A DNA stretch of 64,000 bases from Subtercola boreus (lineage in GTDB: Bacteria; Actinomycetota; Actinomycetes; Actinomycetales; Microbacteriaceae), in NCBI RefSeq assembly GCF_003399625.1, contig NZ_NBXA01000006.1, positions 1 to 64,000 of the forward strand. Direction: 5' to 3'. The notes beneath the pieces are model-generated. The model was not told where the DNA came from. It saw nothing but the letters and a program-made list of their open reading frames with translations, and did no database searches. Below are positions 1 to 64,000 of the stretch, one piece after another. How positions within the stretch are numbered: the first letter of the stretch is position 1; each line of letters opens with the position of its first letter. The translations under genes and the position numbers were made by a program.

Positions 1-188
1 GTCACGAGAACGTGCTACGGATCACCGCGCACGCCCGCCGGGGCGCGTCCCCGGTCCGGATCCGCACCGTCATCGACAATGCGGTCACGGAATGGGACGA
101 CGTCCTCGGACACAGCGTCCCGGTCGTGATCCAGATCGTCAGCGGACTCCGCACAACGATCGCCCACAGCACCACCCGGGTCGCCTGA
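1..188 (+). CDS. C-terminal end of an unidentified protein (5' truncated by window)
   Basis: An open frame enters the window at its left edge (first whole codon at base 3) and stops at TGA 186-188, giving about 61 residues beginning HENVLRITAH and ending STTRVA. It is rich in Val, Arg and Thr with alternating hydrophobic residues, as in a small alpha/beta domain. It lies 62 bases before a CsbD gene. In many actinobacteria CsbD genes sit beside Asp23/Gls24-type envelope stress genes, so this may be a member of that cluster, but no motif confirms it. The full gene is not visible. Confidence 0.5.
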   Translation, partial: HENVLRITAHARRGASPVRIRTVIDNAVTEWDDVLGHSVPVVIQIVSGLRTTIAHSTTRVA

Positions 189-250
189 CCCACACCACAC
201 CACACCACCACACCACAACCAACACAACCACCACAGAAGGAGCAGAACGC

Positions 251-424
251 ATGAGTGCAGCAGACAAGATCAAGGCCGCAGCCGAGAACGTCGCCGGTAA
301 AGCCAAAGAGGCCGTCGGTAACGTCACCGACAACGACAAACTCGTCGCCGAAGGCAAAGCCGACCAGGCCAAAGGCCAGACCCGCAACAAAGTCGAAGAC
401 GTGAAAGACGTCTTCAAGAAGTAG
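251..424 (+). CDS. CsbD family general stress protein
   Basis: The product is 57 residues, MSAADKIKAAAENVAGKAKE onward, ending in FKK. It is very rich in Lys, Ala, Glu and Asp, has no Cys or Trp, and carries the family pattern of amphipathic helix, GKxKE, VTD/N and A-x-G-K-A-D-Q. CsbD proteins are small hydrophilic cytosolic proteins induced by general stress; the biochemical role is unknown. Start ATG 251 follows an aaggag ribosome site at about 236-241. A strong hairpin follows the stop. A longer frame opening at 92 is rejected because its upstream part is low-complexity Pro/His/Thr and overlaps the preceding gene end. Confidence 0.9.
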   Translation: MSAADKIKAAAENVAGKAKEAVGNVTDNDKLVAEGKADQAKGQTRNKVEDVKDVFKK

Positions 425-440
425 AACCACCCCCAGAACC

Positions 441-482
441 GTCCGGCCCCCGCCCCCCATGAGCGAGGGCCGGACGTCTTTC
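441..482 (+). terminator. Hairpin terminator after the CsbD gene
   Basis: A 9-bp perfect stem, GTCCGGCCC at 441-449 with GGGCCGGAC at 467-475, is followed by gtctttct. It lies between the CsbD gene and the converging regulator gene at 515, so it may serve both strands. Confidence 0.65.
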
Positions 483-514
483 TCCCCTGCGACACCCCCG
501 CGCCCGGACGCCGG

Positions 515-1180
515 TCAGGGGCCGCCCAGCCAGTGGTCGATGCGGTGGTGGTCGGGGGTGAAGCCGTGCCCCACGCCCCACAGCACCGCCTGGGTGCGGC
601 TGCCGACGCCGATCTTGCGGTAGATGCTGCGGATGTACGACTTCACCGTGTTCGGGCTGAGGTAGGTCAGCGTCGCGACATCCGCGTTGTTCTTGCCCTG
701 CGTGATGAGGGCGAGGATCTCGGATTCGCGGTCGGTGAAGCCTTCCCTGCGCCCCGGCCAGTCCAGGCCGAGAGCACTGCCCGCTCTCCGAGGCGGTGTG
801 CTGACCACGATCTCGCCGGCCTGCACCGCCTCGAGGGCCGCAACCAGGTCCCGGGCGGGCAGCGTCTTGGAGAGGTAGCCGTGGATGCCGAGGTCCAGAG
901 CGTTCTGGATGAGCTCGGGCTGGAAGTTCCAGGTGTAGACGACGACGCGGTCGGCCCGGGTGTTCTTCACCAGGGCGGCGAGCTCCGTCTGGTCGGACTC
1001 GGGCTGCGCGAACGAGTCGTACATCACGATGTCGACATGGTCGTCGAGAGTCGCGTTCGCATCGATCTCAGCCACCAGGACCCGGTCGCGGTACTCATCG
1101 AACATGTGCGCCAACCCTGTCAGCACCACGTCGTAATCGTCGACCAACGCGACGAGCAGAGGCTTCCGAACGCGTTCCAT
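515..1180 (-). CDS. NarL/FixJ-type response regulator (receiver + LuxR HTH)
   Basis: The protein has 221 residues. The N-terminal half is a receiver: acidic pair in VDDYD near residue 14, candidate phosphoacceptor in VMYDS near residue 52, and conserved Lys in YLSKT near residue 105. The C-terminal half is a LuxR-type helix-turn-helix, from FTDRESEILALI through NTVKSYIRSIYRKIGV. It should be a DNA-binding transcription factor. No kinase adjoins it; the GlsB-like gene is divergent at 1329. Start ATG 1180 fits the receiver boundary; a longer frame to 1567 runs through the neighbouring gene on the other strand and is rejected. The partner kinase is unknown. Confidence 0.85.
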   Translation of the reverse strand: MERVRKPLLVALVDDYDVVLTGLAHMFDEYRDRVLVAEIDANATLDDHVDIVMYDSFAQPESDQTELAALVKNTRADRVVVYTWNFQPELIQNALDLGIHGYLSKTLPARDLVAALEAVQAGEIVVSTPPRRAGSALGLDWPGRREGFTDRESEILALITQGKNNADVATLTYLSPNTVKSYIRSIYRKIGVGSRTQAVLWGVGHGFTPDHHRIDHWLGGP

Positions 1181-1328
1181 GAACCCAAAGTACAACAGGA
1201 TGTCTCGGCCGAAATCACCCCTAGGGGTGTCGCGGTACGCCCCGATGGCTGGTTCGCTGTAACAACAGAGCCACCCAGCGGCGCAGGATCCCCTGTTCGT
1301 CGCGGTGGACCCCATCGAAGGACACATC

Positions 1329-1607
1329 ATGCTCGGTCTCATCATCAGCCTCATCGTCGTCGGCCTGATCGCCGGTGCTCTCGCCCGCCTGATCATCCCG
1401 GGCAGGCAGAACCTGTCCATTCCGCTCACGATCCTGCTCGGAATCATCGGCTCCTTCGTCGGCGGGTTCCTCGGCTTCCTGATCTTCCAGCACGACCCGA
1501 TGGACGGCTTCTTCCAGCCCGCGGGGATCATCGGTTCCATCATCGGCGCGGTCATCGTGCTGTTCATCTGGACCCGTTTCGCCGGTCGCGGCGCCGTCCG
1601 TCGCTGA
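1329..1607 (+). CDS. GlsB/YeaQ/YmgE family small membrane protein
   Basis: The product is 92 residues beginning MLGLIISLIVVGLIAGALAR. It shows the family layout of three hydrophobic segments (about residues 2-22, 32-53 and 63-84) separated by the glycine-rich GxxxG pattern and a short basic loop RLIIPGRQN, and a basic end RFAGRGAVRR. These are small inner-membrane proteins tied to stress responses; no enzyme activity is known. Start ATG 1329 has gaagga at 1316-1321. An in-frame start at 1305 lacks a ribosome site. The gene sits between two response-regulator genes on the other strand. Confidence 0.88.
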   Translation: MLGLIISLIVVGLIAGALARLIIPGRQNLSIPLTILLGIIGSFVGGFLGFLIFQHDPMDGFFQPAGIIGSIIGAVIVLFIWTRFAGRGAVRR

Positions 1608-1612
1608 CGCCG

Positions 1613-2287
1613 TCAGATCTCGTCGGTGTGCGGGGTTCCCGCCTCGGAGAGGTAGCGGATGACCGCGAGCACTCGACGGTGATCGTCGGCGTCGACGGGC
1701 AGGCCGAACTCGCTGTAGATGTTCGAGGTGTGCTGCACCACCGCTTTCTCTGAGGTGCCGAGCCGCGCAGCAATGTGGGCGTTACTGCGGCCTTCAGCCA
1801 TCAGTCCGAGCACCTCGAGCTGGCGGGCTGTCAGCGTTGTGACCGGGCCTTTGGCTTTCGTGGCGCGCGACATGAGCACGGCCACCACCTCAGGGTCGAG
1901 CGCTGTACCGCCCGCCTGCACCCGGCGGAGGTCGGCGGTGAAGGTGCGCACGTCGGCGATGCGTTGTTTGAGCATGTAGCCGAAACCGCCGTCGAGCTGG
2001 TTCAGCAGTTCGGTGGCATAGCGGCGTTGCACATACTGTGACAGCACCACGACGGCGATGCCCGGATGGGAGTGACGGATGCGGAGGGCCGCAAGCAGAC
2101 CCTCGTCGGTGTGGGTCGGCGGCATCCGGATGTCGGTGATCACGAGGTCGGGCAGGAACGCGTCGACCTCGTTCTCGAGTTCGACGGCGGTTCCCACCGC
2201 GGCAACGACGTCGAAGCCGTCGTGCGCGAGCAGGTTCGCGAGCCCTTCGCGGAGCAGGACTTCGTCTTCACCGATCACGACGCGCAT
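1613..2287 (-). CDS. NarL-type response regulator, partner of the adjacent kinase
   Basis: The protein has 224 residues. Receiver features are the acidic residues in IGEDEVLLREGL at the N-terminus, the phosphoacceptor Asp in PDLVITDIRMP near residue 52, and Lys in YMLKQRI near residue 107. A LuxR-type helix-turn-helix follows: LTARQLEVLGLMAEGRSN through KAVVQHTSNIYSEFGL. Its start overlaps the end of the kinase gene by 13 bases, so the two are translationally coupled and almost surely form one two-component system. The target genes are not evident. Confidence 0.9.
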   Translation of the reverse strand: MRVVIGEDEVLLREGLANLLAHDGFDVVAAVGTAVELENEVDAFLPDLVITDIRMPPTHTDEGLLAALRIRHSHPGIAVVVLSQYVQRRYATELLNQLDGGFGYMLKQRIADVRTFTADLRRVQAGGTALDPEVVAVLMSRATKAKGPVTTLTARQLEVLGLMAEGRSNAHIAARLGTSEKAVVQHTSNIYSEFGLPVDADDHRRVLAVIRYLSEAGTPHTDEI

Positions 2288-4050
2288 GGCAACTCCACTC
2301 TCAGCCGGGTCCCCTTGTCGAGCTCGGACGAGACGACGAAGGTGCCGCCGAAAGCTTCGACCCGGTCCCTGAGACCCTTCAGCCCGGTGCCTGCATCGAC
2401 GCTGGCGCCGCCTCGCCCGTCGTCTTCTATGACAACCGTCAGGTATTCGTCTTCACTGTTCAGGCTCACGATGACGACGGAGGCCCCGGAGTGCTTCACA
2501 GCATTGGTCAGGGCCTCTGCCACCACGAGGTAGGCGGTCTGGGCTGTCTGCTGATCGAGCTCGCGGTCATCGATGTCGCCTTCGAGTCGCGCGGGGATGT
2601 CGAGTCTGTCGACCAGGTCTTCTGCTGCGGCGAAGAGCCCGCGTTCGATCAGTGCGGCGGGCAACACCGCATGCACCAGGTGGCGGAGTTCAGCTGCCGC
2701 CTGGTCGATCCGCGTGCGGAGCGCGGTCGCGGCCCGTGCCGTGACGAACGGGGTGGTGTCGGCGTTGGCGATCTGCTGGGCCTCGAGGGCGAGGAGCACG
2801 AATTGCACCTGAAGGCCGTCGTGCAGGTCGCGGGCGATGCGGCTGCGCTCCCTGTCGGCGGCCTCGACCAGACGCATCCGCGACAGTCCCAGTGCTTCGT
2901 TGCTCGCCACGAGGGCTGCCGTCAGGCGTTCGCGGTCCAGGGCGACGGCAAGCACCCGCCCTGCTCTCTCGACCGAGCCCGGATCGGCGATCATCCGGCT
3001 GTCGTATTCGATCGCACCGGCCAGGCGGGATTCGACGTGCACGTCGTGCCTGACCCGGGGCGACTGTGCTGTCGGGCTCTCTGCCGGGGCGCCCCTGCTG
3101 TCGATGAAGGTCTCCCGTTCCTCAGACCAGTAGACAACGCGCAGGGAGTCGTCGCCGAGGGCTCCGGCCAGTGCCTGCGCGACGGCGGATCGCGTGGATC
3201 CGGGGAGGCTGAGCCAGGTGCTGAGCGCGTCGGCCTCGGCGGTGCGGGCGAACCCGCCGGCCAGTACCCCCACCAGGAAGGCGAGGGGGATGCCCGCCAT
3301 GGCCACCAGTTGAACTGCCCCGACCGCGACGCTGTCAGCTCCGAACAGGGGCAGTACGTTGCTCGCGAACGGAATGATCAGCACCGCGAGGATGCCGTAG
3401 AGGTACAGCGGCAGCAGCACCCGGAGGTTCTTCGGGTCGGCAGAGCGCAACCGATCGACGAGCAGCGCCGCCGTGACGAGGAACACGGCGAGTCCTGCGC
3501 TCGCCTGCGCTGCGAGCAGCACCCGGGCTTCCGCGGGGGGGAGGAGATAGTTCGGCACCTGCAGGATGAGGCACACGACGTAACCGGCGATCACCGTGGT
3601 GACGGAGAGGCGGCCGCGCAGTTGGCCTGAGGGGAACGCGTGCAGGAGGTGCACCGTCACGGCGAGGATCAGCGTCGCGGAGATGGTGCTCACCTCGGTG
3701 AGAACAGGCAGACCGAGATTGCCGATGCCTGCGAGGAACATTGCCACCGCCCCGAAGAGCAGCAGCGCCCCTGTGCCGTTCGAGGGGCGCCGCCACCAGG
3801 CGAGGAGTCCGGTGCTCGACCAGGCCCAGAACTCGAGGGTGAAGGCCGCGGGGATCCAGAACTCCGTCGGCCCGTTCCAGCCGACGGAGAGCTGGATGCC
3901 GCCGAGCAGAAGGGCGAACAGTGACAGCAGAACGAGGCCTGCCGCGCGCGACGGCGTTCGGATGGGTCGCACGAGCGTCGGAGTGGGCCGTTTTGAAGGC
4001 TTCATGTCGGTCGTCACGCTGCATCCCCATTTCGCAGGCGCGACCGTCAT
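2275..4050 (-). CDS. Membrane sensor histidine kinase, HisKA_3 (NarL partner) type
   Basis: The protein has about 591 residues. The N-terminal half contains about eight to ten hydrophobic segments (from GLVLLSLFALLLGGIQLS to PLAFLVGVLAGG), a multi-pass sensor region. A cytosolic linker is followed by the HisKA_3 phosphorylation site RSRIARDLHDGLQ and an HATPase domain with EALTNAVKHSGA and DDGRGGA, ending in GTRLRVELPCAS. ATG 4050 is chosen because gaaagg precedes it by 8 bases; GTG 4017 and ATG 4005 are in-frame alternatives. It is coupled to the regulator gene downstream. The signal it senses cannot be told. Confidence 0.88.
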   Translation of the reverse strand: MTVAPAKWGCSVTTDMKPSKRPTPTLVRPIRTPSRAAGLVLLSLFALLLGGIQLSVGWNGPTEFWIPAAFTLEFWAWSSTGLLAWWRRPSNGTGALLLFGAVAMFLAGIGNLGLPVLTEVSTISATLILAVTVHLLHAFPSGQLRGRLSVTTVIAGYVVCLILQVPNYLLPPAEARVLLAAQASAGLAVFLVTAALLVDRLRSADPKNLRVLLPLYLYGILAVLIIPFASNVLPLFGADSVAVGAVQLVAMAGIPLAFLVGVLAGGFARTAEADALSTWLSLPGSTRSAVAQALAGALGDDSLRVVYWSEERETFIDSRGAPAESPTAQSPRVRHDVHVESRLAGAIEYDSRMIADPGSVERAGRVLAVALDRERLTAALVASNEALGLSRMRLVEAADRERSRIARDLHDGLQVQFVLLALEAQQIANADTTPFVTARAATALRTRIDQAAAELRHLVHAVLPAALIERGLFAAAEDLVDRLDIPARLEGDIDDRELDQQTAQTAYLVVAEALTNAVKHSGASVVIVSLNSEDEYLTVVIEDDGRGGASVDAGTGLKGLRDRVEAFGGTFVVSSELDKGTRLRVELPCAS

Positions 4051-4151
4051 TCTGACCGCCTTTCCACTATGGCACTGCGGCGCACTCGAGCTGCCGTCCC
4101 CCCGACCGATTGACGGTGTTCGCGGGTGCGGCAGCTCGAGAACCGGGCTCA

Positions 4152-4547
4152 TCAGCTGGTTCGGCGGCGGCAGCTGCTGCGGCGACGTGCGAACGCGAGG
4201 ATCAGCCCGCCGATCGAGAGCGCTGCGATGCCGCCCAGCAGTCCGGCATCGATGGACGATGCTCCGGTGTTCGCCAGTGCGGCCAGTCTGGCCGGGGAGT
4301 TCGCGCCATGCAGCGAGGCGGTCGGAATCCCTCCCGTCGGAGAGCCGGGCAACAGCACAGCGGGGGTGCCGCCTGACGGATCCGGTTCCTCGCCGCCCAG
4401 GCCGCCTTTCGTCAGCAGCTCGCTTTTCATCGAAACACGGTGGACGACCTTGGACTCTGTGCCGGTGCCACCCTTTTCGCTGTAGCTGCCCCAGGTTTTG
4501 TAGGGGGCCCGAACCCTGGTGGGCCCCTTCTGGAGGGTGGCCGGCAC
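4152..4547 (-). CDS. LANTG sortase-anchor tail, perhaps the detached C-terminus of the upstream beta-lactamase-like protein
   Basis: The frame ends in a clear cell-wall sorting signal: LANTG, then a hydrophobic stretch (AGLLGGIAALSIGGLILAF), then ARRRSSCRRR. LAxTG is the form recognised by class E sortases of high-GC actinobacteria. A Gly/Pro/Ser-rich linker precedes it. There is no signal peptide and no good ribosome site at GTG 4547 or ATG 4430, so a free-standing protein is doubtful. The frame is the same as that of the serine hydrolase ending at 4563, separated by its TAG and five codons. It may be the C-terminal part of an ancestral anchored hydrolase, or a remnant of another gene. Confidence 0.45.
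   Translation of the reverse strand: MPATLQKGPTRVRAPYKTWGSYSEKGGTGTESKVVHRVSMKSELLTKGGLGGEEPDPSGGTPAVLLPGSPTGGIPTASLHGANSPARLAALANTGASSIDAGLLGGIAALSIGGLILAFARRRSSCRRRTS
4504..4527 (-). terminator. Hairpin just after the serine hydrolase gene
   Basis: A perfect 7-bp GC stem (GGGGCCC / GGGCCCC) with a 10-base loop lies about 36 bases past the stop of the minus-strand gene ending at 4563. Only ctacaaaa follows, not a U-run, so termination is possible but not certain. It falls inside the LANTG frame. Confidence 0.4.
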
Positions 4548-4562
4548 ATCGGAGGAGCACCG

Positions 4563-5804
4563 CTACGGGGTGTACATCGCGTCGATCAGCTTCCGCGAGA
4601 TCATCGCAGCCGGGCCCTGTCCGTTCGCGGCCGGCGCGAGGTTCGCCCACACCACGAGGGTGACATCGCTCACCGGGTCGTAACCCATGAAGGAGTTGAA
4701 GCCGGGGAGCTCGCCGGTATGACCGTAGAACTGCCCGAACTGGCCGAGGTTCCACCCGTACTTGGTGGCATCCGGGGCATCCGAGGTGGCCAGCGGGCTA
4801 GCCATGCGCGCCTTCTGCATCTCGGGGTCGAGCAGGCCCGGCGTCTTGCCGCCCAGCGCCTCGACCCAGGTCGCGAGGTCACCGATGGTCGAGATCCCCG
4901 ATCCGGCCGACCAGGCCCAGGACGGGTTCTCGAGGGTGCCATCGTTCGGCAGGAAGGTTCCGGCATCCGCCTGCTGCAGGAGGTCGGGTGGAAGCTTCGA
5001 GGAGGCGATGGTGTTCACGTTCGTCCACCAGAAGTAGCCGTCGGAGTGCGGGCTCGGGAGGCTGCTGTCACCGAGCTCCGGAAAGGAGGTCTCGGTGAGG
5101 CCGAGAGGCGTGAACAGGCGATCCGCGAAGATCGTGCGCAGCGGCTTGCCGTCGAGCTTCTCGGCAATGAGCCCGAGCAGGATGGTGTTGGTGTTCGAGT
5201 AGTGGTATTTCGTTCCCGGTGCGAAGTCGACCGGTAGCGCCAGGCCCATGGCCACGAGTTCCTCGGGCTGCCACACGCGCTGTGGCTCAGCGTCGAGAGC
5301 AGCGTTCAACGCGTAGGTCTCTGTGTAGTTGGCGAGACCGCTCCGCATCATGAGCATCTGCTCGATCGTGATGTTGTCGCCGTTCGGCACGTCGGGCCGG
5401 TACTTCGACACCGGGTCGGCGAGAGCGATCTTCCCCTCCTGTACGAGTTGGAGGATGACGGTGCCCGTCCAGGTCTTCGTGTTCGACCCGATACGGATGT
5501 GATCATCGATGGAGACCGGCGTGCTGCCACCGGGCGCGGTCACGCCGTAGGTGGCCGTGAAGTCGCCCTCCGGGGTGCGGAGCAGCATGGCGGCGCCCGG
5601 CTGCCCGTACTCTTTGGCCGTCGCCTCGAAGAGGGCGGTCAGGCCGGCCTGGTCGAGAGGCTTCAGGGTCTTGGCCGCGGATGTCGCGGCCGGAGCTTCT
5701 GTCGATGTCGCCACCGGAGTGGTCGTGGTCTGCCCCGTGCAGGCGGTCAGTACGAATGCGGTGACCAGGGCCGCGGCGGCTGTTGTCGTTCGTAGAGCTC
5801 TCAT
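4563..5804 (-). CDS. Secreted lipoprotein of the serine beta-lactamase / D-Ala-D-Ala hydrolase family
   Basis: The protein has 413 residues and begins with a lipoprotein signal ending LTAC (Cys near 22), so it should be anchored outside the membrane. The beta-lactamase fold motifs are present: SNTK (Ser107, Lys110), YSN near 202-204, and HTG in FYGHTGELPGF. The family (class C beta-lactamase-like, DD-peptidase, esterase) acts on D-amino-acid peptides or esters; the substrate is not clear. ATG 5804 is preferred, with aggagg ten bases upstream; TTG 5810 is too close. It follows the PBP4-like gene directly (TGA 5809-5807), as the third gene of an operon. Confidence 0.85.
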   Translation of the reverse strand: MRALRTTTAAAALVTAFVLTACTGQTTTTPVATSTEAPAATSAAKTLKPLDQAGLTALFEATAKEYGQPGAAMLLRTPEGDFTATYGVTAPGGSTPVSIDDHIRIGSNTKTWTGTVILQLVQEGKIALADPVSKYRPDVPNGDNITIEQMLMMRSGLANYTETYALNAALDAEPQRVWQPEELVAMGLALPVDFAPGTKYHYSNTNTILLGLIAEKLDGKPLRTIFADRLFTPLGLTETSFPELGDSSLPSPHSDGYFWWTNVNTIASSKLPPDLLQQADAGTFLPNDGTLENPSWAWSAGSGISTIGDLATWVEALGGKTPGLLDPEMQKARMASPLATSDAPDATKYGWNLGQFGQFYGHTGELPGFNSFMGYDPVSDVTLVVWANLAPAANGQGPAAMISRKLIDAMYTP

Positions 5805-5806
5805 TT

Positions 5807-7426
5807 TCAATACGCCTCCTGGATCAGCGCGGCCACTTTGCCCACGTCGTCATTCGCTTCGAACACCCCGCTGTTGTCGGGATAGAAACCCTGGTTGACG
5901 ATGATGGTGAAGGCGAGATGGCGACCCTTCTCCGTGTCCATCACCCCGCCCAGCGTCTTGGTGGTCAGCCGGACTCGGTCGTTCAGCGCATCGCCGCCGA
6001 CGAGGGTGCCTGTCTTCGCGAACACCTTGCCGGCGGCCTCGCTGCCCTTCTGGACGTCGGCGAGGGAGCCGTCGACGCCGAGGATCGGCAGGGTCTCCTT
6101 CCACCGTCCCGCATCGGGGCGCTTGGCCATGAGCGTCTGGATGTCGACTGCATTCTGAGGTGTGATGAAGTTGCCCTCGAGACCGGAGCCGTCGATGAGT
6201 GACGCCCCGAGCGTGTCGAGTCCGGCATCCGACCAGATCTTCTGGATCAGAGCCATGCCGTCGTCGCAGTCGGTGAGGCCGGCATCCGCGGCGATGCGGC
6301 AGACGAGCGCCTGCGCACCGCGGTTGTAGCTGATCTTCATGACGTACTTCACCTCTTCCGCGAGCGGCAGCGACACGAGTTCGGCCGCGGCGGGCAGGGC
6401 GGTGACCGCCGCAGTGTCGGGCAGGGATGCGCCGGGGTTGACAGCCGTCGGATTCGCCGTCACCGACACTCCGGCCCGCTGAAGCGCCTCGATGAGAGCG
6501 GTGCGGGCGAACGTGGCCGTGTCGTCGAGTTCCCACACCTTGAGGGCGGGGTTGCTGCCGGCGGCGACGGTGCCCGCGATCACGATGGTGTTCGGGTCGT
6601 CGGGCGAGATCGCAGGGTTTTCGAGCACGGCTTTCTCTCCCGCGGCGACGGTCTTCACCTCGTTGACCAGCTTCCAGGGGCCGACCGCTGGGGTGAGGGC
6701 CGCCGTCGCCGGCTCGCCCGCGGCACCCGGCGTCACCATGATGTCGAGCAGGTTCTGGTTGATGATGGTCGGCGTGACGGGCTTCTCGGCCAGCGTGCCG
6801 GTGAACAGCCGGTCGTCGACGACCACATCCCCGTTCACGGCATCGATACCGGAGGCCTTGACCTGTGCAGCGAGTTTGTTGAGCCCGGCGAGCGGATCTT
6901 CGGGGGTGAGTGTTGCGCCCGGCAGAGGGTTGGCGTCATTGTGGTCGAGGTTCGCGAAGTCGACTGTGCCGTCGGCCTTCGTGCGCCCGCCCATCGTGAG
7001 GTCGCCCTGGCCCACGAGGATGAGGTCGCCGGTGAGGGTGCCGCCTGCCACGGTTCCGGACTGCTTCACCGGGGTGGTGATCGTGTGATCCGGTCCCCAC
7101 TTCACCCAGGCGGCACCGGCGCTGTAGGTCTTCACGAACGAACCGGGCTCGGCGAGCTTGTCTCCGTCGAGGTCGACGAGGATCTCGCCGGTGTCGAGGT
7201 CGGCGACCGAGATGACCCACCGGCCACTCGCGAACTGGGGCTGGTTCATCACCTCGAGCGCCGCATCCGGAAGCCCGGGAACAGAGCTCAGCCCGGAGCC
7301 CGGCGTCTTCGTGACGGTGGGAGTGCCGCCCACGCAGCCCGCGGTCAGCGAGGCCGCTGCCACGACGGCCAGAACGGACACGCCGCGCATCCAACAGGTC
7401 CGTCTGATGCTCCTCGACGCGCTCAC
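5807..7426 (-). CDS. dacB: D-alanyl-D-alanine carboxypeptidase/endopeptidase, PBP4 (S13) family
   Basis: The protein has 539 residues with a lipoprotein-type signal (SLTAGC). The three penicillin-binding motifs are in order: SFVK (Ser96, Lys99), SYN in MKISYNRGAQ, and KTG in VFAKTGTLVGG. Between the first two is the long insertion typical of the S13 family. It should trim pentapeptides or cleave cross-links in peptidoglycan at the cell surface. The start is GTG 7426, overlapping the previous stop by four bases (GTGA). The usual lead-in to the first motif is altered here to EPGSF, worth noting but not disabling. Its neighbours are two related hydrolases, so the operon is dedicated to wall or beta-lactam chemistry. 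Confidence 0.88.
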   Translation of the reverse strand: MSASRSIRRTCWMRGVSVLAVVAAASLTAGCVGGTPTVTKTPGSGLSSVPGLPDAALEVMNQPQFASGRWVISVADLDTGEILVDLDGDKLAEPGSFVKTYSAGAAWVKWGPDHTITTPVKQSGTVAGGTLTGDLILVGQGDLTMGGRTKADGTVDFANLDHNDANPLPGATLTPEDPLAGLNKLAAQVKASGIDAVNGDVVVDDRLFTGTLAEKPVTPTIINQNLLDIMVTPGAAGEPATAALTPAVGPWKLVNEVKTVAAGEKAVLENPAISPDDPNTIVIAGTVAAGSNPALKVWELDDTATFARTALIEALQRAGVSVTANPTAVNPGASLPDTAAVTALPAAAELVSLPLAEEVKYVMKISYNRGAQALVCRIAADAGLTDCDDGMALIQKIWSDAGLDTLGASLIDGSGLEGNFITPQNAVDIQTLMAKRPDAGRWKETLPILGVDGSLADVQKGSEAAGKVFAKTGTLVGGDALNDRVRLTTKTLGGVMDTEKGRHLAFTIIVNQGFYPDNSGVFEANDDVGKVAALIQEAY

Positions 7427-8649
7427 TTGCCGCCCTCCTTCGCCAGAACAGCGGCGAGAGCGCGGAACGCCTGGTCTGCCGGATGTGACTTGTCGGCCGT
7501 GTCGGATTCGTTCATGTACACCACGATGCTTGCCCCTGTCTTGTTGTCATGGAAGGTCGCCGCGGTGAAGCCCACGCCTTCGCCGTTGTGGCCCCACCAG
7601 CCGTCTGTCGTGCCCATGCCCACGGCGTAGAGGTCGTAGGGCGGTTTGGCGATCTCGTGGCCCACCTGCCGGAGCGTCTGCGTGGCGGGCTGCAGAAGCG
7701 CACCGGAGCCGAGTGTGTCGGCCCACACCCGGCCGTCGTCGAGCGTCGAGAACATCGACCCGGCGGGGCCGAGAACAGACGAGTTCTCCGTCTGGCCCTG
7801 CATCACGCCGTTCTCGGGCTGGTAGCCCACCGGATGCGGCGCTGCCCACTTCGAGGCATCCACCATGTAGGTCGTGCCGGTCTGGCCGAGCGGGTCGAGG
7901 ATGCGCTTCTGCAGCACCTCGGCGTAGGGCTCGCCGGTCACCTTCTCGATGACCGCGCCGAGGAAGTTGATGTTGGAGTTCGTGTAGACATACTGCGTGC
8001 CGGGTTCGAACTGGGCCGGCTGCCCCAGCGCGAAGCCGTTGAGATCGTCGAGCGTGAAGATCCGGGCGGGGTCGGCCTCAAAGGCTTCCGCGAACGGCTG
8101 GGTGAAGTACTCGGCGTTGCCGCTCGACATGTTCGCCAGTTGCAGCAGGGTGATCCTGTCACCGTCGGTGACGCCATCCACGTACCTGTCGAGGGTGTCG
8201 TCGAGGCTCAGCTTGCCTTCGTCGGCGAGCATCAGGATGAGGCTGACGGTGTAAGACTTCGTGAGGCTGCGGATCGGCCACACCATGTCGGTCGTCACCG
8301 GAACGTTGCCGGCGACGTCGGCGAGGCCCGCCGCGGTTGTCCACGAACCCTGCCCCGGAATCCAGACGCCGGCGGCGGCACCCGGCACGTTGTACTCGGC
8401 CATGACGCCTGCGAGGGCTGCCTGGAGGTCGGTCTGCAGCGCCGCGGGGAGGTCGCCCGCAGGGGCCGCGGGGCGGGTGATCGCGGGCGTGGTCGCCGCC
8501 GCACTCGCGCTCGCGGAACCAGCGCCGGCCGGCCCGCCCGCGGGCGCAGCCGAGGAGCACGCGGTGAGCAGCAGGCCGCTCACCGCGACGATCCCCAGTG
8601 TCGTCGCGAGCATCCGGGCCCGCCGGGAAGATCTGTCGGTGTTCTTCAT
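7423..8649 (-). CDS. Secreted lipoprotein of the beta-lactamase / D-Ala-D-Ala carboxypeptidase (S12-like) family
   Basis: The protein has 408 residues. A lipoprotein signal ends in LLTAC (Cys near 31) and is followed by an Ala/Gly/Ser/Pro linker. Motifs are SLTK (Ser128, Lys131), YTN in YVYTNSNINFLG, and HNG in WWGHNGEGVGF. It resembles R61-type DD-carboxypeptidases more than true beta-lactamases, but the substrate cannot be assigned. ATG 8649 has gaggag very close upstream; it is the first gene of the three-gene operon and its stop overlaps the PBP4-like start. The divergent gene at 8843 shares the 193-base upstream region. Confidence 0.85.
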   Translation of the reverse strand: MKNTDRSSRRARMLATTLGIVAVSGLLLTACSSAAPAGGPAGAGSASASAAATTPAITRPAAPAGDLPAALQTDLQAALAGVMAEYNVPGAAAGVWIPGQGSWTTAAGLADVAGNVPVTTDMVWPIRSLTKSYTVSLILMLADEGKLSLDDTLDRYVDGVTDGDRITLLQLANMSSGNAEYFTQPFAEAFEADPARIFTLDDLNGFALGQPAQFEPGTQYVYTNSNINFLGAVIEKVTGEPYAEVLQKRILDPLGQTGTTYMVDASKWAAPHPVGYQPENGVMQGQTENSSVLGPAGSMFSTLDDGRVWADTLGSGALLQPATQTLRQVGHEIAKPPYDLYAVGMGTTDGWWGHNGEGVGFTAATFHDNKTGASIVVYMNESDTADKSHPADQAFRALAAVLAKEGGK

Positions 8650-8842
8650 GCTCCTCGTCCTTGCCCTCCCGCCGTCGGGTGGAGCCATCTGCGGCTCCTC
8701 CCACGATGTCGAATCCGCAGAGGCAGGGCCATAGACCTAGGTCCAGACGCCCGCTGCACGCGACTCTTCGACAGACTGGGAGGAGCGCGAGGAGCAGGCC
8801 GATCATCCTGCACGGCCAGAACACCAACGGAAGGACACCGCC

Positions 8843-10069
8843 ATGTCGGCGAGGCACCCATTCGAGCTCACCGAGCACCGGCTTGTCGTGCCGCTCGACC
8901 ACAGCAACGACGACGGTCGCGCCGTCGAGATCTTCGCCCGGGTGATCAGGGCACCCGACGGTCGGAACCGACCTTTCCTGCTCTTCCTGCAGGGCGGGCC
9001 GGGGCACGAAGCGCCGCGGCCCGTCGCGATGCCCAGCTCACCGGGATGGTTGGAGAGTGCGCTCCAGGACTACCGGGTGGTCATGCTCGACCAGCGAGGA
9101 ACGGGGCTGTCGACGCCCTACGGCGCTCCGGGACCGGATCCTGCAACCGACGCCGAGCGGCTCACCCACTTTCGCGCCGACGCGATCGTGCAGGACGCCG
9201 AACTCCTGCGGGAGCACCTCGGAGCCTCGACGTGGAGCCTTCTCGGTCAGTCGTTCGGAGGCTTCTGCTCCCTGCACTACCTGAGCGTCGCGCCCGACAG
9301 CCTTCGCGAGGTGTTCTTCACGGGCGGTCTGCCGCCGGTAGGGCTCCCGGTCGACGACATCTACTCTGCGACCTACGACCGGATGCGCATCCTCACCGAG
9401 CGCTACTACGACCGTTTTCCCGGCGACCGTGAGCGATTCGCGAACCTGCTCGAGTCGAGTGCCGAGGGCATTGTTCGTACCCCCGGGGGTGAGGCGATCT
9501 CGGAGCGGATGCTCCGCACGATCGGGCACCAGCTCGGGATGGACGGGGGAGCGGAGCAACTGCACTACCTGCTCGAGCGCGACCCCGCCTCATCCGTCTT
9601 CGCCTACGACCTCGCCGCGGCGTTTCCCTTCGGAGCCCGAGACCCTCTTTATGCCGTGCTGCATGAGTCGAGCTACACCGACGGCGGGCGCACCCGGTGG
9701 TCGGCCGAGCGGGCCGAGCCGGAAGATTTTCGGAGCGACAGCCTGCTCTTCACCGGCGAGCACCTGTTCTCATGGCATTTCGACGAGGTGCCGGGCCTGC
9801 GACCCTACCGGCCGGTGGCGGAGATCCTCGCCGAGCACCACTGGCCGCGGTTGTTCGACGCCGATGTTCTCTCGTCTGTCGACGTGCCCTGCGCGGCCGC
9901 GATCTACGTCGACGACCCATTCGTCGACCGGGCACTCTCGGAGCAGACCGCCGACCTCATCCCGTCGCTGCGGCGATGGGTCACCGGCGAACATCTGCAC
10001 AACGGGCTCCGCAGTTCGGGCGGGGATGTGCTCGACCACCTCATCGGGTTGGTGCGCGAAGGTCGCTGA
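8843..10069 (+). CDS. Alpha/beta hydrolase, S33 (prolyl aminopeptidase-like) family
   Basis: The protein has 408 residues. Oxyanion-hole motif QGGPG is at 50-54, the family motif MLDQRGTG at 81-88, and the nucleophile elbow GQSFGG at 135-140 (Ser137). A candidate acid is in YVDDPFVD and a candidate His in GEHLHNGLR. The size and the helical cap match proline iminopeptidases, which release N-terminal proline from peptides in the cytosol. No signal peptide. ATG 8843 follows ggaagga. It is transcribed away from the wall-hydrolase operon, so a role in peptide salvage is possible but only inferred. Confidence 0.85.
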   Translation: MSARHPFELTEHRLVVPLDHSNDDGRAVEIFARVIRAPDGRNRPFLLFLQGGPGHEAPRPVAMPSSPGWLESALQDYRVVMLDQRGTGLSTPYGAPGPDPATDAERLTHFRADAIVQDAELLREHLGASTWSLLGQSFGGFCSLHYLSVAPDSLREVFFTGGLPPVGLPVDDIYSATYDRMRILTERYYDRFPGDRERFANLLESSAEGIVRTPGGEAISERMLRTIGHQLGMDGGAEQLHYLLERDPASSVFAYDLAAAFPFGARDPLYAVLHESSYTDGGRTRWSAERAEPEDFRSDSLLFTGEHLFSWHFDEVPGLRPYRPVAEILAEHHWPRLFDADVLSSVDVPCAAAIYVDDPFVDRALSEQTADLIPSLRRWVTGEHLHNGLRSSGGDVLDHLIGLVREGR

Positions 10070-10315
10070 GGTGCTGCGCCTCCCCGCGCCTACCTGCTCG
10101 GCCTCGAGTTTCTGGTCGCGGCCGACGTCATCCGCACGGTCGCCGTGACGCCCACCCTGGAGAGCGTCGCTGTGCTGGCTGCGATCATCGTGATCCGCAC
10201 CTTCCTGAGTTTCTCGATCGAGCTCGAGATCACGGGCCGCTGGCCCTGGCAGACCAAGAAGGCACCCTCTGCCGAAACCGATCCCGCACTCGGTTCAGAC
10301 AGAGCTGCTCGCTGA
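10070..10315 (+). pseudogene. DUF1622 family membrane protein, N-terminus missing
   Basis: Reading on in the frame of the preceding hydrolase after its TGA gives LLGLEFLVAADVIRTV, then TLESVAVLAAIIVIRTFLSF, then SIELEITGRWPWQ. That is the C-terminal two-thirds of DUF1622 inner-membrane proteins. The first transmembrane segment and any start codon are absent: the match begins about seven codons after the hydrolase stop. The remaining body is undamaged to its stop at 10313-10315. This looks like a deletion that joined the hydrolase end to the middle of a DUF1622 gene. Confidence 0.7.
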
Positions 10316-10457
10316 GGCGGCGGTCAGGCGTGGAGTGGATCGGGTTCGTGACGAAAGACCCGCGGGGATCGTCCTAACAGTGACGGGTTCGCCCGATCTC
10401 TGCCTGACCGGCGGTCTTTCTGGCCGCCGGTGCGTCGCACTACTTCTTTGGAGTCCA

Positions 10458-10595
10458 ATGTTCGTTCGGCTGATCCTCCCCGCGCTTCTGACCTTCGCAG
10501 CGAAGCACCTCAAGAAGAGGTTCGGGAAAACCTCTTCGAACGCGCCCGCACAGGATGCCCCGACTGGCCGTGGCAGGAACCGGCGAGCCCGCTAA
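10458..10595 (+). CDS. Small hypothetical protein, hydrophobic N-terminus and basic tail
   Basis: A 45-residue product: hydrophobic start MFVRLILPALLTFAAK, then a basic, Ser/Pro/Gly-rich tail ending RGRNRRAR. ATG 10458 has ggag seven bases upstream. A hairpin (ACCGGCGG / CCGCCGGT, 10407-10431) lies just before it. Such short membrane-binding proteins are common in this group but unnamed. It lies between two decayed genes, so it could also be a remnant. Confidence 0.4.
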   Translation: MFVRLILPALLTFAAKHLKKRFGKTSSNAPAQDAPTGRGRNRRAR

Positions 10596-10759
10596 CAGTA
10601 GATGCGCCAGTTTCGCGCAAGGTCCTGGCGTGTCGGTTCTGCGGGCGTAGCGTCAAGACGGTCGTCCGGTCAGGGCGGTTCGAGTAACGAAGATGTGGTC
10701 GATGGCTGCAATCGTAACGTCGACGAGCAGGGCTCTGGCTGGTCGGAGGACGACCGACA

Positions 10760-11413
10760 TCACACCGTCGGCGGGGCGTCCGCTGGTGTGCGGCGGGCGG
10801 CGACAGCCGCTGCGTAGGCGGCGGCGCTCGGTTTGGGGAAGCGCTCGAAGGTGGTGAAGTCGACGGAGTGCAGGCCGAGGTGTCGGGAGTAGCCGAAGAT
10901 CCACTCGAAGTTGTCCATCGGTGACCAGTGGCGGTAGCCGAGCACCGGGATGCCGCCTGCCATGGCGGTGGCCAGGCCGACCAGCGAGGGTTCGATGAAG
11001 CCGGCGCGCAGGGTGTCGTCTGAGGCGCTGACGCCGTACTCGGTGACGAAGACGGGCACGCCGCTCCGCTCGAACGCGTAGGAGACGGCCCATCTCAGGG
11101 GGTCGGGTTCGACTGCGGTGCCCTGCTCGTTGACGGGGGTGCCGGGCGGCAGCTCGACCTCGCCGGAGGCGTCGTAGGTCAGCCGTTCGTAGTTCTGCAC
11201 GCCGACGACGTCGCCGGCTCGCGCGAGGTCGAGCCAGTGACCGTAGACCTCGGCGCATTTGCGGTCGCGGAGGGGCTCGCCGCCCGGGAGGGCGACGTCG
11301 TCGACGATGGCGATCGAGAGACCTACGGGCAGGGAAGGGCGCCGGGCCTCGATGGCAGCCTTGGCGGCGAGGTGAGCGCGCGTCATCCCCTCGGTCATTC
11401 CGGCGAAGTCTTC
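10760..11413 (-). pseudogene. Glycoside hydrolase family 1 (beta-glucosidase) C-terminal remnant
   Basis: About 217 residues match the C-terminal half of GH1 enzymes: GLSIAIVDD, VGVQNYERLTYD, VFVTEYG where the catalytic nucleophile Glu lies, and the aglycone-site block HWSPMDNFEWIFGY, ending at TGA 10762. The N-terminal half, including the acid/base NEP motif, is absent. Upstream of about 11413 the frame runs into non-GH1 sequence and short repeats, and no start is credible. The enzyme cannot be active as it stands. Confidence 0.8.
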
Positions 11414-11658
11414 TTTTGTGATCGACGAGGTCGAGTACCGCGCCCGCCTCGAGGTGCTGCAGGCTTCCCGCCCTGCAGGCCCCGTTCCGTCCACGAAGGC
11501 CTGATCATCCAGAGCCGCCCCGCTCTGCCCGGACGCGCGTGAGCGCGACTCGCACGGCTGAGTGCGACGCGCAGGGCAATCGCGCTCAGCCGCAGCAGTC
11601 GCGCTCAGCCGCAGCTGCCTGAGTGGCGTGCACGTGTTCCGGGAGCCAACGACGGCAC

Positions 11659-11743
11659 CCGGCGGATCCGCAGCCTGACCCCGGCGGATCCGCAACGAAG
11701 GCCCGGCGGATCCGCAACGAGGGCCCGGCGCATCCGCAATTCC
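11659..11743 (+). repeat. 22-bp tandem repeat, about 3.9 units
   Basis: Units start at 11659, 11681, 11703 and 11725 and open with CCGGCGGATCCGCA; units 2 and 3 differ at one base. The last is shorter and has one change in the core (GCGCATCC). The spacing is exact, there is no variable spacer, and no coding frame uses it. Confidence 0.85.
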
Positions 11744-11884
11744 AGCCTCGATCAGCTCGTGTGTCACCGTCGTGATCGGGCCGCCGCCGAACATGACTCG
11801 GACTGATTCGCTCGGCAGTTCCATCAGGGCAATCGGGGGGAATACTGGCGGCGCGGGATCGCGGGCGGCTCTTTTTCGGTTTGC

Positions 11885-11904
11885 AGAAGAATCGGGAATC
11901 TTCT
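11885..11904. promoter_or_regulatory. Imperfect palindrome upstream of aceA, possible operator
   Basis: AGAAGAATCGGGAATCTTCT is an inverted repeat with 6-bp perfect ends, about 105-120 bases before the aceA start. A TTTGCA element overlaps its left edge (11880-11885); TTTGCAAA is the core of known RamB sites in Corynebacterium. Either could be a control site for the glyoxylate genes. No binding is shown. Confidence 0.3.
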
Positions 11905-12006
11905 GGCGGCGGGCGCGGATCATCGGCGACCCGGCGCCCGCAGAGTGGATGCAGGTCGAACAACACATCGACCGCCAGCCGCGAAGCAGAAGCAATGGAG
12001 CGCATC

Positions 12007-13302
12007 ATGAATCCCCGTCCCGGAGACCAGACCCAGACCGCAGCCGAACTCGAGACCAGCTGGAAGACCGACGCCCGCTGGAACGGCGTCGAGCGGAGCT
12101 ACTCGGCCGAAGATGTGGTGAGCCTCCGCGGGTCGGTCGCCGAGGAGCGCACCCTGGCCCGGCGCGGCTCCGAGCGGCTGTGGGAGCTCATCAACGCCGA
12201 CGACGGCGAATGGGTCGCGGCGCTCGGAGCACTGACCGGCAACCAGGCCGTGCAGCAGGTGCGCGCCGGCCTCAAGGCCATCTACCTGTCGGGCTGGCAG
12301 GTCGCTGCTGACGCGAACCTCTCCGGCCAGACCTACCCCGACCAGTCGCTCTACCCGGCGAACTCGGTGCCGGCGGTCGTTCGCCGCATCAACAATGCGC
12401 TGCTCCGCGCCGACCAGATCGAGACCAGCGAAGGCCTGCCCGCACGCGAGTGGATGGCGCCGATCGTCGCCGACGCTGAGGCCGGTTTCGGCGGCCCACT
12501 CAACGCCTACGAGCTGATGACCTCCATGATCGAGGCGGGCGCGGCCGGCGTGCACTGGGAGGACCAGCTCGCCAGCGAGAAGAAGTGCGGCCACATGGGC
12601 GGCAAGGTGCTCGTGCCGACCTCGCAGCACATCCGCACCCTGAACGCGGCGCGGCTGGCAGCGGATGTCGCCGGGGTGTCGACGATCATCATCGCCCGCA
12701 CCGACTCCCTCGCCGCGAACCTGGTGCTGAGCGACGTGGATGACCGCGACAAGCCGTTCCTCACCGGGGAGCGCACGGCGGAGGGCTTCTACTCGACGAA
12801 GCCCGGCATCGAGACCGTGCTGGCCCGCGGCCACGCCTATGCGCCCTACGCCGACCTGCTCTGGGTCGAGTCGAGCGAGCCCGACATCGAGCTGGCGCGC
12901 ACCTTCGCCGAGAGCATCCACCGGGAGTTCCCGGGCAAGAAGCTGGCCTACAACTGCTCGCCGTCGTTCAACTGGAAGTCGAAACTCGACGACGACCAGA
13001 TCGCGAAGTTCCAGCGCGAACTCGCGTCGATGGGGTACGCGTTCCAGTTCATCACCCTCGCCGGTTTCCACGCCCTGAACCACTCGATGTACACGCTCGC
13101 GAAGGACTACTCCGAGCGCCACATGAGTGCCTACGTCGAGCTGCAGGAGGCCGAGTTCGCCTCCGAGGCCGACGGGTACACCGCCACGAAGCACCAGCGC
13201 GAGGTCGGCACCGGCTACTTCGACCGCATCTCCACGGCCCTGAACCCCGACAGCGCGACGCTCGCGCTCGTGGGCTCGACCGAATCCGAACAGTTCCACT
13301 GA
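12007..13302 (+). CDS. aceA: Isocitrate lyase
   Basis: The protein has 431 residues, the usual length for bacterial isocitrate lyase. The active-site signature KKCGHMGGK is at about 192-200 (catalytic Cys194). Other family blocks are [32 protein letters not shown] and YNCSPSFNW. It splits isocitrate to glyoxylate and succinate, the first step of the glyoxylate shunt. ATG 12007 has ggag six bases upstream; an in-frame ATG at 11995 is less likely. Malate synthase follows 30 bases later, so the shunt enzymes are made together for growth on acetate or fatty acids. Confidence 0.97.
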
Positions 13303-13332
13303 ACCCGATCCACCCCTCGAAAGGACAAGACC

Positions 13333-14967
13333 ATGTCAACAGCCGACCGTATCGAGATCCGTGGCGCCGACGCCGCACGGTTCGACGAGATTCTGACTCC
13401 GGATGCCCTCACCTTCGTGACGCGCCTGCATGACGCGTTCGCGCACCGCCGCCAGGAGCGACTGCACGCCCGCATGGAACGCCGCGTCACCGTCGAGAAC
13501 GGCCGTGACCTGCGCTTTCTCGCGGCAACCGCCTCGATCCGCGCCGACGACACCTGGCGCGTCGCCGGCGCCGGGCCGGGCCTCGAAGACCGACGGATCG
13601 AGATCACCGGACCCGTCGACCGCGAAAGCGCCGTGAGGGCGCTGAACTCCGGGGCCAGGGTCTGGGGCGCCGACCTCGAAGACGCCACCAGTCCGACCTG
13701 GCCGAACATCGTCGAAGGCCAGCTCACGCTCTTCGACGCGGTGCGGCGCCAGCTCGAGTACACCGACGACGACGGCCGTACAGAGCGACTCCGCACCGGG
13801 GAACTGCCGACGATCGTGATGCGCCCGCGCGGCTGGCACCTGGTCGAGAAGCACCTCCTGTATACCGACCGCGCCGGCCAGAGGCAGGCGGCATCCGCAT
13901 CCCTCGTCGACTTCGGGCTCTACCTGTTCCACAACGCGCAGAAGCTGATCGACTCCGGAACGGGGCCGTACTTCTACCTGCCGAAGATCGAGGACCACCT
14001 CGAGGCTCGGCTGTGGGACGATATCTTCACGTTCAGCGAGAACGCGCTGGGCCTGCACCCCGGAACCATTCGGGCGACGGTGCTCATCGAGACGATCTCG
14101 GCCGCATTCGAGATGGAGGAGATCCTCTACGAACTCCGCGACCACTGCGCGGGGCTCAACGCGGGGCGCTGGGACTACCTCTTCAGTTTCATCAAGAGCT
14201 ACCGTCATCGTGGGTCGCAGTTCGTCTTCCCCGACCGGGAGAACATCCCCATAACGGCTCCCTTCCTGCGGGCCTACACCGAGCTCCTGGTCTCGACCTG
14301 CCACAGGCGCGGGGCGTATGCCGTCGGGGGCATGAGTGCATTCATCCCGGATGCCTCCCGGCCTGAGCTCACCGAGATGGAACTCGGGCAGGTTTCCGAA
14401 GACAAGCGGCGGGAGGTGCAGGACGGCTTCGACGGTACATGGGTCGCCCATCCGGCTCTCATCCTGACGGCTCGAGCCGAGTTCGACACGGTGCTCGGTA
14501 CCCAGCCGAACCAGATCGACCGGCTGCGACCCGAGGTGCAGGTCACGGCCGAACAGCTGCTCGACGTGCGATCGCTCGACAAGCGAGTCACGGATGCCGG
14601 GGTCACCTCGAACATCTCGGTGGCGCTCCGCTACATCGAGAGCTGGCTGCGGGGGATCGGGGCGGTGGAGCTCGAGAACATCGTCGCCGACGCTTCGGCC
14701 GCCGAGATCTCGCGCGCCCAGCTGTGGCAGTGGATCCACTACTCGGTCGTCACGGTCGAGGGCACGCGCATCACCACCGAGTCCGTGATCGCCGAACTCG
14801 CTGCCCAGGTGCGCGCAGCCGATCGTTTCGACGGCGACCAGTTCGACACCGCGGCCGATCTCGTGCGCCTCGTCGCGCTCGAGGAGGAGTTCCCGACCTA
14901 CCTGACGATTCCGGCGTACGCGCACTACCTGGTCGACATCGCCGAGAGCCTGGCGATCGCGGCCTGA
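13333..14967 (+). CDS. aceB: Malate synthase A
   Basis: The protein has 544 residues, typical of isoform A. Family blocks include VWGADLEDATSPTW with the acidic residues of the active site, TIVMRPRGWHLVEKH, TVLIETISAAFEMEEILYEL and GRWDYLFSFIK. It condenses glyoxylate with acetyl-CoA to malate. The start ATG 13333 follows gaaagga. Lies 30 bases after aceA and 56 bases before a second, unrelated-length malate synthase (glcB), so this operon encodes two enzymes for one reaction. Both look intact. Confidence 0.97.
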   Translation: MSTADRIEIRGADAARFDEILTPDALTFVTRLHDAFAHRRQERLHARMERRVTVENGRDLRFLAATASIRADDTWRVAGAGPGLEDRRIEITGPVDRESAVRALNSGARVWGADLEDATSPTWPNIVEGQLTLFDAVRRQLEYTDDDGRTERLRTGELPTIVMRPRGWHLVEKHLLYTDRAGQRQAASASLVDFGLYLFHNAQKLIDSGTGPYFYLPKIEDHLEARLWDDIFTFSENALGLHPGTIRATVLIETISAAFEMEEILYELRDHCAGLNAGRWDYLFSFIKSYRHRGSQFVFPDRENIPITAPFLRAYTELLVSTCHRRGAYAVGGMSAFIPDASRPELTEMELGQVSEDKRREVQDGFDGTWVAHPALILTARAEFDTVLGTQPNQIDRLRPEVQVTAEQLLDVRSLDKRVTDAGVTSNISVALRYIESWLRGIGAVELENIVADASAAEISRAQLWQWIHYSVVTVEGTRITTESVIAELAAQVRAADRFDGDQFDTAADLVRLVALEEEFPTYLTIPAYAHYLVDIAESLAIAA

Positions 14968-15023
14968 CGCCGTGAACCGCTCTGCGCTGTAGATCCCCTG
15001 ACGTTGTTGAGAGGAATGGAACG

Positions 15024-17249
15024 ATGACCGATCGAATACCGGCGGCGGGCCTCTCCGTCGTAGCCCCGCTCCACCGTTTCGTCGCCGAAGCTCTGCCGCA
15101 GGCGGGCCTCGACGCCGACACGTTCTGGGCGGGGGTCGCCGATCTGCTGCGGGACCTCACCCCGCGGAACGCAGAGCTGCTGCAGATCCGGGACACACTG
15201 CAGAGCCAGATCGACGACTTCCACCGGGCTCACCCCGGAGCGGTGGATCCGGTGGAGTACACCGCCTTCCTGGAGGGCATCGGCTATCTCAAAGCCGACG
15301 GGGGCGATGCGGAATCCGCTGCCGCCTTCGTCATCACCGAGGGCGTGGACGTCGAGATCCGGGCGCAGTCCGGCCCGCAACTCGTCGTTCCGCTGCTCAA
15401 CCGCCGGTTCGCGGCCAATGCCGTGAACGCGCGCTGGGGGTCGCTCTACGATGCCCTCTACGGCACCGATGCGATCGACCGCTCGGGCGAGCTGGCGGTC
15501 GGAGCGGCCTACAACCCGGTGCGCGGAGCGGCGGTCGTTGCGGCTGCGCGCCAGGTGCTCGACGGGGCGATCCCGCTCGAGTATGGCGGCGTCGACGGCG
15601 GCAGCGCCAGCCACGCCGACGCGCTCGGGTATTCCGTCGTCGGTGGTGCCGTCGAGGTTCGCACGCAGCGGGGAACGGCCACCCTCGTCGATCCCGCGGC
15701 CTTCCTCGGCTACCGCGGAGCCCCGGCCACGCCCGAGGCCCTCGTCTTCGTGCACCACGGGCTGCACCTCGAGATGGTGATCGACCCCGGGCATCCGATC
15801 GGCCGCACCGACAGTGCGAGCATCTCCGACGTGCTGCTGGAATCCGCCGTCACCACCATCATGGATCTCGAAGACTCGGTCGCTGCTGTCGACGCCGACG
15901 ACAAGGTGGTCGGTTACCGCAACTGGCTCGAATTGATGTCGGGAACCCTGTCAGAAGAGGTGGTGAAGGGCGGCCGATCCTTCGTTCGCGGCATGAATCC
16001 CGATCGGGAGTACACGGCTCCGGATGGGGGCACAGTCACCCTCCGAGGCCGGTCGCTGCTCTTCGTGCGGAACGTCGGGCACCTGATGCGCACCGACGCG
16101 ATCCTCGACGGGAACGGCGAGGAGGTGTTCGAGGGAATGCTGGATGCGGTGATGACCGCGCTCGGTTCCGCCTCCGACATCCGGGGTCGAAGCGCCCTGC
16201 CGAACTCGCTCACCGGGTCGATGTACATCGTGAAACCGAAGATGCACGGGCCGGCCGAGGTGGCCTTCGCCGTGGAGCTCTTCGCCCGCGTCGAACAGCT
16301 GCTCGGCCTGCCAGAACGGTCGATCAAACTCGGCATCATGGACGAGGAACGGCGCACGTCGGTGAATCTGGCGGCCTGCATCAGGGCCGCCGCCGACCGG
16401 GTGGTCTTCATCAACACCGGATTCCTCGATCGCACCGGCGACGAGATCCACACCTCGATGCTCGCCGGGCCCTTCGTTCGGAAGGCCGAGCTGAAGACCC
16501 AGCCGTGGATCGCAGCGTACGAGGCGTCGAACGTCGACATCGGTATCGCCGCCGGCCTCCCGGGGCGCGCGCAGATCGGCAAGGGGATGTGGGCCATGCC
16601 CGATCTCATGGCCGACATGCTCGAACAGAAGGTGCAGCATCCACTGCAGGGTGCGACCACCGCCTGGGTGCCCTCGCCGACCGCCGCGACCCTCCACGCG
16701 CTGCACTATCACCGCGTGGATGTGCCCACCGTGCAGCGGCAGCTCGCCTCGCGCACTCCGGCACCGCGGGCGGAGATCCTCCGCATTCCGCTGGCCACCC
16801 GGCCGTACAGTGCGGCAGAGCGGCAGGCCGAGCTCGACAACAATGTGCAGGGCATCCTCGGCTATGTCGTGCGCTGGGTCGACCAGGGCATCGGATGCTC
16901 GAAGGTGCCCGACATCCACGACGTGGCGCTGATGGAGGACCGGGCGACGTGTCGCATCTCGTCGCAGCACGTGGCGAACTGGTTGCTGCACGGCGTCATC
17001 ACGGCGGAGCAGGTGGACGAGTCGCTCCGGCGGATGGCGGCGATCGTCGACTCGCAGAACGCGGATGACCCGCTCCACCGGCCGATGGCTCCGGGCTTCG
17101 ACGGCGGTGCGTTCCTCGCCTCGCGGGCGCTCATCTTCGAGGGCATCCGGCAGCCGAGCGGCTACACCGAACCGATCCTGCACCACTACCGCCGCCTCGC
17201 GAAGGCGCAGGCCGACGCCGCGGGGAGGCGGCTGGCGGCTGCGGTCTGA
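15024..17249 (+). CDS. glcB: Malate synthase G
   Basis: The protein has 741 residues, the length of isoform G. Typical blocks are [86 protein letters not shown] and [16 protein letters not shown]. It performs the same condensation as AceB but is a larger, monomeric type. ATG 15024 follows gagagga. Placement directly after aceA-aceB suggests one transcript. Having both G and A forms adjacent is unusual; one may serve glycolate/glyoxylate use, the other the acetate shunt, but that is inference. Confidence 0.97.
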
Positions 17250-17362
17250 GCTCGCACACACTCATTTCCGAGCACTAGTCATTTATATTTGCTCGGCTCT
17301 ACTGTTGCGACTATGCTTATTCCCGAACAACGACAGACAGGATCTGTTCGTTACTCGTGCGA

Positions 17363-17385
17363 GAACCCCGCCACGTGCGGGGTTC
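17363..17385 (+). terminator. Hairpin after glcB / before the Abi-like gene
   Basis: A perfect 9-bp stem, GAACCCCGC with GCGGGGTTC, and a 5-base loop (cacgt). It is followed by ttgcggttg rather than a U-run. It lies in a 160-base stretch noticeably richer in A and T than its surroundings (tcatttatatttgctcgg near 17277). It could end the ace-glc transcript or shape the leader of the next gene. Confidence 0.45.
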
Positions 17386-17410
17386 TTGCGGTTGTAGAGT
17401 AATCCTCGTT

Positions 17411-18205
17411 ATGCCTGAGAAACTCGTTGCAGCACTCCACCCGGCCCGTCTGTCGTCCTACGAATCGGAGTGGGCGCGCCTCGCGGGCGTATCCCCGACC
17501 AGTGTGAGCCGACCCGCGGTGGCTGCTCTCTATGTCTGGCAGGTCTCGCTCGGTTCGGCTTGGTACGAGACGCTCGCCTTCACGGAAGCGATAGTTCGCA
17601 ATGCTCTTGATCTCTCTCTTCGCGCGTGGAACATTCGCGAGGGTCGATCTGAGGACTGGCTCGAGGACAGCAGCGCCCCGCTGGCTGGCTTGGTCGCGCA
17701 ATCCGCGAAACGCTCCCGCCAGCGAGCGACGCAGGCGGTACTCAAGCGTTCGGCGTGGCACTCTCGTCATGGAGTGATCGTCTCTCTCGACGATCGAGTG
17801 GCGCAGCTTGATTTCGGGAGCATCTGCTTTTTGCTGCCGCAGGACGCTCCCGCGCGCCGCGCAACCAACGGATCCGGCTTCACTGGCCGCGAGAATCTCT
17901 GGCTCCATGCGACGCGTTCGGCGTTCCCGTTGCTAAGTGCGGACTTCACGAGAGGATGGCAGGGGCAGCTTTCGCCGGGTGTTCCAGTCTCCGTGCAGAA
18001 CGCCTATGCCGCGGGGCACGCACTTGAACGCCTCCGGCGACTTCGAAACCGAATCGGTCATCACGAGCAAACGTTTCGGGTGGACCACGCACGACGGCTC
18101 AGAGATGTGACGCTTCTTGTTCGGAGCATCAGTTCTGGCGCTGCGGATGAGCTTGAGGCGCTCGATCGAGTGCGTCGTACTCTGGCGATGAGGCCACGTC
18201 CGTGA
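17411..18205 (+). CDS. Abi-like protein with HEPN-type RNase motif
   Basis: The protein has 264 residues, no signal peptide and no membrane segments. The layout resembles Abi_2/Abi-like proteins: an N-terminal helix, a block WYETLAFTEAIVRNALDLSL, and a C-terminal HEPN helix LERLRRLRNRIGHHEQ. RNRIGH (212-217) fits the HEPN catalytic R-x4-6-H pattern, used by many RNases in phage-abortive or toxin systems. Its base composition is lower in GC than the neighbours. No antitoxin or partner gene adjoins it. There is no clear ribosome site at ATG 17411. An anti-phage role is inference from the fold; it may also be a house-keeping relic. Confidence 0.65.
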   Translation: MPEKLVAALHPARLSSYESEWARLAGVSPTSVSRPAVAALYVWQVSLGSAWYETLAFTEAIVRNALDLSLRAWNIREGRSEDWLEDSSAPLAGLVAQSAKRSRQRATQAVLKRSAWHSRHGVIVSLDDRVAQLDFGSICFLLPQDAPARRATNGSGFTGRENLWLHATRSAFPLLSADFTRGWQGQLSPGVPVSVQNAYAAGHALERLRRLRNRIGHHEQTFRVDHARRLRDVTLLVRSISSGAADELEALDRVRRTLAMRPRP

Positions 18206-18258
18206 CTCAGCGGAGGCTCGCAGCGGGGTGAGACATCGACAGACGGGGGCCCGGGCGG

Positions 18259-19014
18259 TCACTCCGGGCGGGGGAGGCGGCGGCGCTCCCAGGAGCGCGT
18301 GATGTGGGAACGCATCGCTTCGGATGACGCACCGGGGTCCCCATCCTCGACACCGTCGAGCACGGCTCGGTGCTCGTCGAGCGTCAGGGCGAAGGCGTCT
18401 GCGCCCGGAGCGCCGTGGAAGCGGAAGTTCTCGCTGGCGCGCCGGAGCAGCGTGCGGGCGATGGACCGGGCGAGATCATTGCCCGAGATCTCCATCAGGA
18501 GGGCGTGGAAGGCCTGGTCTGTCTGCGAGAAGAGGTCGGGATCGTCGACGGCTGCGCTCATCGCGTCGAACGCCGCTCGAAGCTCCTCGAGTTGTGCCCG
18601 GGTGCGCCGGAGGGCGGCCCGGCCGGCCATCGACGACTCGAGTTCGCTCCGCACCACGGCGAGTTCGTCGAGGATGCCGAGGGTGCTGTCGTTCTCGATC
18701 ATGGTGGAGATGACGACGCGGTCGAGCACGTTCCACTGCTCCCGGGCGGCGACCTCCGTGCCCCGCCCCTGCGACACGATCACCAGCCCTTTCTCCTCGA
18801 GCCGCTTCACCGACTCGCGGATGACCGTGCGACTGACCCCGAACTGCGCAGCCAGGTCGGCCTCCGGTGGCAGCACCTGGCCCTCGGCCACGGAACCGGT
18901 GACGATCGCTGCGACGAGGTCGTGCACGACCTGCACGCCGAACCGGGCGGCGGGCGCCTGCCGGATGCCGAGGGGGCGGAGGGTGTCTGTTCGAGACGTG
19001 TCAGGCTGGGACAT
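18259..19014 (-). CDS. FCD-domain GntR (FadR subfamily) transcriptional regulator 1
   Basis: The protein has 251 residues. The N-terminal winged helix runs about 25-95, with recognition region FGVSRTVIRESVKRLEEKGLV. The FCD ligand-binding domain follows; its metal-binding residues are probably in DQAFHALLMEI, in HRAVLDG and in SHI near the C-terminus. FCD regulators usually respond to sugar acids or similar carboxylates and act as repressors. It is divergent from the sugar importer at 19170 with a conserved site between them. A paralogue lies at 25515 and the two share the same helix-turn-helix, so they may read the same operator. Confidence 0.9.
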   Translation of the reverse strand: MSQPDTSRTDTLRPLGIRQAPAARFGVQVVHDLVAAIVTGSVAEGQVLPPEADLAAQFGVSRTVIRESVKRLEEKGLVIVSQGRGTEVAAREQWNVLDRVVISTMIENDSTLGILDELAVVRSELESSMAGRAALRRTRAQLEELRAAFDAMSAAVDDPDLFSQTDQAFHALLMEISGNDLARSIARTLLRRASENFRFHGAPGADAFALTLDEHRAVLDGVEDGDPGASSEAMRSHITRSWERRRLPRPE

Positions 19015-19087
19015 GCGCTCAGTCTAGGGAGCGATCATCCGCCGTCCTAGCCCCGTAGAACGGGCGTCGAACCGATCGATTGCGTAA

Positions 19088-19107
19088 ACATCACATGTAT
19101 GATCTAA
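19088..19107 (+). promoter_or_regulatory. Shared promoter/operator site 1 (importer operon)
   Basis: CATCACATGTATGATCTAA lies about 65 bases before the importer start. The 13-mer TCACATGTATGAT (19091-19103) recurs exactly at 26297-26309, before the FAH hydrolase gene. TATGAT is a good -10 hexamer in its own right, and ATCA...TGAT is a dyad, so the site may combine promoter and repressor operator. Confidence 0.6.
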
Positions 19108-19169
19108 TTGCGTCAGCCGCCAAAGATGGCGCGCAGTCGTCAATGACGTCGACCTGAAAAGGACACGAT

Positions 19170-20522
19170 ATGGCATCACAGCATCGTCGTTTCGCTCGCC
19201 TCCTCGCAGTCACCGCTGCGGTGGCCACGGTCGGGCTCCTCTCAGCCTGTTCGGGCGGCGACACGGGCGCCTCGGACAGCGGTCTGGGTTTCCAGAGCGT
19301 CGAACAGGTCGCGGACAGCCCGATCACCGTCTGGGTCGACGCGGCCAGGGAGCCGATCGCCACGGCGTTCAAGGCGGCCAATCCCGACATCCCGATCACC
19401 ATCGAGACCTACGACGGCAACGCTGGCGGCAGCGACTCGTTCAAGACGAAGATGGCGCTCTTCGACCAGTCCGGGGAGGGCTGGCCCGACGTGGTGTTCT
19501 CGACCCAGACCAACGATGCCTCCTGGGCTGCGCAGGAGTCGAACGGTGTGCAGGCCTTCGCGGCGCCCCTGAACAAGGGAGTGCTGGATGACTCGTTCCT
19601 CAGCGGGTTCACCGCCGGAGCGAATGCGCCGATGACCGTCGACGGAACCGTCTACGGTCTCCGGAACGACCTCGCCCCCGTGGTGCTCTGGTACAACCAG
19701 AAGCTGCTCGACCAGTTCGGCTACACCGTGCCCACCACGTGGGAGGAGTACGAGGCGCTCAGTGACAAGCTCGCCGCCGACCACCCCGGCTACATCCTCG
19801 GCTCCGTCGGTGACGGCTTCACGGGGACGTACGTCTACTACTGGGGTGCGCAGGCGCCGATCTTCCAGGTCGACGGCGACGCGTTCTCGACGAACTTCGC
19901 CGACGACCACTCGAAGCGCATGACGGCCCTGCTCGACCACATGATCGCCAACAAGACGCTCGTGCAGGACAGCGTGTTCGGGGCGAACTTCGCCAGCTAC
20001 TCCGACAAGCTCGTCGCGATCCCCGGCCCGGCCTGGTATTCGGGAGCTGTCTTCCAGAACACGGCCGGCCTGAACGTGCCCGCCGGTGAGATCGGTGCTG
20101 CTGCTCCTCTCTACTGGAACGGTGAAGACAAGGTGACCGGCAACGTCGGTGGCGGTGTCTGGTACGCCTCGAGCCATTCGAAGAACCTCAAGGCTGTCGC
20201 GGACTTCCTGAAGTACGCGGTCAGCTCCGACAAGGCCGCCGAACTCGCCTCCGGGCTCCCGGCCTACACCGCGACGTCCGACGCGTGGCTGAAAACCCAG
20301 TCGGGCAGTGGCTACTTCGTGGGAGACTTCGCCGGGGCCGTGAACACCGCGGCAAGCAGTGTCTGGGACGGCTGGGGATTCCCGAGCTTCAGCCCGGAGA
20401 CCGCGTACTCCAGCATCGTGATCCCGGGACTCGCGGCAGGCAAGTCCGTCGCCGATCTCGTGCCGGCCTGGGAAGCGGAGATCAAGAACGAAGCCCAGGT
20501 CCAGGGCTACACGGTGAAGTAA
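19170..20522 (+). CDS. Sugar ABC transporter substrate-binding lipoprotein (CUT1 type)
   Basis: The protein has 450 residues. A lipoprotein signal ends LLSAC (Cys near 28) and is followed by Gly/Ser/Asp, so it is tethered outside the membrane. The rest is a typical family 1 extracellular binding protein: PITVWVDAAREPIATAFKAA near the start, then YDGNAGGSDSFKTK, and the hinge region PVVLWYNQKLLDQFGYTVPT. It captures a mono- or oligosaccharide. ATG 19170 has aaaagga. First gene of an operon with two permeases and two catabolic enzymes. No ATPase gene is present; a shared MsmK/UgpC-type ATPase elsewhere is the usual solution. Confidence 0.93.
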   Translation: MASQHRRFARLLAVTAAVATVGLLSACSGGDTGASDSGLGFQSVEQVADSPITVWVDAAREPIATAFKAANPDIPITIETYDGNAGGSDSFKTKMALFDQSGEGWPDVVFSTQTNDASWAAQESNGVQAFAAPLNKGVLDDSFLSGFTAGANAPMTVDGTVYGLRNDLAPVVLWYNQKLLDQFGYTVPTTWEEYEALSDKLAADHPGYILGSVGDGFTGTYVYYWGAQAPIFQVDGDAFSTNFADDHSKRMTALLDHMIANKTLVQDSVFGANFASYSDKLVAIPGPAWYSGAVFQNTAGLNVPAGEIGAAAPLYWNGEDKVTGNVGGGVWYASSHSKNLKAVADFLKYAVSSDKAAELASGLPAYTATSDAWLKTQSGSGYFVGDFAGAVNTAASSVWDGWGFPSFSPETAYSSIVIPGLAAGKSVADLVPAWEAEIKNEAQVQGYTVK

Positions 20523-20631
20523 GGAAAAGCTCATCTCTTCCAGCACACTGATCGCGCCTGCTGTCGACTCCCCACAGGGTCGGCAGCAGGCCGCGCAGGG
20601 GCGACGACGCCCCGATCGTTCCCAGACCGTC

Positions 20632-21474
20632 ATGGGCTACGCGTTCTCCAGCGGCTACGGCATCCTGCTCCTCGCTTTCGGTGTGCTGCCGACGCTCTAC
20701 GCCATCTTCCTGGCCTTCACCAAGAACGGCTCGTTCGTCGGTCTCGACAACTTCTCGAAGGTCTTCGGCGACTACCGCTTCTTCCCCGCCGTGCAGCACG
20801 TCGCCCTGTACCTCGTGGTCTACCTCGTCTGCCTGATCCTGTTCGTCGTTCTGCTCGCGCTCATCGTGCACGCGGTGCGTTCCCGGTGGCTCTCGACCAG
20901 CGTGCGGTTCCTCTACTACATCCCGGGGGCGCTGGCCGGTGCGTCGAGCGTGCTGCTCTGGCTGTTCCTGCTCGACCCGACCGTCAGCCCCGTCGCCTTC
21001 GTGCTGCGGGGGATGGGGCTCGACTCCTTCGTGCAGACGGTCTCGATCGACAACCTGCCGGTGATCTTCACGATCATCGCGTTCTGGACGGGTGCCGGCG
21101 GCTGGATCGTCATCATGTACGGCGCCCTGAACAACATCAGCGAAGAAGTGATGGAGGCCGCCCGAATCGACGGTGCCGGCCCGATCGGCACGGCCTGGTA
21201 CATCCAGATCCCGATGCTCCGCAAGTGGATCTCCTACATGGGCATCATGGCGCTCGCGGCGGGAACGCAGCTCTTCGTCGAACCGCGCGTGCTCTCCCAG
21301 GCCTCGAAGGGCGTGGTGCCGCCGGACTACTCGCTGAACCAGCTCGCCTACCTCTACGCGTTCAGCCAGAAGGACTTCAACGGCTCGGCGGCCATCTCGC
21401 TCATCCTTCTCGTCGTGGCCGTGGGCCTCGCCGCATTCTTCGTCTTCCGTGGAGGCCTCTTTGAGCGCGAATAG
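20632..21474 (+). CDS. Sugar ABC transporter permease (MalF type); N-terminus possibly longer
   Basis: From ATG 20632 the product has 280 residues with six predicted membrane segments, beginning GYGILLLAFGVLPTLYAIFL, and the EAA loop EAARIDGAGPIGTAW that contacts the ATPase. The open frame continues upstream to the end of the binding-protein gene: about 33 more codons, basic and hydrophilic as in the cytosolic N-tails of MalF-like permeases. A good ribosome site (aaggaaaag, 20521-20529) lies in front of codon ATC 20533, not of any ATG/GTG/TTG, so the real start may be a rare ATC or CTG 20548. The 3' end overlaps the next permease. Confidence 0.9.
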   Translation: MGYAFSSGYGILLLAFGVLPTLYAIFLAFTKNGSFVGLDNFSKVFGDYRFFPAVQHVALYLVVYLVCLILFVVLLALIVHAVRSRWLSTSVRFLYYIPGALAGASSVLLWLFLLDPTVSPVAFVLRGMGLDSFVQTVSIDNLPVIFTIIAFWTGAGGWIVIMYGALNNISEEVMEAARIDGAGPIGTAWYIQIPMLRKWISYMGIMALAAGTQLFVEPRVLSQASKGVVPPDYSLNQLAYLYAFSQKDFNGSAAISLILLVVAVGLAAFFVFRGGLFERE

Positions 21475-22408
21475 TCTGACCGCCACCCGGCCTGCGAAAA
21501 GGGCGCCGGCAGCAGCTCCGGCGCCAAGCGTCACCGGGTTCGCCCCCGGGCGCTGGGTCAAACGCGCGCTCGCGTTCGTGGTCGCCGGCTTCTTCCTGAT
21601 CTTCTTCGTTCTGCCGATCGCCTGGTTGCTGCTGGCGCCCACGAAGACGTCCCGCCAGCTGCTGCTCGACCCTCCGTTCAGCTTCGGGTCGCTCCAGGCG
21701 CTCGGCGACAACTTCACCCAGCTGGCGCAGTTCCAGAACGGCATCATCTGGGTGTGGCTCGGCAACTCGGCGCTCTACACCGTCTCGGCGCTCGTGCTCA
21801 CCCTAGTGGTCTCGATCCCCGCCGGTTACGCGCTGGCGATGACCGACTTCAAGCTGCGCCGCACCCTGCTCATCACCACGCTTGTCGTGATGCTGATTCC
21901 GAACACCGCGCTGGTACTGCCGATCTTCCTCGAATTGAGTGCGGTGAAACTGATCGGATCCCCGCTCGCGGTGATCCTGCCGTTCTCGTTCTTCCCGTTC
22001 GGGGTCTACCTCACCTACATCTACTTCTCGACGAGCATCTCGCGCGACCTCCTCGACGCCGCGCGCATCGACGGTGCGGGGGAGCTCCGGGTGTTCTGGC
22101 AGGTGGCGATGCCGCTGGCGACCCCGGTGATCGCCCTGGTCGGGTTCTTCAACCTGGTGGGCAACTGGAACAACTACTTCCTGCCGTTCGTCACGGAGCC
22201 CGGGCGGAAGTCGCCCGTGCAGGTGGGGCTCGCCGAGTTGCTCTCGAACGTGCCGCTGTTCAATCCCACGTCGGCCGGCTCGGTCACGATCGGCCTGCCC
22301 GTGCTCGCTCTCGCAACGATCGTCTCGGTGGCTCCGGTGCTCATCATCTTCCTGTTCTCGCAGCGATTCCTCGTGACGGGCATGACAGCCGGTGGAACGA
22401 AGGGATGA
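21461..22408 (+). CDS. Sugar ABC transporter permease (MalG type)
   Basis: The protein has 315 residues and six membrane segments, from RALAFVVAGFFLIFFVLPIA to TIVSVAPVLIIFLFS. The EAA loop is DAARIDGAGELRVFW. Pairs with the preceding permease to form the channel of the importer. TTG 21461 is preferred because ggagg ends five bases before it; GTG 21449 is within the earlier gene and lacks a site. The genes overlap by 14 bases, so translation is coupled. The stop overlaps an ATG (ATGA) that opens a tiny frame before the next enzyme gene. Confidence 0.92.
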   Translation: MSANSLTATRPAKRAPAAAPAPSVTGFAPGRWVKRALAFVVAGFFLIFFVLPIAWLLLAPTKTSRQLLLDPPFSFGSLQALGDNFTQLAQFQNGIIWVWLGNSALYTVSALVLTLVVSIPAGYALAMTDFKLRRTLLITTLVVMLIPNTALVLPIFLELSAVKLIGSPLAVILPFSFFPFGVYLTYIYFSTSISRDLLDAARIDGAGELRVFWQVAMPLATPVIALVGFFNLVGNWNNYFLPFVTEPGRKSPVQVGLAELLSNVPLFNPTSAGSVTIGLPVLALATIVSVAPVLIIFLFSQRFLVTGMTAGGTKG

Positions 22409-22470
22409 CCGGCGGCGCCACTTCGCCTGCCGGAGCACCGGCGCCCGGTGGGAGGGTGCACCGGCCGTGA
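22405..22470 (+). CDS. Tiny coupled reading frame before the lactonase gene
   Basis: ATG 22405 overlaps the permease stop (ATGA) and opens a 21-residue frame, MTGGATSPAGAPAPGGRVHR then P and stop. Its TGA overlaps the GTG of the lactonase gene (GTGA). Two four-base overlaps in series would pass ribosomes from permease to lactonase. It may instead be a lost N-terminal extension separated by a one-base shift. Whether it is a real product is uncertain. Confidence 0.3.
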   Translation: MTGGATSPAGAPAPGGRVHRP

Positions 22471-23300
22471 GGGTCATCGACACGCACGCTCACCTCTGGA
22501 GGCGTTCCCGCACGCCCCAGCCGTGGATCGACCCGGCCTCGATGGCCGTCATCGACCGCGACTTCTGGTTCGAGGACCTGGCTCTCATGCAGCGGCAGTC
22601 GGGCATCGACGGCGCTGTGCTCGTGCAGTCGGTCAACGACACGCAGGAGAGTGTCGACCTCCTCTCGCTCGTCGACGGGCGTGCCGTTCTCGGCGTGATC
22701 GGCTGGATCGACCTGGAGCAGGATGTCGCGGCCCAGCTGGCCGCGCTCCGGGAGCAGCCGGGCGGGCACCGCCTGCTGGGCATCCGTCACCTGGCGCACC
22801 TCGACCTCGACCCCGAGTGGCTGCTCCGGCCCACCGTCGACCTCGCGGCTCTCGGCGATGCCGGGCTGCCCTTCGACCTGGTGGTGCGGGCAGACCAGCT
22901 CGGCATCGCGGAGCACGCCGTCGCGGCGCATCCCCGAACCCGGTTCGTGCTCGACCACCTCGGCAATCCGCCCCTCACCTCGGGCGACCTGGCAGGGTGG
23001 CGCCACGATCTCGGCTCCCTGGCCCGTCATGAGAATGTCGTCGTCAAGCTCTCCGGGCTCACTCTGCAGACCGACTGGTCGAACTGGTCGGTCGATGATC
23101 TGCGGGAGCCCGTCGACGTGGCCCTCGACCACTTCGGGCCGTCACGCGTCATGTTCGGCAGCGACTGGCCACTCGTGACGCTGGCATCGGATGCGCCATC
23201 CTGGGTCGACATCGTGCGGGAACTGGTGCCGACCGCCCTGCACGACAACGTCTTCGGCGGCACCGCAGAACGCGTCTACCTGGAGGAGCACCATGCGTGA
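22467..23300 (+). CDS. Amidohydrolase (COG3618), probable aldonolactonase of the L-fucose-type pathway
   Basis: The protein has 277 residues and begins MRVIDTHAHLWRR, the DTHxHLW metal-binding start of this TIM-barrel lactonase family. Further marks are LRTVD-like PTVDLAALGDAGLPFDLV, TRFVLDHLGNPPL, and the C-terminal FGSDWPL with the metal-binding Asp. The family includes L-fuconolactonase and L-rhamnonolactonase. GTG 22467 is chosen by the family start and by gggaggg about ten bases upstream. It follows the importer genes and overlaps the aldo-keto reductase by eight bases, which fits opening of the lactone made by that enzyme. Confidence 0.85.
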   Translation: MRVIDTHAHLWRRSRTPQPWIDPASMAVIDRDFWFEDLALMQRQSGIDGAVLVQSVNDTQESVDLLSLVDGRAVLGVIGWIDLEQDVAAQLAALREQPGGHRLLGIRHLAHLDLDPEWLLRPTVDLAALGDAGLPFDLVVRADQLGIAEHAVAAHPRTRFVLDHLGNPPLTSGDLAGWRHDLGSLARHENVVVKLSGLTLQTDWSNWSVDDLREPVDVALDHFGPSRVMFGSDWPLVTLASDAPSWVDIVRELVPTALHDNVFGGTAERVYLEEHHA

Positions 23301-24240
23301 TCGCGCCCTACACGGAACCGGCATCCGGCTCACCGAGCTCGCCTTCGGCGGGGCCTCCCTCGGCAACCTCTACACGGTCACCAGCGAGTCGGATGCGCAC
23401 TCGAGTGTCGCCGAAGCCTGGCGCCTGGGCATCCGGTACTTCGACACGGCGCCCCACTACGGCCTCGGGCTCTCCGAGAGGCGGCTCGGGGCAGCGCTCG
23501 GCGCCCACCCGCGCGCGGACTATGTGCTCTCGACGAAGGTCGGGCGGCTGGTCGTGCCGAACGAGAACCCCACGGAATCCGACACCGAGGGGTTCGCCGT
23601 TCCCGGGGACCTCCGTCGCGAGTGGGACTTCTCCCGCGACGGCGTGTTGCGCTCGGTGGAGGCGTCACTCGAGCGTCTCGGCACCGACTACATCGACATC
23701 CTGTACCTGCACGACCCCGACACGAGCGGTATCGACGATGCCATGACGACGGGCGCTGCGGCGCTGATCGAGTTGCGGGAGCAGGGCGTCGTTCGCGCCG
23801 TCGGCATCGGATCGAATTCGGCCGGGGCTGTTGCGCAGCTCTTCCGCGAGTCGGACATCGACCTGGCGATGCTCGCCGGCCGCTACACCCTTCTCGAACA
23901 GCACGGTGCCGACCGGGTCTTCGAGGCGGCGGGGGAGCGCTCGATCGTCGCCGTCGGTGTCTTCAACTCGGGGCTGCTCTCGACTTCGCGCCCGCTTCCG
24001 GGCGCGAAGTACAACTACGAGCCGGCCTCCGCCGAGATCCTCGCGCGGGCGAACGAGCTGGCCGACCTCGCCGAGGCGCACGACACGACGCTGCCCCAGG
24101 CGGCCATCGCCTTTCCGCTCCTCAACCCCCAGGTCGCGAGCGTGGCGGTCGGCATGCGCACGGCGGAGCAGGTCGCCGCGAACGTCGAGCTGCTCGAACG
24201 CCGGCCGACCGCTGCGCTCTGGAGCGCGCTCGGCGTCTAG
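23293..24240 (+). CDS. Aldo/keto reductase, probable L-fucose (D-threo-aldose) 1-dehydrogenase
   Basis: The protein has 315 residues and an aldo-keto reductase barrel. The catalytic Tyr lies in FDTAPHYGLGLSERRLG, Lys in VLSTKVGR, His in ILYLHDPD, and the cofactor region in AVGIGSNSAG. This layout is that of D-threo-aldose 1-dehydrogenases, which oxidise L-fucose, L-galactose or D-arabinose to the lactone using NAD(P). ATG 23293 has ggagga. It is coupled to the lactonase gene. The five-enzyme context supports the assignment, although the exact sugar is not shown by the sequence. Confidence 0.87.
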   Translation: MRDRALHGTGIRLTELAFGGASLGNLYTVTSESDAHSSVAEAWRLGIRYFDTAPHYGLGLSERRLGAALGAHPRADYVLSTKVGRLVVPNENPTESDTEGFAVPGDLRREWDFSRDGVLRSVEASLERLGTDYIDILYLHDPDTSGIDDAMTTGAAALIELREQGVVRAVGIGSNSAGAVAQLFRESDIDLAMLAGRYTLLEQHGADRVFEAAGERSIVAVGVFNSGLLSTSRPLPGAKYNYEPASAEILARANELADLAEAHDTTLPQAAIAFPLLNPQVASVAVGMRTAEQVAANVELLERRPTAALWSALGV

Positions 24241-24266
24241 CGGTGCCCGGCCCGGCGCCGGGCGGG

Positions 24267-25406
24267 CTACTGCTCCGCGACCATCCGGAGCCCGGCCCGC
24301 TCGGGGCGCACGTGGGGGCCCTCGGCGATCCGCCAGCCGGCGGTGGTGCGGATGGTCGCGAGCGCGTCCACGTCGACCGTGATGCCGAGGCCCGGCTCGT
24401 CGCCGAGCACGATGCCGCCGTCGCTGATGGTCTGGTCGACCCTCAGGCCGAACGGGGTCTCGAGGTCCTGCACCTCGGTGGTGAGATGGTTCGGCACGGC
24501 TGCGGCGGCGTGCGCGACCGGATTGCAGTTGTAGCCGACCGGGCTGACCGGCAGATCGTGCGCAAGGGCCAGCGCGGAGACCCGGAGGAAGTGCGTGATT
24601 CCCCAGACCATGCCCGTCTGCACGATGTCGACGGCTCCGGCGTCGAGCAGCGGACGATACTGCTCCAACCCGACGAGGTTCTCCCCGGTCGCAAGCGATG
24701 CCTTCACGGCGGCCGTCACGGCGCGGTTCCCGTGGGCATCCCACCGCCTGACCGGCTCCTCGATCCAGGTCAGCGGCACCTCGGACTCCACCTCGGTGAC
24801 GTACTGCACCGCCTGCTTGCGGTGCCAGGACTCGTTGGCGTCGAGCATCAGGGCGGGCCGCGCGGAGTTCTGGCGGAGCACGTTCTGAACGGCCTTCAGC
24901 CGCCGGATGTCCGTGGCGGGGTCGAGCCCGCCCTTCACCTTGCCGCTCGAGAAGCCGCGGTCGGCGTAGCGCTGGTGCAGGGCGACGAGCTCGTCGTCGC
25001 TGAGCGCGATGTCGAGACCGGACGCATAACCCGGAACGAACCGGTCGCGGGCTCCGAGCGTGCGCCACAGGGGCTCGTCGGCCATCTTCGCCTTCAGGTC
25101 CCACAGGGCCATGTCGAGGGCGCCGACGGTTCCGAAGGTGGCACCGGCGTGGCCGGTCTTGAAGACGTGGGCGAGCATCCGGTCGTAGAGGGCGGTCACG
25201 GCGCGGGGATCCTCGCCGACAACGGCGGGGAAGATCCGTTCGATGTCCGAGTGCGGGCCCACTCCGACGCCTGTCAGGCCGCCGTCGGTGTGCACGAGCA
25301 GGATGGGCACCTCGGTCACTCCGCCTGCGACGAATCCGTTGACGTCTCCGATCGGGCGTCCCCAATCATGCACCGTCATGAGGCTGGAGTAATGTGTGAT
25401 CTTCAT
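24267..25406 (-). CDS. Enolase superfamily (mandelate racemase group) sugar-acid dehydratase, probable L-fuconate-type
   Basis: The protein has 379 residues. The acid/base KxK motif is in SSGKVKGG, and metal ligands are in MLDANESW, WIEEPVRRW and LATGENL. The usual active-site His near the last barrel strands is not obvious in PVSPVGYNCNPVAH, so the mechanism may differ from mandelate racemase. These enzymes dehydrate aldonates to 2-keto-3-deoxy acids. It is divergent from the second FCD regulator, with a conserved site between, and its sequence position completes the pathway. ATG 25406 follows gaggg; a longer frame to 26324 is antisense to the regulator gene and rejected. Confidence 0.85.
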   Translation of the reverse strand: MKITHYSSLMTVHDWGRPIGDVNGFVAGGVTEVPILLVHTDGGLTGVGVGPHSDIERIFPAVVGEDPRAVTALYDRMLAHVFKTGHAGATFGTVGALDMALWDLKAKMADEPLWRTLGARDRFVPGYASGLDIALSDDELVALHQRYADRGFSSGKVKGGLDPATDIRRLKAVQNVLRQNSARPALMLDANESWHRKQAVQYVTEVESEVPLTWIEEPVRRWDAHGNRAVTAAVKASLATGENLVGLEQYRPLLDAGAVDIVQTGMVWGITHFLRVSALALAHDLPVSPVGYNCNPVAHAAAAVPNHLTTEVQDLETPFGLRVDQTISDGGIVLGDEPGLGITVDVDALATIRTTAGWRIAEGPHVRPERAGLRMVAEQ

Positions 25407-25446
25407 TTGTGCCCTCGCAAATCGACAGTGGTCCACGCAAAAGACA

Positions 25447-25464
25447 GCATACATCATATGTCTC
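25447..25464 (-). promoter_or_regulatory. Shared promoter/operator site 2 (dehydratase/regulator 2 intergenic)
   Basis: On the minus strand this reads GAGACATATGATGTATGC. The nine bases TATGATGTA (25450-25458) match site 3 exactly and site 1 with one change. The core ACATATGATGT has inverted ends (ACAT/ATGT). TATGAT would be a -10 box about 50 bases before the dehydratase start. Confidence 0.55.
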
Positions 25465-25514
25465 GACTTCCCTGTGATGGCCGCGGCAACGGTGCCCGCA
25501 TTAAGGTGGGAATC

Positions 25515-26282
25515 ATGAAGGAAGAACCCTCCGATCGCCCCGCGTCCCCTGTGATTCCGGGCATCCCGAGCATCGCCGTGCGCCCGCCCGCGGCCCGCCT
25601 GGGGGTGATCGTCGTGCAGCAGCTCACCGACGCGATCGTGACCGGAACGCTCCGGCCGGGCGACCTCCTGCCCCCCGAGCCGCAGCTCACCTCGCAGTTC
25701 GGTGTCAGCAGAACTGTCATCCGCGAATCCGTCAAGCGGCTCGAGGAGAAGGGTCTGGTGACCGTCGTGCAGGGGTTCGGAACCCGGGTGACGGAGCCCA
25801 CGAGGTGGAATCTCCTCGACCCGGTCGTGCTGAGCGCCATGATCGAGCACGACGACGCCCTCGGAATCCTCGACGAGCTCAGCAAGGTGAGGGCTGTGCT
25901 CGAGTCGGAGATGACCGGCGAGGCTGCCGAGAAGGCGACATCCGCCGACCGAGAAAATCTCCGGGCGATCGTGGGTGAGATGCGCGCTGCGCTGGATGAC
26001 CACGACACGTTCATCGAAGCCGACCGGCGATTCCATGCCCTGTTGATGGATGTCTCCCAGAACCGGCTCGCGCCGAGCATCGCCCGCACACTGCTGCAGC
26101 GGGCGTCGGAGAGCAGCCGGTTCCACGGAAGGGACCCTGACGACTCTCTCGTTCGCTCTCTCGCCTTCCACGAGGGGATCCTCGGGGCGATGGCCGCCGG
26201 GGACGCCGCGCTGGCGAAGCGCCTGATGTTCGACCACATCCAGGGTTCCTGGGAGGCCCGCCGCCTGCCACTCGGCCTTTGA
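25515..26282 (+). CDS. FCD-domain GntR (FadR subfamily) transcriptional regulator 2
   Basis: The protein has 255 residues and is clearly paralogous to the regulator at 18259: both have the recognition region FGVSRTVIRESVKRLEEKGLV, and the same ILDEL, RFHALLM and ARTLL RAS blocks in the FCD domain. The likely metal-binding residues are in DRRFHALLMDV, FHEGILGAM and DHIQ. ATG 25515 follows aaggtggg. It is divergent from the dehydratase and sits 59 bases before the FAH-SDR operon, so it lies in the middle of the regulon. A repressor relieved by a keto-deoxy acid or aldonate is the natural guess. Confidence 0.9.
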   Translation: MKEEPSDRPASPVIPGIPSIAVRPPAARLGVIVVQQLTDAIVTGTLRPGDLLPPEPQLTSQFGVSRTVIRESVKRLEEKGLVTVVQGFGTRVTEPTRWNLLDPVVLSAMIEHDDALGILDELSKVRAVLESEMTGEAAEKATSADRENLRAIVGEMRAALDDHDTFIEADRRFHALLMDVSQNRLAPSIARTLLQRASESSRFHGRDPDDSLVRSLAFHEGILGAMAAGDAALAKRLMFDHIQGSWEARRLPLGL

Positions 26283-26296
26283 TGATCTGGCACACG

Positions 26297-26312
26297 TCAC
26301 ATGTATGATGTA
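26297..26312 (+). promoter_or_regulatory. Shared promoter/operator site 3 (FAH-SDR operon)
   Basis: TCACATGTATGATGTA begins 45 bases before the FAH start. It contains the same 13-mer as site 1 and the same TATGATGTA as site 2. ACAT...ATGT forms a dyad with a 5-base spacer. Confidence 0.6.
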
Positions 26313-26341
26313 AGGCGGTACCATTTCAAAGGAGAAGCACC

Positions 26342-27178
26342 ATGAAGCTCGCTCGACTCGGCGAACCCGGCCAGGAGATCCCCGTGCTCATCGAGGGGGA
26401 GACGTACTTCGATCTCCGCGGTGTTGCGGCCGACTTCGGAGACCTCGACGCCATCGAGGCCATTCGTTCGGCCCGGACATCCGGGAGCCTCCCCGAACTC
26501 GATGGGGCGGCGGCCCTCCGCATCGGGGCGCCGGTGGTGAAGCCGGGGGCGATTCTCTGCATCGGCATGAACTATGCGGCGCATGCCGCCGAATCGGGAT
26601 CGGCCCCGCCCGCGCTGCCGATCCTGTTCCTGAAGACACCGAACACCGTCGGCGGCCCGAACGACGACGTCGACATCCCGCGCAAGAGCCTCAAGACCGA
26701 CTGGGAGGTCGAGCTCGCCGTGCTGATCGGCCGACGGGCACTGTACCTTGACTCGCCGGGGGACTCGGCGGCCCACGTAGCCGGTTACCTCGCGGCCAAC
26801 GACCTCTCCGAGCGGGAGTTCCAGCTCGAGATCTCGGGTGGCCAGTGGAGCAAGGGCAAGTCGGCGCCGGGCTTCAGCCCCCTCGGCCCCTGGCTGGTCA
26901 CCGCCGACGAGTTCGATCCGGGCGATGTGCGGCTCCGCAGCTGGGTGAACGGCGAACCACGGCAGGATTCGACGACCGCCGACCTGATCTTCGACGTCGA
27001 CTACATCATCTGGCACCTGAGCCAGTTCATGGCGCTGGATCCCGGCGACGTGATCATGACCGGCACCCCGGCCGGGGTCGCCCTCTCCGGGCGGTTCCCC
27101 TACCTCGCCGCGGGTGACGTGGTCGAGATCGAGATCGACGGGCTCGGCCGCCAACGCCAGCTCTACCGCCAGGCTTAG
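26342..27178 (+). CDS. FAH family hydrolase, probable 2,4-diketo-3-deoxy-L-fuconate hydrolase
   Basis: The protein has 278 residues. The fumarylacetoacetase fold is shown by ILCIGMNYAAHAAESG, the metal-binding Glu pair in WEVELAVLIGR, the Asp in ANDLSEREFQ, and MTGTPAGVALS near the end. In the non-phosphorylative fucose route this family cleaves 2,4-diketo-3-deoxy-fuconate to pyruvate and L-lactate. ATG 26342 has aaggag at a good distance. The next gene, ten bases on, encodes the dehydrogenase that would make its substrate. Other FAH activities are possible in isolation, but the neighbours favour this one. Confidence 0.87.
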   Translation: MKLARLGEPGQEIPVLIEGETYFDLRGVAADFGDLDAIEAIRSARTSGSLPELDGAAALRIGAPVVKPGAILCIGMNYAAHAAESGSAPPALPILFLKTPNTVGGPNDDVDIPRKSLKTDWEVELAVLIGRRALYLDSPGDSAAHVAGYLAANDLSEREFQLEISGGQWSKGKSAPGFSPLGPWLVTADEFDPGDVRLRSWVNGEPRQDSTTADLIFDVDYIIWHLSQFMALDPGDVIMTGTPAGVALSGRFPYLAAGDVVEIEIDGLGRQRQLYRQA

Positions 27179-27187
27179 GAGAGACAG

Positions 27188-27931
27188 ATGGAATTCGACG
27201 GACTCACGGCGATCGTGACCGGCGGCGCCTCCGGTATCGGCGCCTCTGTCGTCGCGGTGCTCCTCGATCGCGGTGCCCGCGTCGGTGTTCTCGACCTGAA
27301 CACAGAGTCGGCCGATCCGCGGGCGTTCGCGGTCACGGCCGACGTCGCAGACGACGCTTCGGTTCGCGCCGCCGTCGAGGCCGTCGCGGCAGAATTCGGC
27401 GGCATCGACATTGTCGTGAACAACGCCGGTATCGGTGCGGTCGGCGCCGTCGACGACAACGCAGACGACGAATGGATGCGCGTACTGAACATCAACGTGA
27501 TCGGGATGGTGCGCGTGACCCGCGCCGCCCTGCCGCACCTGCGCGCATCCTCCGCCGCCGCCGTCGTCAACACCTGCTCGATCGCCGCGACGGCGGGCCT
27601 CCCGCAGCGGGCGCTCTACAGCGCTTCGAAGGGTGCGGTGCTCTCTCTGACCCGCGCCATGGCCGCCGACCATCTCGCGGAAGGGATCCGGGTGAACTGC
27701 GTCAACCCGGGAACCGCCGACACTCCCTGGGTCGGCCGGCTCCTCGGTGCGGCAGCCGACCCCGGCGCCGAGCGTGCGGCTCTGGCCGCCCGCCAGCCGC
27801 ACGGTCGCCTCGTGGCGCCCGAGGAGATCGCGGACGCGATCGCCTACCTGGCGAGCCCTCGCAGCCGATCGACCACGGGCACGAGCATCGCCATCGATGG
27901 GGGCATGCAGGAGCTGCGCATCCGGAGGTGA
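27188..27931 (+). CDS. Short-chain dehydrogenase, probable 2-keto-3-deoxy-L-fuconate dehydrogenase
   Basis: The protein has 247 residues. The cofactor motif TGGASGIGA is near 11-19, NNAG in VVNNAGIGAVG, and the catalytic YSASK at Tyr144 and Lys148, with Ser in NTCSIAATAG. The Asp at the end of strand two (VLDLN) suggests NAD rather than NADP. It would oxidise 2-keto-3-deoxy-L-fuconate to the 2,4-diketo acid used by the FAH enzyme. ATG 27188 has aggaga. Last gene of the two-gene operon. Confidence 0.88.
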   Translation: MEFDGLTAIVTGGASGIGASVVAVLLDRGARVGVLDLNTESADPRAFAVTADVADDASVRAAVEAVAAEFGGIDIVVNNAGIGAVGAVDDNADDEWMRVLNINVIGMVRVTRAALPHLRASSAAAVVNTCSIAATAGLPQRALYSASKGAVLSLTRAMAADHLAEGIRVNCVNPGTADTPWVGRLLGAAADPGAERAALAARQPHGRLVAPEEIADAIAYLASPRSRSTTGTSIAIDGGMQELRIRR

Positions 27932-27989
27932 GCCCCGCGGGGGCGCTCTTCGGTCATCCCGGAGCACCCCCTGCGCTCTGGCGCTCTGC

Positions 27990-29273
27990 TCAGCCGAACC
28001 GCTTCTGCGCCCGCGCGTAGTACTCGTCGCTCGACGTCAGCCCCGAGCGGAGCCCGGAGTCGCCGAGCCGCAGCGCGGACTCCACCCAGCTGGCCAATCC
28101 GCCCGAATCGGGCGACCGGCCGAGGTAGCGCGTGTACATCAGGCTCACGCGCTCGCTGATCGTCTCCGCGGAGTCCCAGAACCGGTCGATGACCCAGCTG
28201 CGGCCGTTCTGGGCGACGAGGTTCGCCCAGAACGCGTATTCGCCCGCCGAGCCGTTGCGGTGAAGCAGCAGTGAGTAGAGCGAGGCGACGAAGCCGGTGT
28301 CCGTGCGCGTGTGCAGGGCGTAGAACTCGTCGGAGGCGTAGAGCTGGGTCTCGATGTCGTCGGTTGTGATCGAACCGGACTGCATCAGCGCCAGCCAGAA
28401 CATGCGGCCGCCGTCCTCCGCGGCCCGGCCGAGGATGTTCCGGTAGGCGGCATCGATGCGGATCAGACGGTACTCGTCGCTGTTCACGAAGGCGTCGGAG
28501 ACGATGGTACGCGGTGATCCCGTCGCCAGCTGCCGGCCCCACCAGACGCGGTCGTCGCTCGAGGCGTCGCGGCTCAGGTAGTCCTTGTAGAGCGCCGCGG
28601 TGTAGGCCCCACTGGCGTCGAGCGAGGGGAGTGTGCCCACCGCTTCCGTCACGTTCAGGGGTGCGTTCGTATTGCGGAAATCGACGTGCTGATGGTTGCA
28701 CGAGTCGGAGAACTGGTTGATGTTGGCCAGTGACAGGCCGCTCCGGCAGTTCGCCTGCCCAGCGTTGGTGCCCCGCGGAACGAAGGAGTCGAGAAAGCGC
28801 AGCAGCTCGAACGTGGCCGCGTTGGAGCCGTTCAGGCCCCGGCCTCCGATACTGGTGAAGTCGATGGCCTCGCCGGGGTTCAGGCAGTGCACCGAGTAGG
28901 TGGGAGCCCCGCAGTTCAGGTTCGACCCGATGCAGGGCCGCTGCAGGTCGGAGACGGTGAGGGAGCCGAAGTTCTGAACGGTCAGAACGAGAACCTGCAG
29001 GATCCGGACGTCGAGGGCGCAGCCTGCAATGGCCTGGCCGATTGCGAGAGGCGCGATCTCACGGTCGAAGATGGCGCTCGGATTCGTTCTGAAGTCACCG
29101 TTCTGCTGAGCCCTGACCAGCGCCTGGGCGAGCTCGATGGGGTTGCTGGAGACCGCCGGCTGGCTCACGGCGGCGGTCGCCGAAAGCGGTGCAAGGCCGA
29201 GGATACTCGCCCCGAACACGGCGAGAACCGTCGCCACAGCAACCCAGTGGCGCCTTCGTCGTGCGTCTGTCAT
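27990..29273 (-). CDS. Secreted protein: M15-like zinc peptidase domain followed by DUF4214 repeats
   Basis: The protein has 427 residues with a signal peptide (basic MTDARRRRHW, hydrophobic core, cut near ATAAVS). Residues about 60-210 hold SVHCLNPGEAIDF (SxH...AxD) and CNHQHVDF (HxH), a pattern of M15 D,D-peptidase zinc sites, with several Cys pairs. The C-terminal half has three to four DUF4214 repeats of about 50 residues, each with a W/F-rich core (RVWWGRQL, GGRMFWLALM, EYAFWANLV, GLASWVESAL). DUF4214 is a surface domain of unknown role. A wall-bound peptidase is likely. The family match is by motif only. ATG 29273. Confidence 0.7.
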   Translation of the reverse strand: MTDARRRRHWVAVATVLAVFGASILGLAPLSATAAVSQPAVSSNPIELAQALVRAQQNGDFRTNPSAIFDREIAPLAIGQAIAGCALDVRILQVLVLTVQNFGSLTVSDLQRPCIGSNLNCGAPTYSVHCLNPGEAIDFTSIGGRGLNGSNAATFELLRFLDSFVPRGTNAGQANCRSGLSLANINQFSDSCNHQHVDFRNTNAPLNVTEAVGTLPSLDASGAYTAALYKDYLSRDASSDDRVWWGRQLATGSPRTIVSDAFVNSDEYRLIRIDAAYRNILGRAAEDGGRMFWLALMQSGSITTDDIETQLYASDEFYALHTRTDTGFVASLYSLLLHRNGSAGEYAFWANLVAQNGRSWVIDRFWDSAETISERVSLMYTRYLGRSPDSGGLASWVESALRLGDSGLRSGLTSSDEYYARAQKRFG

Positions 29274-29406
29274 ATGTGGAGCTTTCGGTCTCACGGGTGT
29301 CCCCACCCAGATGGGGGTCAAGATGCGATAGCTTCATACTGACATGCGGCGCGCAATATGTCTCTTGGAGCATGAACGTCGTACAGCATATGGCGCAGGG
29401 AGAATT

Positions 29407-29913
29407 ATGCGGTGGATGGTTCCGGTAGCACTGGTCGGAGTGTTGCTGCTCGCGGGATGCGCGGGCGACAAGGCCCCTGGGGGCAGTTCTGCGACACCGT
29501 CGGCGACAGGATCGACGGCCACGCCGATGCCGACCTTCACGCCCTCGGCGACCCCCACGGCTCCGGCCACGGCTCCGGCGACGCCCGCGCCCAGCGTCTC
29601 GCCGACGTCTGTGCCCGAACCCCAGCCGACGACCGCCACCCCGCTCGCCACGATCGTCGGCGCCTGCACCTCGTGGCAGTCGAGCCTGTCCGAGGATGCC
29701 GCGACCTTCCCCGTGACGCAGGCCGGTGCCGCCCAGCAGGCCGCCGTCGCCGCGGCGGGAGATGCCGCCTGGCAGCCGCTGGCCTCGGACATGGCCCAGC
29801 TCGTCGCGCTGGCCGGCGACACGAGCAGCGCGGGCATGGAGACGGGCCAGCAGCTCTTCACCGACCTGAGCACTCGCTGCGGATCCGTCGGCGTCACGGT
29901 CAGCGCGGGCTGA
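29407..29913 (+). CDS. Lipoprotein of unknown function
   Basis: The protein has 168 residues. A lipoprotein signal, VGVLLLAGC, is followed by a long Ser/Thr/Ala/Pro linker (about 20-75) and a short folded domain with two Cys (ACTSWQSSL and STRCGSVGV) likely joined in a disulfide. ATG 29407 has agggaga; an in-frame start at 29344 lacks support. The divergent gene is the DUF4214 protein. No known family was recognised; such small linker lipoproteins are common in Microbacteriaceae. Confidence 0.7.
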   Translation: MRWMVPVALVGVLLLAGCAGDKAPGGSSATPSATGSTATPMPTFTPSATPTAPATAPATPAPSVSPTSVPEPQPTTATPLATIVGACTSWQSSLSEDAATFPVTQAGAAQQAAVAAAGDAAWQPLASDMAQLVALAGDTSSAGMETGQQLFTDLSTRCGSVGVTVSAG

Positions 29914-30116
29914 GCGGCGTAGAGTCCGAGGACCAACGTGCCCTTCGTCGTCGCAGGACTGGAGGGCACGCTGGTGGCTCGTGATCCTCGACAGGGGCCG
30001 GGTCGGAAGACACCGTCAGCTTAGGAGTGAGCCGACAAGCCCGTCAACAGTATTCTCGAGCCTTGCGGCGGGGCCGGAAAACTGCGATAAGGGGCGATGC
30101 GCTACCGTCGAAGCAA

Positions 30117-30944
30117 ATGACATCTGACTCCCTTGGCTCCCTTCTCGAGATCGCCCGATCCATCGCCGTCGACGCGGCCGCCCTCGCCGCCCGGCGTCGA
30201 AGAGAGGGTGTGCAGGTGGCGGCGAGCAAGACGACGGCCGAAGACATCGTCACTTTCGCCGACCGGGAGGTCGAGGCGTTCATCCGCAGCTCCCTCCTCG
30301 CCGTGCGTCCGGATGACGGCTTTCTCGGCGAGGAGTCGACCGACAGTGCCTCGACCGGCAGCTCGGGCCTCACCTGGGTCGTCGATCCGATCGACGGAAC
30401 CGTCAACTACCTCTACGGCATCCCCGCGTGGAACGTCAGCATCGCCGTCGTCGAGGGCGATGCCGACCCCCTGACGTGGCGTGCTCTGGCCGGCTGCGTC
30501 GTGAATCCGCTGGTGGGCGAGGTCTTCACGGCGTCGGATGCCGGGGGCGCCTTTCTCGGCGATGCCCAGCTGCACGTGAATCCGCCGACCGACCTCTCCC
30601 AGGCCCTCGTCGCGACGGGGTTCTCCTACAGCTCCGAGACCCGCGCGAAGCAGGGGCTGGTGCTGGCGGAGCTGCTGCCGCAGGTGCGCGACATCCGGCG
30701 GATGGGTTCGGCAGCGCTCGATCTCTGTTCGGTGGCGGCCGGACGGTACGACGGCTACTTCGAACGCGGGCTGAAGCCGTGGGATCATGCCGCGGGCGCC
30801 CTGGTCGCCCGCGAGGCCGGGGCGCACGTCGCCGGATTCGGCGGAGCGCCGGCTTCGGCCGACTTCACCCTCGCCGCCGAGCCGGCCCTCGCAGCCCGCC
30901 TCGAGCCTCTCATCGCGGCCCTCTTCGCCGAGGCCGGCCTCTGA
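30117..30944 (+). CDS. Inositol monophosphatase family protein
   Basis: The protein has 275 residues. The metal-binding motifs of the family are present: GEES in FLGEEST, DPIDGTVNY and WDHAAGALV. These enzymes hydrolyse inositol phosphate, and in actinobacteria also histidinol phosphate or related sugars (HisN and ImpC types); which one cannot be told here. ATG 30117 follows a short leader with no clear ribosome site, so a leaderless or weakly initiated start is possible. An extension to 30027 is of atypical composition and is rejected. Confidence 0.9.
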   Translation: MTSDSLGSLLEIARSIAVDAAALAARRRREGVQVAASKTTAEDIVTFADREVEAFIRSSLLAVRPDDGFLGEESTDSASTGSSGLTWVVDPIDGTVNYLYGIPAWNVSIAVVEGDADPLTWRALAGCVVNPLVGEVFTASDAGGAFLGDAQLHVNPPTDLSQALVATGFSYSSETRAKQGLVLAELLPQVRDIRRMGSAALDLCSVAAGRYDGYFERGLKPWDHAAGALVAREAGAHVAGFGGAPASADFTLAAEPALAARLEPLIAALFAEAGL

Positions 30945-30959
30945 CCCCTCTGTGCTGCA

Positions 30960-31019
30960 ATCGAGTGGGCGGTTCGGGCCCGAAAAGCCGGGCCCGAGGG
31001 CCCGAACTGCCCACTCGAT
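30960..31019. repeat. Long inverted repeat, bidirectional terminator or mobile hairpin element
   Basis: Two 22-base arms (30960-30981 and 30998-31019) pair almost perfectly, with one G-T, around a 16-base loop. The outer part begins ATCGAGTGGGC and the inner part is TTCGGGCCC. It lies between converging genes (the phosphatase and the GH13 enzyme), as a shared terminator would. The length and the clean ends also fit a dispersed extragenic palindrome. Confidence 0.7.
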
Positions 31020-31080
31020 CAGGTTCGGTGGCGGCGGGACAGGGTGGGACGGGGCGGAACGGGACGGGGCAGGCGGGCGG

Positions 31081-32853
31081 CTACGCGGAGCGCAGCCAGA
31101 CCGTCGTGTCGGCCGGCAGCACGGCCTCGTCGACGGGCGCGCTCGAGAGCAGCAGCTCACCGAGACCCTCGAGGGGCAGCTCGACCGGCGTGGTGCCGGT
31201 GTTCGCGACCACAGTGACGTCACCGTTCCTGAAGGCCAGCACGTCGCTGCCGAATCCGAGGTCGTCGAGCCACTCGACGCGGCCGAACCCGAGGTCGTTC
31301 TCGCCGCGGAGCGCGAGCGCCAGCTTGTAGAGCTCCAGCGTGGAGCCGGGCACGCCGCTCTGCGAGTCTCGGGCGTACTCGTCCCAGCCCTCGGGCTGCG
31401 GCAGCCAGGCCGCATCGGCAGGGCCGAAACCGTAGCTGGGGGCGCCTGCCTCCCACGGGATCGGCACGCGACATCCATCGCGTCCGTAGCGTTCTCCGTG
31501 CGTGCGGAACCAGGTCGGATCCTGCCGGGCCGCATCGGGGAGGTCGATCGACTCGGGGAGACCGAGCTCTTCGCCCTGGTAGATGTAGGCGCTGCCGGGG
31601 AGGGCCAGCATGACGGCTGAGGCGGCACGCGCACGGCGCACGCCCGAGACAGGATCCGGCCGATCCTCGTCGCGCGGGCCGATGCCGTCGCCCTGCAGGT
31701 GGCCGGGGCCGAGCGAGAGGCGGGTGGCGTGCCGGATCACATCGTGGTTCGAGAGCACCCACGTGCTCGGCGCGCCGACGGTCGCGAACGAGGCGATCGA
31801 CGTGTCGATGACGAGCCGGAGCTCCTCGGCCGACCAGTTCGCCGACAGGTAGGTGAAGTTGAACGCCTGGTGCATTTCATCGGGGCGCACCCAGCGGGCC
31901 AGCTTGTTCAGCGGTTCGACCCAGGCCTCGGCGCAGAGCACCCGCTCGCCGTCGTACTCGTTCAGCACGGCGTTCCAGTCGCGGTAGATCTCGTGCACGC
32001 CATCCTGCGCCCAGTAGGGCGGGGTGGGGATGTCGTCGAGATCTTCCGGCGGCACCTCGAGCGGGATCGCCCCACCGCCCATGCTGCCCGCCTCGGCCGG
32101 AGGCGTGTAGTCGGGCAGGCCGTCTTCTTTGATGAGGCCGTGCGCGACATCCACCCGGAATCCGTCGACACCGCGGTCGAGCCAGAAGCGCAGGATGTCG
32201 CGGAACTGTTCCCGCACCCACTCGTTCTCCCAGTTCAGGTCGGGCTGCGAGATGTCGAAGATGTGCAGGTACCACTGGCCGGGTGTGCCGTCGGGGTTCG
32301 TGATGCGGCTCCACATCGGGCCGCCGAACACCGACTCCCAGTTGTTCGGCGGAGTGTCGCCGTTCTCGCCGAGGCCATCGCGGAACATGTAACGCTCGCG
32401 CTCAGGGCTGCCCTCGGGCGCGGCGAGCGCCGCCTGGAACCACTCGTGGTCCCACGACGTGTGGTTCGGGACGAGATCCACGATCACCCGAATGCCCTCG
32501 GCGTGGCTCGCGGCCAGCAGTGTGTCGAAGTCGGCGAGGGTGCCGAACCGCGGATCGACGTCGCAGTAGTCGGCCACGTCGTACCCGGCGTCGTGCTGGG
32601 GAGAGGTGAAGAAGGGGGACAGCCAGATGGCGTCGACGCCCAGTTCCTTCAGCGAGTCGAGGCGGCTCGTGATGCCGGCCAGGTCGCCCAGACCGTCACC
32701 GTCGGAGTCGGCGAACGACCGCGGGTAGATCTGGTAGATGACGGCGGACCGCCACCATTCGGAACCGGTCCCCACCAGTGTGAGGGGGTCGACCGACCCC
32801 AGGGTCACTGTTTCTGTGGGCTCGCCGATTTCGGGATTCAACTCGGTTGTCAT
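31081..32853 (-). CDS. Alpha-glucosidase / trehalose synthase-like GH13 enzyme
   Basis: The protein has 590 residues. GH13 regions are in order: AVIYQIYPRSFADSDGDGLG, DLVPNHTSWDH, GFRVDVAHGL with the nucleophile Asp, CAEAW with the acid/base Glu, and LSNHDVIRHATR with the third acid. QIYPRSF and the domain order match oligo-1,6- or alpha-glucosidases that work on maltose and isomaltose in the cytosol. There is no signal peptide. It converges on the phosphatase gene and shares no operon. No transporter adjoins it. Confidence 0.9.
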   Translation of the reverse strand: MTTELNPEIGEPTETVTLGSVDPLTLVGTGSEWWRSAVIYQIYPRSFADSDGDGLGDLAGITSRLDSLKELGVDAIWLSPFFTSPQHDAGYDVADYCDVDPRFGTLADFDTLLAASHAEGIRVIVDLVPNHTSWDHEWFQAALAAPEGSPERERYMFRDGLGENGDTPPNNWESVFGGPMWSRITNPDGTPGQWYLHIFDISQPDLNWENEWVREQFRDILRFWLDRGVDGFRVDVAHGLIKEDGLPDYTPPAEAGSMGGGAIPLEVPPEDLDDIPTPPYWAQDGVHEIYRDWNAVLNEYDGERVLCAEAWVEPLNKLARWVRPDEMHQAFNFTYLSANWSAEELRLVIDTSIASFATVGAPSTWVLSNHDVIRHATRLSLGPGHLQGDGIGPRDEDRPDPVSGVRRARAASAVMLALPGSAYIYQGEELGLPESIDLPDAARQDPTWFRTHGERYGRDGCRVPIPWEAGAPSYGFGPADAAWLPQPEGWDEYARDSQSGVPGSTLELYKLALALRGENDLGFGRVEWLDDLGFGSDVLAFRNGDVTVVANTGTTPVELPLEGLGELLLSSAPVDEAVLPADTTVWLRSA

Positions 32854-32882
32854 GATAAAACCCTAATGGGACAGGCCGGGTC

Positions 32883-32910
32883 TTTCTGATGCCCCGTGTG
32901 ATGCTATTCT
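32883..32910 (+). promoter_or_regulatory. Probable promoter of the tRNA-Thr/tRNA-Met pair
   Basis: TTTCTG (32883-32888) and TATTCT (32905-32910) are separated by 16 bases, about 44 bases upstream of tRNA-Thr. Confidence 0.4.
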
Positions 32911-32953
32911 CTTACGGTGCCAAAAGCCGCCCTTCTGAAGGGTGGCCGAGTGC

Positions 32954-33025
<72 letters not shown>

Positions 33026-33070
33026 CCGGATCCGGTCTGGGCGAGAAAGCGTCGCCTGCCCGGAGCCCAG

Positions 33071-33144
33071 GGCGGGGTAGCTCAGTTGGTTAGAGCACAC
33101 GGCTCATAATCGTGGTGTCGCGGGTTCAATTCCCGCTCCCGCTA
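33071..33144 (+). tRNA. tRNA-Met (anticodon CAT)
   Basis: The 74-base cloverleaf begins GGCGGGGTAGCTCAGTTGG and ends TCCCGCT plus A. The anticodon stem cacgg/tcgtg holds CTCATAA, anticodon CAT. It has the elongator type acceptor found in actinobacteria. It lies 45 bases after tRNA-Thr and is followed by a terminator. Confidence 0.95.
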
Positions 33145-33146
33145 CG

Positions 33147-33182
33147 AAGGCCCCGAGATCTCGCCGTCTCGGGGCCTTCTTT
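33147..33182 (+). terminator. Intrinsic terminator after the tRNA pair
   Basis: A 12-bp perfect stem (AAGGCCCCGAGA at 33147-33158 with TCTCGGGGCCTT at 33167-33178) is followed by ctttcgtt. It also lies past the stop of the converging gene at 33208. Confidence 0.85.
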
Positions 33183-33207
33183 CGTTCTGCGGCGTGTGGG
33201 TCGCGGG

Positions 33208-33963
33208 TCAGCTGCAGACGGTGTCGATCGCCGCGAAGTCCTGCTGCACGGCCTGGGCGTCGTCGAGGATCGTGCTGTTGCCGGCGGTCGGGTCCGCGGT
33301 GAGGGCCTGGATGTCGGCGATCATGGTCTTCAGCGAGGTGTTCGCCTGGTTCCCAGCGCTGTAGACATCGGGGTCGGTGATCTGGGTGAGACCCGCGTCG
33401 AAGTCGGTCGACAGTTTCTGCAGGGCCGTGACGGCCGCGGCAGGGTCGCTCTGCAATTCGGAGAGGTTCTCGCTGAGGTTCGCCGCATCGGCCTGCACGG
33501 CCGAGTAGAGCAGCCCGCACGCCTCGGCGGTGGTCTGGGCTCCGGATGCGCCGGGGTCGGTGGTCGCGGACGGGAAGGGCTCGATCGTGCTGCCGGCGCC
33601 CGAACCGAAGTCGGGGTCGGTGGCGATCTTGTTGCCGGCGACGGCGAAGACCACGACCAGAGCGATGATGGTGATGATGCCGGCCAGGATCCCGAGGTAC
33701 CCCAGGATGAGCCCTGCGATGGCGAGGCCTCGGCCCTTCTGCTGGGTGCGCTTGATCTGGCGGAGGGCGATATGCCCGGTGACGACCGCGGCGAGCGAGA
33801 CGAAGAACGCCGTGACGAGCGAGACGATCGCCAGCACGTTGTAGTTGTCGGGGCCCTTGGCCGCGGGATACCCGGGCTGCGGAGCGGATCCGGCACCCGG
33901 GGCGGCGTACGGCGGTACGTCTCCGGCGGGCGGGGGCGGTGGTGGCGGGGGAACGGTCGACAT
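33208..33963 (-). CDS. DUF4190 membrane protein with proline-rich N-terminus
   Basis: The protein has 251 residues. The first 37 residues are rich in Pro, Gly and Ala. Then two membrane segments (NVLAIVSLVTAFFVSLAAVV and the stretch GLILGYLGILAGIITIIALV) surround ALRQIKRTQQKGRGLAIAG, the DUF4190 pattern. The extracytoplasmic end is an alpha-helical domain of about 110 residues with two Cys (EACGLL and DTVCS). ATG 33963 has gaggag. No role is known. Confidence 0.8.
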   Translation of the reverse strand: MSTVPPPPPPPPAGDVPPYAAPGAGSAPQPGYPAAKGPDNYNVLAIVSLVTAFFVSLAAVVTGHIALRQIKRTQQKGRGLAIAGLILGYLGILAGIITIIALVVVFAVAGNKIATDPDFGSGAGSTIEPFPSATTDPGASGAQTTAEACGLLYSAVQADAANLSENLSELQSDPAAAVTALQKLSTDFDAGLTQITDPDVYSAGNQANTSLKTMIADIQALTADPTAGNSTILDDAQAVQQDFAAIDTVCS

Positions 33964-34173
33964 GGGACTCCTCGTGGCGTGAACCCTCCTAACTCTGGCA
34001 TGACCGGGCCCGATCCGCAGGCACCCGGCGCGCTTTTCCGGCGATGCGGGCCCATCGGGGAGGCAGCCCACCCACCTTTACCACCGTCGGTGACGAATAG
34101 CGGATGCCCGTGCAAGCCCCTCGGCGCTCGGCCTGCCGGGGAGCAGAATGGCGGTGGAGAGCGAAGGAGCAGC

Positions 34174-35310
34174 ATGACGTCGACGCGGACGCACGATGCG
34201 CACCCGGACGCGGAGGACCCGCCCGGCCTGTACGCGCTTCTCCTCGGTGATCCCGTGGCGGCGGCGGCGCTCGCCGCGGCCTATGACGGTGTGCACGAGG
34301 TTCTCGACGCCGTGTGGTGGAGTGAGCATCCGCTGCTGCCGACACCCGGCGGGCGACCCGATCCGGCCGCCGGCCTGACGCGGTTGAAGGCGCGCGCCTA
34401 CTCGCGCACGGCCGACGAGAGTGCCCTGGACGAGCTCGAGGCATTCGAGTCGGGCCTCCGGGTCGAGGCGGAGAGGCTCGCGCAGGCGATCCTGGATGCC
34501 CGCCCCGCCCTCGAGGCGGCCCGGGAGCGTCGCGCCTCGGCGCTCAGGCAGCTGTGCGACGAAACCGGGAGCGGCTCGGACGACGGTGCCAGCAGAACGG
34601 GCAGCCCCGGTGGCCTGTCTGCTGGAGACGGCGCGCGCGTCTCCTCCGAACGCCCTGCGGACGAAGCCGCGCCCGCTGCCCCCGCCCAATCCCCCGTCTC
34701 CGCTGAGACCTGGCGCCGCCGGTCGCTCGGTTGGATGATCACCTCCCTCGCCGCCGGGCTCCTGCTGCTCGTGGCCGTCGGCCTGGTCGTGGCGGCACAG
34801 CTCGGGTCGGGGCCGTTCCTGCAGACGGCGGCAGGCGTCGGGCCGGGATCGGCAGGCACCGGGCAGGCCTCCGCACCCCCCGGGGTGGCAGGGTCGCTTC
34901 CGGAGGGCCTGACCATCTTCGAGGATCCGACACTCGCCCCGAGCATCCTGCCGCAGAACATCGACCCCTACTACAAGCCGGAGTCGTTGCGACTGCTCGG
35001 CGTGGCCGACTCCGAGCTGACGGTCTATGCCGTCGAGAACCGCACCGACCAGCCGTGTCTTCTCGCGGTGTACGTCGACGGCACGCAGAGCGCCACCTGC
35101 GTCACGAAGCAGGAGTTCGCCGCGATGGGCATCGAACTACGCATCACCAGCCTGCACATCCCCCCGGCGGGTGCGACGGCGTCGACGTCGGCCCCGGCCG
35201 CGGATGTGGTGTTCTGGAACGCCGACGGCTCGTTCGGGGTGACGTCGACGCCCTCGCTCCGGCCGGCCACGAACGCCCAGACCCCCACGCCGTCGCCCAC
35301 TGCTCCCTAG
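34174..35310 (+). CDS. Single-span membrane protein of unknown function
   Basis: The protein has 378 residues. The N-terminal 190 residues are cytosolic and acidic, including a helix-rich block (LEAFESGLRVEAERLAQAIL), a Ser/Gly/Pro-rich linker, then one membrane segment (SLAAGLLLLVAVGLVVAAQL). The outer domain has two Cys (QPCLLAV, SATCVTK), and a Thr/Pro tail. ATG 34174 has gaaggag. A much longer in-frame reading back to 33112 crosses the tRNA and is rejected. No homologous family was recognised. Confidence 0.75.
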   Translation: MTSTRTHDAHPDAEDPPGLYALLLGDPVAAAALAAAYDGVHEVLDAVWWSEHPLLPTPGGRPDPAAGLTRLKARAYSRTADESALDELEAFESGLRVEAERLAQAILDARPALEAARERRASALRQLCDETGSGSDDGASRTGSPGGLSAGDGARVSSERPADEAAPAAPAQSPVSAETWRRRSLGWMITSLAAGLLLLVAVGLVVAAQLGSGPFLQTAAGVGPGSAGTGQASAPPGVAGSLPEGLTIFEDPTLAPSILPQNIDPYYKPESLRLLGVADSELTVYAVENRTDQPCLLAVYVDGTQSATCVTKQEFAAMGIELRITSLHIPPAGATASTSAPAADVVFWNADGSFGVTSTPSLRPATNAQTPTPSPTAP

Positions 35311-35340
35311 GCTGTCGGCCAGCATCCGTAGACTTGGGCT

Positions 35341-35787
35341 GTGCCAGTGAACCCAGACCTTCAGGGGCGCGTCTTCGAGAAGACCGCCCCCTACCTCGTC
35401 GGGCGGGAGAAGATCCGCGAGTTCTCGGCGGCCGTCTTCTCCCAGAGCCCGCTCAACTTCGATGTGGAGGCAGCCGTCGCCGCCGGCTATCCCGACCTCG
35501 TCGCCCCGCCGACCTTCGGCGTGGTCATCCAGGAGCGCACCCTCGCGCAGCTGCTGGCGGACCCCGCCGCCGGCATCGACTTCTCGCGTGTCGTGCACGG
35601 TGACCAGCGCTTCACCTCCACGCGGCCGATCGTCGCGGGCGACGAGCTCACCGCCACTCTCACCGTGGCGAGCGTCAAGCAGCTGGGCGGACACTCGATG
35701 GTGACGAGCGAGTCGTCGATCGTGGATGCGACAGGGGCCCACGTGGTCACCGCCATCTCGACCCTCGTGGTGCGGGGCGACGAATGA
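35341..35787 (+). CDS. MaoC N-terminal (FAS1-like dehydratase) domain protein
   Basis: The protein has 148 residues with a hot-dog fold of the HadA/HadC type: GREKIREFSAAVFSQSPLNF, LVAPPTFGVVI, GDQRFTSTRPIVAGDEL. In actinobacteria this subunit pairs with a MaoC hydratase to form the (3R)-hydroxyacyl-ACP dehydratase of fatty acid elongation. The catalytic residues lie in the partner. GTG 35341 is chosen; GTG 35347 is possible. It overlaps the partner gene by four bases. Confidence 0.85.
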   Translation: MPVNPDLQGRVFEKTAPYLVGREKIREFSAAVFSQSPLNFDVEAAVAAGYPDLVAPPTFGVVIQERTLAQLLADPAAGIDFSRVVHGDQRFTSTRPIVAGDELTATLTVASVKQLGGHSMVTSESSIVDATGAHVVTAISTLVVRGDE

Positions 35788-36278
35788 GCGCCGACAGCAG
35801 CACGCCCGCGCACGGCACCGCTGCCGCCAGCGTCCCCGACTTCGCCGGGCTGGCCGTCGGCGATGTCGTCGCCGAACGCTCCTTCACCCTCACCCGCGAC
35901 TCGCTCGTGCGCTACGCGGGTGCTTCCGGCGACTTCAATCCGATCCACTACCGGGATGACGTCGCGCTCTCCGTCGGGCTCGACGGAGTGCTCGCGCACG
36001 GGATGCTCACCATGGGACTCGCCGTGCAGCCGGTGCTCGACTGGCTCGGCGACCCCTCCCTCGTCGACGACTACCAGGTGCGGTTCACCCGCCCGGTGTT
36101 CGTCGACGCCGAAACCGGGGCGCTCGTGGAGGTGACCGCCAGGGTCGGCCAGCTCGACGCTGCCGCCGGAACAGCGCGGATCGACCTCACCGCGACCGGC
36201 AACGCTCAGACGGTGCTCGGCAAGGCGCAGGTGCGCGTGCACAGCCCCGCCGCGGCCACCCCGAGCGCCTCCGCATGA
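35784..36278 (+). CDS. MaoC family (3R)-hydroxyacyl-ACP dehydratase subunit
   Basis: The protein has 164 residues and the hydratase-2 motif YAGASGDFNPIHYRDD, with the catalytic Asp and His, followed by GVLAHGMLTMGLAVQ. It should dehydrate hydroxyacyl-ACP with the preceding subunit. ATG 35784 overlaps the previous stop (ATGA), and its own stop overlaps the murB start in the same way. This hadA-hadB-murB-like order is common in actinobacteria. Confidence 0.9.
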   Translation: MSADSSTPAHGTAAASVPDFAGLAVGDVVAERSFTLTRDSLVRYAGASGDFNPIHYRDDVALSVGLDGVLAHGMLTMGLAVQPVLDWLGDPSLVDDYQVRFTRPVFVDAETGALVEVTARVGQLDAAAGTARIDLTATGNAQTVLGKAQVRVHSPAAATPSASA

Positions 36279-37372
36279 TCGAACGGCCGGGCCCCGCCCT
36301 GCTCGCCCCGCTCACGACCCTCCGCGTCGGCGGGCCCGCCTCCCGCCTCGTGACCGTCGTCGACGCGCGCGAGCTCATCGAGGTGTGCCTGTCGGTCTGG
36401 GCCGACGAGGAGCCGTGGATGGTGCTCGGCGGAGGCTCGAACGTGGTGGTCTCCGATGACGGGTTCGAGGGCACGGTCATCCACATCGCGTCGCGAGGCG
36501 TGGAGCAGGTCGACTCCGGCCCGCACGATGCGCCCGGCACCGTGCGGGTGCGCGTGCAGGCGGGCGAACCCTGGGACGACCTCGTGGCCTACACCGTGGC
36601 GAACGGGTTGAGGGGTATCGAGGCACTGTCGGGCATCCCCGGGTCGACGGGCGCCTCGCCGGTGCAGAACATCGGTGCATACGGCCAGGAGGTCTCGTCG
36701 GTGCTGGTCGGTGTGGAGTTCCTCGATGGCGAGACCGGCGAGCTGCTGTGGCTCACAACGGAGCAGCTGGGATTCGGGTACCGCACCTCGGTTCTGAAGC
36801 GCGCGCGGCCGGGCGTGGTGGTGTCGCTCGAGCTGCGTCTCAGCCGGGCCGGATCAGACGCCCTGGCCCTCGGCGCCCCGATCGAGTACGACCAGCTCGC
36901 GAACGCCCTCGGCGTGAAGCTCGGTGATCGGGTGGCCCTCGGGGCGGTTCGCGAGGCGGTGCTGCGGCTCCGCGCCTCGAAGGGGATGGTGCTCGACCCC
37001 GCCGATCCCGATTCGGTGAGCGCAGGCTCGTTCTTCACCAACCCGATCGTGACCGAGCAGTTCGCGCGGACGATCCCGCCGGAGGCACCCCGCTGGATCA
37101 CCGAGAGGCAGGCCACGGATGACTCGCCCGAGGTCTACGAGGTGAAGCTCAGTGCGGCGTGGCTGATCGAACACGCCGGGCTCGGCCGGGGCTATTCGCT
37201 GCCCGGCTCCGATGCCGCCATCTCGGGCAAGCACACGCTCGCGCTCGTGAACCGCGGGGGAGCGACGGCCGCCGAGATCGCCGAGCTGGCGCGTTTCGTG
37301 CAGTGGCGGGTGCAGTCCGAGTTCGGTGTGAACCTCGCACCCGAACCGGTGTTCATCGGGTCGTTCGACTAG
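36275..37372 (+). CDS. murB: UDP-N-acetylenolpyruvoylglucosamine reductase
   Basis: The protein has 365 residues. The FAD-binding blocks are LGGGSNVVVSDDGFEGT and LSGIPGSTGASPVQNIGAYGQE. The catalytic Ser lies in SAGSFFTNP. It reduces UDP-GlcNAc-enolpyruvate to UDP-MurNAc in the cytosol, a committed step of peptidoglycan building. ATG 36275 overlaps the previous stop by four bases. It converges on the regulator gene at 37412. Confidence 0.96.
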   Translation: MIERPGPALLAPLTTLRVGGPASRLVTVVDARELIEVCLSVWADEEPWMVLGGGSNVVVSDDGFEGTVIHIASRGVEQVDSGPHDAPGTVRVRVQAGEPWDDLVAYTVANGLRGIEALSGIPGSTGASPVQNIGAYGQEVSSVLVGVEFLDGETGELLWLTTEQLGFGYRTSVLKRARPGVVVSLELRLSRAGSDALALGAPIEYDQLANALGVKLGDRVALGAVREAVLRLRASKGMVLDPADPDSVSAGSFFTNPIVTEQFARTIPPEAPRWITERQATDDSPEVYEVKLSAAWLIEHAGLGRGYSLPGSDAAISGKHTLALVNRGGATAAEIAELARFVQWRVQSEFGVNLAPEPVFIGSFD

Positions 37373-37411
37373 CCAGGCCCGGCGCGCCCGCCCCGCGCGG
37401 CCCGGACCGGG

Positions 37412-38050
37412 TCAGAGCAGCCCGAGCTCCATCGCCCGCGTCACGGCCCGGGTGCGATCGGTCACGCCGAGCTTCTCGAACACGTGACCGAGGTGCGTCT
37501 TCACCGTGGCGTCGCCGATGAACAGCTCCTTCGCGATCTGCGGATTGCTCTGCCCCAGCGCGACGAGCCGCAGCACCTCGGATTCGCGCGCGCTGAGCCG
37601 CGGCGGTGGCGGGGCGACGTCGCGGAGCCGCTCACCCCGCACACGCTCGACGAGCATCGACGCGATGCTCGGGGCGAGCACGGTCTGGCCCCCTGCGACC
37701 GAACGCACTCCGGCCAGGATCTCGTCCTGAGGCGCGGCCTTCACGAGGTAGCCGCTCGCCCCGGCCTCGACGGCCGCGAGGATGTCGTCGTCGGTGTCGT
37801 ACGTCGTCAGAACGAGCACGCGGATGCCCGTTCCCTCCGCCACGATCTCGGCCGTCGCCTCGGCACCGCCGATCCCGGGCATCCGCAGGTCCATGAGCAC
37901 CAGGTCGGGGATGAGCTCCCGAGCCAGCCGCACCGCTTCGAGCCCGTCGACAGCCTGCCCGACCACAGCAATGTCATCGGCCGAGTCGAGCAGTTGGGCG
38001 ATTCCGGCGCGCACGATCGGATGATCGTCGGCCACCACAACGCGGATCAC
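37412..38050 (-). CDS. NarL-type response regulator of the ABC exporter cluster
   Basis: The protein has 212 residues. Receiver: VVADDHPIVRAGI, phosphoacceptor Asp in DLVLMDLRMPG, Lys in YLVKAAP. LuxR helix-turn-helix: LSARESEVLRLVALGQSN through KTHLGHVFEKLGV. GTG 38050 overlaps the kinase stop (GTGA). It should control the exporter genes directly upstream in the same operon. Confidence 0.92.
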   Translation of the reverse strand: MIRVVVADDHPIVRAGIAQLLDSADDIAVVGQAVDGLEAVRLARELIPDLVLMDLRMPGIGGAEATAEIVAEGTGIRVLVLTTYDTDDDILAAVEAGASGYLVKAAPQDEILAGVRSVAGGQTVLAPSIASMLVERVRGERLRDVAPPPPRLSARESEVLRLVALGQSNPQIAKELFIGDATVKTHLGHVFEKLGVTDRTRAVTRAMELGLL

Positions 38051-39240
38051 CGCTGTACCTCCGCGCTCAGCCTCGACGGCAGCGTCACCTGCAGGTGCAC
38101 GCCGCCAGAGGGAGCCGTTCCGAGTGCGAGGGTGCCGCCGACGAGCGACAGGCGCTGTTGCATGCCGGCCAGGCCGAATCCCTCGCCCGGGGACCGGTCC
38201 GGTGCGATGCCGGTGCCGTTGTCGCCGATCGTCAGGCAGACGACGCCGGATGCGCCCGACGTCAGCCGCACCGTCACCTCCGAGGCTCCCGAGTGCTTCC
38301 GCACGTTCGCCAGCGCTTCCTGCGCCGAGCGGAGCAGCACCACCTCGACCTCGTTCGGCTCGGGTACGTATCCCGACGTGTCGAGCGTGATGCTCACGCC
38401 GGTCTCCCGGCTGAACCGGGCGATGACCCTGTCGAGTGCGGGAAGGAGGCCTCCGTTCACGTCGACGGGTGCACTCGCGGCCACCAGTGCCCGCGTCTCG
38501 ACGAGAGCTTCGCGGGCGATGTCCTCGATCAGCTGGAGATCATCGCTGATGACCGGCAGATCATCCGGAAGCGACCGGCGGGTGCGCTCGGCGACCATCA
38601 CCAGGCCGGTCAGGCTCTGCGCGATGGTGTCGTGGATCTCGCCGGCCAGTCGTTCCCGCTCGCTGACGATTCCGCTGTCTCGGTTCAGGATGGCAAGCTC
38701 CGCCTGGGTCGCCCGAAGCTCGTCGAGCAGGCGGGTGTTCTCCTGCCCCTGGTGGAGCGCGAAGGTGAACCAGATGCCGAGGGCGAGGCTGAAGACCAGC
38801 GAGATGGCCTCGACGGCCACAGCTTGGCCGACGGCCGGCGCGGAGGTACCGGTGGAGACCAGGAAGCCGAGTGTCACCCCGACAGCGAGCACGATGTTGA
38901 GCAGGATCGCCCGCCGCGTCGGGTCGATCGAGAACCAGATGACGGGAAAGGTGATGGCCTGGAGGGTGGCCATCGACGGGTCGAAAGCCGTGCCGACGGC
39001 GGTGTAGGCGATGGCGAGCAGTGGGAAGACCAGTGCCGCGCGCGAGGTCGAGCTCGCCCGGTCGGTGCGCACGTCGAGGCTCCGCCACCCGAACGCGGCG
39101 TAGCCGATGGCCAGCACCGCGAGACAGATCCAGGCCCCGACCGCGCCCCCCGGTGACTCCGCGGCGTCCGCGAGCACGATCAGGGCCAGCATGAGCACCG
39201 TCACCCCCACCGCGAGGTGCCACCAGCTGAACCGCGTCAC
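38047..39240 (-). CDS. Sensor histidine kinase, HisKA_3 type
   Basis: The protein has 397 residues. Six hydrophobic segments fill about residues 5-170. The phosphorylation site is RLAGEIHDTIAQSLTG, and the ATPase domain has SAQEALANVRKHSGA and DNGTGIAPD with EGFGLAGMQQRL. The start is GTG 39240, right after the permease stop. With the regulator it resembles the LiaS/DesK-type pairs that watch over exporters or membrane state. Confidence 0.92.
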   Translation of the reverse strand: MTRFSWWHLAVGVTVLMLALIVLADAAESPGGAVGAWICLAVLAIGYAAFGWRSLDVRTDRASSTSRAALVFPLLAIAYTAVGTAFDPSMATLQAITFPVIWFSIDPTRRAILLNIVLAVGVTLGFLVSTGTSAPAVGQAVAVEAISLVFSLALGIWFTFALHQGQENTRLLDELRATQAELAILNRDSGIVSERERLAGEIHDTIAQSLTGLVMVAERTRRSLPDDLPVISDDLQLIEDIAREALVETRALVAASAPVDVNGGLLPALDRVIARFSRETGVSITLDTSGYVPEPNEVEVVLLRSAQEALANVRKHSGASEVTVRLTSGASGVVCLTIGDNGTGIAPDRSPGEGFGLAGMQQRLSLVGGTLALGTAPSGGVHLQVTLPSRLSAEVQR

Positions 39241-39241
39241 G

Positions 39242-40123
39242 TCAGCTGTCCTTTCGGATCCAGCGGAACGTCAGCCGGCACACCACCAGGCCGGCCACCA
39301 GCCACACGAGAAGGGCGATCGCGACCGAACCCAGATCCCAGACGCCGCCGGGTTCGACCGCGGCGAACGACTCGGGCAGGAACACCGCCCGCATCCCCTG
39401 GCCCATCCACTTCAGCGGGAAGATACCGGCCACGTTCTGCAGCCAGTCGGGCAGCAGCGAGAACTGCAGGTACACCCCGGAGATGAACTGCAGGATCAGG
39501 ATCGGCGGAATGATCACCGCGGTGGCGCTCTTGCCGCTGCGGGGCAGGCGTGAGATCGCGATGCCGAGCACTGCCGAGGTGGCGATGCCGAGAACGTAGA
39601 CCCAGGCGAACGTCATCCAGCTTCCGCCGTCGGTGGGCAGGGCCACGCCGAAGACCACACTCGCCACCAGAAGCAGCAGACCGATCTGCAGCACGCTGGT
39701 CACGAAGACCTGCCCCATCTTGCCGAAGAAGTAGGAGAGCACGGGCAGGGGGGTGCCGCCGAGGCGTTTGAGGGTGCCGTCGCTGCGTTCGTTCGCGATG
39801 TCCACGCCGAGGTTCTGCACGCCGGAGAGCAGGATGCCCGCGGCGATCATCCCCGGCAGGTACGCCGCAGCCTGGCTGATGCCCCCGGTGCCGTCGGGAT
39901 TGGCGCCGACGTTCCCCATGCCCTGGAAGGCGACGGAGAAGATCGTGAGCATGATGACGGGAAAGAGGAAGGTGAAGAAGAGCGTGTCGGTCTGGCGGAA
40001 GTAGACGCGCGTCTCGTAGGCGATGCGGCTGGCGCCGAGCCGGAGGGTGCGACCGACGCCGAATCCGGCGGAGGGGCTGCCGGGGTTGCCGGGGCCGGGG
40101 CTTGTGCGGTTGAGGGCGGTCAT
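39242..40123 (-). CDS. ABC-2 type transporter permease
   Basis: The protein has 293 residues and six hydrophobic segments: TLFFTFLFPVIMLTIFSVAF, AAAYLPGMIAAGILLSGV, PVLSYFFGKMGQVFV, and others. It has the ABC2 signature ANERSDGTLKRLGGTPLPV. With the adjoining ATPase it would export a drug, lipid or antibiotic. ATG 40123 overlaps the ATPase stop by four bases. An antibiotic-resistance role is likely for this family but the substrate is unknown. Confidence 0.92.
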   Translation of the reverse strand: MTALNRTSPGPGNPGSPSAGFGVGRTLRLGASRIAYETRVYFRQTDTLFFTFLFPVIMLTIFSVAFQGMGNVGANPDGTGGISQAAAYLPGMIAAGILLSGVQNLGVDIANERSDGTLKRLGGTPLPVLSYFFGKMGQVFVTSVLQIGLLLLVASVVFGVALPTDGGSWMTFAWVYVLGIATSAVLGIAISRLPRSGKSATAVIIPPILILQFISGVYLQFSLLPDWLQNVAGIFPLKWMGQGMRAVFLPESFAAVEPGGVWDLGSVAIALLVWLVAGLVVCRLTFRWIRKDS

Positions 40124-40992
40124 GCGGGCACCTGTTCCTGTTCTGACTCATAGCTGCTGACGAGTTCGAGGTAGATGTCCTCGAGGCTCGGCCTCACGAT
40201 TTCGAGCGCTCGGGGTTCGCCGAGGCGGGCGAACAGGTCGGCGACGACGCGTCCGGGGTCAGGTGTGCGGTGCTCCCGCACCACGCCGTTCTCACTCCAG
40301 CGCACGATGGGTACCCGCGCTTCATCCGGCCCCAGGGTGTGCACCGGGCCGATGTCCACGAGCTCACCGCCGGCCACCACCGCAGCCCTGTCGCTGAGCT
40401 GGGCTGCCTCATCGAGGTAGTGGGTGGTGAGCAGGATGGTCGTTCCGTCGCGCTTCAGGCCGCGGATGAGCTCCCAGAACGCCCGGCGGGCCTCCGGGTC
40501 GAAGCCGGTGGTCGGTTCGTCCAGGAAGAGCAACTCGGGCCGGCCCACGACCCCGAGCGCGACATCCACCCGCCTCCGTTGCCCGCCGGAGAGGTTCTTG
40601 ATGCGGGTGCCGGCCTTCTGCTCGAGGCCGACGGCGGCGATCACCTCGTCGACACTCCGCGGGTCGGGGTAGAGGTTCGCGAACTGGGTGAGCTGCTCCC
40701 GCACGGTGACGTTTCCGCTCTCGCCGGAGGACTGCAGCACGATCCCGAGCTTCGCCTTCCACTCCAGCCCGCCGTGCTGCGGATCGACGCCGAGCACCCT
40801 CGCCTCGCCGCCTGTGCGGTCGCGGTAGCCCTCGAGGATCTCGATCGTGGTGCTCTTGCCGGCGCCGTTCGGGCCGAGCAGGGCGAACGTCTCGCCGCGC
40901 GCGATGTCGAAGGTGACGCCTTTGAGGGCTCGAAAGGCGCCGTAGCTCTTCGTGAGCCCTTCGACGCTCACGGCGGTGTCTGCTGAAGTCAT
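40120..40992 (-). CDS. ABC transporter ATP-binding protein (drug/lipid exporter type)
   Basis: The protein has 290 residues. Walker A GPNGAGKST, Q-loop, signature LSGGQRRRVDVALG, Walker B LLFLDEPT, and H-loop TTHYLDEA. The long C-terminal tail is of the DrrA/CcmA exporter kind. ATG 40992 is chosen because the extra eight codons upstream lack a ribosome site. It heads the four-gene operon of ATPase, permease, kinase and regulator. Confidence 0.93.
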   Translation of the reverse strand: MTSADTAVSVEGLTKSYGAFRALKGVTFDIARGETFALLGPNGAGKSTTIEILEGYRDRTGGEARVLGVDPQHGGLEWKAKLGIVLQSSGESGNVTVREQLTQFANLYPDPRSVDEVIAAVGLEQKAGTRIKNLSGGQRRRVDVALGVVGRPELLFLDEPTTGFDPEARRAFWELIRGLKRDGTTILLTTHYLDEAAQLSDRAAVVAGGELVDIGPVHTLGPDEARVPIVRWSENGVVREHRTPDPGRVVADLFARLGEPRALEIVRPSLEDIYLELVSSYESEQEQVPA

Positions 40993-41170
40993 GTACCCAT
41001 CGTGGCGTGCCCGCACGCCGAGCGACAGTCTCCACCCTGCCGACCCGGGTATCCCCCAAATGGAGGATGCCGGGCACGAAAGCGGGAGCTCTTTGTGTCT
41101 CTGGCCTACACTGACTTCATTCTGTAAGAATTTGTCAGTAATCGGATGACGAACGAACTGAGGTGGAGAG

Positions 41171-42091
41171 ATGCTGCTGCCAGTCCCTGAGGAAATTGTC
41201 CGCTACCGCATGAATTTCGCGAATGCCGGCCTGGCGCTCGCCCACGGCGATCCGGGCGACGACGAACACCAGGACCTGGTGCAGGCCGTCGCGTCCGAGC
41301 ACCTGTCACCGGCCGAGGCGGTGGCGCTGACCTGCGAGCGCCACGGGGTGGGGCTCAGCGACGATGCCGGGCCCGTGATCCAGAAGTGGGAGGACTACCT
41401 CATCCCCGGTTCGACAGCGCTCCGCAGTCGCATCGTCGACGACGATCACCCGCTCGGCATCGAGGATCCCGAACTCTTCCGCACCGTCGAGCAGCAGATC
41501 TCGCGGTTCCGGCTCGTCGCGACGACCATCGACCCCGTGCCGGGTCCGCTCGACTACACGTTCTTCAAGGCGGTGCACCGCCGGCTGTTCCAGGACGTCT
41601 ACACCTGGGCGGGCGAGCAGCGCGTCGGCCCCGAGACGGCGATGGTTCGCTTCGCTCCGGATGCCGTGAACTTCGCTCCGGGCGATCCTGCCGCTCCTGC
41701 TGTGAAGTACCAGTACTTCGCCGGCCCCGACATCGCCGAGGCGATCGAGATGCAGTTCACACTGCTGGTCGACCTCGCCGAACGCCGTGACATGCCCCGC
41801 GAGGAGATGATCAGTCGCATGGGCGAGCACGGCGGTGAGATGAACACGATCCACGCGTTCCGCGACGGCCACAGCCGCACGCTGTGGGTCTACGCGATGA
41901 GATTCTTCGACACCGTCGGCTACCCGACCGATCCCGCCAACTTCCTCGTCGGCAACCCGCTTCGCGACCGCATCGTGCACGCTCGCTACCAGAACCAGGC
42001 CACGACGCTGCTCGACGGCTACGAGGGCACCCTCGACGACGCGCTGAGCCAGGGTGACGGCCACCAGCCGGCCCGCGTCACGACCCGCTGA
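41171..42091 (+). CDS. Fic/DOC-fold protein with altered active-site motif (Fic1)
   Basis: The protein has 306 residues. The Fic core is recognised by HRRLFQDVYTWAGEQR and by the motif HAFRDGHSR near residues 228-236, which keeps the catalytic His and Asp of HxFx(D/E)GN(G/K)R but replaces Asn by His and the following Gly by Ser. The N-terminal region (about 1-100) is shared with the next gene. Fic enzymes transfer AMP or another phosphate group to target hydroxyls. The changed motif may lower or alter activity. ATG 41171 follows ggtggag. It lies beside a close paralogue and is probably co-transcribed. Confidence 0.85.
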   Translation: MLLPVPEEIVRYRMNFANAGLALAHGDPGDDEHQDLVQAVASEHLSPAEAVALTCERHGVGLSDDAGPVIQKWEDYLIPGSTALRSRIVDDDHPLGIEDPELFRTVEQQISRFRLVATTIDPVPGPLDYTFFKAVHRRLFQDVYTWAGEQRVGPETAMVRFAPDAVNFAPGDPAAPAVKYQYFAGPDIAEAIEMQFTLLVDLAERRDMPREEMISRMGEHGGEMNTIHAFRDGHSRTLWVYAMRFFDTVGYPTDPANFLVGNPLRDRIVHARYQNQATTLLDGYEGTLDDALSQGDGHQPARVTTR

Positions 42092-42104
42092 GCGAAGGGA
42101 TCCG

Positions 42105-43004
42105 ATGCGATCAGAACTGAAGCGCCGGCTGGATGCGGCCGATGCCGCGCTGGCGTTCGTCAACGTCGGCCCGGGCGACGCGCGACATCGATCCCTTGTC
42201 GAAGGCGTCGCCGCCGAGAGACTGTCGACGGAGCAGGCCGTGCTGTACACGGTCGACCAGCACGGTCTGCGCATCGACTCCCGCCGGGCTCCCGCCGTCC
42301 GCTCCTTCGATGACTACCTGATCCCCGGCACGTTCGTTCTTCGCAATCGATTGGTCGATGAGCTTCACCCCGACGGAATCGACGATGCGGAGCTGCTGTC
42401 CCTGCTCGAACGGCAGATCTCCCGGTTGCGTATCGTCGAGCTCGAGATCCGGCCGGTGCGCGGGCACTTCGACTACGAGCATCTCAAGCAGGTGCACCGC
42501 CGTATGTTCGGCGACATCTTCTTCTGGGCCGGTGAGGAGCGTGTCGGCCCGGAGACTGCGATGATCAGGTTCGCGCCCGATGCCGCCAACCACGCGCCGG
42601 GCGATCCTGCCGCGCCGATGACGAAGTACAGCTACTTCAGTGGCCCCGAGATCGCCGAGGCCGCGTCGGTTCAGTGCGCTCAGCTCAGCCATCTCGCGTC
42701 CCGCTCAGACCTCGGGCGCAATCGGTTCTTCGACCTCGTCGCCGAGCACGGGGGCGAACTCAACGTCGTCCACCCCTTTCGGGACGGCAACCTGAGGGCC
42801 CTCTGGCAGTACGCCGCACAGTTGGAGGAGCAGGCCGGGTATCCGATCGACACGGCAGGTTTCCTGAAGGAGACCCGAGCTCACTCCGTCGCCATGCACG
42901 CGGCGTTCCACTTCCAGGCCACGAATGACAACGACGTGATGTTCCACCTGATGGACGGGGGGCTCCCGCAGGCCCAGACGGCGCGGACCCTGCCGCCCGG
43001 CTAG
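42105..43004 (+). CDS. Fic/DOC-fold protein, near-canonical motif (Fic2)
   Basis: The protein has 299 residues and is a tandem paralogue of the preceding gene; both share the blocks [43 protein letters not shown] and [10 protein letters not shown]. Its motif is [12 protein letters not shown] (223-234): His, Asp, Gly, Asn and Arg are kept, with Leu for the second Gly and no second Arg. It is the likelier active member of the pair. ATG 42105 follows gaaggga, 13 bases after the Fic1 stop. No inhibitory (S/T)xxxE(G/N) helix is obvious. Its end overlaps the converging aminotransferase gene by four bases. Confidence 0.87.
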
Positions 43005-44203
43005 GCCGAGAAGAGGCGCTGCATGCGCGCCACGCCCTCCGCCAGTGCGTCGTCGCCGAGCGCGTACGACATGCGGATGTAGCCACTCGGACCGAAGGCC
43101 TCGCCCGGGATGACGGCCACTTCGGCCTGCTCGAGGATGAGGTCGGCCAGCTCGAGCGAGGTCGTCGGCGTGACGCCGCCCCACGTGCGGTTCAGCAGCC
43201 CGCTCACATCGGGATAGACGTAGAAGGCGCCCTCGGGTGTGGGTGCGTGGAGGCCCGGGATCTGGTTCAGCCCGCTGACGATGGCCTTCCGTCGGCGGTC
43301 GAAGGCCTCGCGCATCGCGGCAACCGCGTCCTGCGGGCCGGTGAGGGCCGCGATCGCCGCCCGCTGCGAGATGTTCGACACGTTCGACGAGAGGTGCGAC
43401 TGCAGGTTCGCGGCGGCCTTGATGGCATCGGCCGGCCCGACCATCCAGCCGACCCGCCATCCGGTCATCGCGTATGTCTTTGCCACACCGTTCACCAGGA
43501 TGGTGCGGTCTGCGAGAGCGGGAACCGCTTCGACGATCGACTGGGCGACGACGCCGTCGTAGGTGAGGTTCTGGTAGATCTCGTCGGAGATCACCCAGAG
43601 GCCGTTCGCCTCGGCCCATTCGCCGATCTCGCGGGTCTGGGCGGGGGAGTACACCGCTCCGGTCGGGTTCGACGGCGAGACGAAGAGCAGCACCTTCGTG
43701 CGCTCGGTGCGGGCGGCTTCGAGCTGGTCGACGGTGACGAGGTAGCCCTGGTCGCTGCCCGCGAAGACCTCGACGGTCACGCCGCCGGCGAGCGCGATGG
43801 CCTCGGGGTACGTGGTCCAGTAGGGGGTCGGCACCAGTACCTCGTCGCCCGGGTCGAGCAGGGTGGCGAACGACTGGTAGACCGCCTGCTTGCCGCCGTT
43901 GGTCACGATGATCTGCGACGGCGAGACCTCGAGACCGCTGTCGCGGAGCGTCTTGGCGGCGATGGCCTCACGGAGTTCCGGCAGGCCGACCGCGGGCGTG
44001 TAGCGGTGGTTCTTCGGGTCGCGGGCGGCGGCGACCGCCGCTTCCACAATGAAGTCCGGCGTCGCGAAGTCGGGCTCGCCAGCCGCGAAGCTGATGACCG
44101 GCCGGCCCGCTGCCTGCAGGGCCTTGGCCTTGGCGTCGACCTTGAGGGTCGCAGATTCGGCGATGGACGAGATGCGGTGCGAGATGCGGGTACGTTCGGT
44201 CAC
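43001..44203 (-). CDS. Class I aminotransferase, aspartate aminotransferase-like
   Basis: The protein has 400 residues. PLP-binding Lys is in [18 protein letters not shown]. Other blocks are [45 protein letters not shown] and the substrate-binding Arg in GYIRMSYA. It should transfer amino groups between aspartate (or a similar amino acid) and 2-oxoglutarate. ATG start at 44203 sits 29 bases after a flavin reductase gene. Confidence 0.93.
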
Positions 44204-44232
44204 CCGACAAGCCTACCGATCTGAGCCTCGCG

Positions 44233-44844
44233 TCACTGGATCTTGGAGCCTTCGTCCAGCCGGTGCCACGTGCGGTTGTGGTACACCAGCGGATGCGCCT
44301 GGGCGGCATCGGCTTCGGCGGCGCCGGGATCGGGTGCGAACGTCTCGAGAGCCTGCACGGCGACGACGGTCGAACCACCGGCCTCCATCCTGTTGACGAT
44401 CCGCCCGCGGATCCAGGCGTGCGCCGCCGGAAAATACGGCTCGCCGGTCGGCAGCCGTTTCCAGATGCTGGTGTCGGCGAACCGGTCGATGCCGCTGGTG
44501 GCGCCGAGCTTGGCGATGTCGAGCTGGTCGGCTCCGAGGAGGTGCACCACGACGGTGTCGGCACGGCGGATGGTCGGGGTGCTCGATGAGAGCTCGGAGA
44601 TCGAGAACACCAGCAGGGGAGGCGCGACGCTCACCGAGAACACCGAGGTCGCGGTCAGGGCGACCGGGCCGTCGCCTGCATCGGCGGTGATCACTGCGAC
44701 GCCGGCCGGGTGGTTGCGGAAAGCGGCCTTGAACTGGTCGGGCGTGACCGTGCCCGAGCTCGGGTGCGCCACGATGTTGTTCTCGTGCAGTACCGCGTGT
44801 TCGGAGGTTTCCTGCGAGTCAGTCGGTTCTTGCGGATCGGTCAC
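44233..44844 (-). CDS. Flavin reductase (FMN-binding split barrel) family protein
   Basis: The protein has 203 residues. The split-barrel core is shown by FRNHPAGVAVITAD, ALTATSVFSVSVAPPLLVFS and HAWIRGRIVNRMEAGG. These small proteins reduce FMN for partner monooxygenases or bind flavin themselves. The start is GTG 44844 with no good ribosome site, and the first 30 residues are acidic and linker-like, so a later start is possible. No monooxygenase gene adjoins it. Confidence 0.85.
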   Translation of the reverse strand: MTDPQEPTDSQETSEHAVLHENNIVAHPSSGTVTPDQFKAAFRNHPAGVAVITADAGDGPVALTATSVFSVSVAPPLLVFSISELSSSTPTIRRADTVVVHLLGADQLDIAKLGATSGIDRFADTSIWKRLPTGEPYFPAAHAWIRGRIVNRMEAGGSTVVAVQALETFAPDPGAAEADAAQAHPLVYHNRTWHRLDEGSKIQ

Positions 44845-44907
44845 AGAGAAAGCCTACGTCCGCCCCTGAGGCACGAACGCCCCGGGCGTCACAGAAGGTC
44901 ATCCCCG

Positions 44908-45879
44908 TCAGACGACGAGCAGGATCTTGCCGATGTGGGTGGAGCCCTCCATCAGTCGATGCGCCGCTCCGGCTTCGGAGAGCGGGAACCGCTCGGCCAC
45001 CACGGGCTTCACCCGGCCGTCGGCGACCAGGGGCCAGACGTTCTCCCGCACGCTGTCGACGATGGCTGCCTTTCCGGCGGCCGATCGACCACGGAGGCTG
45101 GTGGCATGGATGGCGCCGCGCTTCATCATCAGCCGGCCGAAGTCGAGCGATCCGGTCTCCTGGCTGAGGTTTCCGATGTTCACGATGTGGCCGTCCATCG
45201 CCAGCACGCTGATGTTCTTCCCGAGGTAGGAACCGCCGATCGAGTCGAGGATCACGTGCGCGGTGATGCCCTCCGCCTTCATCCGCTCGGCGAAGTCCTC
45301 CTCCCGGTAGTTGATGAGGATGTCTGCGCCGAGCGCCTCGCAGGCGGCGAGTTTGTCTGCCGACCCTGCCGTCACCACGACGCGGGCGCCTCGCGCCTTC
45401 GCGAGTTGGATGGCCATCGTGCCGATTCCGCTGGAACCGCCGTGCACGAGGAGGGTCTCGCCCGCCCGGAGGTCGCCGAGGAGGAAGACGTTCGACCAGA
45501 CCGTCGCGGCGACTTCGACGAGCGCCGCACCGTCGACCAGGTCGATGTTCGGAGGCAGGGCCAGAACCTGCCCGACCGGCACGCTCACCCGTTCGGCATA
45601 GCCGCCGCCGGAGAGCAGAGCGGCGACGCGATCCCCGACCCGGAAGCCCGTCACTCCCTCGCCGAGCTGCAGAACGAGGCCGGAGACTTCCAGGCCCGGC
45701 CATTCGGGTGCGCCTGCGGGAGGAGTGTAGTGGCCCTCGCGCTGGCTCACGTCTGCCCGGTTCACCCCCGCCGCCACGACTCCCACCAGAACCTCGCCGG
45801 CCTGCGCGACAGGCTCGTCGACGTCGGCGAGCTCCAGCACGGATGCCCCTCCCGGCTCACGGATGATCACGGCCTTCAT
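44908..45879 (-). CDS. NAD(P)H quinone oxidoreductase, zinc-free MDR (TED2/PIG3) type
   Basis: The protein has 323 residues. The MDR fold begins MKAVIIREPGGASVLELADV, has NRADVSQREGHYTPPAG and the cofactor loop GGSSGIGTMAIQLAKARGA. The zinc ligands of alcohol dehydrogenases are missing, as in quinone reductases of this group. It uses NADPH to reduce quinones or enones. Its substrate is not known. It is transcribed away from tRNA-Trp. Confidence 0.9.
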   Translation of the reverse strand: MKAVIIREPGGASVLELADVDEPVAQAGEVLVGVVAAGVNRADVSQREGHYTPPAGAPEWPGLEVSGLVLQLGEGVTGFRVGDRVAALLSGGGYAERVSVPVGQVLALPPNIDLVDGAALVEVAATVWSNVFLLGDLRAGETLLVHGGSSGIGTMAIQLAKARGARVVVTAGSADKLAACEALGADILINYREEDFAERMKAEGITAHVILDSIGGSYLGKNISVLAMDGHIVNIGNLSQETGSLDFGRLMMKRGAIHATSLRGRSAAGKAAIVDSVRENVWPLVADGRVKPVVAERFPLSEAGAAHRLMEGSTHIGKILLVV

Positions 45880-45918
45880 GCTTTCGAACCCATCATGCTC
45901 ACCAACCTAGACCGCTCT

Positions 45919-45947
45919 TTGCGGTCCTTCTGGATCTGACCTACACT
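45919..45947 (+). promoter_or_regulatory. Strong promoter of tRNA-Trp / secE-nusG
   Basis: TTGCGG (45919-45924) and TACACT (45942-45947) are 17 bases apart, the ideal spacing. The start of transcription would lie about 90 bases before tRNA-Trp. Confidence 0.6.
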
Positions 45948-46044
45948 GGGTTGAGGTAGTTGAAATCTGCCATACTTTTTCATGCCCATTTTTGCTGTCT
46001 CCACGAAGCGGAGCTGGGAAAGAAAGTGCGAAGATTTCGCTCAT

Positions 46045-46117
46045 AGGGTGGTGGCTCAATTGGTAGAGCAGCGGTCTCCAAAACCGCAGGTTGCAGGTTC
46101 GAGTCCTGTCCGCCCTG
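46045..46117 (+). tRNA. tRNA-Trp (anticodon CCA)
   Basis: The 73-base cloverleaf starts AGGGTGGTGGCTCAATTGG and closes CCGCCCT plus G. The anticodon stem gcggt/accgc holds loop CTCCAAA, anticodon CCA. It precedes secE by 52 bases, the arrangement seen in most actinobacteria. Confidence 0.96.
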
Positions 46118-46169
46118 CAAATCGGAGTCGGCGGTTGCCTGCTCCGATCGCTTGTGAAAGGTACTGACG

Positions 46170-46460
46170 GTGGCACGAAAGATAGTCGACGAACCCAGCG
46201 AGGCCGTCGTCGAGCGCGCCAAGAGCGACAGGGCTGCCAAGCGCAACCCGTTCTCCCGGATCGTGCTTTTCATCAGGCAGGTCATTGCAGAACTGAAGAA
46301 GGTCGTCACCCCGACCCGCAAAGAACTGATCAGCTACACACTCGTCGTGCTCGTCTTCGTCGTCATCATGATGGCGCTCGTCTCGGGCCTCGACTTCCTG
46401 TTCAGCTGGGCGGCTGTCTTTGTGTTCGGCGACGCGGGAACCAGCCCCCTGGGTCTGTAG
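46170..46460 (+). CDS. secE: Preprotein translocase subunit SecE
   Basis: The protein has 96 residues with one membrane segment (LISYTLVVLVFVVIMMALVS), preceded by the amphipathic helix motif FIRQVIAELKKVVTPTRKEL that clamps SecY. Actinobacterial SecE has this form. GTG 46170 has gaaagg. Its stop is inside the first unit of a 17-bp tandem repeat that fills the gap to nusG. Confidence 0.95.
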   Translation: MARKIVDEPSEAVVERAKSDRAAKRNPFSRIVLFIRQVIAELKKVVTPTRKELISYTLVVLVFVVIMMALVSGLDFLFSWAAVFVFGDAGTSPLGL

Positions 46461-46518
46461 TTCCCCTGAGTCTGTAGTTCCCCTGAGTCTGTAGTTCCCC
46501 TGGGTCTGCAGTTCGCCC
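46451..46518 (+). repeat. 17-bp tandem repeat, four units, starting inside the secE stop region
   Basis: Units at 46451, 46468, 46485 and 46502 follow GAGTCTGTAGTTCCCCT; the first and last begin GGG, and the fourth has two more changes. The TAG stop of secE is part of unit 1, and in-frame TAGs recur in later units. It occupies most of the 97-base secE-nusG gap. Confidence 0.9.
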
Positions 46519-46557
46519 CTTCGCACCGATCACGCAAAAGAAACGGAACGTATTCCA

Positions 46558-47649
46558 GTGCCAAAGTCACACCGCGACGACCTCGACCTCGGAGCTGCTG
46601 AAGAGCAGTCGAGTGAGGTCGAAGAGGCTCAAGAGGGCGACCACATCGAGCTCGAGTCGCCCAGCGACCTCGATGCACTGCTGCGCGCCATCGACGGTGG
46701 ATCAGAAGATGAGCACGTGATCGACACGAACGGTGACGGCGAGACGGTCGACGTGGATGACGCTGAGGCAGACGCCGAAGTGAATGAGGCGCTCGCCTCC
46801 GACGACGCCGACGACACCGAGGCGGCCCTCGAGGCCATCGAAGACGAAGAAGAGATCGACGGGGCCCTCACCGACGCCGAGGACGACGACTTCGTGTCCG
46901 ACTCCGTGGTCTCTGCCGACAGCGAGGGCGACCGCGAGCTCGACGCCGAGTTGGATGCTGACGCCGAGGTTGCTCCCGGCGCCGACGCGACTGACGACGC
47001 CGACGCCGAAAAAGCCGAGCCCGAAGAGGTCGACCCTTACGACGCCTTCCGCGCGGAACTCCGATTCCTGCCCGGCAAGTGGTACGTCATCCACTCCTAT
47101 GCCGGCTTCGAGAAGCGCGTCAAGCAGAACATCGAGAGCCGCAAGTCGTCGATGGGCATGGAGGACTACGTCTACCAGGTCGAGGTTCCGATGGAAGACG
47201 TCGTCGAGATCAAGAACGGCCAGCGCAAGCTGGTCACCCGCGTGCGCATCCCCGGCTACGTCCTGGTGCGCATGGACCTCAACGAGGACAGCTGGTCGGT
47301 CGTTCGCCACACCCCCGGTGTGACGGGCTTCGTGGGCAACTCCCACAACCCGACGCCGCTCCGTTTCGAGGAGGCCTTCAACATGCTGAAGAGCCTCGTC
47401 GAGATCGTCGAGGCCCCCGCGGCCAAGACCGGCGGAGCCAAGGGCGGCAAGGCCGTCTCGCGTTCCATCCCCGCTGAGATCGACTTCGAGATCGGCGAGA
47501 CCATCACGATCAAGGAGGGCTCGTTCGCGGGCCTGCCCGGGTCGATCAGCGAGATCAAGCCCGAGAGCGGCAAGCTCACGGTTCTCGTCTCGCTCTTCGA
47601 GCGTGAGACCCCGGTCGAGCTCAGCTTCGACCAGGTCACCAAGCTGTAG
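46558..47649 (+). CDS. nusG: Transcription termination/antitermination factor NusG
   Basis: The protein has 363 residues. Residues 1-165 are an Asp/Glu-rich disordered extension. The NGN domain spans about 173-285 (GKWYVIHSYAGFEKRVKQN, EVKNGQ-type core) and the KOW domain about 310-363 (ITIKEGSFAGLPGSISEI). NusG links RNA polymerase to Rho and the ribosome. Extended acidic N-termini are usual in actinobacterial NusG, although the length here is on the long side. GTG 46558. Confidence 0.96.
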   Translation: MPKSHRDDLDLGAAEEQSSEVEEAQEGDHIELESPSDLDALLRAIDGGSEDEHVIDTNGDGETVDVDDAEADAEVNEALASDDADDTEAALEAIEDEEEIDGALTDAEDDDFVSDSVVSADSEGDRELDAELDADAEVAPGADATDDADAEKAEPEEVDPYDAFRAELRFLPGKWYVIHSYAGFEKRVKQNIESRKSSMGMEDYVYQVEVPMEDVVEIKNGQRKLVTRVRIPGYVLVRMDLNEDSWSVVRHTPGVTGFVGNSHNPTPLRFEEAFNMLKSLVEIVEAPAAKTGGAKGGKAVSRSIPAEIDFEIGETITIKEGSFAGLPGSISEIKPESGKLTVLVSLFERETPVELSFDQVTKL

Positions 47650-47741
47650 GTTCTTCCTACCCCCACAAACCACCGATTCCGGAGAGATCCGGGTTTCGGG
47701 AGCGCCGTTCATCCGAGCGGCACGAATGAGAAGAGAAGATA

Positions 47742-48173
47742 ATGGCACCGAAAAAGAAGGTCACAGGTCTGATCAAGCTTCAGATCAAGGCCGGCGCCGC
47801 CAACCCCGCACCGCCCATCGGGCCGGCGCTCGGACAGCACGGCGTGAACATCATGGAGTTCTGCAAGGCGTACAACGCGGCGACGGAAGACCAGCGCGGC
47901 AACGTCATCCCGGTCGAGATCACCGTGTACGAAGACCGTTCGTTCACGTTCATCCTGAAGACCCCGCCGGCAGCAGAGCTCATCAAGAAGGCCGCTGGCG
48001 TGGCCAAGGGCTCCGGCACCCCGCACACCGTCAAGGTCGCGAAGCTCACCAAGGAGCAGGTCCGCGAGATCGCCCAGGCGAAGTTCGTCGACCTCAACGC
48101 GAACGACATCGACCAGGCTGCAAAGATCATCGCCGGCACCGCCCGTTCCATGGGCATCACGGTAGAGGCATAA
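47742..48173 (+). CDS. rplK: 50S ribosomal protein L11
   Basis: The protein has 143 residues with the L11 blocks [35 protein letters not shown] and the C-terminal rRNA-binding [11 protein letters not shown]. It forms part of the GTPase centre of the ribosome. ATG 47742 has agaagag, and the gene is 92 bases after nusG. L1 follows ten bases after the stop. Confidence 0.97.
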
Positions 48174-48183
48174 GGGGGCTCTC

Positions 48184-48876
48184 ATGGCACAGAAATCAAA
48201 GGCCTACCGCGCATCTGCCGCGAAAGTCGAAGAAGGCAAGCTCTACACCGCCGCCGAGGCCGTCGTTCTTGCAAAAGAGACCGGCTCGGCCAAGTTCGAC
48301 AGCACCGTTGAGGTCGCCCTCAAGCTCGGCGTTGACCCCCGCAAGGCAGACCAGATGGTGCGCGGCACCGTCATCCTGCCGCACGGCACGGGCAAGACCG
48401 CCCGCGTCATCGTCTTCGCAACGGGCCCCGCGGCCGACGCAGCAATCGCTGCCGGCGCCGACGAGGTCGGTGGCGACGAGCTGATCGAGAAGGTGGCCGC
48501 CGGCTACACCTCGTTCGACTCCGCCGTCTCGACCCCGGAGCTCATGGGCAAGGTCGGCCGTCTCGGAAAGGTGCTCGGCCCGCGTGGCCTCATGCCGAAC
48601 CCAAAGACCGGCACGGTCACCCCCGACGTGGCGAAGGCTGTCACCGAGATCAAGGGTGGAAAGATCGAGTTCCGTGTCGACAAGCACTCCAACGTGCACT
48701 TCGTCGCCGGCAAGGTCAGCTTCACGCCCGACCAGCTGCGCGAGAACGTCGGCGCTGCGCTCGACGAGATCGTGCGCCAGAAGCCGTCCTCCTCGAAGGG
48801 CCGCTACATCACCAAGGGCACCGTCTCGACCACCTTCGGTCCGGGCATCCCCGTCGACGTGAACGCTCTGGCGTAG
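48184..48876 (+). CDS. rplA: 50S ribosomal protein L1
   Basis: The protein has 230 residues. L1 blocks: [50 protein letters not shown]. It binds 23S rRNA at the E-site stalk and commonly represses its own mRNA. ATG 48184 follows aaggggg. An intrinsic terminator 16 bases after the stop separates it from later genes. Confidence 0.97.
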
Positions 48877-48891
48877 CCGTTAGTACAAAAG

Positions 48892-48920
48892 AAAGGGTCC
48901 GCTTCGGCGGGCCCTTTCGT
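48892..48920 (+). terminator. Intrinsic terminator after rplA
   Basis: An 11-bp stem (aaagggtccgc with gcgggcccttt, one G-T) and TTCG loop ends in tttcgtcgttt. It closes the secE-nusG-rplK-rplA transcript. Confidence 0.9.
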
Positions 48921-48936
48921 CGTTTAAGGTGGAGGG

Positions 48937-49467
48937 ATGCCCGTCACCTACCGCCAGGCCGGCCCGGCAGACGCCGCCCGCCTCTCCCTCGTCGCCACCG
49001 CCACCTTTGTTCTGGCCTGCCCGCCGCACACGACAGCCGGCGGCATCCAACAGCACCTCGCAGCCACCCTCACGGAGGAACGGTTCGCCGAGCACCTGGC
49101 AGACGAGGGCCGGATGCTCTTCCTCGCCGAATCGGAGGGGCTCCCGGTCGGCTACACCATGGTCATTCTGGGTCCGGCGACCGACTCCGACGTGCGGGCC
49201 GCCCTCACGCTCAGCCCGACCGCGGAACTCAGCAAGTGCTACGTCGTGGCAGGCCACCACGGCCAGGGCATCGCAGCCGAACTGATGCGACTCTCCGTCG
49301 AGGCGGCACGGGCCCGGGGGGCATCCGGAATGTGGCTCGGAGTCAACAACGAGAACGTACGGGCCAACCGGTTCTACGAGAAGAGCGGCTTCGCGGTCGT
49401 CGGCACGAAGTCGTTCTTCGTGGGCGGCGAGCAGGAGGACGACTTCGTGCGGGAGCGCACTCTCTGA
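48937..49467 (+). CDS. GNAT family N-acetyltransferase
   Basis: The protein has 176 residues. The acetyl-CoA-binding motif is KCYVVAGHHGQGIAAELM, and the last strands are WLGVNNENVRANRFYEKSGF, both typical of GNAT. The acceptor is not known. ATG 48937 has ggtggag. It is the first gene of the 14.5-kb insert between rplA and rplJ, right after the rplA terminator. Confidence 0.9.
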   Translation: MPVTYRQAGPADAARLSLVATATFVLACPPHTTAGGIQQHLAATLTEERFAEHLADEGRMLFLAESEGLPVGYTMVILGPATDSDVRAALTLSPTAELSKCYVVAGHHGQGIAAELMRLSVEAARARGASGMWLGVNNENVRANRFYEKSGFAVVGTKSFFVGGEQEDDFVRERTL

Positions 49468-49480
49468 CTCCCGTTGAGCG

Positions 49481-50521
49481 CTACAGGTGCTCGGCCACGT
49501 TGATCACGAGCTTGCCCCGGGTGTGGCCCTCCTCGAGGCGGCGATGTGCTTCCGCGGCATCCGACAGCTCGAAGACCTCGTCGATGTGTACGTGCACGTC
49601 CCCCGAGTTGATGAGGCGCGTGATGATGGTGAGCGTGGCAGCGTCGGGGGAGACCTTGTAGGTCGTCGCGCGAAGGCCCAGCGCATGGGCGTCCTCGATC
49701 ACACTCGGCCAGCTGCCGGTGGGAGCGTTGATGATCAGCCCGCCGGGGCGGAGGGTCTGCAGGGAGCGGGTTCCCGTGTCGTCGTGCACGTTGCCGATCA
49801 GATCGATGACCACATCCACCCCGGAGACGGCATCCTCGAAGCGGGTCGTCGTGTAGTCGATGACCTCTGCGGCGCCGAGTTCGCGCAACCAGCTGGCGTT
49901 CCGGGCCGACGAGGTGGCGATCACAGAGGCGCCGAAGTAGGCCGCGAACTGCACCGCGAAATGGCCGACCCCGCCGGCACCGGCATGGATCAGGATGCGC
50001 TGTCCCTGATGCGCCTTGGCGACATCCACGACCATGCCCCACGCCGTCAGCGCGGCGACAGGAACCCCCGCGGCCTCGATCAACGAGAGCCTGCCGGGCT
50101 TCTTGCAGAGCTGCATCGCGGGAACGGCGGCGTACTCGGCGTAGGAGCCCTGGCCGCGCGGGGCGCTCAGCATGCCGTAGACCTCGTCGCCGACCTTCAA
50201 CGGATGCCCCTCGTAGGGCGACTCGGCCACGATTCCGCTGAAGTCCTGGCCGAGGATGTACGGGTACGAGGCGATCGCTGCCGACACGCCCCGGCCCGCA
50301 CGCGTCTTGACGTCGAGCGGATTGACGCCCGCGCCTGCAACCCGCACGAGCACCTCCGCGTTGATGCGGATCGGCAGGTCGACCTCGCTGACGTGCAGCA
50401 CGTCCGGGCATCCGGTCTCCTCGATCACGGCAGCGCGCATACTCGTCGGTCTGTTCTCGGGCAGCTGCACGTCGGCTCGCGGATTGGACAAGTCACTCAC
50501 TCCGGTCATGTGCTGCGTCAT
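49481..50521 (-). CDS. Zinc-free MDR quinone oxidoreductase
   Basis: The protein has 346 residues. MDR blocks: MRAAVIEETGCPDVLHVSEV near residue 28, NPLDVKTRAGRG, LGQDFSGIVAE and the cofactor loop AGAGGVGHFAVQFA. It lacks the alcohol-dehydrogenase zinc ligands. ATG 50521 has aaggag; ATG 50440 (MRAAV) is an alternative that matches the family start better. It is a second, distinct copy of the activity seen at 44908. Confidence 0.87.
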   Translation of the reverse strand: MTQHMTGVSDLSNPRADVQLPENRPTSMRAAVIEETGCPDVLHVSEVDLPIRINAEVLVRVAGAGVNPLDVKTRAGRGVSAAIASYPYILGQDFSGIVAESPYEGHPLKVGDEVYGMLSAPRGQGSYAEYAAVPAMQLCKKPGRLSLIEAAGVPVAALTAWGMVVDVAKAHQGQRILIHAGAGGVGHFAVQFAAYFGASVIATSSARNASWLRELGAAEVIDYTTTRFEDAVSGVDVVIDLIGNVHDDTGTRSLQTLRPGGLIINAPTGSWPSVIEDAHALGLRATTYKVSPDAATLTIITRLINSGDVHVHIDEVFELSDAAEAHRRLEEGHTRGKLVINVAEHL

Positions 50522-50640
50522 CGGAAGCTCTCCTTTGCGGTGAGAATCACCTTCGCTGGTGATCGCGAGGTATCGAAAGGCCGTTCAGCCCCCAGCTCGG
50601 GGCCCCTGTCCCAGTGTGGCGTCCGATTGATACAGAGATG

Positions 50641-52098
50641 TTACGAGGGTGTCACCTCGGTGCTAACAAACCCGGCGGGTGCGTGACGTTCGAGGAACTC
50701 GTACACCTCGGTGCTGTCGACGCCCGGGAACGCTCCTGTCGGCATCACGGCGAGCAACGAGGTGTTCAGGCGCGCGCTCGGCCAGGACTTCTGGGCCCAC
50801 TTCGCGGTGAGGCCGGCCGGGGGTCTCCGGCAGCACGAGGGATCCGGGCAGCTGGAGGCGTGGCGGTTCACCGTGTCTCTGCCGCGGAACCAGCGCGCGT
50901 CGGCGAACGGGGTGCCGACGCTCACCGAGAAGTGCCCGCGGGAGGTCGACTGGATGCGCGAGGTGCACCAGAACGTACCCGTCGCCTTGTCGGTGTACTG
51001 GTGGTACGGGCTGAACCTGTCCTCGGCGTCGAAGACCTGGCGCGCGCTCCAGAAACGACAGACGGTCTGGCCCTCCACGGCTCCGAGCACATCGGTCGGC
51101 AGCACGACGTCGTCGTTCGCATACGCCTTCACGACGGTTCCGCTCTCGTGCACCTTCAGGAAGTGCACCGGCAGGCCGAGGTGCTCCGTGGCCAGGTTTG
51201 TGAACCGGTGGGCCGCCGTCTCGTAGGTCACACCGAACTGGTCGCGCAGATCCTCGACCGAGAGTTCGCGCTGGGCCTTTGCCCGCTGCAGGAAGTCGAC
51301 GGCCACCGACTCGGGAACGAGAAGCGCGCCCGTGAGGTAGTTCGTCTCGACCCGTTGGCGGAGGAAGTCGCTGTAGTCCGCGGGCTCCTCGTGGCCGAGC
51401 ACATGGCTGGCCAGCGCCTGCAACAACACGGTGCGGGGATCGGCATCGGGGTTCTGGCCGCGGGGGATGTAGATGCGGCCATTCTCGAGGTCGGTGATGG
51501 ATCGGGTGGATCCGGGCAGGTCGGGCACGTGGTGCAGGGAGAACCCGAGGTGCGACGCGAGGTCGGCCGCGACGCGCTGGGAGAGCGGACCGCCCTCGCG
51601 GCCCACCGCCTCGAGGAGCCCCTGGGCTGTGGCCTCGAGGCCGCTGAAGTAGTTGTGGCGGGCCCGCATCTCCCGGCGGAGCTCGGCGTTCGCCCGCCGG
51701 GCCTCCTCGGGAGTGGCGGCCCGCTCGCGGTGCAGACGCTCGAGTTCGCCGTGCAGGCCGAGGATGGTCTCGATCGCCTCGTCGCTGAGCGCCTTCCGCA
51801 CGGCGACAGTGGGCAGGCCGAGGGAGGCGTAGAGCTTTCCGCGCTGGATGCGCTCCAGCGCGATCTCGAGGGCGGCGCGCTGGCTCGGGGCCTCCTCGCT
51901 GAGCAGCTCGTCGACCGTCACGTCGAGCGCTGTGGCGAAACGCTGCATCTCGCCGAGCTTGAGTTCACGCTTGCCGTTCTCGACGACGGAGACCTGCGAG
52001 GCAGCCCGGCCGATGGCCGTGCCGAGCGCGTCGAGGGTGAGTCCGCGGTCGGTGCGGAGCTGGCGGATGCGGCGGCCGACGATCAGGGAATCGAGCAT
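50641..52098 (-). CDS. RamB-like XRE/ScfR family regulator of acetate metabolism
   Basis: The protein has 485 residues. The N-terminal Xre helix-turn-helix is VGRRIRQLRTDRGLTLDALG with AASQVSVVENGKREL. The middle is an ImmA/IrrE-like domain (about 150-310), and the C-terminal part carries four Cys (FWCTSR, SSCPDPSCCRRPP) in the pattern of short-chain fatty acyl regulators (RamB, PrpR, ScfR). In Corynebacterium RamB controls aceA, aceB and acetate activation. ATG 52098. The glyoxylate genes at 12-17 kb are plausible targets; this is inference from the family. Confidence 0.82.
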   Translation of the reverse strand: MLDSLIVGRRIRQLRTDRGLTLDALGTAIGRAASQVSVVENGKRELKLGEMQRFATALDVTVDELLSEEAPSQRAALEIALERIQRGKLYASLGLPTVAVRKALSDEAIETILGLHGELERLHRERAATPEEARRANAELRREMRARHNYFSGLEATAQGLLEAVGREGGPLSQRVAADLASHLGFSLHHVPDLPGSTRSITDLENGRIYIPRGQNPDADPRTVLLQALASHVLGHEEPADYSDFLRQRVETNYLTGALLVPESVAVDFLQRAKAQRELSVEDLRDQFGVTYETAAHRFTNLATEHLGLPVHFLKVHESGTVVKAYANDDVVLPTDVLGAVEGQTVCRFWSARQVFDAEDRFSPYHQYTDKATGTFWCTSRIQSTSRGHFSVSVGTPFADARWFRGRDTVNRHASSCPDPSCCRRPPAGLTAKWAQKSWPSARLNTSLLAVMPTGAFPGVDSTEVYEFLERHAPAGFVSTEVTPS

Positions 52099-52210
52099 GC
52101 GTTCATCCTGTCGCGCACGCGGTATGGCCGGAGCGCCGCCATCCCCGCAAGATCGGTGCTTCTTGCGTTGATCAGAAGAAGAGCGAATCTTCCGCACGTC
52201 TCGTAGTCGG

Positions 52211-52244
52211 CACCCGTTCTGGGGGGTGCCGACCGGCGTAATGA
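52211..52244 (+). repeat. 34-bp conserved element, copy 1, upstream of module 1
   Basis: This stretch is identical over 34 bases to 53728-53761. It begins CACCCGTTCTGG and ends CGGCGTAATGA, and contains a G-run. Here it can form GGCACCC/GGGTGCC, while copy 2 has one end changed. About 35 further bases resemble each other (cttctg-ctctctt...tcgagggca). It lies 80-115 bases before the mini-propeller frame, so it may be a promoter or a leader element. Confidence 0.75.
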
Positions 52245-52324
52245 ATCGGGTCCTTCTGTCTCTCTTCACATCGAGGGCACCGTGCCCGCCACGAATACTG
52301 TGCCCGCCACGAACGAGGACCGTC

Positions 52325-52549
52325 TTGCTCCCTTCCCGGATTCCCCTGATCGCGACCGCCGTGTGCGCAACACTGCTCGTCGTCGCGCCTGTCGCCTTCT
52401 CCACGTCGCTCGTTCAGGCGCTGCCGACGGATCGCACCTCCGACGACGGTCAGCAGGTGGTCGTTGTCTCCTCCATTTCCGGGGTAGACGGCCAGTCCCA
52501 CGATGTGGGCGTCTCGACGACAGGAACAGTGACGATCGATGTCACGTAG
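52325..52549 (+). pseudogene. Internally deleted propeller protein (mini-A), possibly a coupling leader
   Basis: This 74-residue frame starts LPSRIPLIATAVCATLLVVAP, aligned with the signal peptide of the 908-residue protein at 53824, and ends DVGVSTTGTVTIDVT, aligned with its last strand DAGVTTTGTVTIDVK. The 830 or so residues between are missing. TTG 52325 has gagg at the same position as its full-length counterpart. Its stop overlaps the start of the protease gene by 11 bases exactly as in module 2, so it may now serve only to deliver ribosomes. Confidence 0.75.
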
Positions 52550-53594
52550 AACCCTCCGCCGCCGGATGCTCGTGGGCGGCCTGATCGCGGCGTCGGTCGT
52601 CGGCCTCTGCCCCCTTCCGCTTTCTGCATCTGCGACCGCAACGGGGAAGTGCATCTGGTACGACTTCGATGTCCAGCCGACGACGCCGGGTTCACCGCGG
52701 GCTCCGCTGGAGGACTGTGCGCTGCACCCGGAGTGGCCGGCGGAGGCGTCGTACTACTGGGACAAAGAGAAGACGGTCATTTTCGAGCCGAGGACCCAGC
52801 AGTTCGACTACTCGGCTTTCAGCCAGCTGAACCCCTTCACGGGCGTCGGCTACAGCTTCCGCAAAGCGAACGAACTGTTCCCCGACACTTCCGACGACGC
52901 GCACGCCCGTGTCGCGATGGAGTATGCGCAGATGTCCCTGACTCCGAAGGCTCGCGCGCTCGAACAGCGGCGGGGGGTGACGACCGGTGACATCTGCCAG
53001 GTCGTCCCGATGCTGTGGTCAGACAACGAGATCAAAGACTGGAACAGCTACGCCATGCTCCCTCCGAGCCCCCGTCCGGACGGCAGGACGGGCACGTACA
53101 CCTACAGCCTCTCCACGACCCTGACAGCTGAGCAGCGCGCTGTCATCGCAAGGGGACTGGTTGACTTCGCAAACATGATCGACGGGAGCAGGCAGCCCCG
53201 GCTGGTCGAGTGGGAGAGTGGCGATCTCAACCCGCCGGTGATCACGTTCACCAATGCCCCAGGTGGGTTCGATGACCCCGATCGCGTGGCCCAGGCGTTG
53301 GCGGTTCGGAACGACAACGGCCGGGACGGGTTGTCCCGCTGGGTCAACGGGAATGTCGAGTTCAGGGACAAGCCAGGATCCCTCTCGTCGTGGACTGTGA
53401 TACATGAGATTCTCCACGTGTATGGTTTCGGGCATCTCGGACCGTCCCGGGACCTCCAAGTGATGTCGGCGGTGGGTCCCACCCCCGATGACCTGAACCG
53501 GGGACGGTGGAGCGGAGATCAGCCACCAGCAGTCAACAACGGGGCCGACGCATGCACGAAGGTGGGCGTCGATGCCGCGGCAGCACCCCAATAG
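52539..53594 (+). CDS. Secreted metzincin-like metalloprotease (B1)
   Basis: The protein has 351 residues. A signal peptide (RRTLRRRMLVGGLIAASVV to about LSASA) is followed by a Cys-containing N-region. The zinc site is HEILHVYGFGH (His289, Glu290, His293, His299), with a candidate Met-turn at Met309 (VMSAV), the hallmark of metzincins. It should be an extracellular protease. Its closest relative in the window is B2 at 56540, which shares FDYSxFSxLxPF, FRKANELFPDTSD and TYTYSL. The start overlaps the mini-A frame, with no strong ribosome site of its own. Confidence 0.75.
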   Translation: MSRRTLRRRMLVGGLIAASVVGLCPLPLSASATATGKCIWYDFDVQPTTPGSPRAPLEDCALHPEWPAEASYYWDKEKTVIFEPRTQQFDYSAFSQLNPFTGVGYSFRKANELFPDTSDDAHARVAMEYAQMSLTPKARALEQRRGVTTGDICQVVPMLWSDNEIKDWNSYAMLPPSPRPDGRTGTYTYSLSTTLTAEQRAVIARGLVDFANMIDGSRQPRLVEWESGDLNPPVITFTNAPGGFDDPDRVAQALAVRNDNGRDGLSRWVNGNVEFRDKPGSLSSWTVIHEILHVYGFGHLGPSRDLQVMSAVGPTPDDLNRGRWSGDQPPAVNNGADACTKVGVDAAAAPQ

Positions 53595-53727
53595 TCGCCG
53601 GATGCCCGGGAGTCCGGGGAGCGGCTCAACGCCTGCTGGCGCCGAAACCTTCGACGTGTGCCTGAAGCAGGCGCTCCGGACATACTGAGCCTCACCGCTC
53701 GGAGGGCGGTCAGGCTGTGCCGGTCGT

Positions 53728-53761
53728 CACCCGTTCTGGGGGGTGCCGACCGGCGTAATGA
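53728..53761 (+). repeat. 34-bp conserved element, copy 2, upstream of module 2
   Basis: Exact copy of 52211-52244, lying 63-96 bases before the propeller start. The conserved block continues with similar but not identical sequence (cttctg-ctctctt, tcgagggca) up to the gagg ribosome site. This suggests that the whole module, including its control region, was duplicated. Confidence 0.75.
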
Positions 53762-53823
53762 TTCCGGGGCTTCTGACTCTCTTCTTCTCGAGGGCATGTC
53801 GCCCACCATGAATGAGGATGCTC

Positions 53824-56550
53824 GTGCTTCGTAATCGAATTCCCTGGCTCGCCACTGCGGCCTGCGCCACCCTGCTTCTCGCCGCACCGGCCGTGTTCCA
53901 GGCCTCCGCTGCCCTGCCGCTGCCGCCGGACCGCACCTATCACGATGTGCTCGAGTACGCCGGGCCGACTCTGGCCGGAGCGGGCACGTCTGTGTCGATC
54001 TCGGGGGATGGCCGCTACACGGTCTTCGACTCCGTCGACAGACTGACGACCGATGCGGTCGGTGACCAGAAGCACGTGTACCGCCGCAGTACCTCCGACG
54101 GCTCGCTGCAGTTGGTCTCGACGCATTCGCGCACCGACGGGGACGACGGGGCGTCGTTCGGGGCCTCGATCTCGGCCGACGGCCGCTTCGTCGTCTTCAC
54201 CACCACTGATCGCAAGGTGCTCCCCACCGACCCGGGCGGCGCGAGGCAGATCGTGCTGAAGGACATGGACACGGGAAAGATCACCTGGGTGTCGTCGCAT
54301 CGCAGCACGGCCGCTGCCGACGCCCTCGCCGTGCGGGATGCCGGAAACTCGTCCCCCGTCATCTCGGCCGACGGGCAGCACGTCGCGTTCGTCTCGAGCA
54401 TGCCCGGGGTGAACACCGTGGGCGGACCGACGACCGGGGTCGGCAACGTGGAGATCTTCGATGCCGCGACCGGAGACGTCACCAACGTGACATCCGGGGT
54501 CACAGACGCCGGTGCTGTCGTGGCGGCCCACGGATCGAGCGGACAGCCGGCCCTGTCGGCCGATGGCCGCTTCGTCGTCTTCACCTCCGACGCCGACAAC
54601 CTCGGTGTCGCGGCGACGACGCCCGCACCGGCGGCGACGCCGGGCGCGCGCCTGAACCACGTCTACCGGCTCGACCGCACCACCGGTACGAAGAAGCTGG
54701 TCAGCGTCTCGGCCTCAGACACCGTTGCCGATCTCACGAAGACCGACGGCCACTCCCACTCCCCGTCCATCTCGGCTGACGGCACCGTCGTGGGCTTCAT
54801 CTCCGACGCCACAAACCTGGTGCCGAGCGGAGATGTGCCGAAGACCACTCACCTGCCGGATGCGTACGTGCGCGACTTCTCCACAGGGCAGACCCATCGC
54901 GTGTCGCTGATGCTGAACGACGTGGCCGCACCCGACCACAAGGACTCGACGGGCGTCATGCCCTCCACCATGCGGACGCGGTACTGGCGCGAGGCGGTCG
55001 GCGGGGCATCCGGGATCGCCGTCTCGGCTGACGGCCACAGCGCGCTGCTCACCTCGATCAGTCCCCTCGTCTGGATCTCGGGCGAGTGCTACAGCTGCCA
55101 GAAGTTCGTCGACGACAATGACGCGCTCGACCTCTACCGGGTGTCGCTGTCAGACGACGGCCACCCCGACGACATGCAGCCGGTCTCAGTGCGTCGAAAC
55201 ACCCAGGACGGCACGACGGATGCCCGCAACATGCAGACCGTCGTGCTGTCGAACACGGGGGAGGGTGACTCCATCGCCGACGGCACAACGCCGATGACGG
55301 CGGACGGACGCATCGTCGTCTACGGTTCGCTCGCCGACAACCTCCGCGGTTGGGACTCCACGCGATGGGTGATCGCTGGCGACATGGGTTTCCTGCCCCA
55401 GAAGGCGCCTGATCCCCACGAGACCGAGGCGCACAACGCCTCCCTCCTCACGGTGCCCCACTACCTCGACGGAGGCTACCCGGGAAGCTCGGAGCCGCGC
55501 GTGCGCATGTTCCTCAGCAACACGAACGCCTTCGACATCCGGCTCGCCGTGCCGCCGGCCACCCGCGCGGCTCTCAGCCAGCACCCCACCGACCGTGTCG
55601 ACTACGAGACGCGTCACTCGGCGCTCCCGATCCTGAGCGAGCAGCCGGCGCTCACCTCGGCCAGCAGCTTCCTGGCGCCCTCCGCTCTGGGCAGCGGGGC
55701 TTCCGGCGTGGTCTACGGACTGAGCGTCACAGCGAAGTCAGCCGGCAGCGCGGTCGTCGTTCTCGGATTCGACCACCTCGACCTCGTCAGCGAGGCCAGC
55801 GTGCCGACCGGGTGGAAGCGCGCGAAGGACGACGTGGCACACACCCTGACCTACACGAACACGCACCTCTCGGCGGGGGACGCCGCAGACTTCTCGCTGC
55901 ACCTGAAGCAGAACGATGCCGACAAGGCGCCCACGGCCTCGGTGCAGGTCATCGCCAACGGCACCCGGACGCTCGCCTCGGCAGACGTTCGTCCGGCCGC
56001 GCCGACCTGCCGTACCTCGGCCGTCAAACAGGTCGTCGTCGCCGGGCTCGCCACGCCGATCCGCGATGCGCAGTGCCTCGCCCCCGGTTCGACGCTCAGC
56101 GTCACGGCCGACCACGGCTCGGCTTCGGTCAGCGCGGCGGGGGTGCTGACCTACACTCCGGATGCTGCCTACCGCGGTGATGCGGGCATCCGGGCGGTCG
56201 CGACCGATGCGGCCGGCCGCACGAGCCTCCCCTCCGTGGTGACTGTCGCGGTCGGGGCTCCGGCTGTCGCCGCCGACGACCACTACGCGACCGCAGCTGG
56301 TGTCGTGCTGACGGTGGATGCGGCCCACGGCCTGCTCGCCAACGATGTCTTCCCGACGATGGCCTCGCCCTGGCACATCAACGAGGGCTACCCGCCCGCC
56401 CACGGCACGGTCGTCATCGACGACAACACCGGTTCGTTCCGGTTCACGCCCGAAGCGGGTTTCACCGGCCAGGTCAGCTTCCGCTACCAGGCCCAGGCCC
56501 GCGATGCGGGCGTCACAACCACAGGAACGGTGACCATCGATGTCAAGTAG
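53824..56550 (+). CDS. Secreted PD40/TolB-like beta-propeller protein with C-terminal Ig-like domain (A2)
   Basis: The protein has about 908 residues. Signal peptide to about AALPLP. Six or more PD40 blades carry the pattern (S/T)ADG..VV(F/Y).S: SADGRFVVFTTT, SADGQHVAFVSS, SADGRFVVFTSD, SADGTVVGFISD, SADGHSALLTSI, TADGRIVVYGSL. A beta-rich region follows, then repeats around DAAYRGDAGI and a Big_9-like domain (AADDHYATAAGVVLTVDAAH, ending GTVTIDVK). GTG 53824 has gagg six bases upstream, as in the deleted copy; ATG 53812 and 53818 are alternatives. No sortase or membrane anchor is seen. It overlaps B2 by 11 bases. Confidence 0.8.
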   Translation: MLRNRIPWLATAACATLLLAAPAVFQASAALPLPPDRTYHDVLEYAGPTLAGAGTSVSISGDGRYTVFDSVDRLTTDAVGDQKHVYRRSTSDGSLQLVSTHSRTDGDDGASFGASISADGRFVVFTTTDRKVLPTDPGGARQIVLKDMDTGKITWVSSHRSTAAADALAVRDAGNSSPVISADGQHVAFVSSMPGVNTVGGPTTGVGNVEIFDAATGDVTNVTSGVTDAGAVVAAHGSSGQPALSADGRFVVFTSDADNLGVAATTPAPAATPGARLNHVYRLDRTTGTKKLVSVSASDTVADLTKTDGHSHSPSISADGTVVGFISDATNLVPSGDVPKTTHLPDAYVRDFSTGQTHRVSLMLNDVAAPDHKDSTGVMPSTMRTRYWREAVGGASGIAVSADGHSALLTSISPLVWISGECYSCQKFVDDNDALDLYRVSLSDDGHPDDMQPVSVRRNTQDGTTDARNMQTVVLSNTGEGDSIADGTTPMTADGRIVVYGSLADNLRGWDSTRWVIAGDMGFLPQKAPDPHETEAHNASLLTVPHYLDGGYPGSSEPRVRMFLSNTNAFDIRLAVPPATRAALSQHPTDRVDYETRHSALPILSEQPALTSASSFLAPSALGSGASGVVYGLSVTAKSAGSAVVVLGFDHLDLVSEASVPTGWKRAKDDVAHTLTYTNTHLSAGDAADFSLHLKQNDADKAPTASVQVIANGTRTLASADVRPAAPTCRTSAVKQVVVAGLATPIRDAQCLAPGSTLSVTADHGSASVSAAGVLTYTPDAAYRGDAGIRAVATDAAGRTSLPSVVTVAVGAPAVAADDHYATAAGVVLTVDAAHGLLANDVFPTMASPWHINEGYPPAHGTVVIDDNTGSFRFTPEAGFTGQVSFRYQAQARDAGVTTTGTVTIDVK

Positions 56551-57583
56551 AACTCTTCGAGCCGCAGGCGTGGTCGCGGGGGCGCTCGTGCTGCTGCTCA
56601 GTGGCCAGTCGGTAGCCCATGCCGGCGTGGCCGACGGCGAGTGCAAGCTGGGCGAGACCCGGTTCCTGGAAGGGGAGCCCGGTTGGTCGCAGTCTGTGTC
56701 CCAGGTCTGCGGCGGCAACTTCACCTGGAATACGGAGGCGACCTATTACTGGACAGATGACACGAAGGTCATCTGGGAGCCGTGGGAGGACAACTTCGAC
56801 TATTCGTTCTTCAGCGATCTGGACCCGTTCAAGGTCGACAGCTACAGCTTCCGCAAGGCCAACGAGCTCTTCCCCGACACGTCGGATCGCGAGAAGGCGC
56901 TCGCCAAGAGCCAGTATGCGATGAGCGCCATGTCTGCGAAGGCGCGCGCGATCGAATCACGGGGAAACGTCAAGAATGACGACATCTGCCTCGTCGCCCC
57001 GGAACGCTACTCAGATGCAGAGATCGCCGCAAATACTGGATGGTTGCCTCCACAGCCCACCCCTGACGGATCGGTCGGCACCTACACCTACAGCCTCGCG
57101 AACAACCTCTCGGCGGAGCAACGGGCGGTGGTGTTGGCGGGGCTCGCGACCTTCGACGAGGCCCGAAGCGGAAGTCAGCAGCCGAAGATGGTCGAATGGC
57201 AGCCGGGCAGTGCCGTGCCGCCCGTGATCACCTTTCAGAGCTTTCCAGAGGGTGTCACGTTCGCGGACGAAAGGTATGCAGACGTCTTTCCTCTGAAGCT
57301 TGATGCGGGCCGCGACGGTCTTCAACGATTGGTGTCCGGCCAGATCAGACTCACGCCCGAAGCAGACAACCTGTCGGAGTGGGTGATCGTGCATGAGCTC
57401 CTCCATGCGTATGGTTTTCGGCACAACCCGGATGTCACCGACGACGAGCTGATGTCGCCGAGCCGCACGAACGGATGGGTGCACAACTCTTGGAGCATGA
57501 CCAGTGAGGACACTCCAAAGGGTCATGCCAAGGTCGACAGCTGCACCAAGGCGGGCATCGAGGCCGCCTCCGCGCCCAGGTAG
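56540..57583 (+). CDS. Secreted metzincin-like metalloprotease (B2)
   Basis: The protein has 347 residues. A signal peptide ends near VAHAGVA. The zinc site is HELLHAYGFRH (His285, Glu286, His289, His295) and the candidate Met-turn is LMSP (Met305). Cys pairs are present (GECKLG, QVCGGN, DICLVA, DSCTKAG). It is a paralogue of B1; the shared block FRKANELFPDTSD is unchanged. ATG 56540 lies inside the end of A2, so translation depends on it. No prodomain motif was recognised. Confidence 0.78.
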   Translation: MSSRTLRAAGVVAGALVLLLSGQSVAHAGVADGECKLGETRFLEGEPGWSQSVSQVCGGNFTWNTEATYYWTDDTKVIWEPWEDNFDYSFFSDLDPFKVDSYSFRKANELFPDTSDREKALAKSQYAMSAMSAKARAIESRGNVKNDDICLVAPERYSDAEIAANTGWLPPQPTPDGSVGTYTYSLANNLSAEQRAVVLAGLATFDEARSGSQQPKMVEWQPGSAVPPVITFQSFPEGVTFADERYADVFPLKLDAGRDGLQRLVSGQIRLTPEADNLSEWVIVHELLHAYGFRHNPDVTDDELMSPSRTNGWVHNSWSMTSEDTPKGHAKVDSCTKAGIEAASAPR

Positions 57584-57592
57584 CAGCCCCGG

Positions 57593-58228
57593 TCAGCGCC
57601 GCTGCATCAGGTCGAGCAGCTGGTCGGCGAGCCGCACCAGTTGCTCGATCTCGTTGTCGTCGCGGTCGACCCAGCGGCACTCGGGGTCGGGGGCGACGGG
57701 CACGAACGCCGAGTGCTGCTCCCAGACCACGAGGGTGCGCTCGGCGCCGAGTACGTACTGCTGCCACCAAACCTGCCGGAGGTAGTGCCGGGGGATCGAG
57801 CGCCACGCCTTGTTGGTGGTCTTGATCTCGGCGAGCTCGGTGTCACCCGTGGACGGGTTCACCGCGATGCCGTCGGGCGTGGCGAGGTGCAGGGGCCGCC
57901 CGTGCGCGTGGAACAGCGTCGTCGACGGCTCGATTCCGTAGTGTCGGCGCACCCACCCGGCGAGAACCGGCTCACGCACACGGCCGTGGTCGGTGTAGAC
58001 GTTGCCGCCGAAGTTGTTGCCGTTGATCTTGTCGTAGGCGGTGTTCTCGACCGACTTGCGGGTCGTGAGACGCGCGGCGTCCGTCGCCGTGACGCCGCGG
58101 CTGCGGGCCCGGATCCACGCCACTCTGTCGTTCGAGTCGGCGACGATGCGCGACAGATGTGCGGGTGGGGTGGCAGCGACCGGCTCGTCTTCCTCCCACG
58201 GGAAGGTCAGTGTCAAGGCGGTCGTCAC
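57593..58228 (-). CDS. YqaJ-like (PD-D/ExK) nuclease domain protein
   Basis: The protein has 211 residues. The nuclease core is suggested by GVTATDAARL, TPDGIAV with the metal-binding Asp, AEIKTTNKAW with ExK, and the following helix RHYLRQVWWQQYVLGAERTLV with the Q-x-x-Y type motif. YqaJ domains resemble phage recombination exonucleases, but stand-alone actinobacterial forms have no known role. GTG 58228 has ggagg eleven bases upstream. No phage gene is near. Confidence 0.7.
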   Translation of the reverse strand: MTTALTLTFPWEEDEPVAATPPAHLSRIVADSNDRVAWIRARSRGVTATDAARLTTRKSVENTAYDKINGNNFGGNVYTDHGRVREPVLAGWVRRHYGIEPSTTLFHAHGRPLHLATPDGIAVNPSTGDTELAEIKTTNKAWRSIPRHYLRQVWWQQYVLGAERTLVVWEQHSAFVPVAPDPECRWVDRDDNEIEQLVRLADQLLDLMQRR

Positions 58229-58286
58229 TGAACCATTGTCCTCCCGTTCTGCTGAGAGGATGGAACCAACACAGCAAGGGAGCTCC

Positions 58287-59129
58287 ATGCGTATTGCAGT
58301 CACCGGCGGTTCGGGAAAACTGGGCCGCACCGTCGTCGAACAGTTGTCGGCAGCAGGGCATGAGGTGTTCAACCTGGATGTCGCGGGCAGCCGCGACACG
58401 AGCATCCGTGTCGACTTCACTGACTACGGCCAGACGATCGATGCGCTGCTCGGCGTGAACGACCGGCATGCGGGTCTGGATGCTCTGGTGCACCTTGCCG
58501 CGATCCCGGCCCCGGGCATCCTGAGCGACGTCGCGACCTTCGACAACAACATGCTGTCGACCTTCCACGTGCTGCACGCGGCACGACGGGCCGGCATCAA
58601 GAACATCGTCACCGCGTCGAGCGAGACGGTGCTCGGCCTGCCGTTCGACACCCCGCCGCCCTACATTCCTGTCGATGAGGAGTACCCGGCGCGCCCGGAG
58701 AGCGTCTACTCGCTCACGAAGCACCTCGAGGAACAGCTCGCGATCGAACTGACCCGGTGGGACGAGGAGCTGAAGATCGTCGCACTGCGCTTCTCCAACG
58801 TGATGTACCCGGCCGACTACGCCGAGTTCGCGTCGTTCGATCAGGATGCCCGCCTTCGCAAATGGAACCTCTGGGGCTACATCGACTCCCGTGACGGGGC
58901 CCAGGCCGTCGAGAGGGCTCTCGAGTGGGAGGGCCGGGGATTCGAACGATTCATCATCGCCGCCGCCGACACGGTGATGACCCGCAGCAACGCCGAACTG
59001 GTGGCGGAGGTCTTCCCCGACACTCCCCTCCGCGGCGAGCTGGGCGAGAACACCACGCTGCTCTCCATCTCGAAGGCGAGGCGCGTACTCGGCTACGATC
59101 CGGAGCACAGCTGGCGGGATGCCCGCTGA
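58287..59129 (+). CDS. NAD-dependent epimerase/dehydratase
   Basis: The protein has 280 residues. The cofactor motif is MRIAVTGGSGKLGRTVVEQL and the catalytic YSLTK lies in ESVYSLTKHLEEQL, with Ser in TASSETVLG. It is an extended short-chain dehydrogenase acting on a nucleotide sugar or similar compound. ATG 58287 has aaggga. Its partner substrate is unknown. Confidence 0.88.
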   Translation: MRIAVTGGSGKLGRTVVEQLSAAGHEVFNLDVAGSRDTSIRVDFTDYGQTIDALLGVNDRHAGLDALVHLAAIPAPGILSDVATFDNNMLSTFHVLHAARRAGIKNIVTASSETVLGLPFDTPPPYIPVDEEYPARPESVYSLTKHLEEQLAIELTRWDEELKIVALRFSNVMYPADYAEFASFDQDARLRKWNLWGYIDSRDGAQAVERALEWEGRGFERFIIAAADTVMTRSNAELVAEVFPDTPLRGELGENTTLLSISKARRVLGYDPEHSWRDAR

Positions 59130-59206
59130 GCCAGCCGTGGCAGACTCACAGGGTTGGTGTAGACGGCTCATAGCTGGGTCATAGGAACCTGAGAATACTG
59201 GGGGGT

Positions 59207-59977
59207 GTGACCATAGAAAACTCAAGGCTCCCGTCCAGTTCGTCCGCGTCGACGGCCCTCCGGCCGAGGCTGTCCCGCGCGGACGGATCGCCGGTGCGTG
59301 CGCTGGTCGTCGACGACGAGCCGACGCTCACCGACCTGCTCTCGATGGCGCTCCGCTACGAGGGCTGGGACGTGAAGACCGCGAGCGATGGTCGCACCGC
59401 CGTGACCATGGCGCGCGAGTTCAAGCCCGACGTCATCGTGCTCGACGTGATGCTGCCCGACATCGACGGCCTGGCCGTGCTGAACCGGGTGCGGGCCGAC
59501 GGCGCCGAGGTGCCGGTGCTGTTCCTCACCGCGAAGGACTCGCTCGACGATCGTATCGCCGGCCTGACCGCAGGCGGCGACGACTACGTCACGAAGCCGT
59601 TCAGCCTCGAAGAGCTCGTCGCGAGGCTTCGCGGGCTGCTCCGCCGGTCGACCGTGCTGGTCACGGATGCCGTCGATCCCGAGGTCGTCGTGGGCGATCT
59701 CGTGCTCAACGAGGACAGCCACGAGGTGCGCCGGGGCGACGACGAGATCGAGCTCACCGCCACCGAGTTCGAGCTTCTGCGTTTCCTCATGCGGAACCCC
59801 CGCCGCGTACTGAGCAAGGCCCAGATCCTCGACCGGGTGTGGAGCTACGACTTCGGCGGCCGCTCGAGCGTCGTCGAGATCTACATCTCCTACCTCCGCA
59901 AGAAGATCGACGCCGGCAAGTCGCCGATGATCCACACGGTGCGCGGCGCCGGGTACATGCTGAAGACCGCTCCGTGA
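59207..59977 (+). CDS. OmpR-type response regulator
   Basis: The protein has 256 residues. After a Ser/Arg-rich N-tail, the receiver has VVDDEPTLTDLL, phosphoacceptor Asp in DVIVLDVMLPDIDG, and Lys in YVTKPFSL. The winged-helix OmpR DNA-binding domain spans about 155-256 (ELTATEFELLRFLMRNPRRVLSKAQILD, VDTYISYLRKK-like end). GTG 59207. Its stop overlaps the kinase start by four bases (GTGA). Confidence 0.92.
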   Translation: MTIENSRLPSSSSASTALRPRLSRADGSPVRALVVDDEPTLTDLLSMALRYEGWDVKTASDGRTAVTMAREFKPDVIVLDVMLPDIDGLAVLNRVRADGAEVPVLFLTAKDSLDDRIAGLTAGGDDYVTKPFSLEELVARLRGLLRRSTVLVTDAVDPEVVVGDLVLNEDSHEVRRGDDEIELTATEFELLRFLMRNPRRVLSKAQILDRVWSYDFGGRSSVVEIYISYLRKKIDAGKSPMIHTVRGAGYMLKTAP

Positions 59978-61485
59978 CCCTCCGTCGCCGACTGATCCTG
60001 AGCGTCGCCGCCCTCATCGCCATGCTGGGCCTCGCGATCGGGCTTGTCTCGACGCTGACGCTGAACGGCGTGCTGGTCAGTCGGTTGGATGCCCAACTGC
60101 CCGGTGGCGGAGGCTCGAGTGGCGCATCCGCACCCCCCAGCGGCGGCTACACGCTGCAGTTGCGCAACAACGACCCCTCGACTTTCCTCGAACGCCAGCC
60201 CGTGGGCACCGTCGGGCTCATCAGCTCCGCCGGAATCGTCGTGACGTCGGGAGCCGTGGTCTCTACGGGATCGGACACGACGGGCGGCTTCGACAACACC
60301 TCGATCGCCACGCTGTCGGCGGTTCAGATCGCGCAGCTGGTCGCCGTGCCGACGTCGGCGAACCCGGTGACCGTCGATCTCGGCGGCAGTCTCGGCCAGT
60401 ACCGGGTCGTCTCGCTGGTGACCACGAACGGGGCGTCCGTCGTGCTCGGCGTCTCGCTCGCCTCCGTGCAGGCCACGATCGCCCAGCAGGCCCTGATCAC
60501 CGTGATCATCACCGTCGTGGGGCTGCTGCTCGCCGTCGCGATCGGTGGGTTGATCATCCGGTTCGCCCTCCGTCCGCTGCAGCGGGTCGCCGAGACTGCA
60601 GCTCACGTTGCCGAACTGCCGCTCGATCGCGGCGAGGTCGCGCTCGCCGTGCGGGTGCCCGAGCGGGACACGAACCCGAAGACCGAGGTGGGGCGCGTCG
60701 GTTCTGCCCTGAACCGGATGCTCGAACACGTCGCCTCGGCGCTGACCTCCCGGCAGCAGAGCGAGGACAAGGTGCGGCAGTTCGTCGCCGACGCCAGTCA
60801 TGAGCTCCGCACGCCGCTGGCGTCGATCCGGGGCTACGCCGAGCTGACCCGGCGGGGAAGCCACGAGCTGCCCGATGATGTCACCCATTCGCTCGGCCGC
60901 ATCGAGTCGGAGGCGAAACGCATGACCAGCCTCGTCGAAGACCTGCTGCTGCTGGCCCGGCTCGACTCGCGGCCCGACATCGCGAGGGAGACCGTCGACC
61001 TCACGCTGACCCTCGTTGACGCGGTGAGCGACGCGCACGTGACCGGGCGGGACCACGACTGGGTCCTCGACCTCCCGGAGGAGCCCGTCGAGATCGTCGG
61101 CGACGCGCCCCGGATCTACCAGATCACCGCGAATCTTCTGGCGAATGCGAGGGTGCACACGCCTCCCGGCACTCATGTGACCGCCGGGTTGGAGTCGATC
61201 ACGGTCGGCGGCCGAGCGTTCGCGGTCATCAGCGTGACCGACGACGGCCCGGGAATCGACCCGGCGCTGATGCCGACCCTGTTCGAACGGTTCGTGCGGG
61301 GCGACGTCTCGCGCTCGCGGCATGCGGGCAGCACGGGGCTCGGCCTGGCCATCGTGCACGCGGTGGCGGAGGCGCACGGCGGATCCGTGACAGTCGAGAG
61401 CGCGCCGGGACGCACCGCGTTCCGCATCCTGCTGCCGGTGGCCGGTGTGCCGCAGCCGACTCCGCACGCGGCCACCCCGGCATAA
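59974..61485 (+). CDS. Sensor histidine kinase (HAMP-HisKA-HATPase)
   Basis: The protein has 503 residues. Membrane segments flank a sensor domain of about 150 residues: LILSVAALIAMLGLAIGLVS and ALITVIITVVGLLLAVAIGG. The HAMP region follows, then HisKA with VADASHELRTPLASIRGYAE and HATPase with LLANARVHTP, DDGPGID and GLGLAIVHAV. It resembles the kinases of CutS/TcrY type. GTG 59974. It is coupled to the OmpR-type regulator. Confidence 0.93.
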   Translation: MTLRRRLILSVAALIAMLGLAIGLVSTLTLNGVLVSRLDAQLPGGGGSSGASAPPSGGYTLQLRNNDPSTFLERQPVGTVGLISSAGIVVTSGAVVSTGSDTTGGFDNTSIATLSAVQIAQLVAVPTSANPVTVDLGGSLGQYRVVSLVTTNGASVVLGVSLASVQATIAQQALITVIITVVGLLLAVAIGGLIIRFALRPLQRVAETAAHVAELPLDRGEVALAVRVPERDTNPKTEVGRVGSALNRMLEHVASALTSRQQSEDKVRQFVADASHELRTPLASIRGYAELTRRGSHELPDDVTHSLGRIESEAKRMTSLVEDLLLLARLDSRPDIARETVDLTLTLVDAVSDAHVTGRDHDWVLDLPEEPVEIVGDAPRIYQITANLLANARVHTPPGTHVTAGLESITVGGRAFAVISVTDDGPGIDPALMPTLFERFVRGDVSRSRHAGSTGLGLAIVHAVAEAHGGSVTVESAPGRTAFRILLPVAGVPQPTPHAATPA

Positions 61486-61513
61486 ATCGCGGTCGGTGCG
61501 GGTTCTCTCCCAC

Positions 61514-62368
61514 ATGACCGATCTGATTCAGGATGTTCGTGCCCAGCTCGATTCCTACCGCGAGGCGCGTCGACGTTTCGTCACAGGCGCGCAGGGCAAC
61601 CTCGCACTGGTGAACACGGAGTGGATCGTGGGCGACCCGTCGGAGGGCCAGCGTGCGTTCGGCGTGCCGGGACTCTGGTTCCCGCTCCCGGCGGGCGAGT
61701 CGGGGCTCCGGCTCGAGGCCGCTGCGGGCGACGGTATCCGGGTCGACGGAGTGCTCGTCGACGGGAGCGTCGTCGTGGCGGGCCAGGATGCGGAACGGCC
61801 ATCCGAGGTGCGCTTCAGCGACACCGTGACGGGCTACGTCATCGCCAGCGAAGAGGACACCTACGCCCTCCGGGTCTGGGATGCGGAATCGGAGGGCAAT
61901 CGCGAGTTCGGCAGCATCGAGGCGTTCGACTTCGACCCGGACTGGGTCGTGCAGGCGGCCTTCACTCCCATCGAGGGCGGCCGCGCGATCGGTGTGGAGC
62001 ACCTGAAGGACAACGGTGTGACCCGCGAACGTGTCGTTCCGGCCGAGATCACCTTCACAAAAGACGGCATCGACTTCTCGCTCACAGCATTCGAGGACAA
62101 CGGCAACCTGTTGCTCGTCTACAGCGACGCCACGAGCGGCGACTCGACCTACGGTGTGGGTCGCTTCATGAAGCTGGTTCCGGATGCCCGCCAGGGCGGC
62201 AGCGGACCGGGAACGGTGACCCTCGACTTCAACCGCGCGTATCTGCCGCCGTGTGCGTTCTCGTACCACTTCAACTGCCCCATGCCGCCGTTGGAGAACC
62301 GCCTGAGGGTGCCGGTCGAGGCCGGTGAGAAGAACGTTCTGAACACGTCGGGCGGCCTTCTGCACTGA
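61514..62368 (+). CDS. DUF1684 family protein
   Basis: The protein has 284 residues. DUF1684 features include a VRAQLDSYREARRRFVT start, GLWFPLPAGESGLRL, and the C-terminal VTLDFNRAYLPPCAFSYHFN then CPMPPLENRL, a conserved Cys- and Pro-rich block. No signal peptide. The family has no known activity. ATG 61514 lacks a clear ribosome site, so translation may depend on the upstream kinase gene, 28 bases away. Confidence 0.85.
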   Translation: MTDLIQDVRAQLDSYREARRRFVTGAQGNLALVNTEWIVGDPSEGQRAFGVPGLWFPLPAGESGLRLEAAAGDGIRVDGVLVDGSVVVAGQDAERPSEVRFSDTVTGYVIASEEDTYALRVWDAESEGNREFGSIEAFDFDPDWVVQAAFTPIEGGRAIGVEHLKDNGVTRERVVPAEITFTKDGIDFSLTAFEDNGNLLLVYSDATSGDSTYGVGRFMKLVPDARQGGSGPGTVTLDFNRAYLPPCAFSYHFNCPMPPLENRLRVPVEAGEKNVLNTSGGLLH

Positions 62369-62420
62369 CTGTGGGTGCGCCGGGGTCTCGGCACCCAGCC
62401 GGAGGTGCGACGATAGGGGA

Positions 62421-63137
62421 GTGAGCTTTTCTCCGCACGAGATCCCCAAGCCGATCCTCAGCCAGCACTGGCGCAACGTCACCTTCCTGCACTGGCGCAT
62501 CCCCACGGCCGACGCCGCATCTCTGATGCCGCCGGGCGTCGTGCCGGACGAGTTCGACGGCAGCTCATGGGTGGGTCTCGTTCCCTTCACCCTCCGCAAC
62601 ACGCGGTTCGGTGCGTCACCGGCCGTTCCCTACGTCGGCACCTTCCACGAGACGAACGTGCGGCTGTACGCGAGAGATCGCCAGGGGCGCCAGGGTGTGG
62701 TCTTCCTCTCGCTCGAGGCCGAGCGCCTGGCAGCGGTGGTGGGCGCGCGCGTGGCCTTCGGCATCCCCTACGTGTGGTCGCACATGCGCGTGCGCGAGAC
62801 GGCGGGCACGCTCGTCTACACCTCGAGGCGGCACACCACGCCCCGGGGGGAGGTCGATTCTGCGGTGTCGGTGCGACCCGGCGCGAGGATCGAGCATCCG
62901 GATGCCCTCGCCGACTTCCTCACCGCCCGTTGGGCCCTCTTCTCGAAGCACCTCGGCCAGACCCTCCACATGCCGAACCGGCACCAGCCGTGGGCACTCC
63001 AGGAGGCCGAGCTGCTGGACTTCTCCGACACCCTCCTCACCCGTGCCGGTCTCCCCGGTGTGGCCAACCGGCCGCCGGATTCCGTGCTGTTCTCCCCCGG
63101 AGTGGACTCGGTGTTCGGCAAGCCGACCCGCCTGTGA
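62421..63137 (+). CDS. YqjF/DUF2071 family protein
   Basis: The protein has 238 residues. The family blocks are LSQHWRNVTFLHWRIPT, GSSWVGLVPFTLRNTRF, YVGTFHETNVRLYARD and the C-terminal HMPNRHQPWALQEAE. It is a soluble cytosolic beta-barrel-like domain of unknown function. GTG 62421 has agggga. The probable rplJL promoter overlaps its end. Confidence 0.88.
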   Translation: MSFSPHEIPKPILSQHWRNVTFLHWRIPTADAASLMPPGVVPDEFDGSSWVGLVPFTLRNTRFGASPAVPYVGTFHETNVRLYARDRQGRQGVVFLSLEAERLAAVVGARVAFGIPYVWSHMRVRETAGTLVYTSRRHTTPRGEVDSAVSVRPGARIEHPDALADFLTARWALFSKHLGQTLHMPNRHQPWALQEAELLDFSDTLLTRAGLPGVANRPPDSVLFSPGVDSVFGKPTRL

Positions 63138-63141
63138 TACT
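63114..63141 (+). promoter_or_regulatory. Probable rplJ-rplL promoter
   Basis: TTCGGC (63114-63119) and GATACT (63136-63141) have a 16-base spacer and lie at the end of the DUF2071 gene, just before the leader. Confidence 0.45.
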
Positions 63142-63359
63142 GTTGTCAAAGCCAAAGACCGCTGGTCATCGGTGTGCGCCCATCCGTGGGAACGCACCGG
63201 TCAAAGTTTCGCTCACGCGAGGCCCGCGCAGGTGTTCGAAGTCCGGCCTGTGATTCGTTTCGGGCCTTCAGCTCCGCACTCCTGTGCCGGAGCTTTTTTT
63301 GTGGGTTTTTCCGGGGCTGCCAGCAAATTTTTGCAGTATTAGTATCCACAAGGAGCGCC
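63142..63359 (+). ncRNA. Ribosomal L10 leader region
   Basis: About 218 untranslated bases precede rplJ and hold several short hairpins, ending with a terminator-like hairpin and then the ribosome site. This is the layout of L10 leaders, in which L10(L12)4 binds the RNA and lowers expression of the operon. The exact binding motif was not modelled. Confidence 0.55.
63270..63300 (+). terminator. Intrinsic terminator within the L10 leader (attenuator candidate)
   Basis: AGCTCCGCAC pairs with GTGCCGGAGCT (one bulged base) and is followed by TTTTTTT. It lies 60 bases before rplJ, so it must be bypassed for rplJL expression. Attenuation by L10 is the natural reading. Confidence 0.75.
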
Positions 63360-63878
63360 ATGGCGAACAAAGAAGCCACGGTTGCCGAACTCTCCGATCT
63401 TTTCGAGAGCTCGACGGCCGTACTGCTTACTGAGTACCGCGGTCTCACTGTTGCGCAGCTGACAAGCCTGCGCCGTTCCATCAGTGAGCACGCCACCTAC
63501 GCCGTGGTAAAGAACACGCTGACCAAGATTGCGGCCAACAAGGCCGGTATCAGCTCGTTTGACGACGAGCTGGTTGGTCCTTCCGCACTCGCTTTCGTTC
63601 ACGGTGACCCCGTGAGCGTTGCAAAGGCTCTGCGCGACTTTGCCAAGGCAAACCCTCTTCTGACGGTGAAGGGCGGTTACTTCGACGGTAACCCGCTGAC
63701 CGCCGAAGAGGTCAACAAGCTCGCCGACCTCGAAAGCCGGGAGGTGCTGCTGGCGAAGTTCGCCGGTGCCGCCAAGGCCTCGCTGTTCGGTGCCGCCTAC
63801 CTGTTCACCGCGCCGATGTCGAAGGCCGTTCGCACGGTCGAGGCACTGCGCGAAAAAGTATCTACACAAGGAGAGTAA
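63360..63878 (+). CDS. rplJ: 50S ribosomal protein L10
   Basis: The protein has 172 residues: [20 protein letters not shown], the rRNA-binding block [17 protein letters not shown], and [11 protein letters not shown], with the C-terminal helix that binds L12 dimers. ATG 63360 has aaggagcg. It starts the rplJ-rplL operon, with L12 three bases after its stop. Confidence 0.97.
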
Positions 63879-63881
63879 ACA

Positions 63882-64000
63882 ATGGCAAAGCTGTCAAACG
63901 ACGAGCTCATCGACGCCTTCAAGGAGCTCACGCTCATTGAGCTCAGCGAGTTCGTGAAGAAGTTCGAAGAGGTCTTCGAGGTCACCGCTGCGGCCCCCGT
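63882..64000 (+). CDS. rplL: 50S ribosomal protein L7/L12, cut by the window end
   Basis: The first 39 codons are present: [20 protein letters not shown] onward, then [14 protein letters not shown], the dimerisation helix of L12. ATG 63882 has aaggagag. The gene runs past the window. Confidence 0.96.

Follow-up and report, generated by a model that had tools for sequence, protein, structure and literature searches.

Genes for matrixin-like proteases and PD40 propeller proteins form a conserved, clade-restricted pair in Subtercola

The window analysed here, a stretch of 64,000 nucleotides at the start of contig NZ_NBXA01000006.1 of Subtercola boreus, contains two protease genes (B1 and B2) and one propeller gene (A2), and the pairing of an A gene with a B gene is a genuine conserved unit. 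The reading that we prefer, to which we assign a probability of about 0.45, is that A-B constitutes a clade-restricted, co-regulated and translationally coupled module of a secreted matrixin-like protease and a companion, A. The genes follow each other in the order stump-B1-A2-B2:

52211..52244, + strand: 34-bp element, copy 1; the left (-35-like) half of the promoter-like motif lies at the 3' end of this element
52237..52264, + strand: promoter-like motif CGTAATG-N16-CTCTC, 5' of the A1 stump and B1
52226..52549, + strand: A1 stump, signal peptide and about 20 final codons of the A family, with about 2.5 kb of internal sequence missing in frame
52539..53594, + strand: B1, matrixin-like metzincin of 351 aa with a signal-peptide-like start and HEILHVYGFGH
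53728..53761, + strand: 34-bp element, copy 2
53754..53781, + strand: promoter-like motif, 5' of A2 and B2
53812..56550, + strand: A2, 912 aa, PD40/TolB-like propeller and beta-sandwich domains with a signal-peptide-like start
56540..57583, + strand: B2, matrixin-like metzincin of 347 aa with a signal-peptide-like start and HELLHAYGFRH, its start codon within the end of A2

The first-pass annotation had described this region as two copies of a two-gene module lying side by side. Both proteases are indeed intact, the 34-bp element is identical at its two positions, and B1 and B2 each start 11 bases inside the preceding open reading frame. However, a deletion has left only a stump of the first propeller gene, so that the description as a duplicated module is only half true and two protease genes share the window with a single propeller gene. 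The A1 reading frame, which had been taken for another exported propeller protein, encodes at most 107 aa, gives no hit in Pfam at E values up to 1, and its translation aligns to residues 2-46 of A2. When its DNA is compared with the A gene of a relative (G007), the matches comprise the leader, the end of the signal peptide and 69 bp at the end of the gene; no match was found between the signal peptide and this terminal stretch. The distance from the 34-bp element to the stop codon is 339 nt at A1 versus 2823 nt at A2. Reading frame length, the Pfam result and the DNA comparison together rule out A1 as a propeller gene, and it is best read as what was probably an A gene before an in-frame internal deletion, which preserved both the reading frame and the overlap with B1. 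The ORF tool starts A1 at GTG 52226, but the comparison with G007 makes TTG 52325 the likelier start.

B1 and B2 are 42% identical and are intact, apparently exported metzincins. Both begin with a signal-peptide-like sequence (judged by eye), both contain the zinc motif noted at first sight, and both have a methionine 10 residues past the third zinc ligand in the sequence, in agreement with the proposed Met-turn. The zinc site is conserved throughout the family. The 16 intact B proteins, a set that excludes two decayed copies (one in G007, the other on contig 21 of the S. boreus genome analysed here), all have HExxHxxG, the third ligand is a histidine in 14 and an aspartate in two, and a methionine follows 8-14 residues past this ligand in every sequence. 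The decayed G007 copy has lost the glycine of the motif (HEIAHVFQFDD). Neither B1 nor B2 reaches any of the cut-offs in Pfam; Peptidase_M10 is found at E<=0.01 in six of the 16 members (best 1.1e-6), B2 not being one of them. Compared with the metzincin families, the B family profile matches matrixins (MMP-20, E 5e-6). The B2 model has a mean pLDDT of 61, with residues about 150-300 better, and its best Foldseek match is the catalytic domain of MMP-2 (E 1.8e-4); MMP-2, MMP-1 and meprin are the top matches, with a target TM of at most 0.58 among the 50 matches listed. Sequence and fold comparison support the zinc site and a probable matrixin-like catalytic fold for B. In each of the 16 intact proteins the mature part contains four cysteines, of which three occupy invariant alignment columns and the fourth lies close to the mature N-terminus; this suggests two disulfides.

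The description of A2 as a PD40 propeller with an Ig-like tail holds, with Pfam matches to PD40 repeats (E 3.3e-13) and to a C-terminal Big_9 domain (E 1e-14). The propeller comprises about residues 50-570 and is followed by about three beta-sandwich domains (615-911), including Big_9 at 817-909. The structural model has repeated strands at 53-568, parts of 460-570 being of low confidence, and matches the solved TolB-like structure 2ojh (E 1.5e-9). By its PD40 repeats and propeller fold A therefore belongs to the TolB-like/PD40 class of secreted propellers, to which its N-terminal part corresponds, but it differs from them in its fixed C-terminal sandwich region and its metzincin neighbour: none of 77 other PD40 loci examined has a metzincin motif or a match to the B profile. 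Integrin alpha chains were the top Foldseek matches of A2, yet with a TM of about 0.24, and homology to integrins is therefore not claimed. Judged from its N-terminus, A2 is probably exported via a signal peptide.

Among 398 Microbacteriaceae genomes, full-length A is present in nine at E<=1e-60 and B in 13 at E<=1e-4, four of the latter being weak matches (E 4e-6 to 6e-5) over some 30-50 positions around the zinc site. Full A and strong B occur in the same nine genomes, which belong to Subtercola and one other genus; the latter contributes two genomes, out of 16, to the co-occurrence. In the genomes examined there is no strong B match away from an A locus, so that, with the zinc site conserved as well, the checks proposed in the first reading come out in favour of a system. 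B lies directly downstream of 11 of the 12 A genes. The remaining one, in G303, is truncated by the end of its contig, and the corresponding B sits on a different contig next to a fragment of the A end. Counting the A1 stump-B1 junction and omitting G303, eight of 12 junctions overlap, three lie within 6 nt and one (G300) is ambiguous, all based on predicted start codons. Three loci (G302, G325, G093) have two B genes per A, and the decayed B genes in G007 and on contig 21 are second copies as well. Contig 21 carries a third A-B pair of this genome, whose A and B are 44% and 25% identical to A2 and B2. In the window, G007 and G248 the module occupies the same slot, between the gene at 49481-50521 and that at 57593-58420. 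An XRE-type gene adjoining the module in the window is matched in G007 only.

A wide distribution of the pair is not supported by the contig, order-wide or family scans. A scan of genome contigs with B2 found none, and in a scan with A the match extends past about residue 575 only in three Subtercola loci among the best 80 of 471 relatives. The order-wide draw identified B (E<=1e-8) in one of 396 genomes, the source genome itself, and the 20 non-matching genomes among those listed are again Microbacteriaceae. Because these draws scored only the best candidates from a permissive initial pass (five per genome for B, two for A), some A or B genes may have been missed. The module does not appear to be plasmid or phage cargo, as searches of the plasmid and phage collections with B2 gave nothing at E<=1e-5. 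Our literature search found no work joining a metalloprotease and a beta-propeller in Microbacteriaceae, and protease, peptidase, secret-, PD40 and propeller are absent from the main text of the S. endophyticus paper.

The 34-bp element has two matches at up to three mismatches versus none expected in 100 shuffles. At its end lies a promoter-like motif, CGTAATGGA-N13-ACTCTCT, which is nearly limited to Subtercola. The motif precedes many unrelated exported proteins and also, at one locus (L187), a hairpin that is a candidate small RNA (no Rfam match at the three loci searched). With the right spacer the motif has 74 sites in 12 genomes, compared with six for a spacer one base longer and four for the reversed pattern. 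PMC2375139 gives CGTAACN16CGTTGA as the promoter of Streptomyces sigma-BldN. BldN is reported to control the exported chaplin and rodlin proteins. The Subtercola motif shares the CGTAA left half and the 16-base spacing, but its right half is ACTCTC instead of CGTTGA and does not fit a BldN-type ECF promoter.

In the preferred reading, a promoter of an exported-protein regulon, as the motif suggests, would drive both genes, and translation of B would be coupled to the end of A through a start codon within or beside the A stop. Both proteins would leave the cell by their signal peptides, B as a zinc endopeptidase of matrixin-like fold that also has an N-terminal region and two probable disulfides, and A as a non-catalytic partner with a TolB-like propeller head on a beta-sandwich stalk. 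Outside the cell A may hold, stabilise or target B; we infer contact and this role of A from linkage only. As the deletion that removed one A left the frame and the B1 overlap intact, A2 may serve both proteases. The partnership need not be strictly 1:1, because B1 persists without its own A and several loci have two B per A. B diverges far faster than A (51% versus 76% identity between the window locus, C6, and G248), which fits a fixed A-B binding interface poorly. B is 41-76% identical where neighbouring proteins are 82-99% identical. The distance matrices of A and B correlate over 11 pairs (r = 0.80; 0 of 10000 permutations), a signal that shared descent alone would give. For the three gene pairs covered, NG86 dN/dS values are 0.147/0.80 (B1/G007 B), 0.142/1.13 (G286/G300 B) and 0.069/0.535 (G286/G300 A), with YN00 ratios of 0.06-0.13.

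It is rather less probable that A and B are exported proteins which share an operon but act independently and never touch, B digesting proteins outside the cell and A binding polysaccharide or surfaces. Both belong to the large and diverse set of exported proteins defined by the motif, so that their joint expression does not require contact. In addition, the C-terminal half of A has stand-alone paralogues preceded by the same motif, and B1 remains although its A is gone. However, co-occurrence in nine of nine genomes, adjacency held through deep divergence and the overlap at eight of 12 junctions exceed what shared regulation would need. A bolder version of the partnership, which we regard as doubtful, is that A acts in trans as a detached propeller exosite, its head and stalk capturing targets for a separate matrixin under the control of an undescribed Subtercola sigma regulon. 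The quick diversification of the module (tandem B genes, one A lost, low B identity) would then be due to changing targets.

AprI and BamI are small inhibitors. Exported proteases with companion genes are already known as a kind, of which A-B is by analogy probably a variant: AprA/AprI and Mep72/BamI of Pseudomonas aeruginosa and KLIKK/potempins of Tannerella forsythia. According to PMC4334185 and PMC7296668 these companions, the potempins being called small, are proposed to silence the protease until export is complete. Refolded Mep72 and BamI were shown to bind each other in vitro, and the potempin genes lie directly 5' of the KLIKK protease genes. By comparison with such pairs, and with its gene upstream and translated first, A could be an inhibitor or chaperone keeping B silent until export. 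The four mature cysteines of B, an even number, argue against a cysteine-switch zymogen and leave room for an outside inhibitor. This role is nevertheless quite unlikely: A2 is a 912-aa propeller with beta-sandwich domains and not a small, inhibitor-only companion, B1 survives without its own A, and the N-terminal region of B (roughly 115 residues) could itself be a propeptide. A-B also differs from these systems in its start/stop overlap, its tandem B copies and its occurrence here in two Microbacteriaceae genera only. That B trims A as a substrate or frees it from the cell surface is improbable, although a protease is co-expressed with a large multi-domain surface-type protein, because no cleavage site or anchor was identified, several loci have more B than A genes, and B1 is still present where its own A is lost.

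In animal MMPs (M10A) a matrixin catalytic domain is fused to a four-bladed hemopexin propeller in one chain, and MMPs proper have a propeptide with a PRCG cysteine switch. A-B resembles them in that a predicted matrixin-type catalytic domain, matching those of MMPs by profile and model, lies beside a propeller, but the propeller is a separate, larger protein of the PD40/TolB type and, by inspection of the alignment, PRCG is not conserved in B. If A steers or holds B, the pair would represent, with two bacterial genes, a counterpart of the one-chain MMP arrangement and a testable case of a metzincin gaining specificity from a separate protein. In addition, the promoter-like motif points directly to a set of exported proteins, and to the candidate small RNA, that may be under one putative Subtercola regulator.

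The locus is encoded on the forward strand, in the order promoter-like motif, A stump, B1, second promoter-like motif, A2 and B2:

52211-52244 and 53728-53761, 34-bp element
52237 and 53754, starts of the promoter-like motif
52226-52549 (+), A1 stump, remnant of a gene of the propeller-type A family
52539-53594 (+), B1, matrixin-like metzincin of 351 aa
53812-56550 (+), A2, propeller-type protein of 912 aa
56540-57583 (+), B2, matrixin-like metzincin of 347 aa

B1 and B2 are both intact ORFs and share 42% identity. The first-pass annotation had described two propeller-protease pairs, which holds for three of the four genes (B1, A2, B2) but not for A1, a stump without propeller. The ORF upstream of B1 comprises 107 aa at most, has no Pfam match, and is internally deleted compared to the locus of the related genome G007, to which its DNA aligns at the front (81% over 255 bp) and at the end (84% over 69 bp) with nothing aligned in between. 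The distance from the element to the stop codon is 339 nt in the stump versus 2823 nt in A2. The stump retains the A-type stop and B1 starts 11 bases inside its end, so that the deletion preserved both frame and overlap.

Pfam identifies PD40 repeats in A2 together with a Big_9 Ig-like domain. In its structure model (mean pLDDT 74), residues of about 50-570 form repeated strands, parts of 460-570 being modelled with low confidence, and the region of about 615-911 reads as three beta-sandwich domains. The Foldseek matches include the TolB-like structure 2ojh; integrin alpha chains are top-ranked, yet with a TM-score of only about 0.24, and the likeness is therefore one of layout only. Stand-alone paralogues of the C-terminal half of A occur in Subtercola, and several of these propeller-less genes lie 3' of the same promoter-like motif:

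L158:5667-7310 (-), paralogue of the A C-terminal half
L160:1996-3798, 3847-5019 and 14866-16881 (+), paralogues of the A C-terminal half

Concerning B, HExxH and the following G are invariant across the 16 intact copies. Fourteen of these have His at the third ligand position and two have Asp, and a Met follows the zinc motif in every copy. Downstream of the signal peptide (judged by eye), each of the 16 also carries four cysteines, three of them in invariant columns. The decayed B copy of G007 has lost the Gly of the zinc motif. Pfam M10 matches six of the 16 members at E<=0.01, B2 not among them. A search with the family profile gives MMP-20 at 5e-6 and, more weakly (7e-4), small neutral proteases of the snapalysin type. 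The MMP-2 catalytic domain ranks first in Foldseek with the moderately confident B2 model (mean pLDDT 61). We place B in the metzincin clan as matrixin-like and do not claim membership in M10. In snapalysins the third zinc His is replaced by Asp; two tandem B genes of G093 (L053:4279-6604) have the same replacement (HELLHAYGVKD and HELLHAYGVSD).

A near-full-length A match of more than 500 bits is present in eight of 12 Subtercola genomes, and B in the same eight. Among 398 genomes drawn from the family, A is found in nine (E<=1e-60) and B in 13 (E<=1e-4), namely the same nine and four others whose matches are weak, partial, and around the zinc site; neither draw includes G303. Another genus accounts for two of the nine, and two of 16 genomes from this genus have B. 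B lies directly downstream of 11 of the 12 A genes; the twelfth is cut by a contig end, and its B is found on a different contig, next to a fragment of the A end. No strong B match away from an A locus was seen in the genomes examined. G302, G325, and G093 carry a second B copy downstream. In G007 and on contig 21 of the own genome the second copy has decayed, on contig 21 to the remnant at 216900-217420 behind the third pair, A3-B3 (L004:4910-8774). At 77 other propeller loci (the best 80 of 471 from the genome collection minus three from Subtercola, some on short contigs) neither HExxHxxGxx[H/D] in a frame of at least 90 codons nor a B-profile match at E<=1 was found.

The pair occupies the same slot in the own genome, G007, and G248; of these two relatives, only G007 gave a match to the XRE-type neighbour. 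In the main alignments the flanking proteins of G007 and G248 are 82-99% identical to those of the window, compared to 76-78% for A2, 41-51% for B2, and 51-76% for B1. Thus, B evolves far more rapidly than its neighbours, and A only somewhat more rapidly. The dN/dS values of 0.13-0.18 (NG86; computable in three of ten comparisons) indicate that the change proceeds under purifying selection. The groupings of A and B broadly agree, with the window locus, G007, G248, G286, and G300 against contig 21, G301, G302, G325, and the second G093 locus. Neither group accommodates the B genes of the first G093 locus, which share about 20% identity with B elsewhere. Over 11 pairs, a set without G303 and second copies, the A and B distance matrices correlate with r = 0.80, a value that shared descent alone could yield.

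The 34-bp element ends with the left half of CGTAATG-N16-CTCTC. Judged by eye, this motif precedes nine of ten Subtercola A starts, including that of the A1 stump, with the same spacing and up to a few changed bases; the exception is G301, where the spacing differs, and neither of the two A genes of the other genus that were inspected has it. The own genome contains 16 sites with at most one mismatch versus six for the reversed pattern. Nine precede exported-looking ORFs (two in the window; A3-B3 among the other seven), one leads into the hairpin described below, and six are unexplained. Sites of the refined form of the motif (given below) in the own genome outside the window include:

C1:210382-210410 (-), motif site
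C2:147442-147470 (+), motif site
C3:75849-75877 (-), motif site
C18:101045-101073 (-), motif site
C21:212876-212904 (+), motif site
C22:61652-61680 (+), motif site

The refined motif CGTAATGGA-N13-ACTCTCT has 74 sites with at most two mismatches, spread over all 12 Subtercola genomes, versus four for the reversed motif and six with the spacer one base longer. At up to one mismatch, the family draw yields 36 sites in all of its 11 Subtercola genomes and four sites in four of the 387 others, three of these from a single genus; reversing the motif leaves one site in all 398. Thirty loci of the 74 sites were examined, many mutually orthologous and two being A genes. In 22 of the 30, an ORF whose N-terminus is strongly hydrophobic starts 29-140 nt from the motif start; the same holds for 259 of 3000 positions picked at random in related loci and for one of six off-by-one sites. 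Among the other eight, L202 has a borderline signal peptide, L209 is unexplained, and in six the motif is followed by one and the same conserved hairpin, whose loop is C-rich. Being nearly confined to Subtercola and upstream of many exported proteins, the motif probably marks an undescribed sigma-factor regulon. The Streptomyces BldN promoter, given as CGTAACN16CGTTGA (PMC2375139), has the same left half and spacing but a different right half.

In L187 (minus strand, 1390-1507) and five relatives, a perfect motif copy leads into the conserved hairpin with its CCCCCC loop (six genomes). The copy lies in a gap, and the adjacent gene resembles purD by eye. The region has 25 predicted pairs in two hairpins, of which two pairs are changed on both sides and some in the first hairpin are broken; Rfam gave no match in three loci tested. 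The hairpin is a candidate for a small RNA within the same regulon.

Proteases with a companion gene are known from Mep72/BamI, which bind in vitro, and from AprA/AprI and potempin/KLIKK; the accounts consulted describe none of the companions BamI, AprI, and potempin as a propeller, in contrast to A (PMC4334185, PMC7296668). No report of a PD40-metzincin pair was found in the literature searched on PD40 or beta-propeller together with metalloprotease or metzincin.

The data establish the gene structure, the linkage, the conserved zinc site, and the motif enrichment, while promoter function, coupling, export, proteolytic activity, and any contact between A and B are predictions. In the likely scenario a regulator, perhaps an ECF sigma factor acting at the putative promoter, would turn on a set of exported proteins that includes A and B. 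Given their overlapping genes the two may be translationally coupled, so that they would be made together and then exported. B would cut proteins outside the cell, and A would most likely assist, hold, or aim it, possibly through direct contact.
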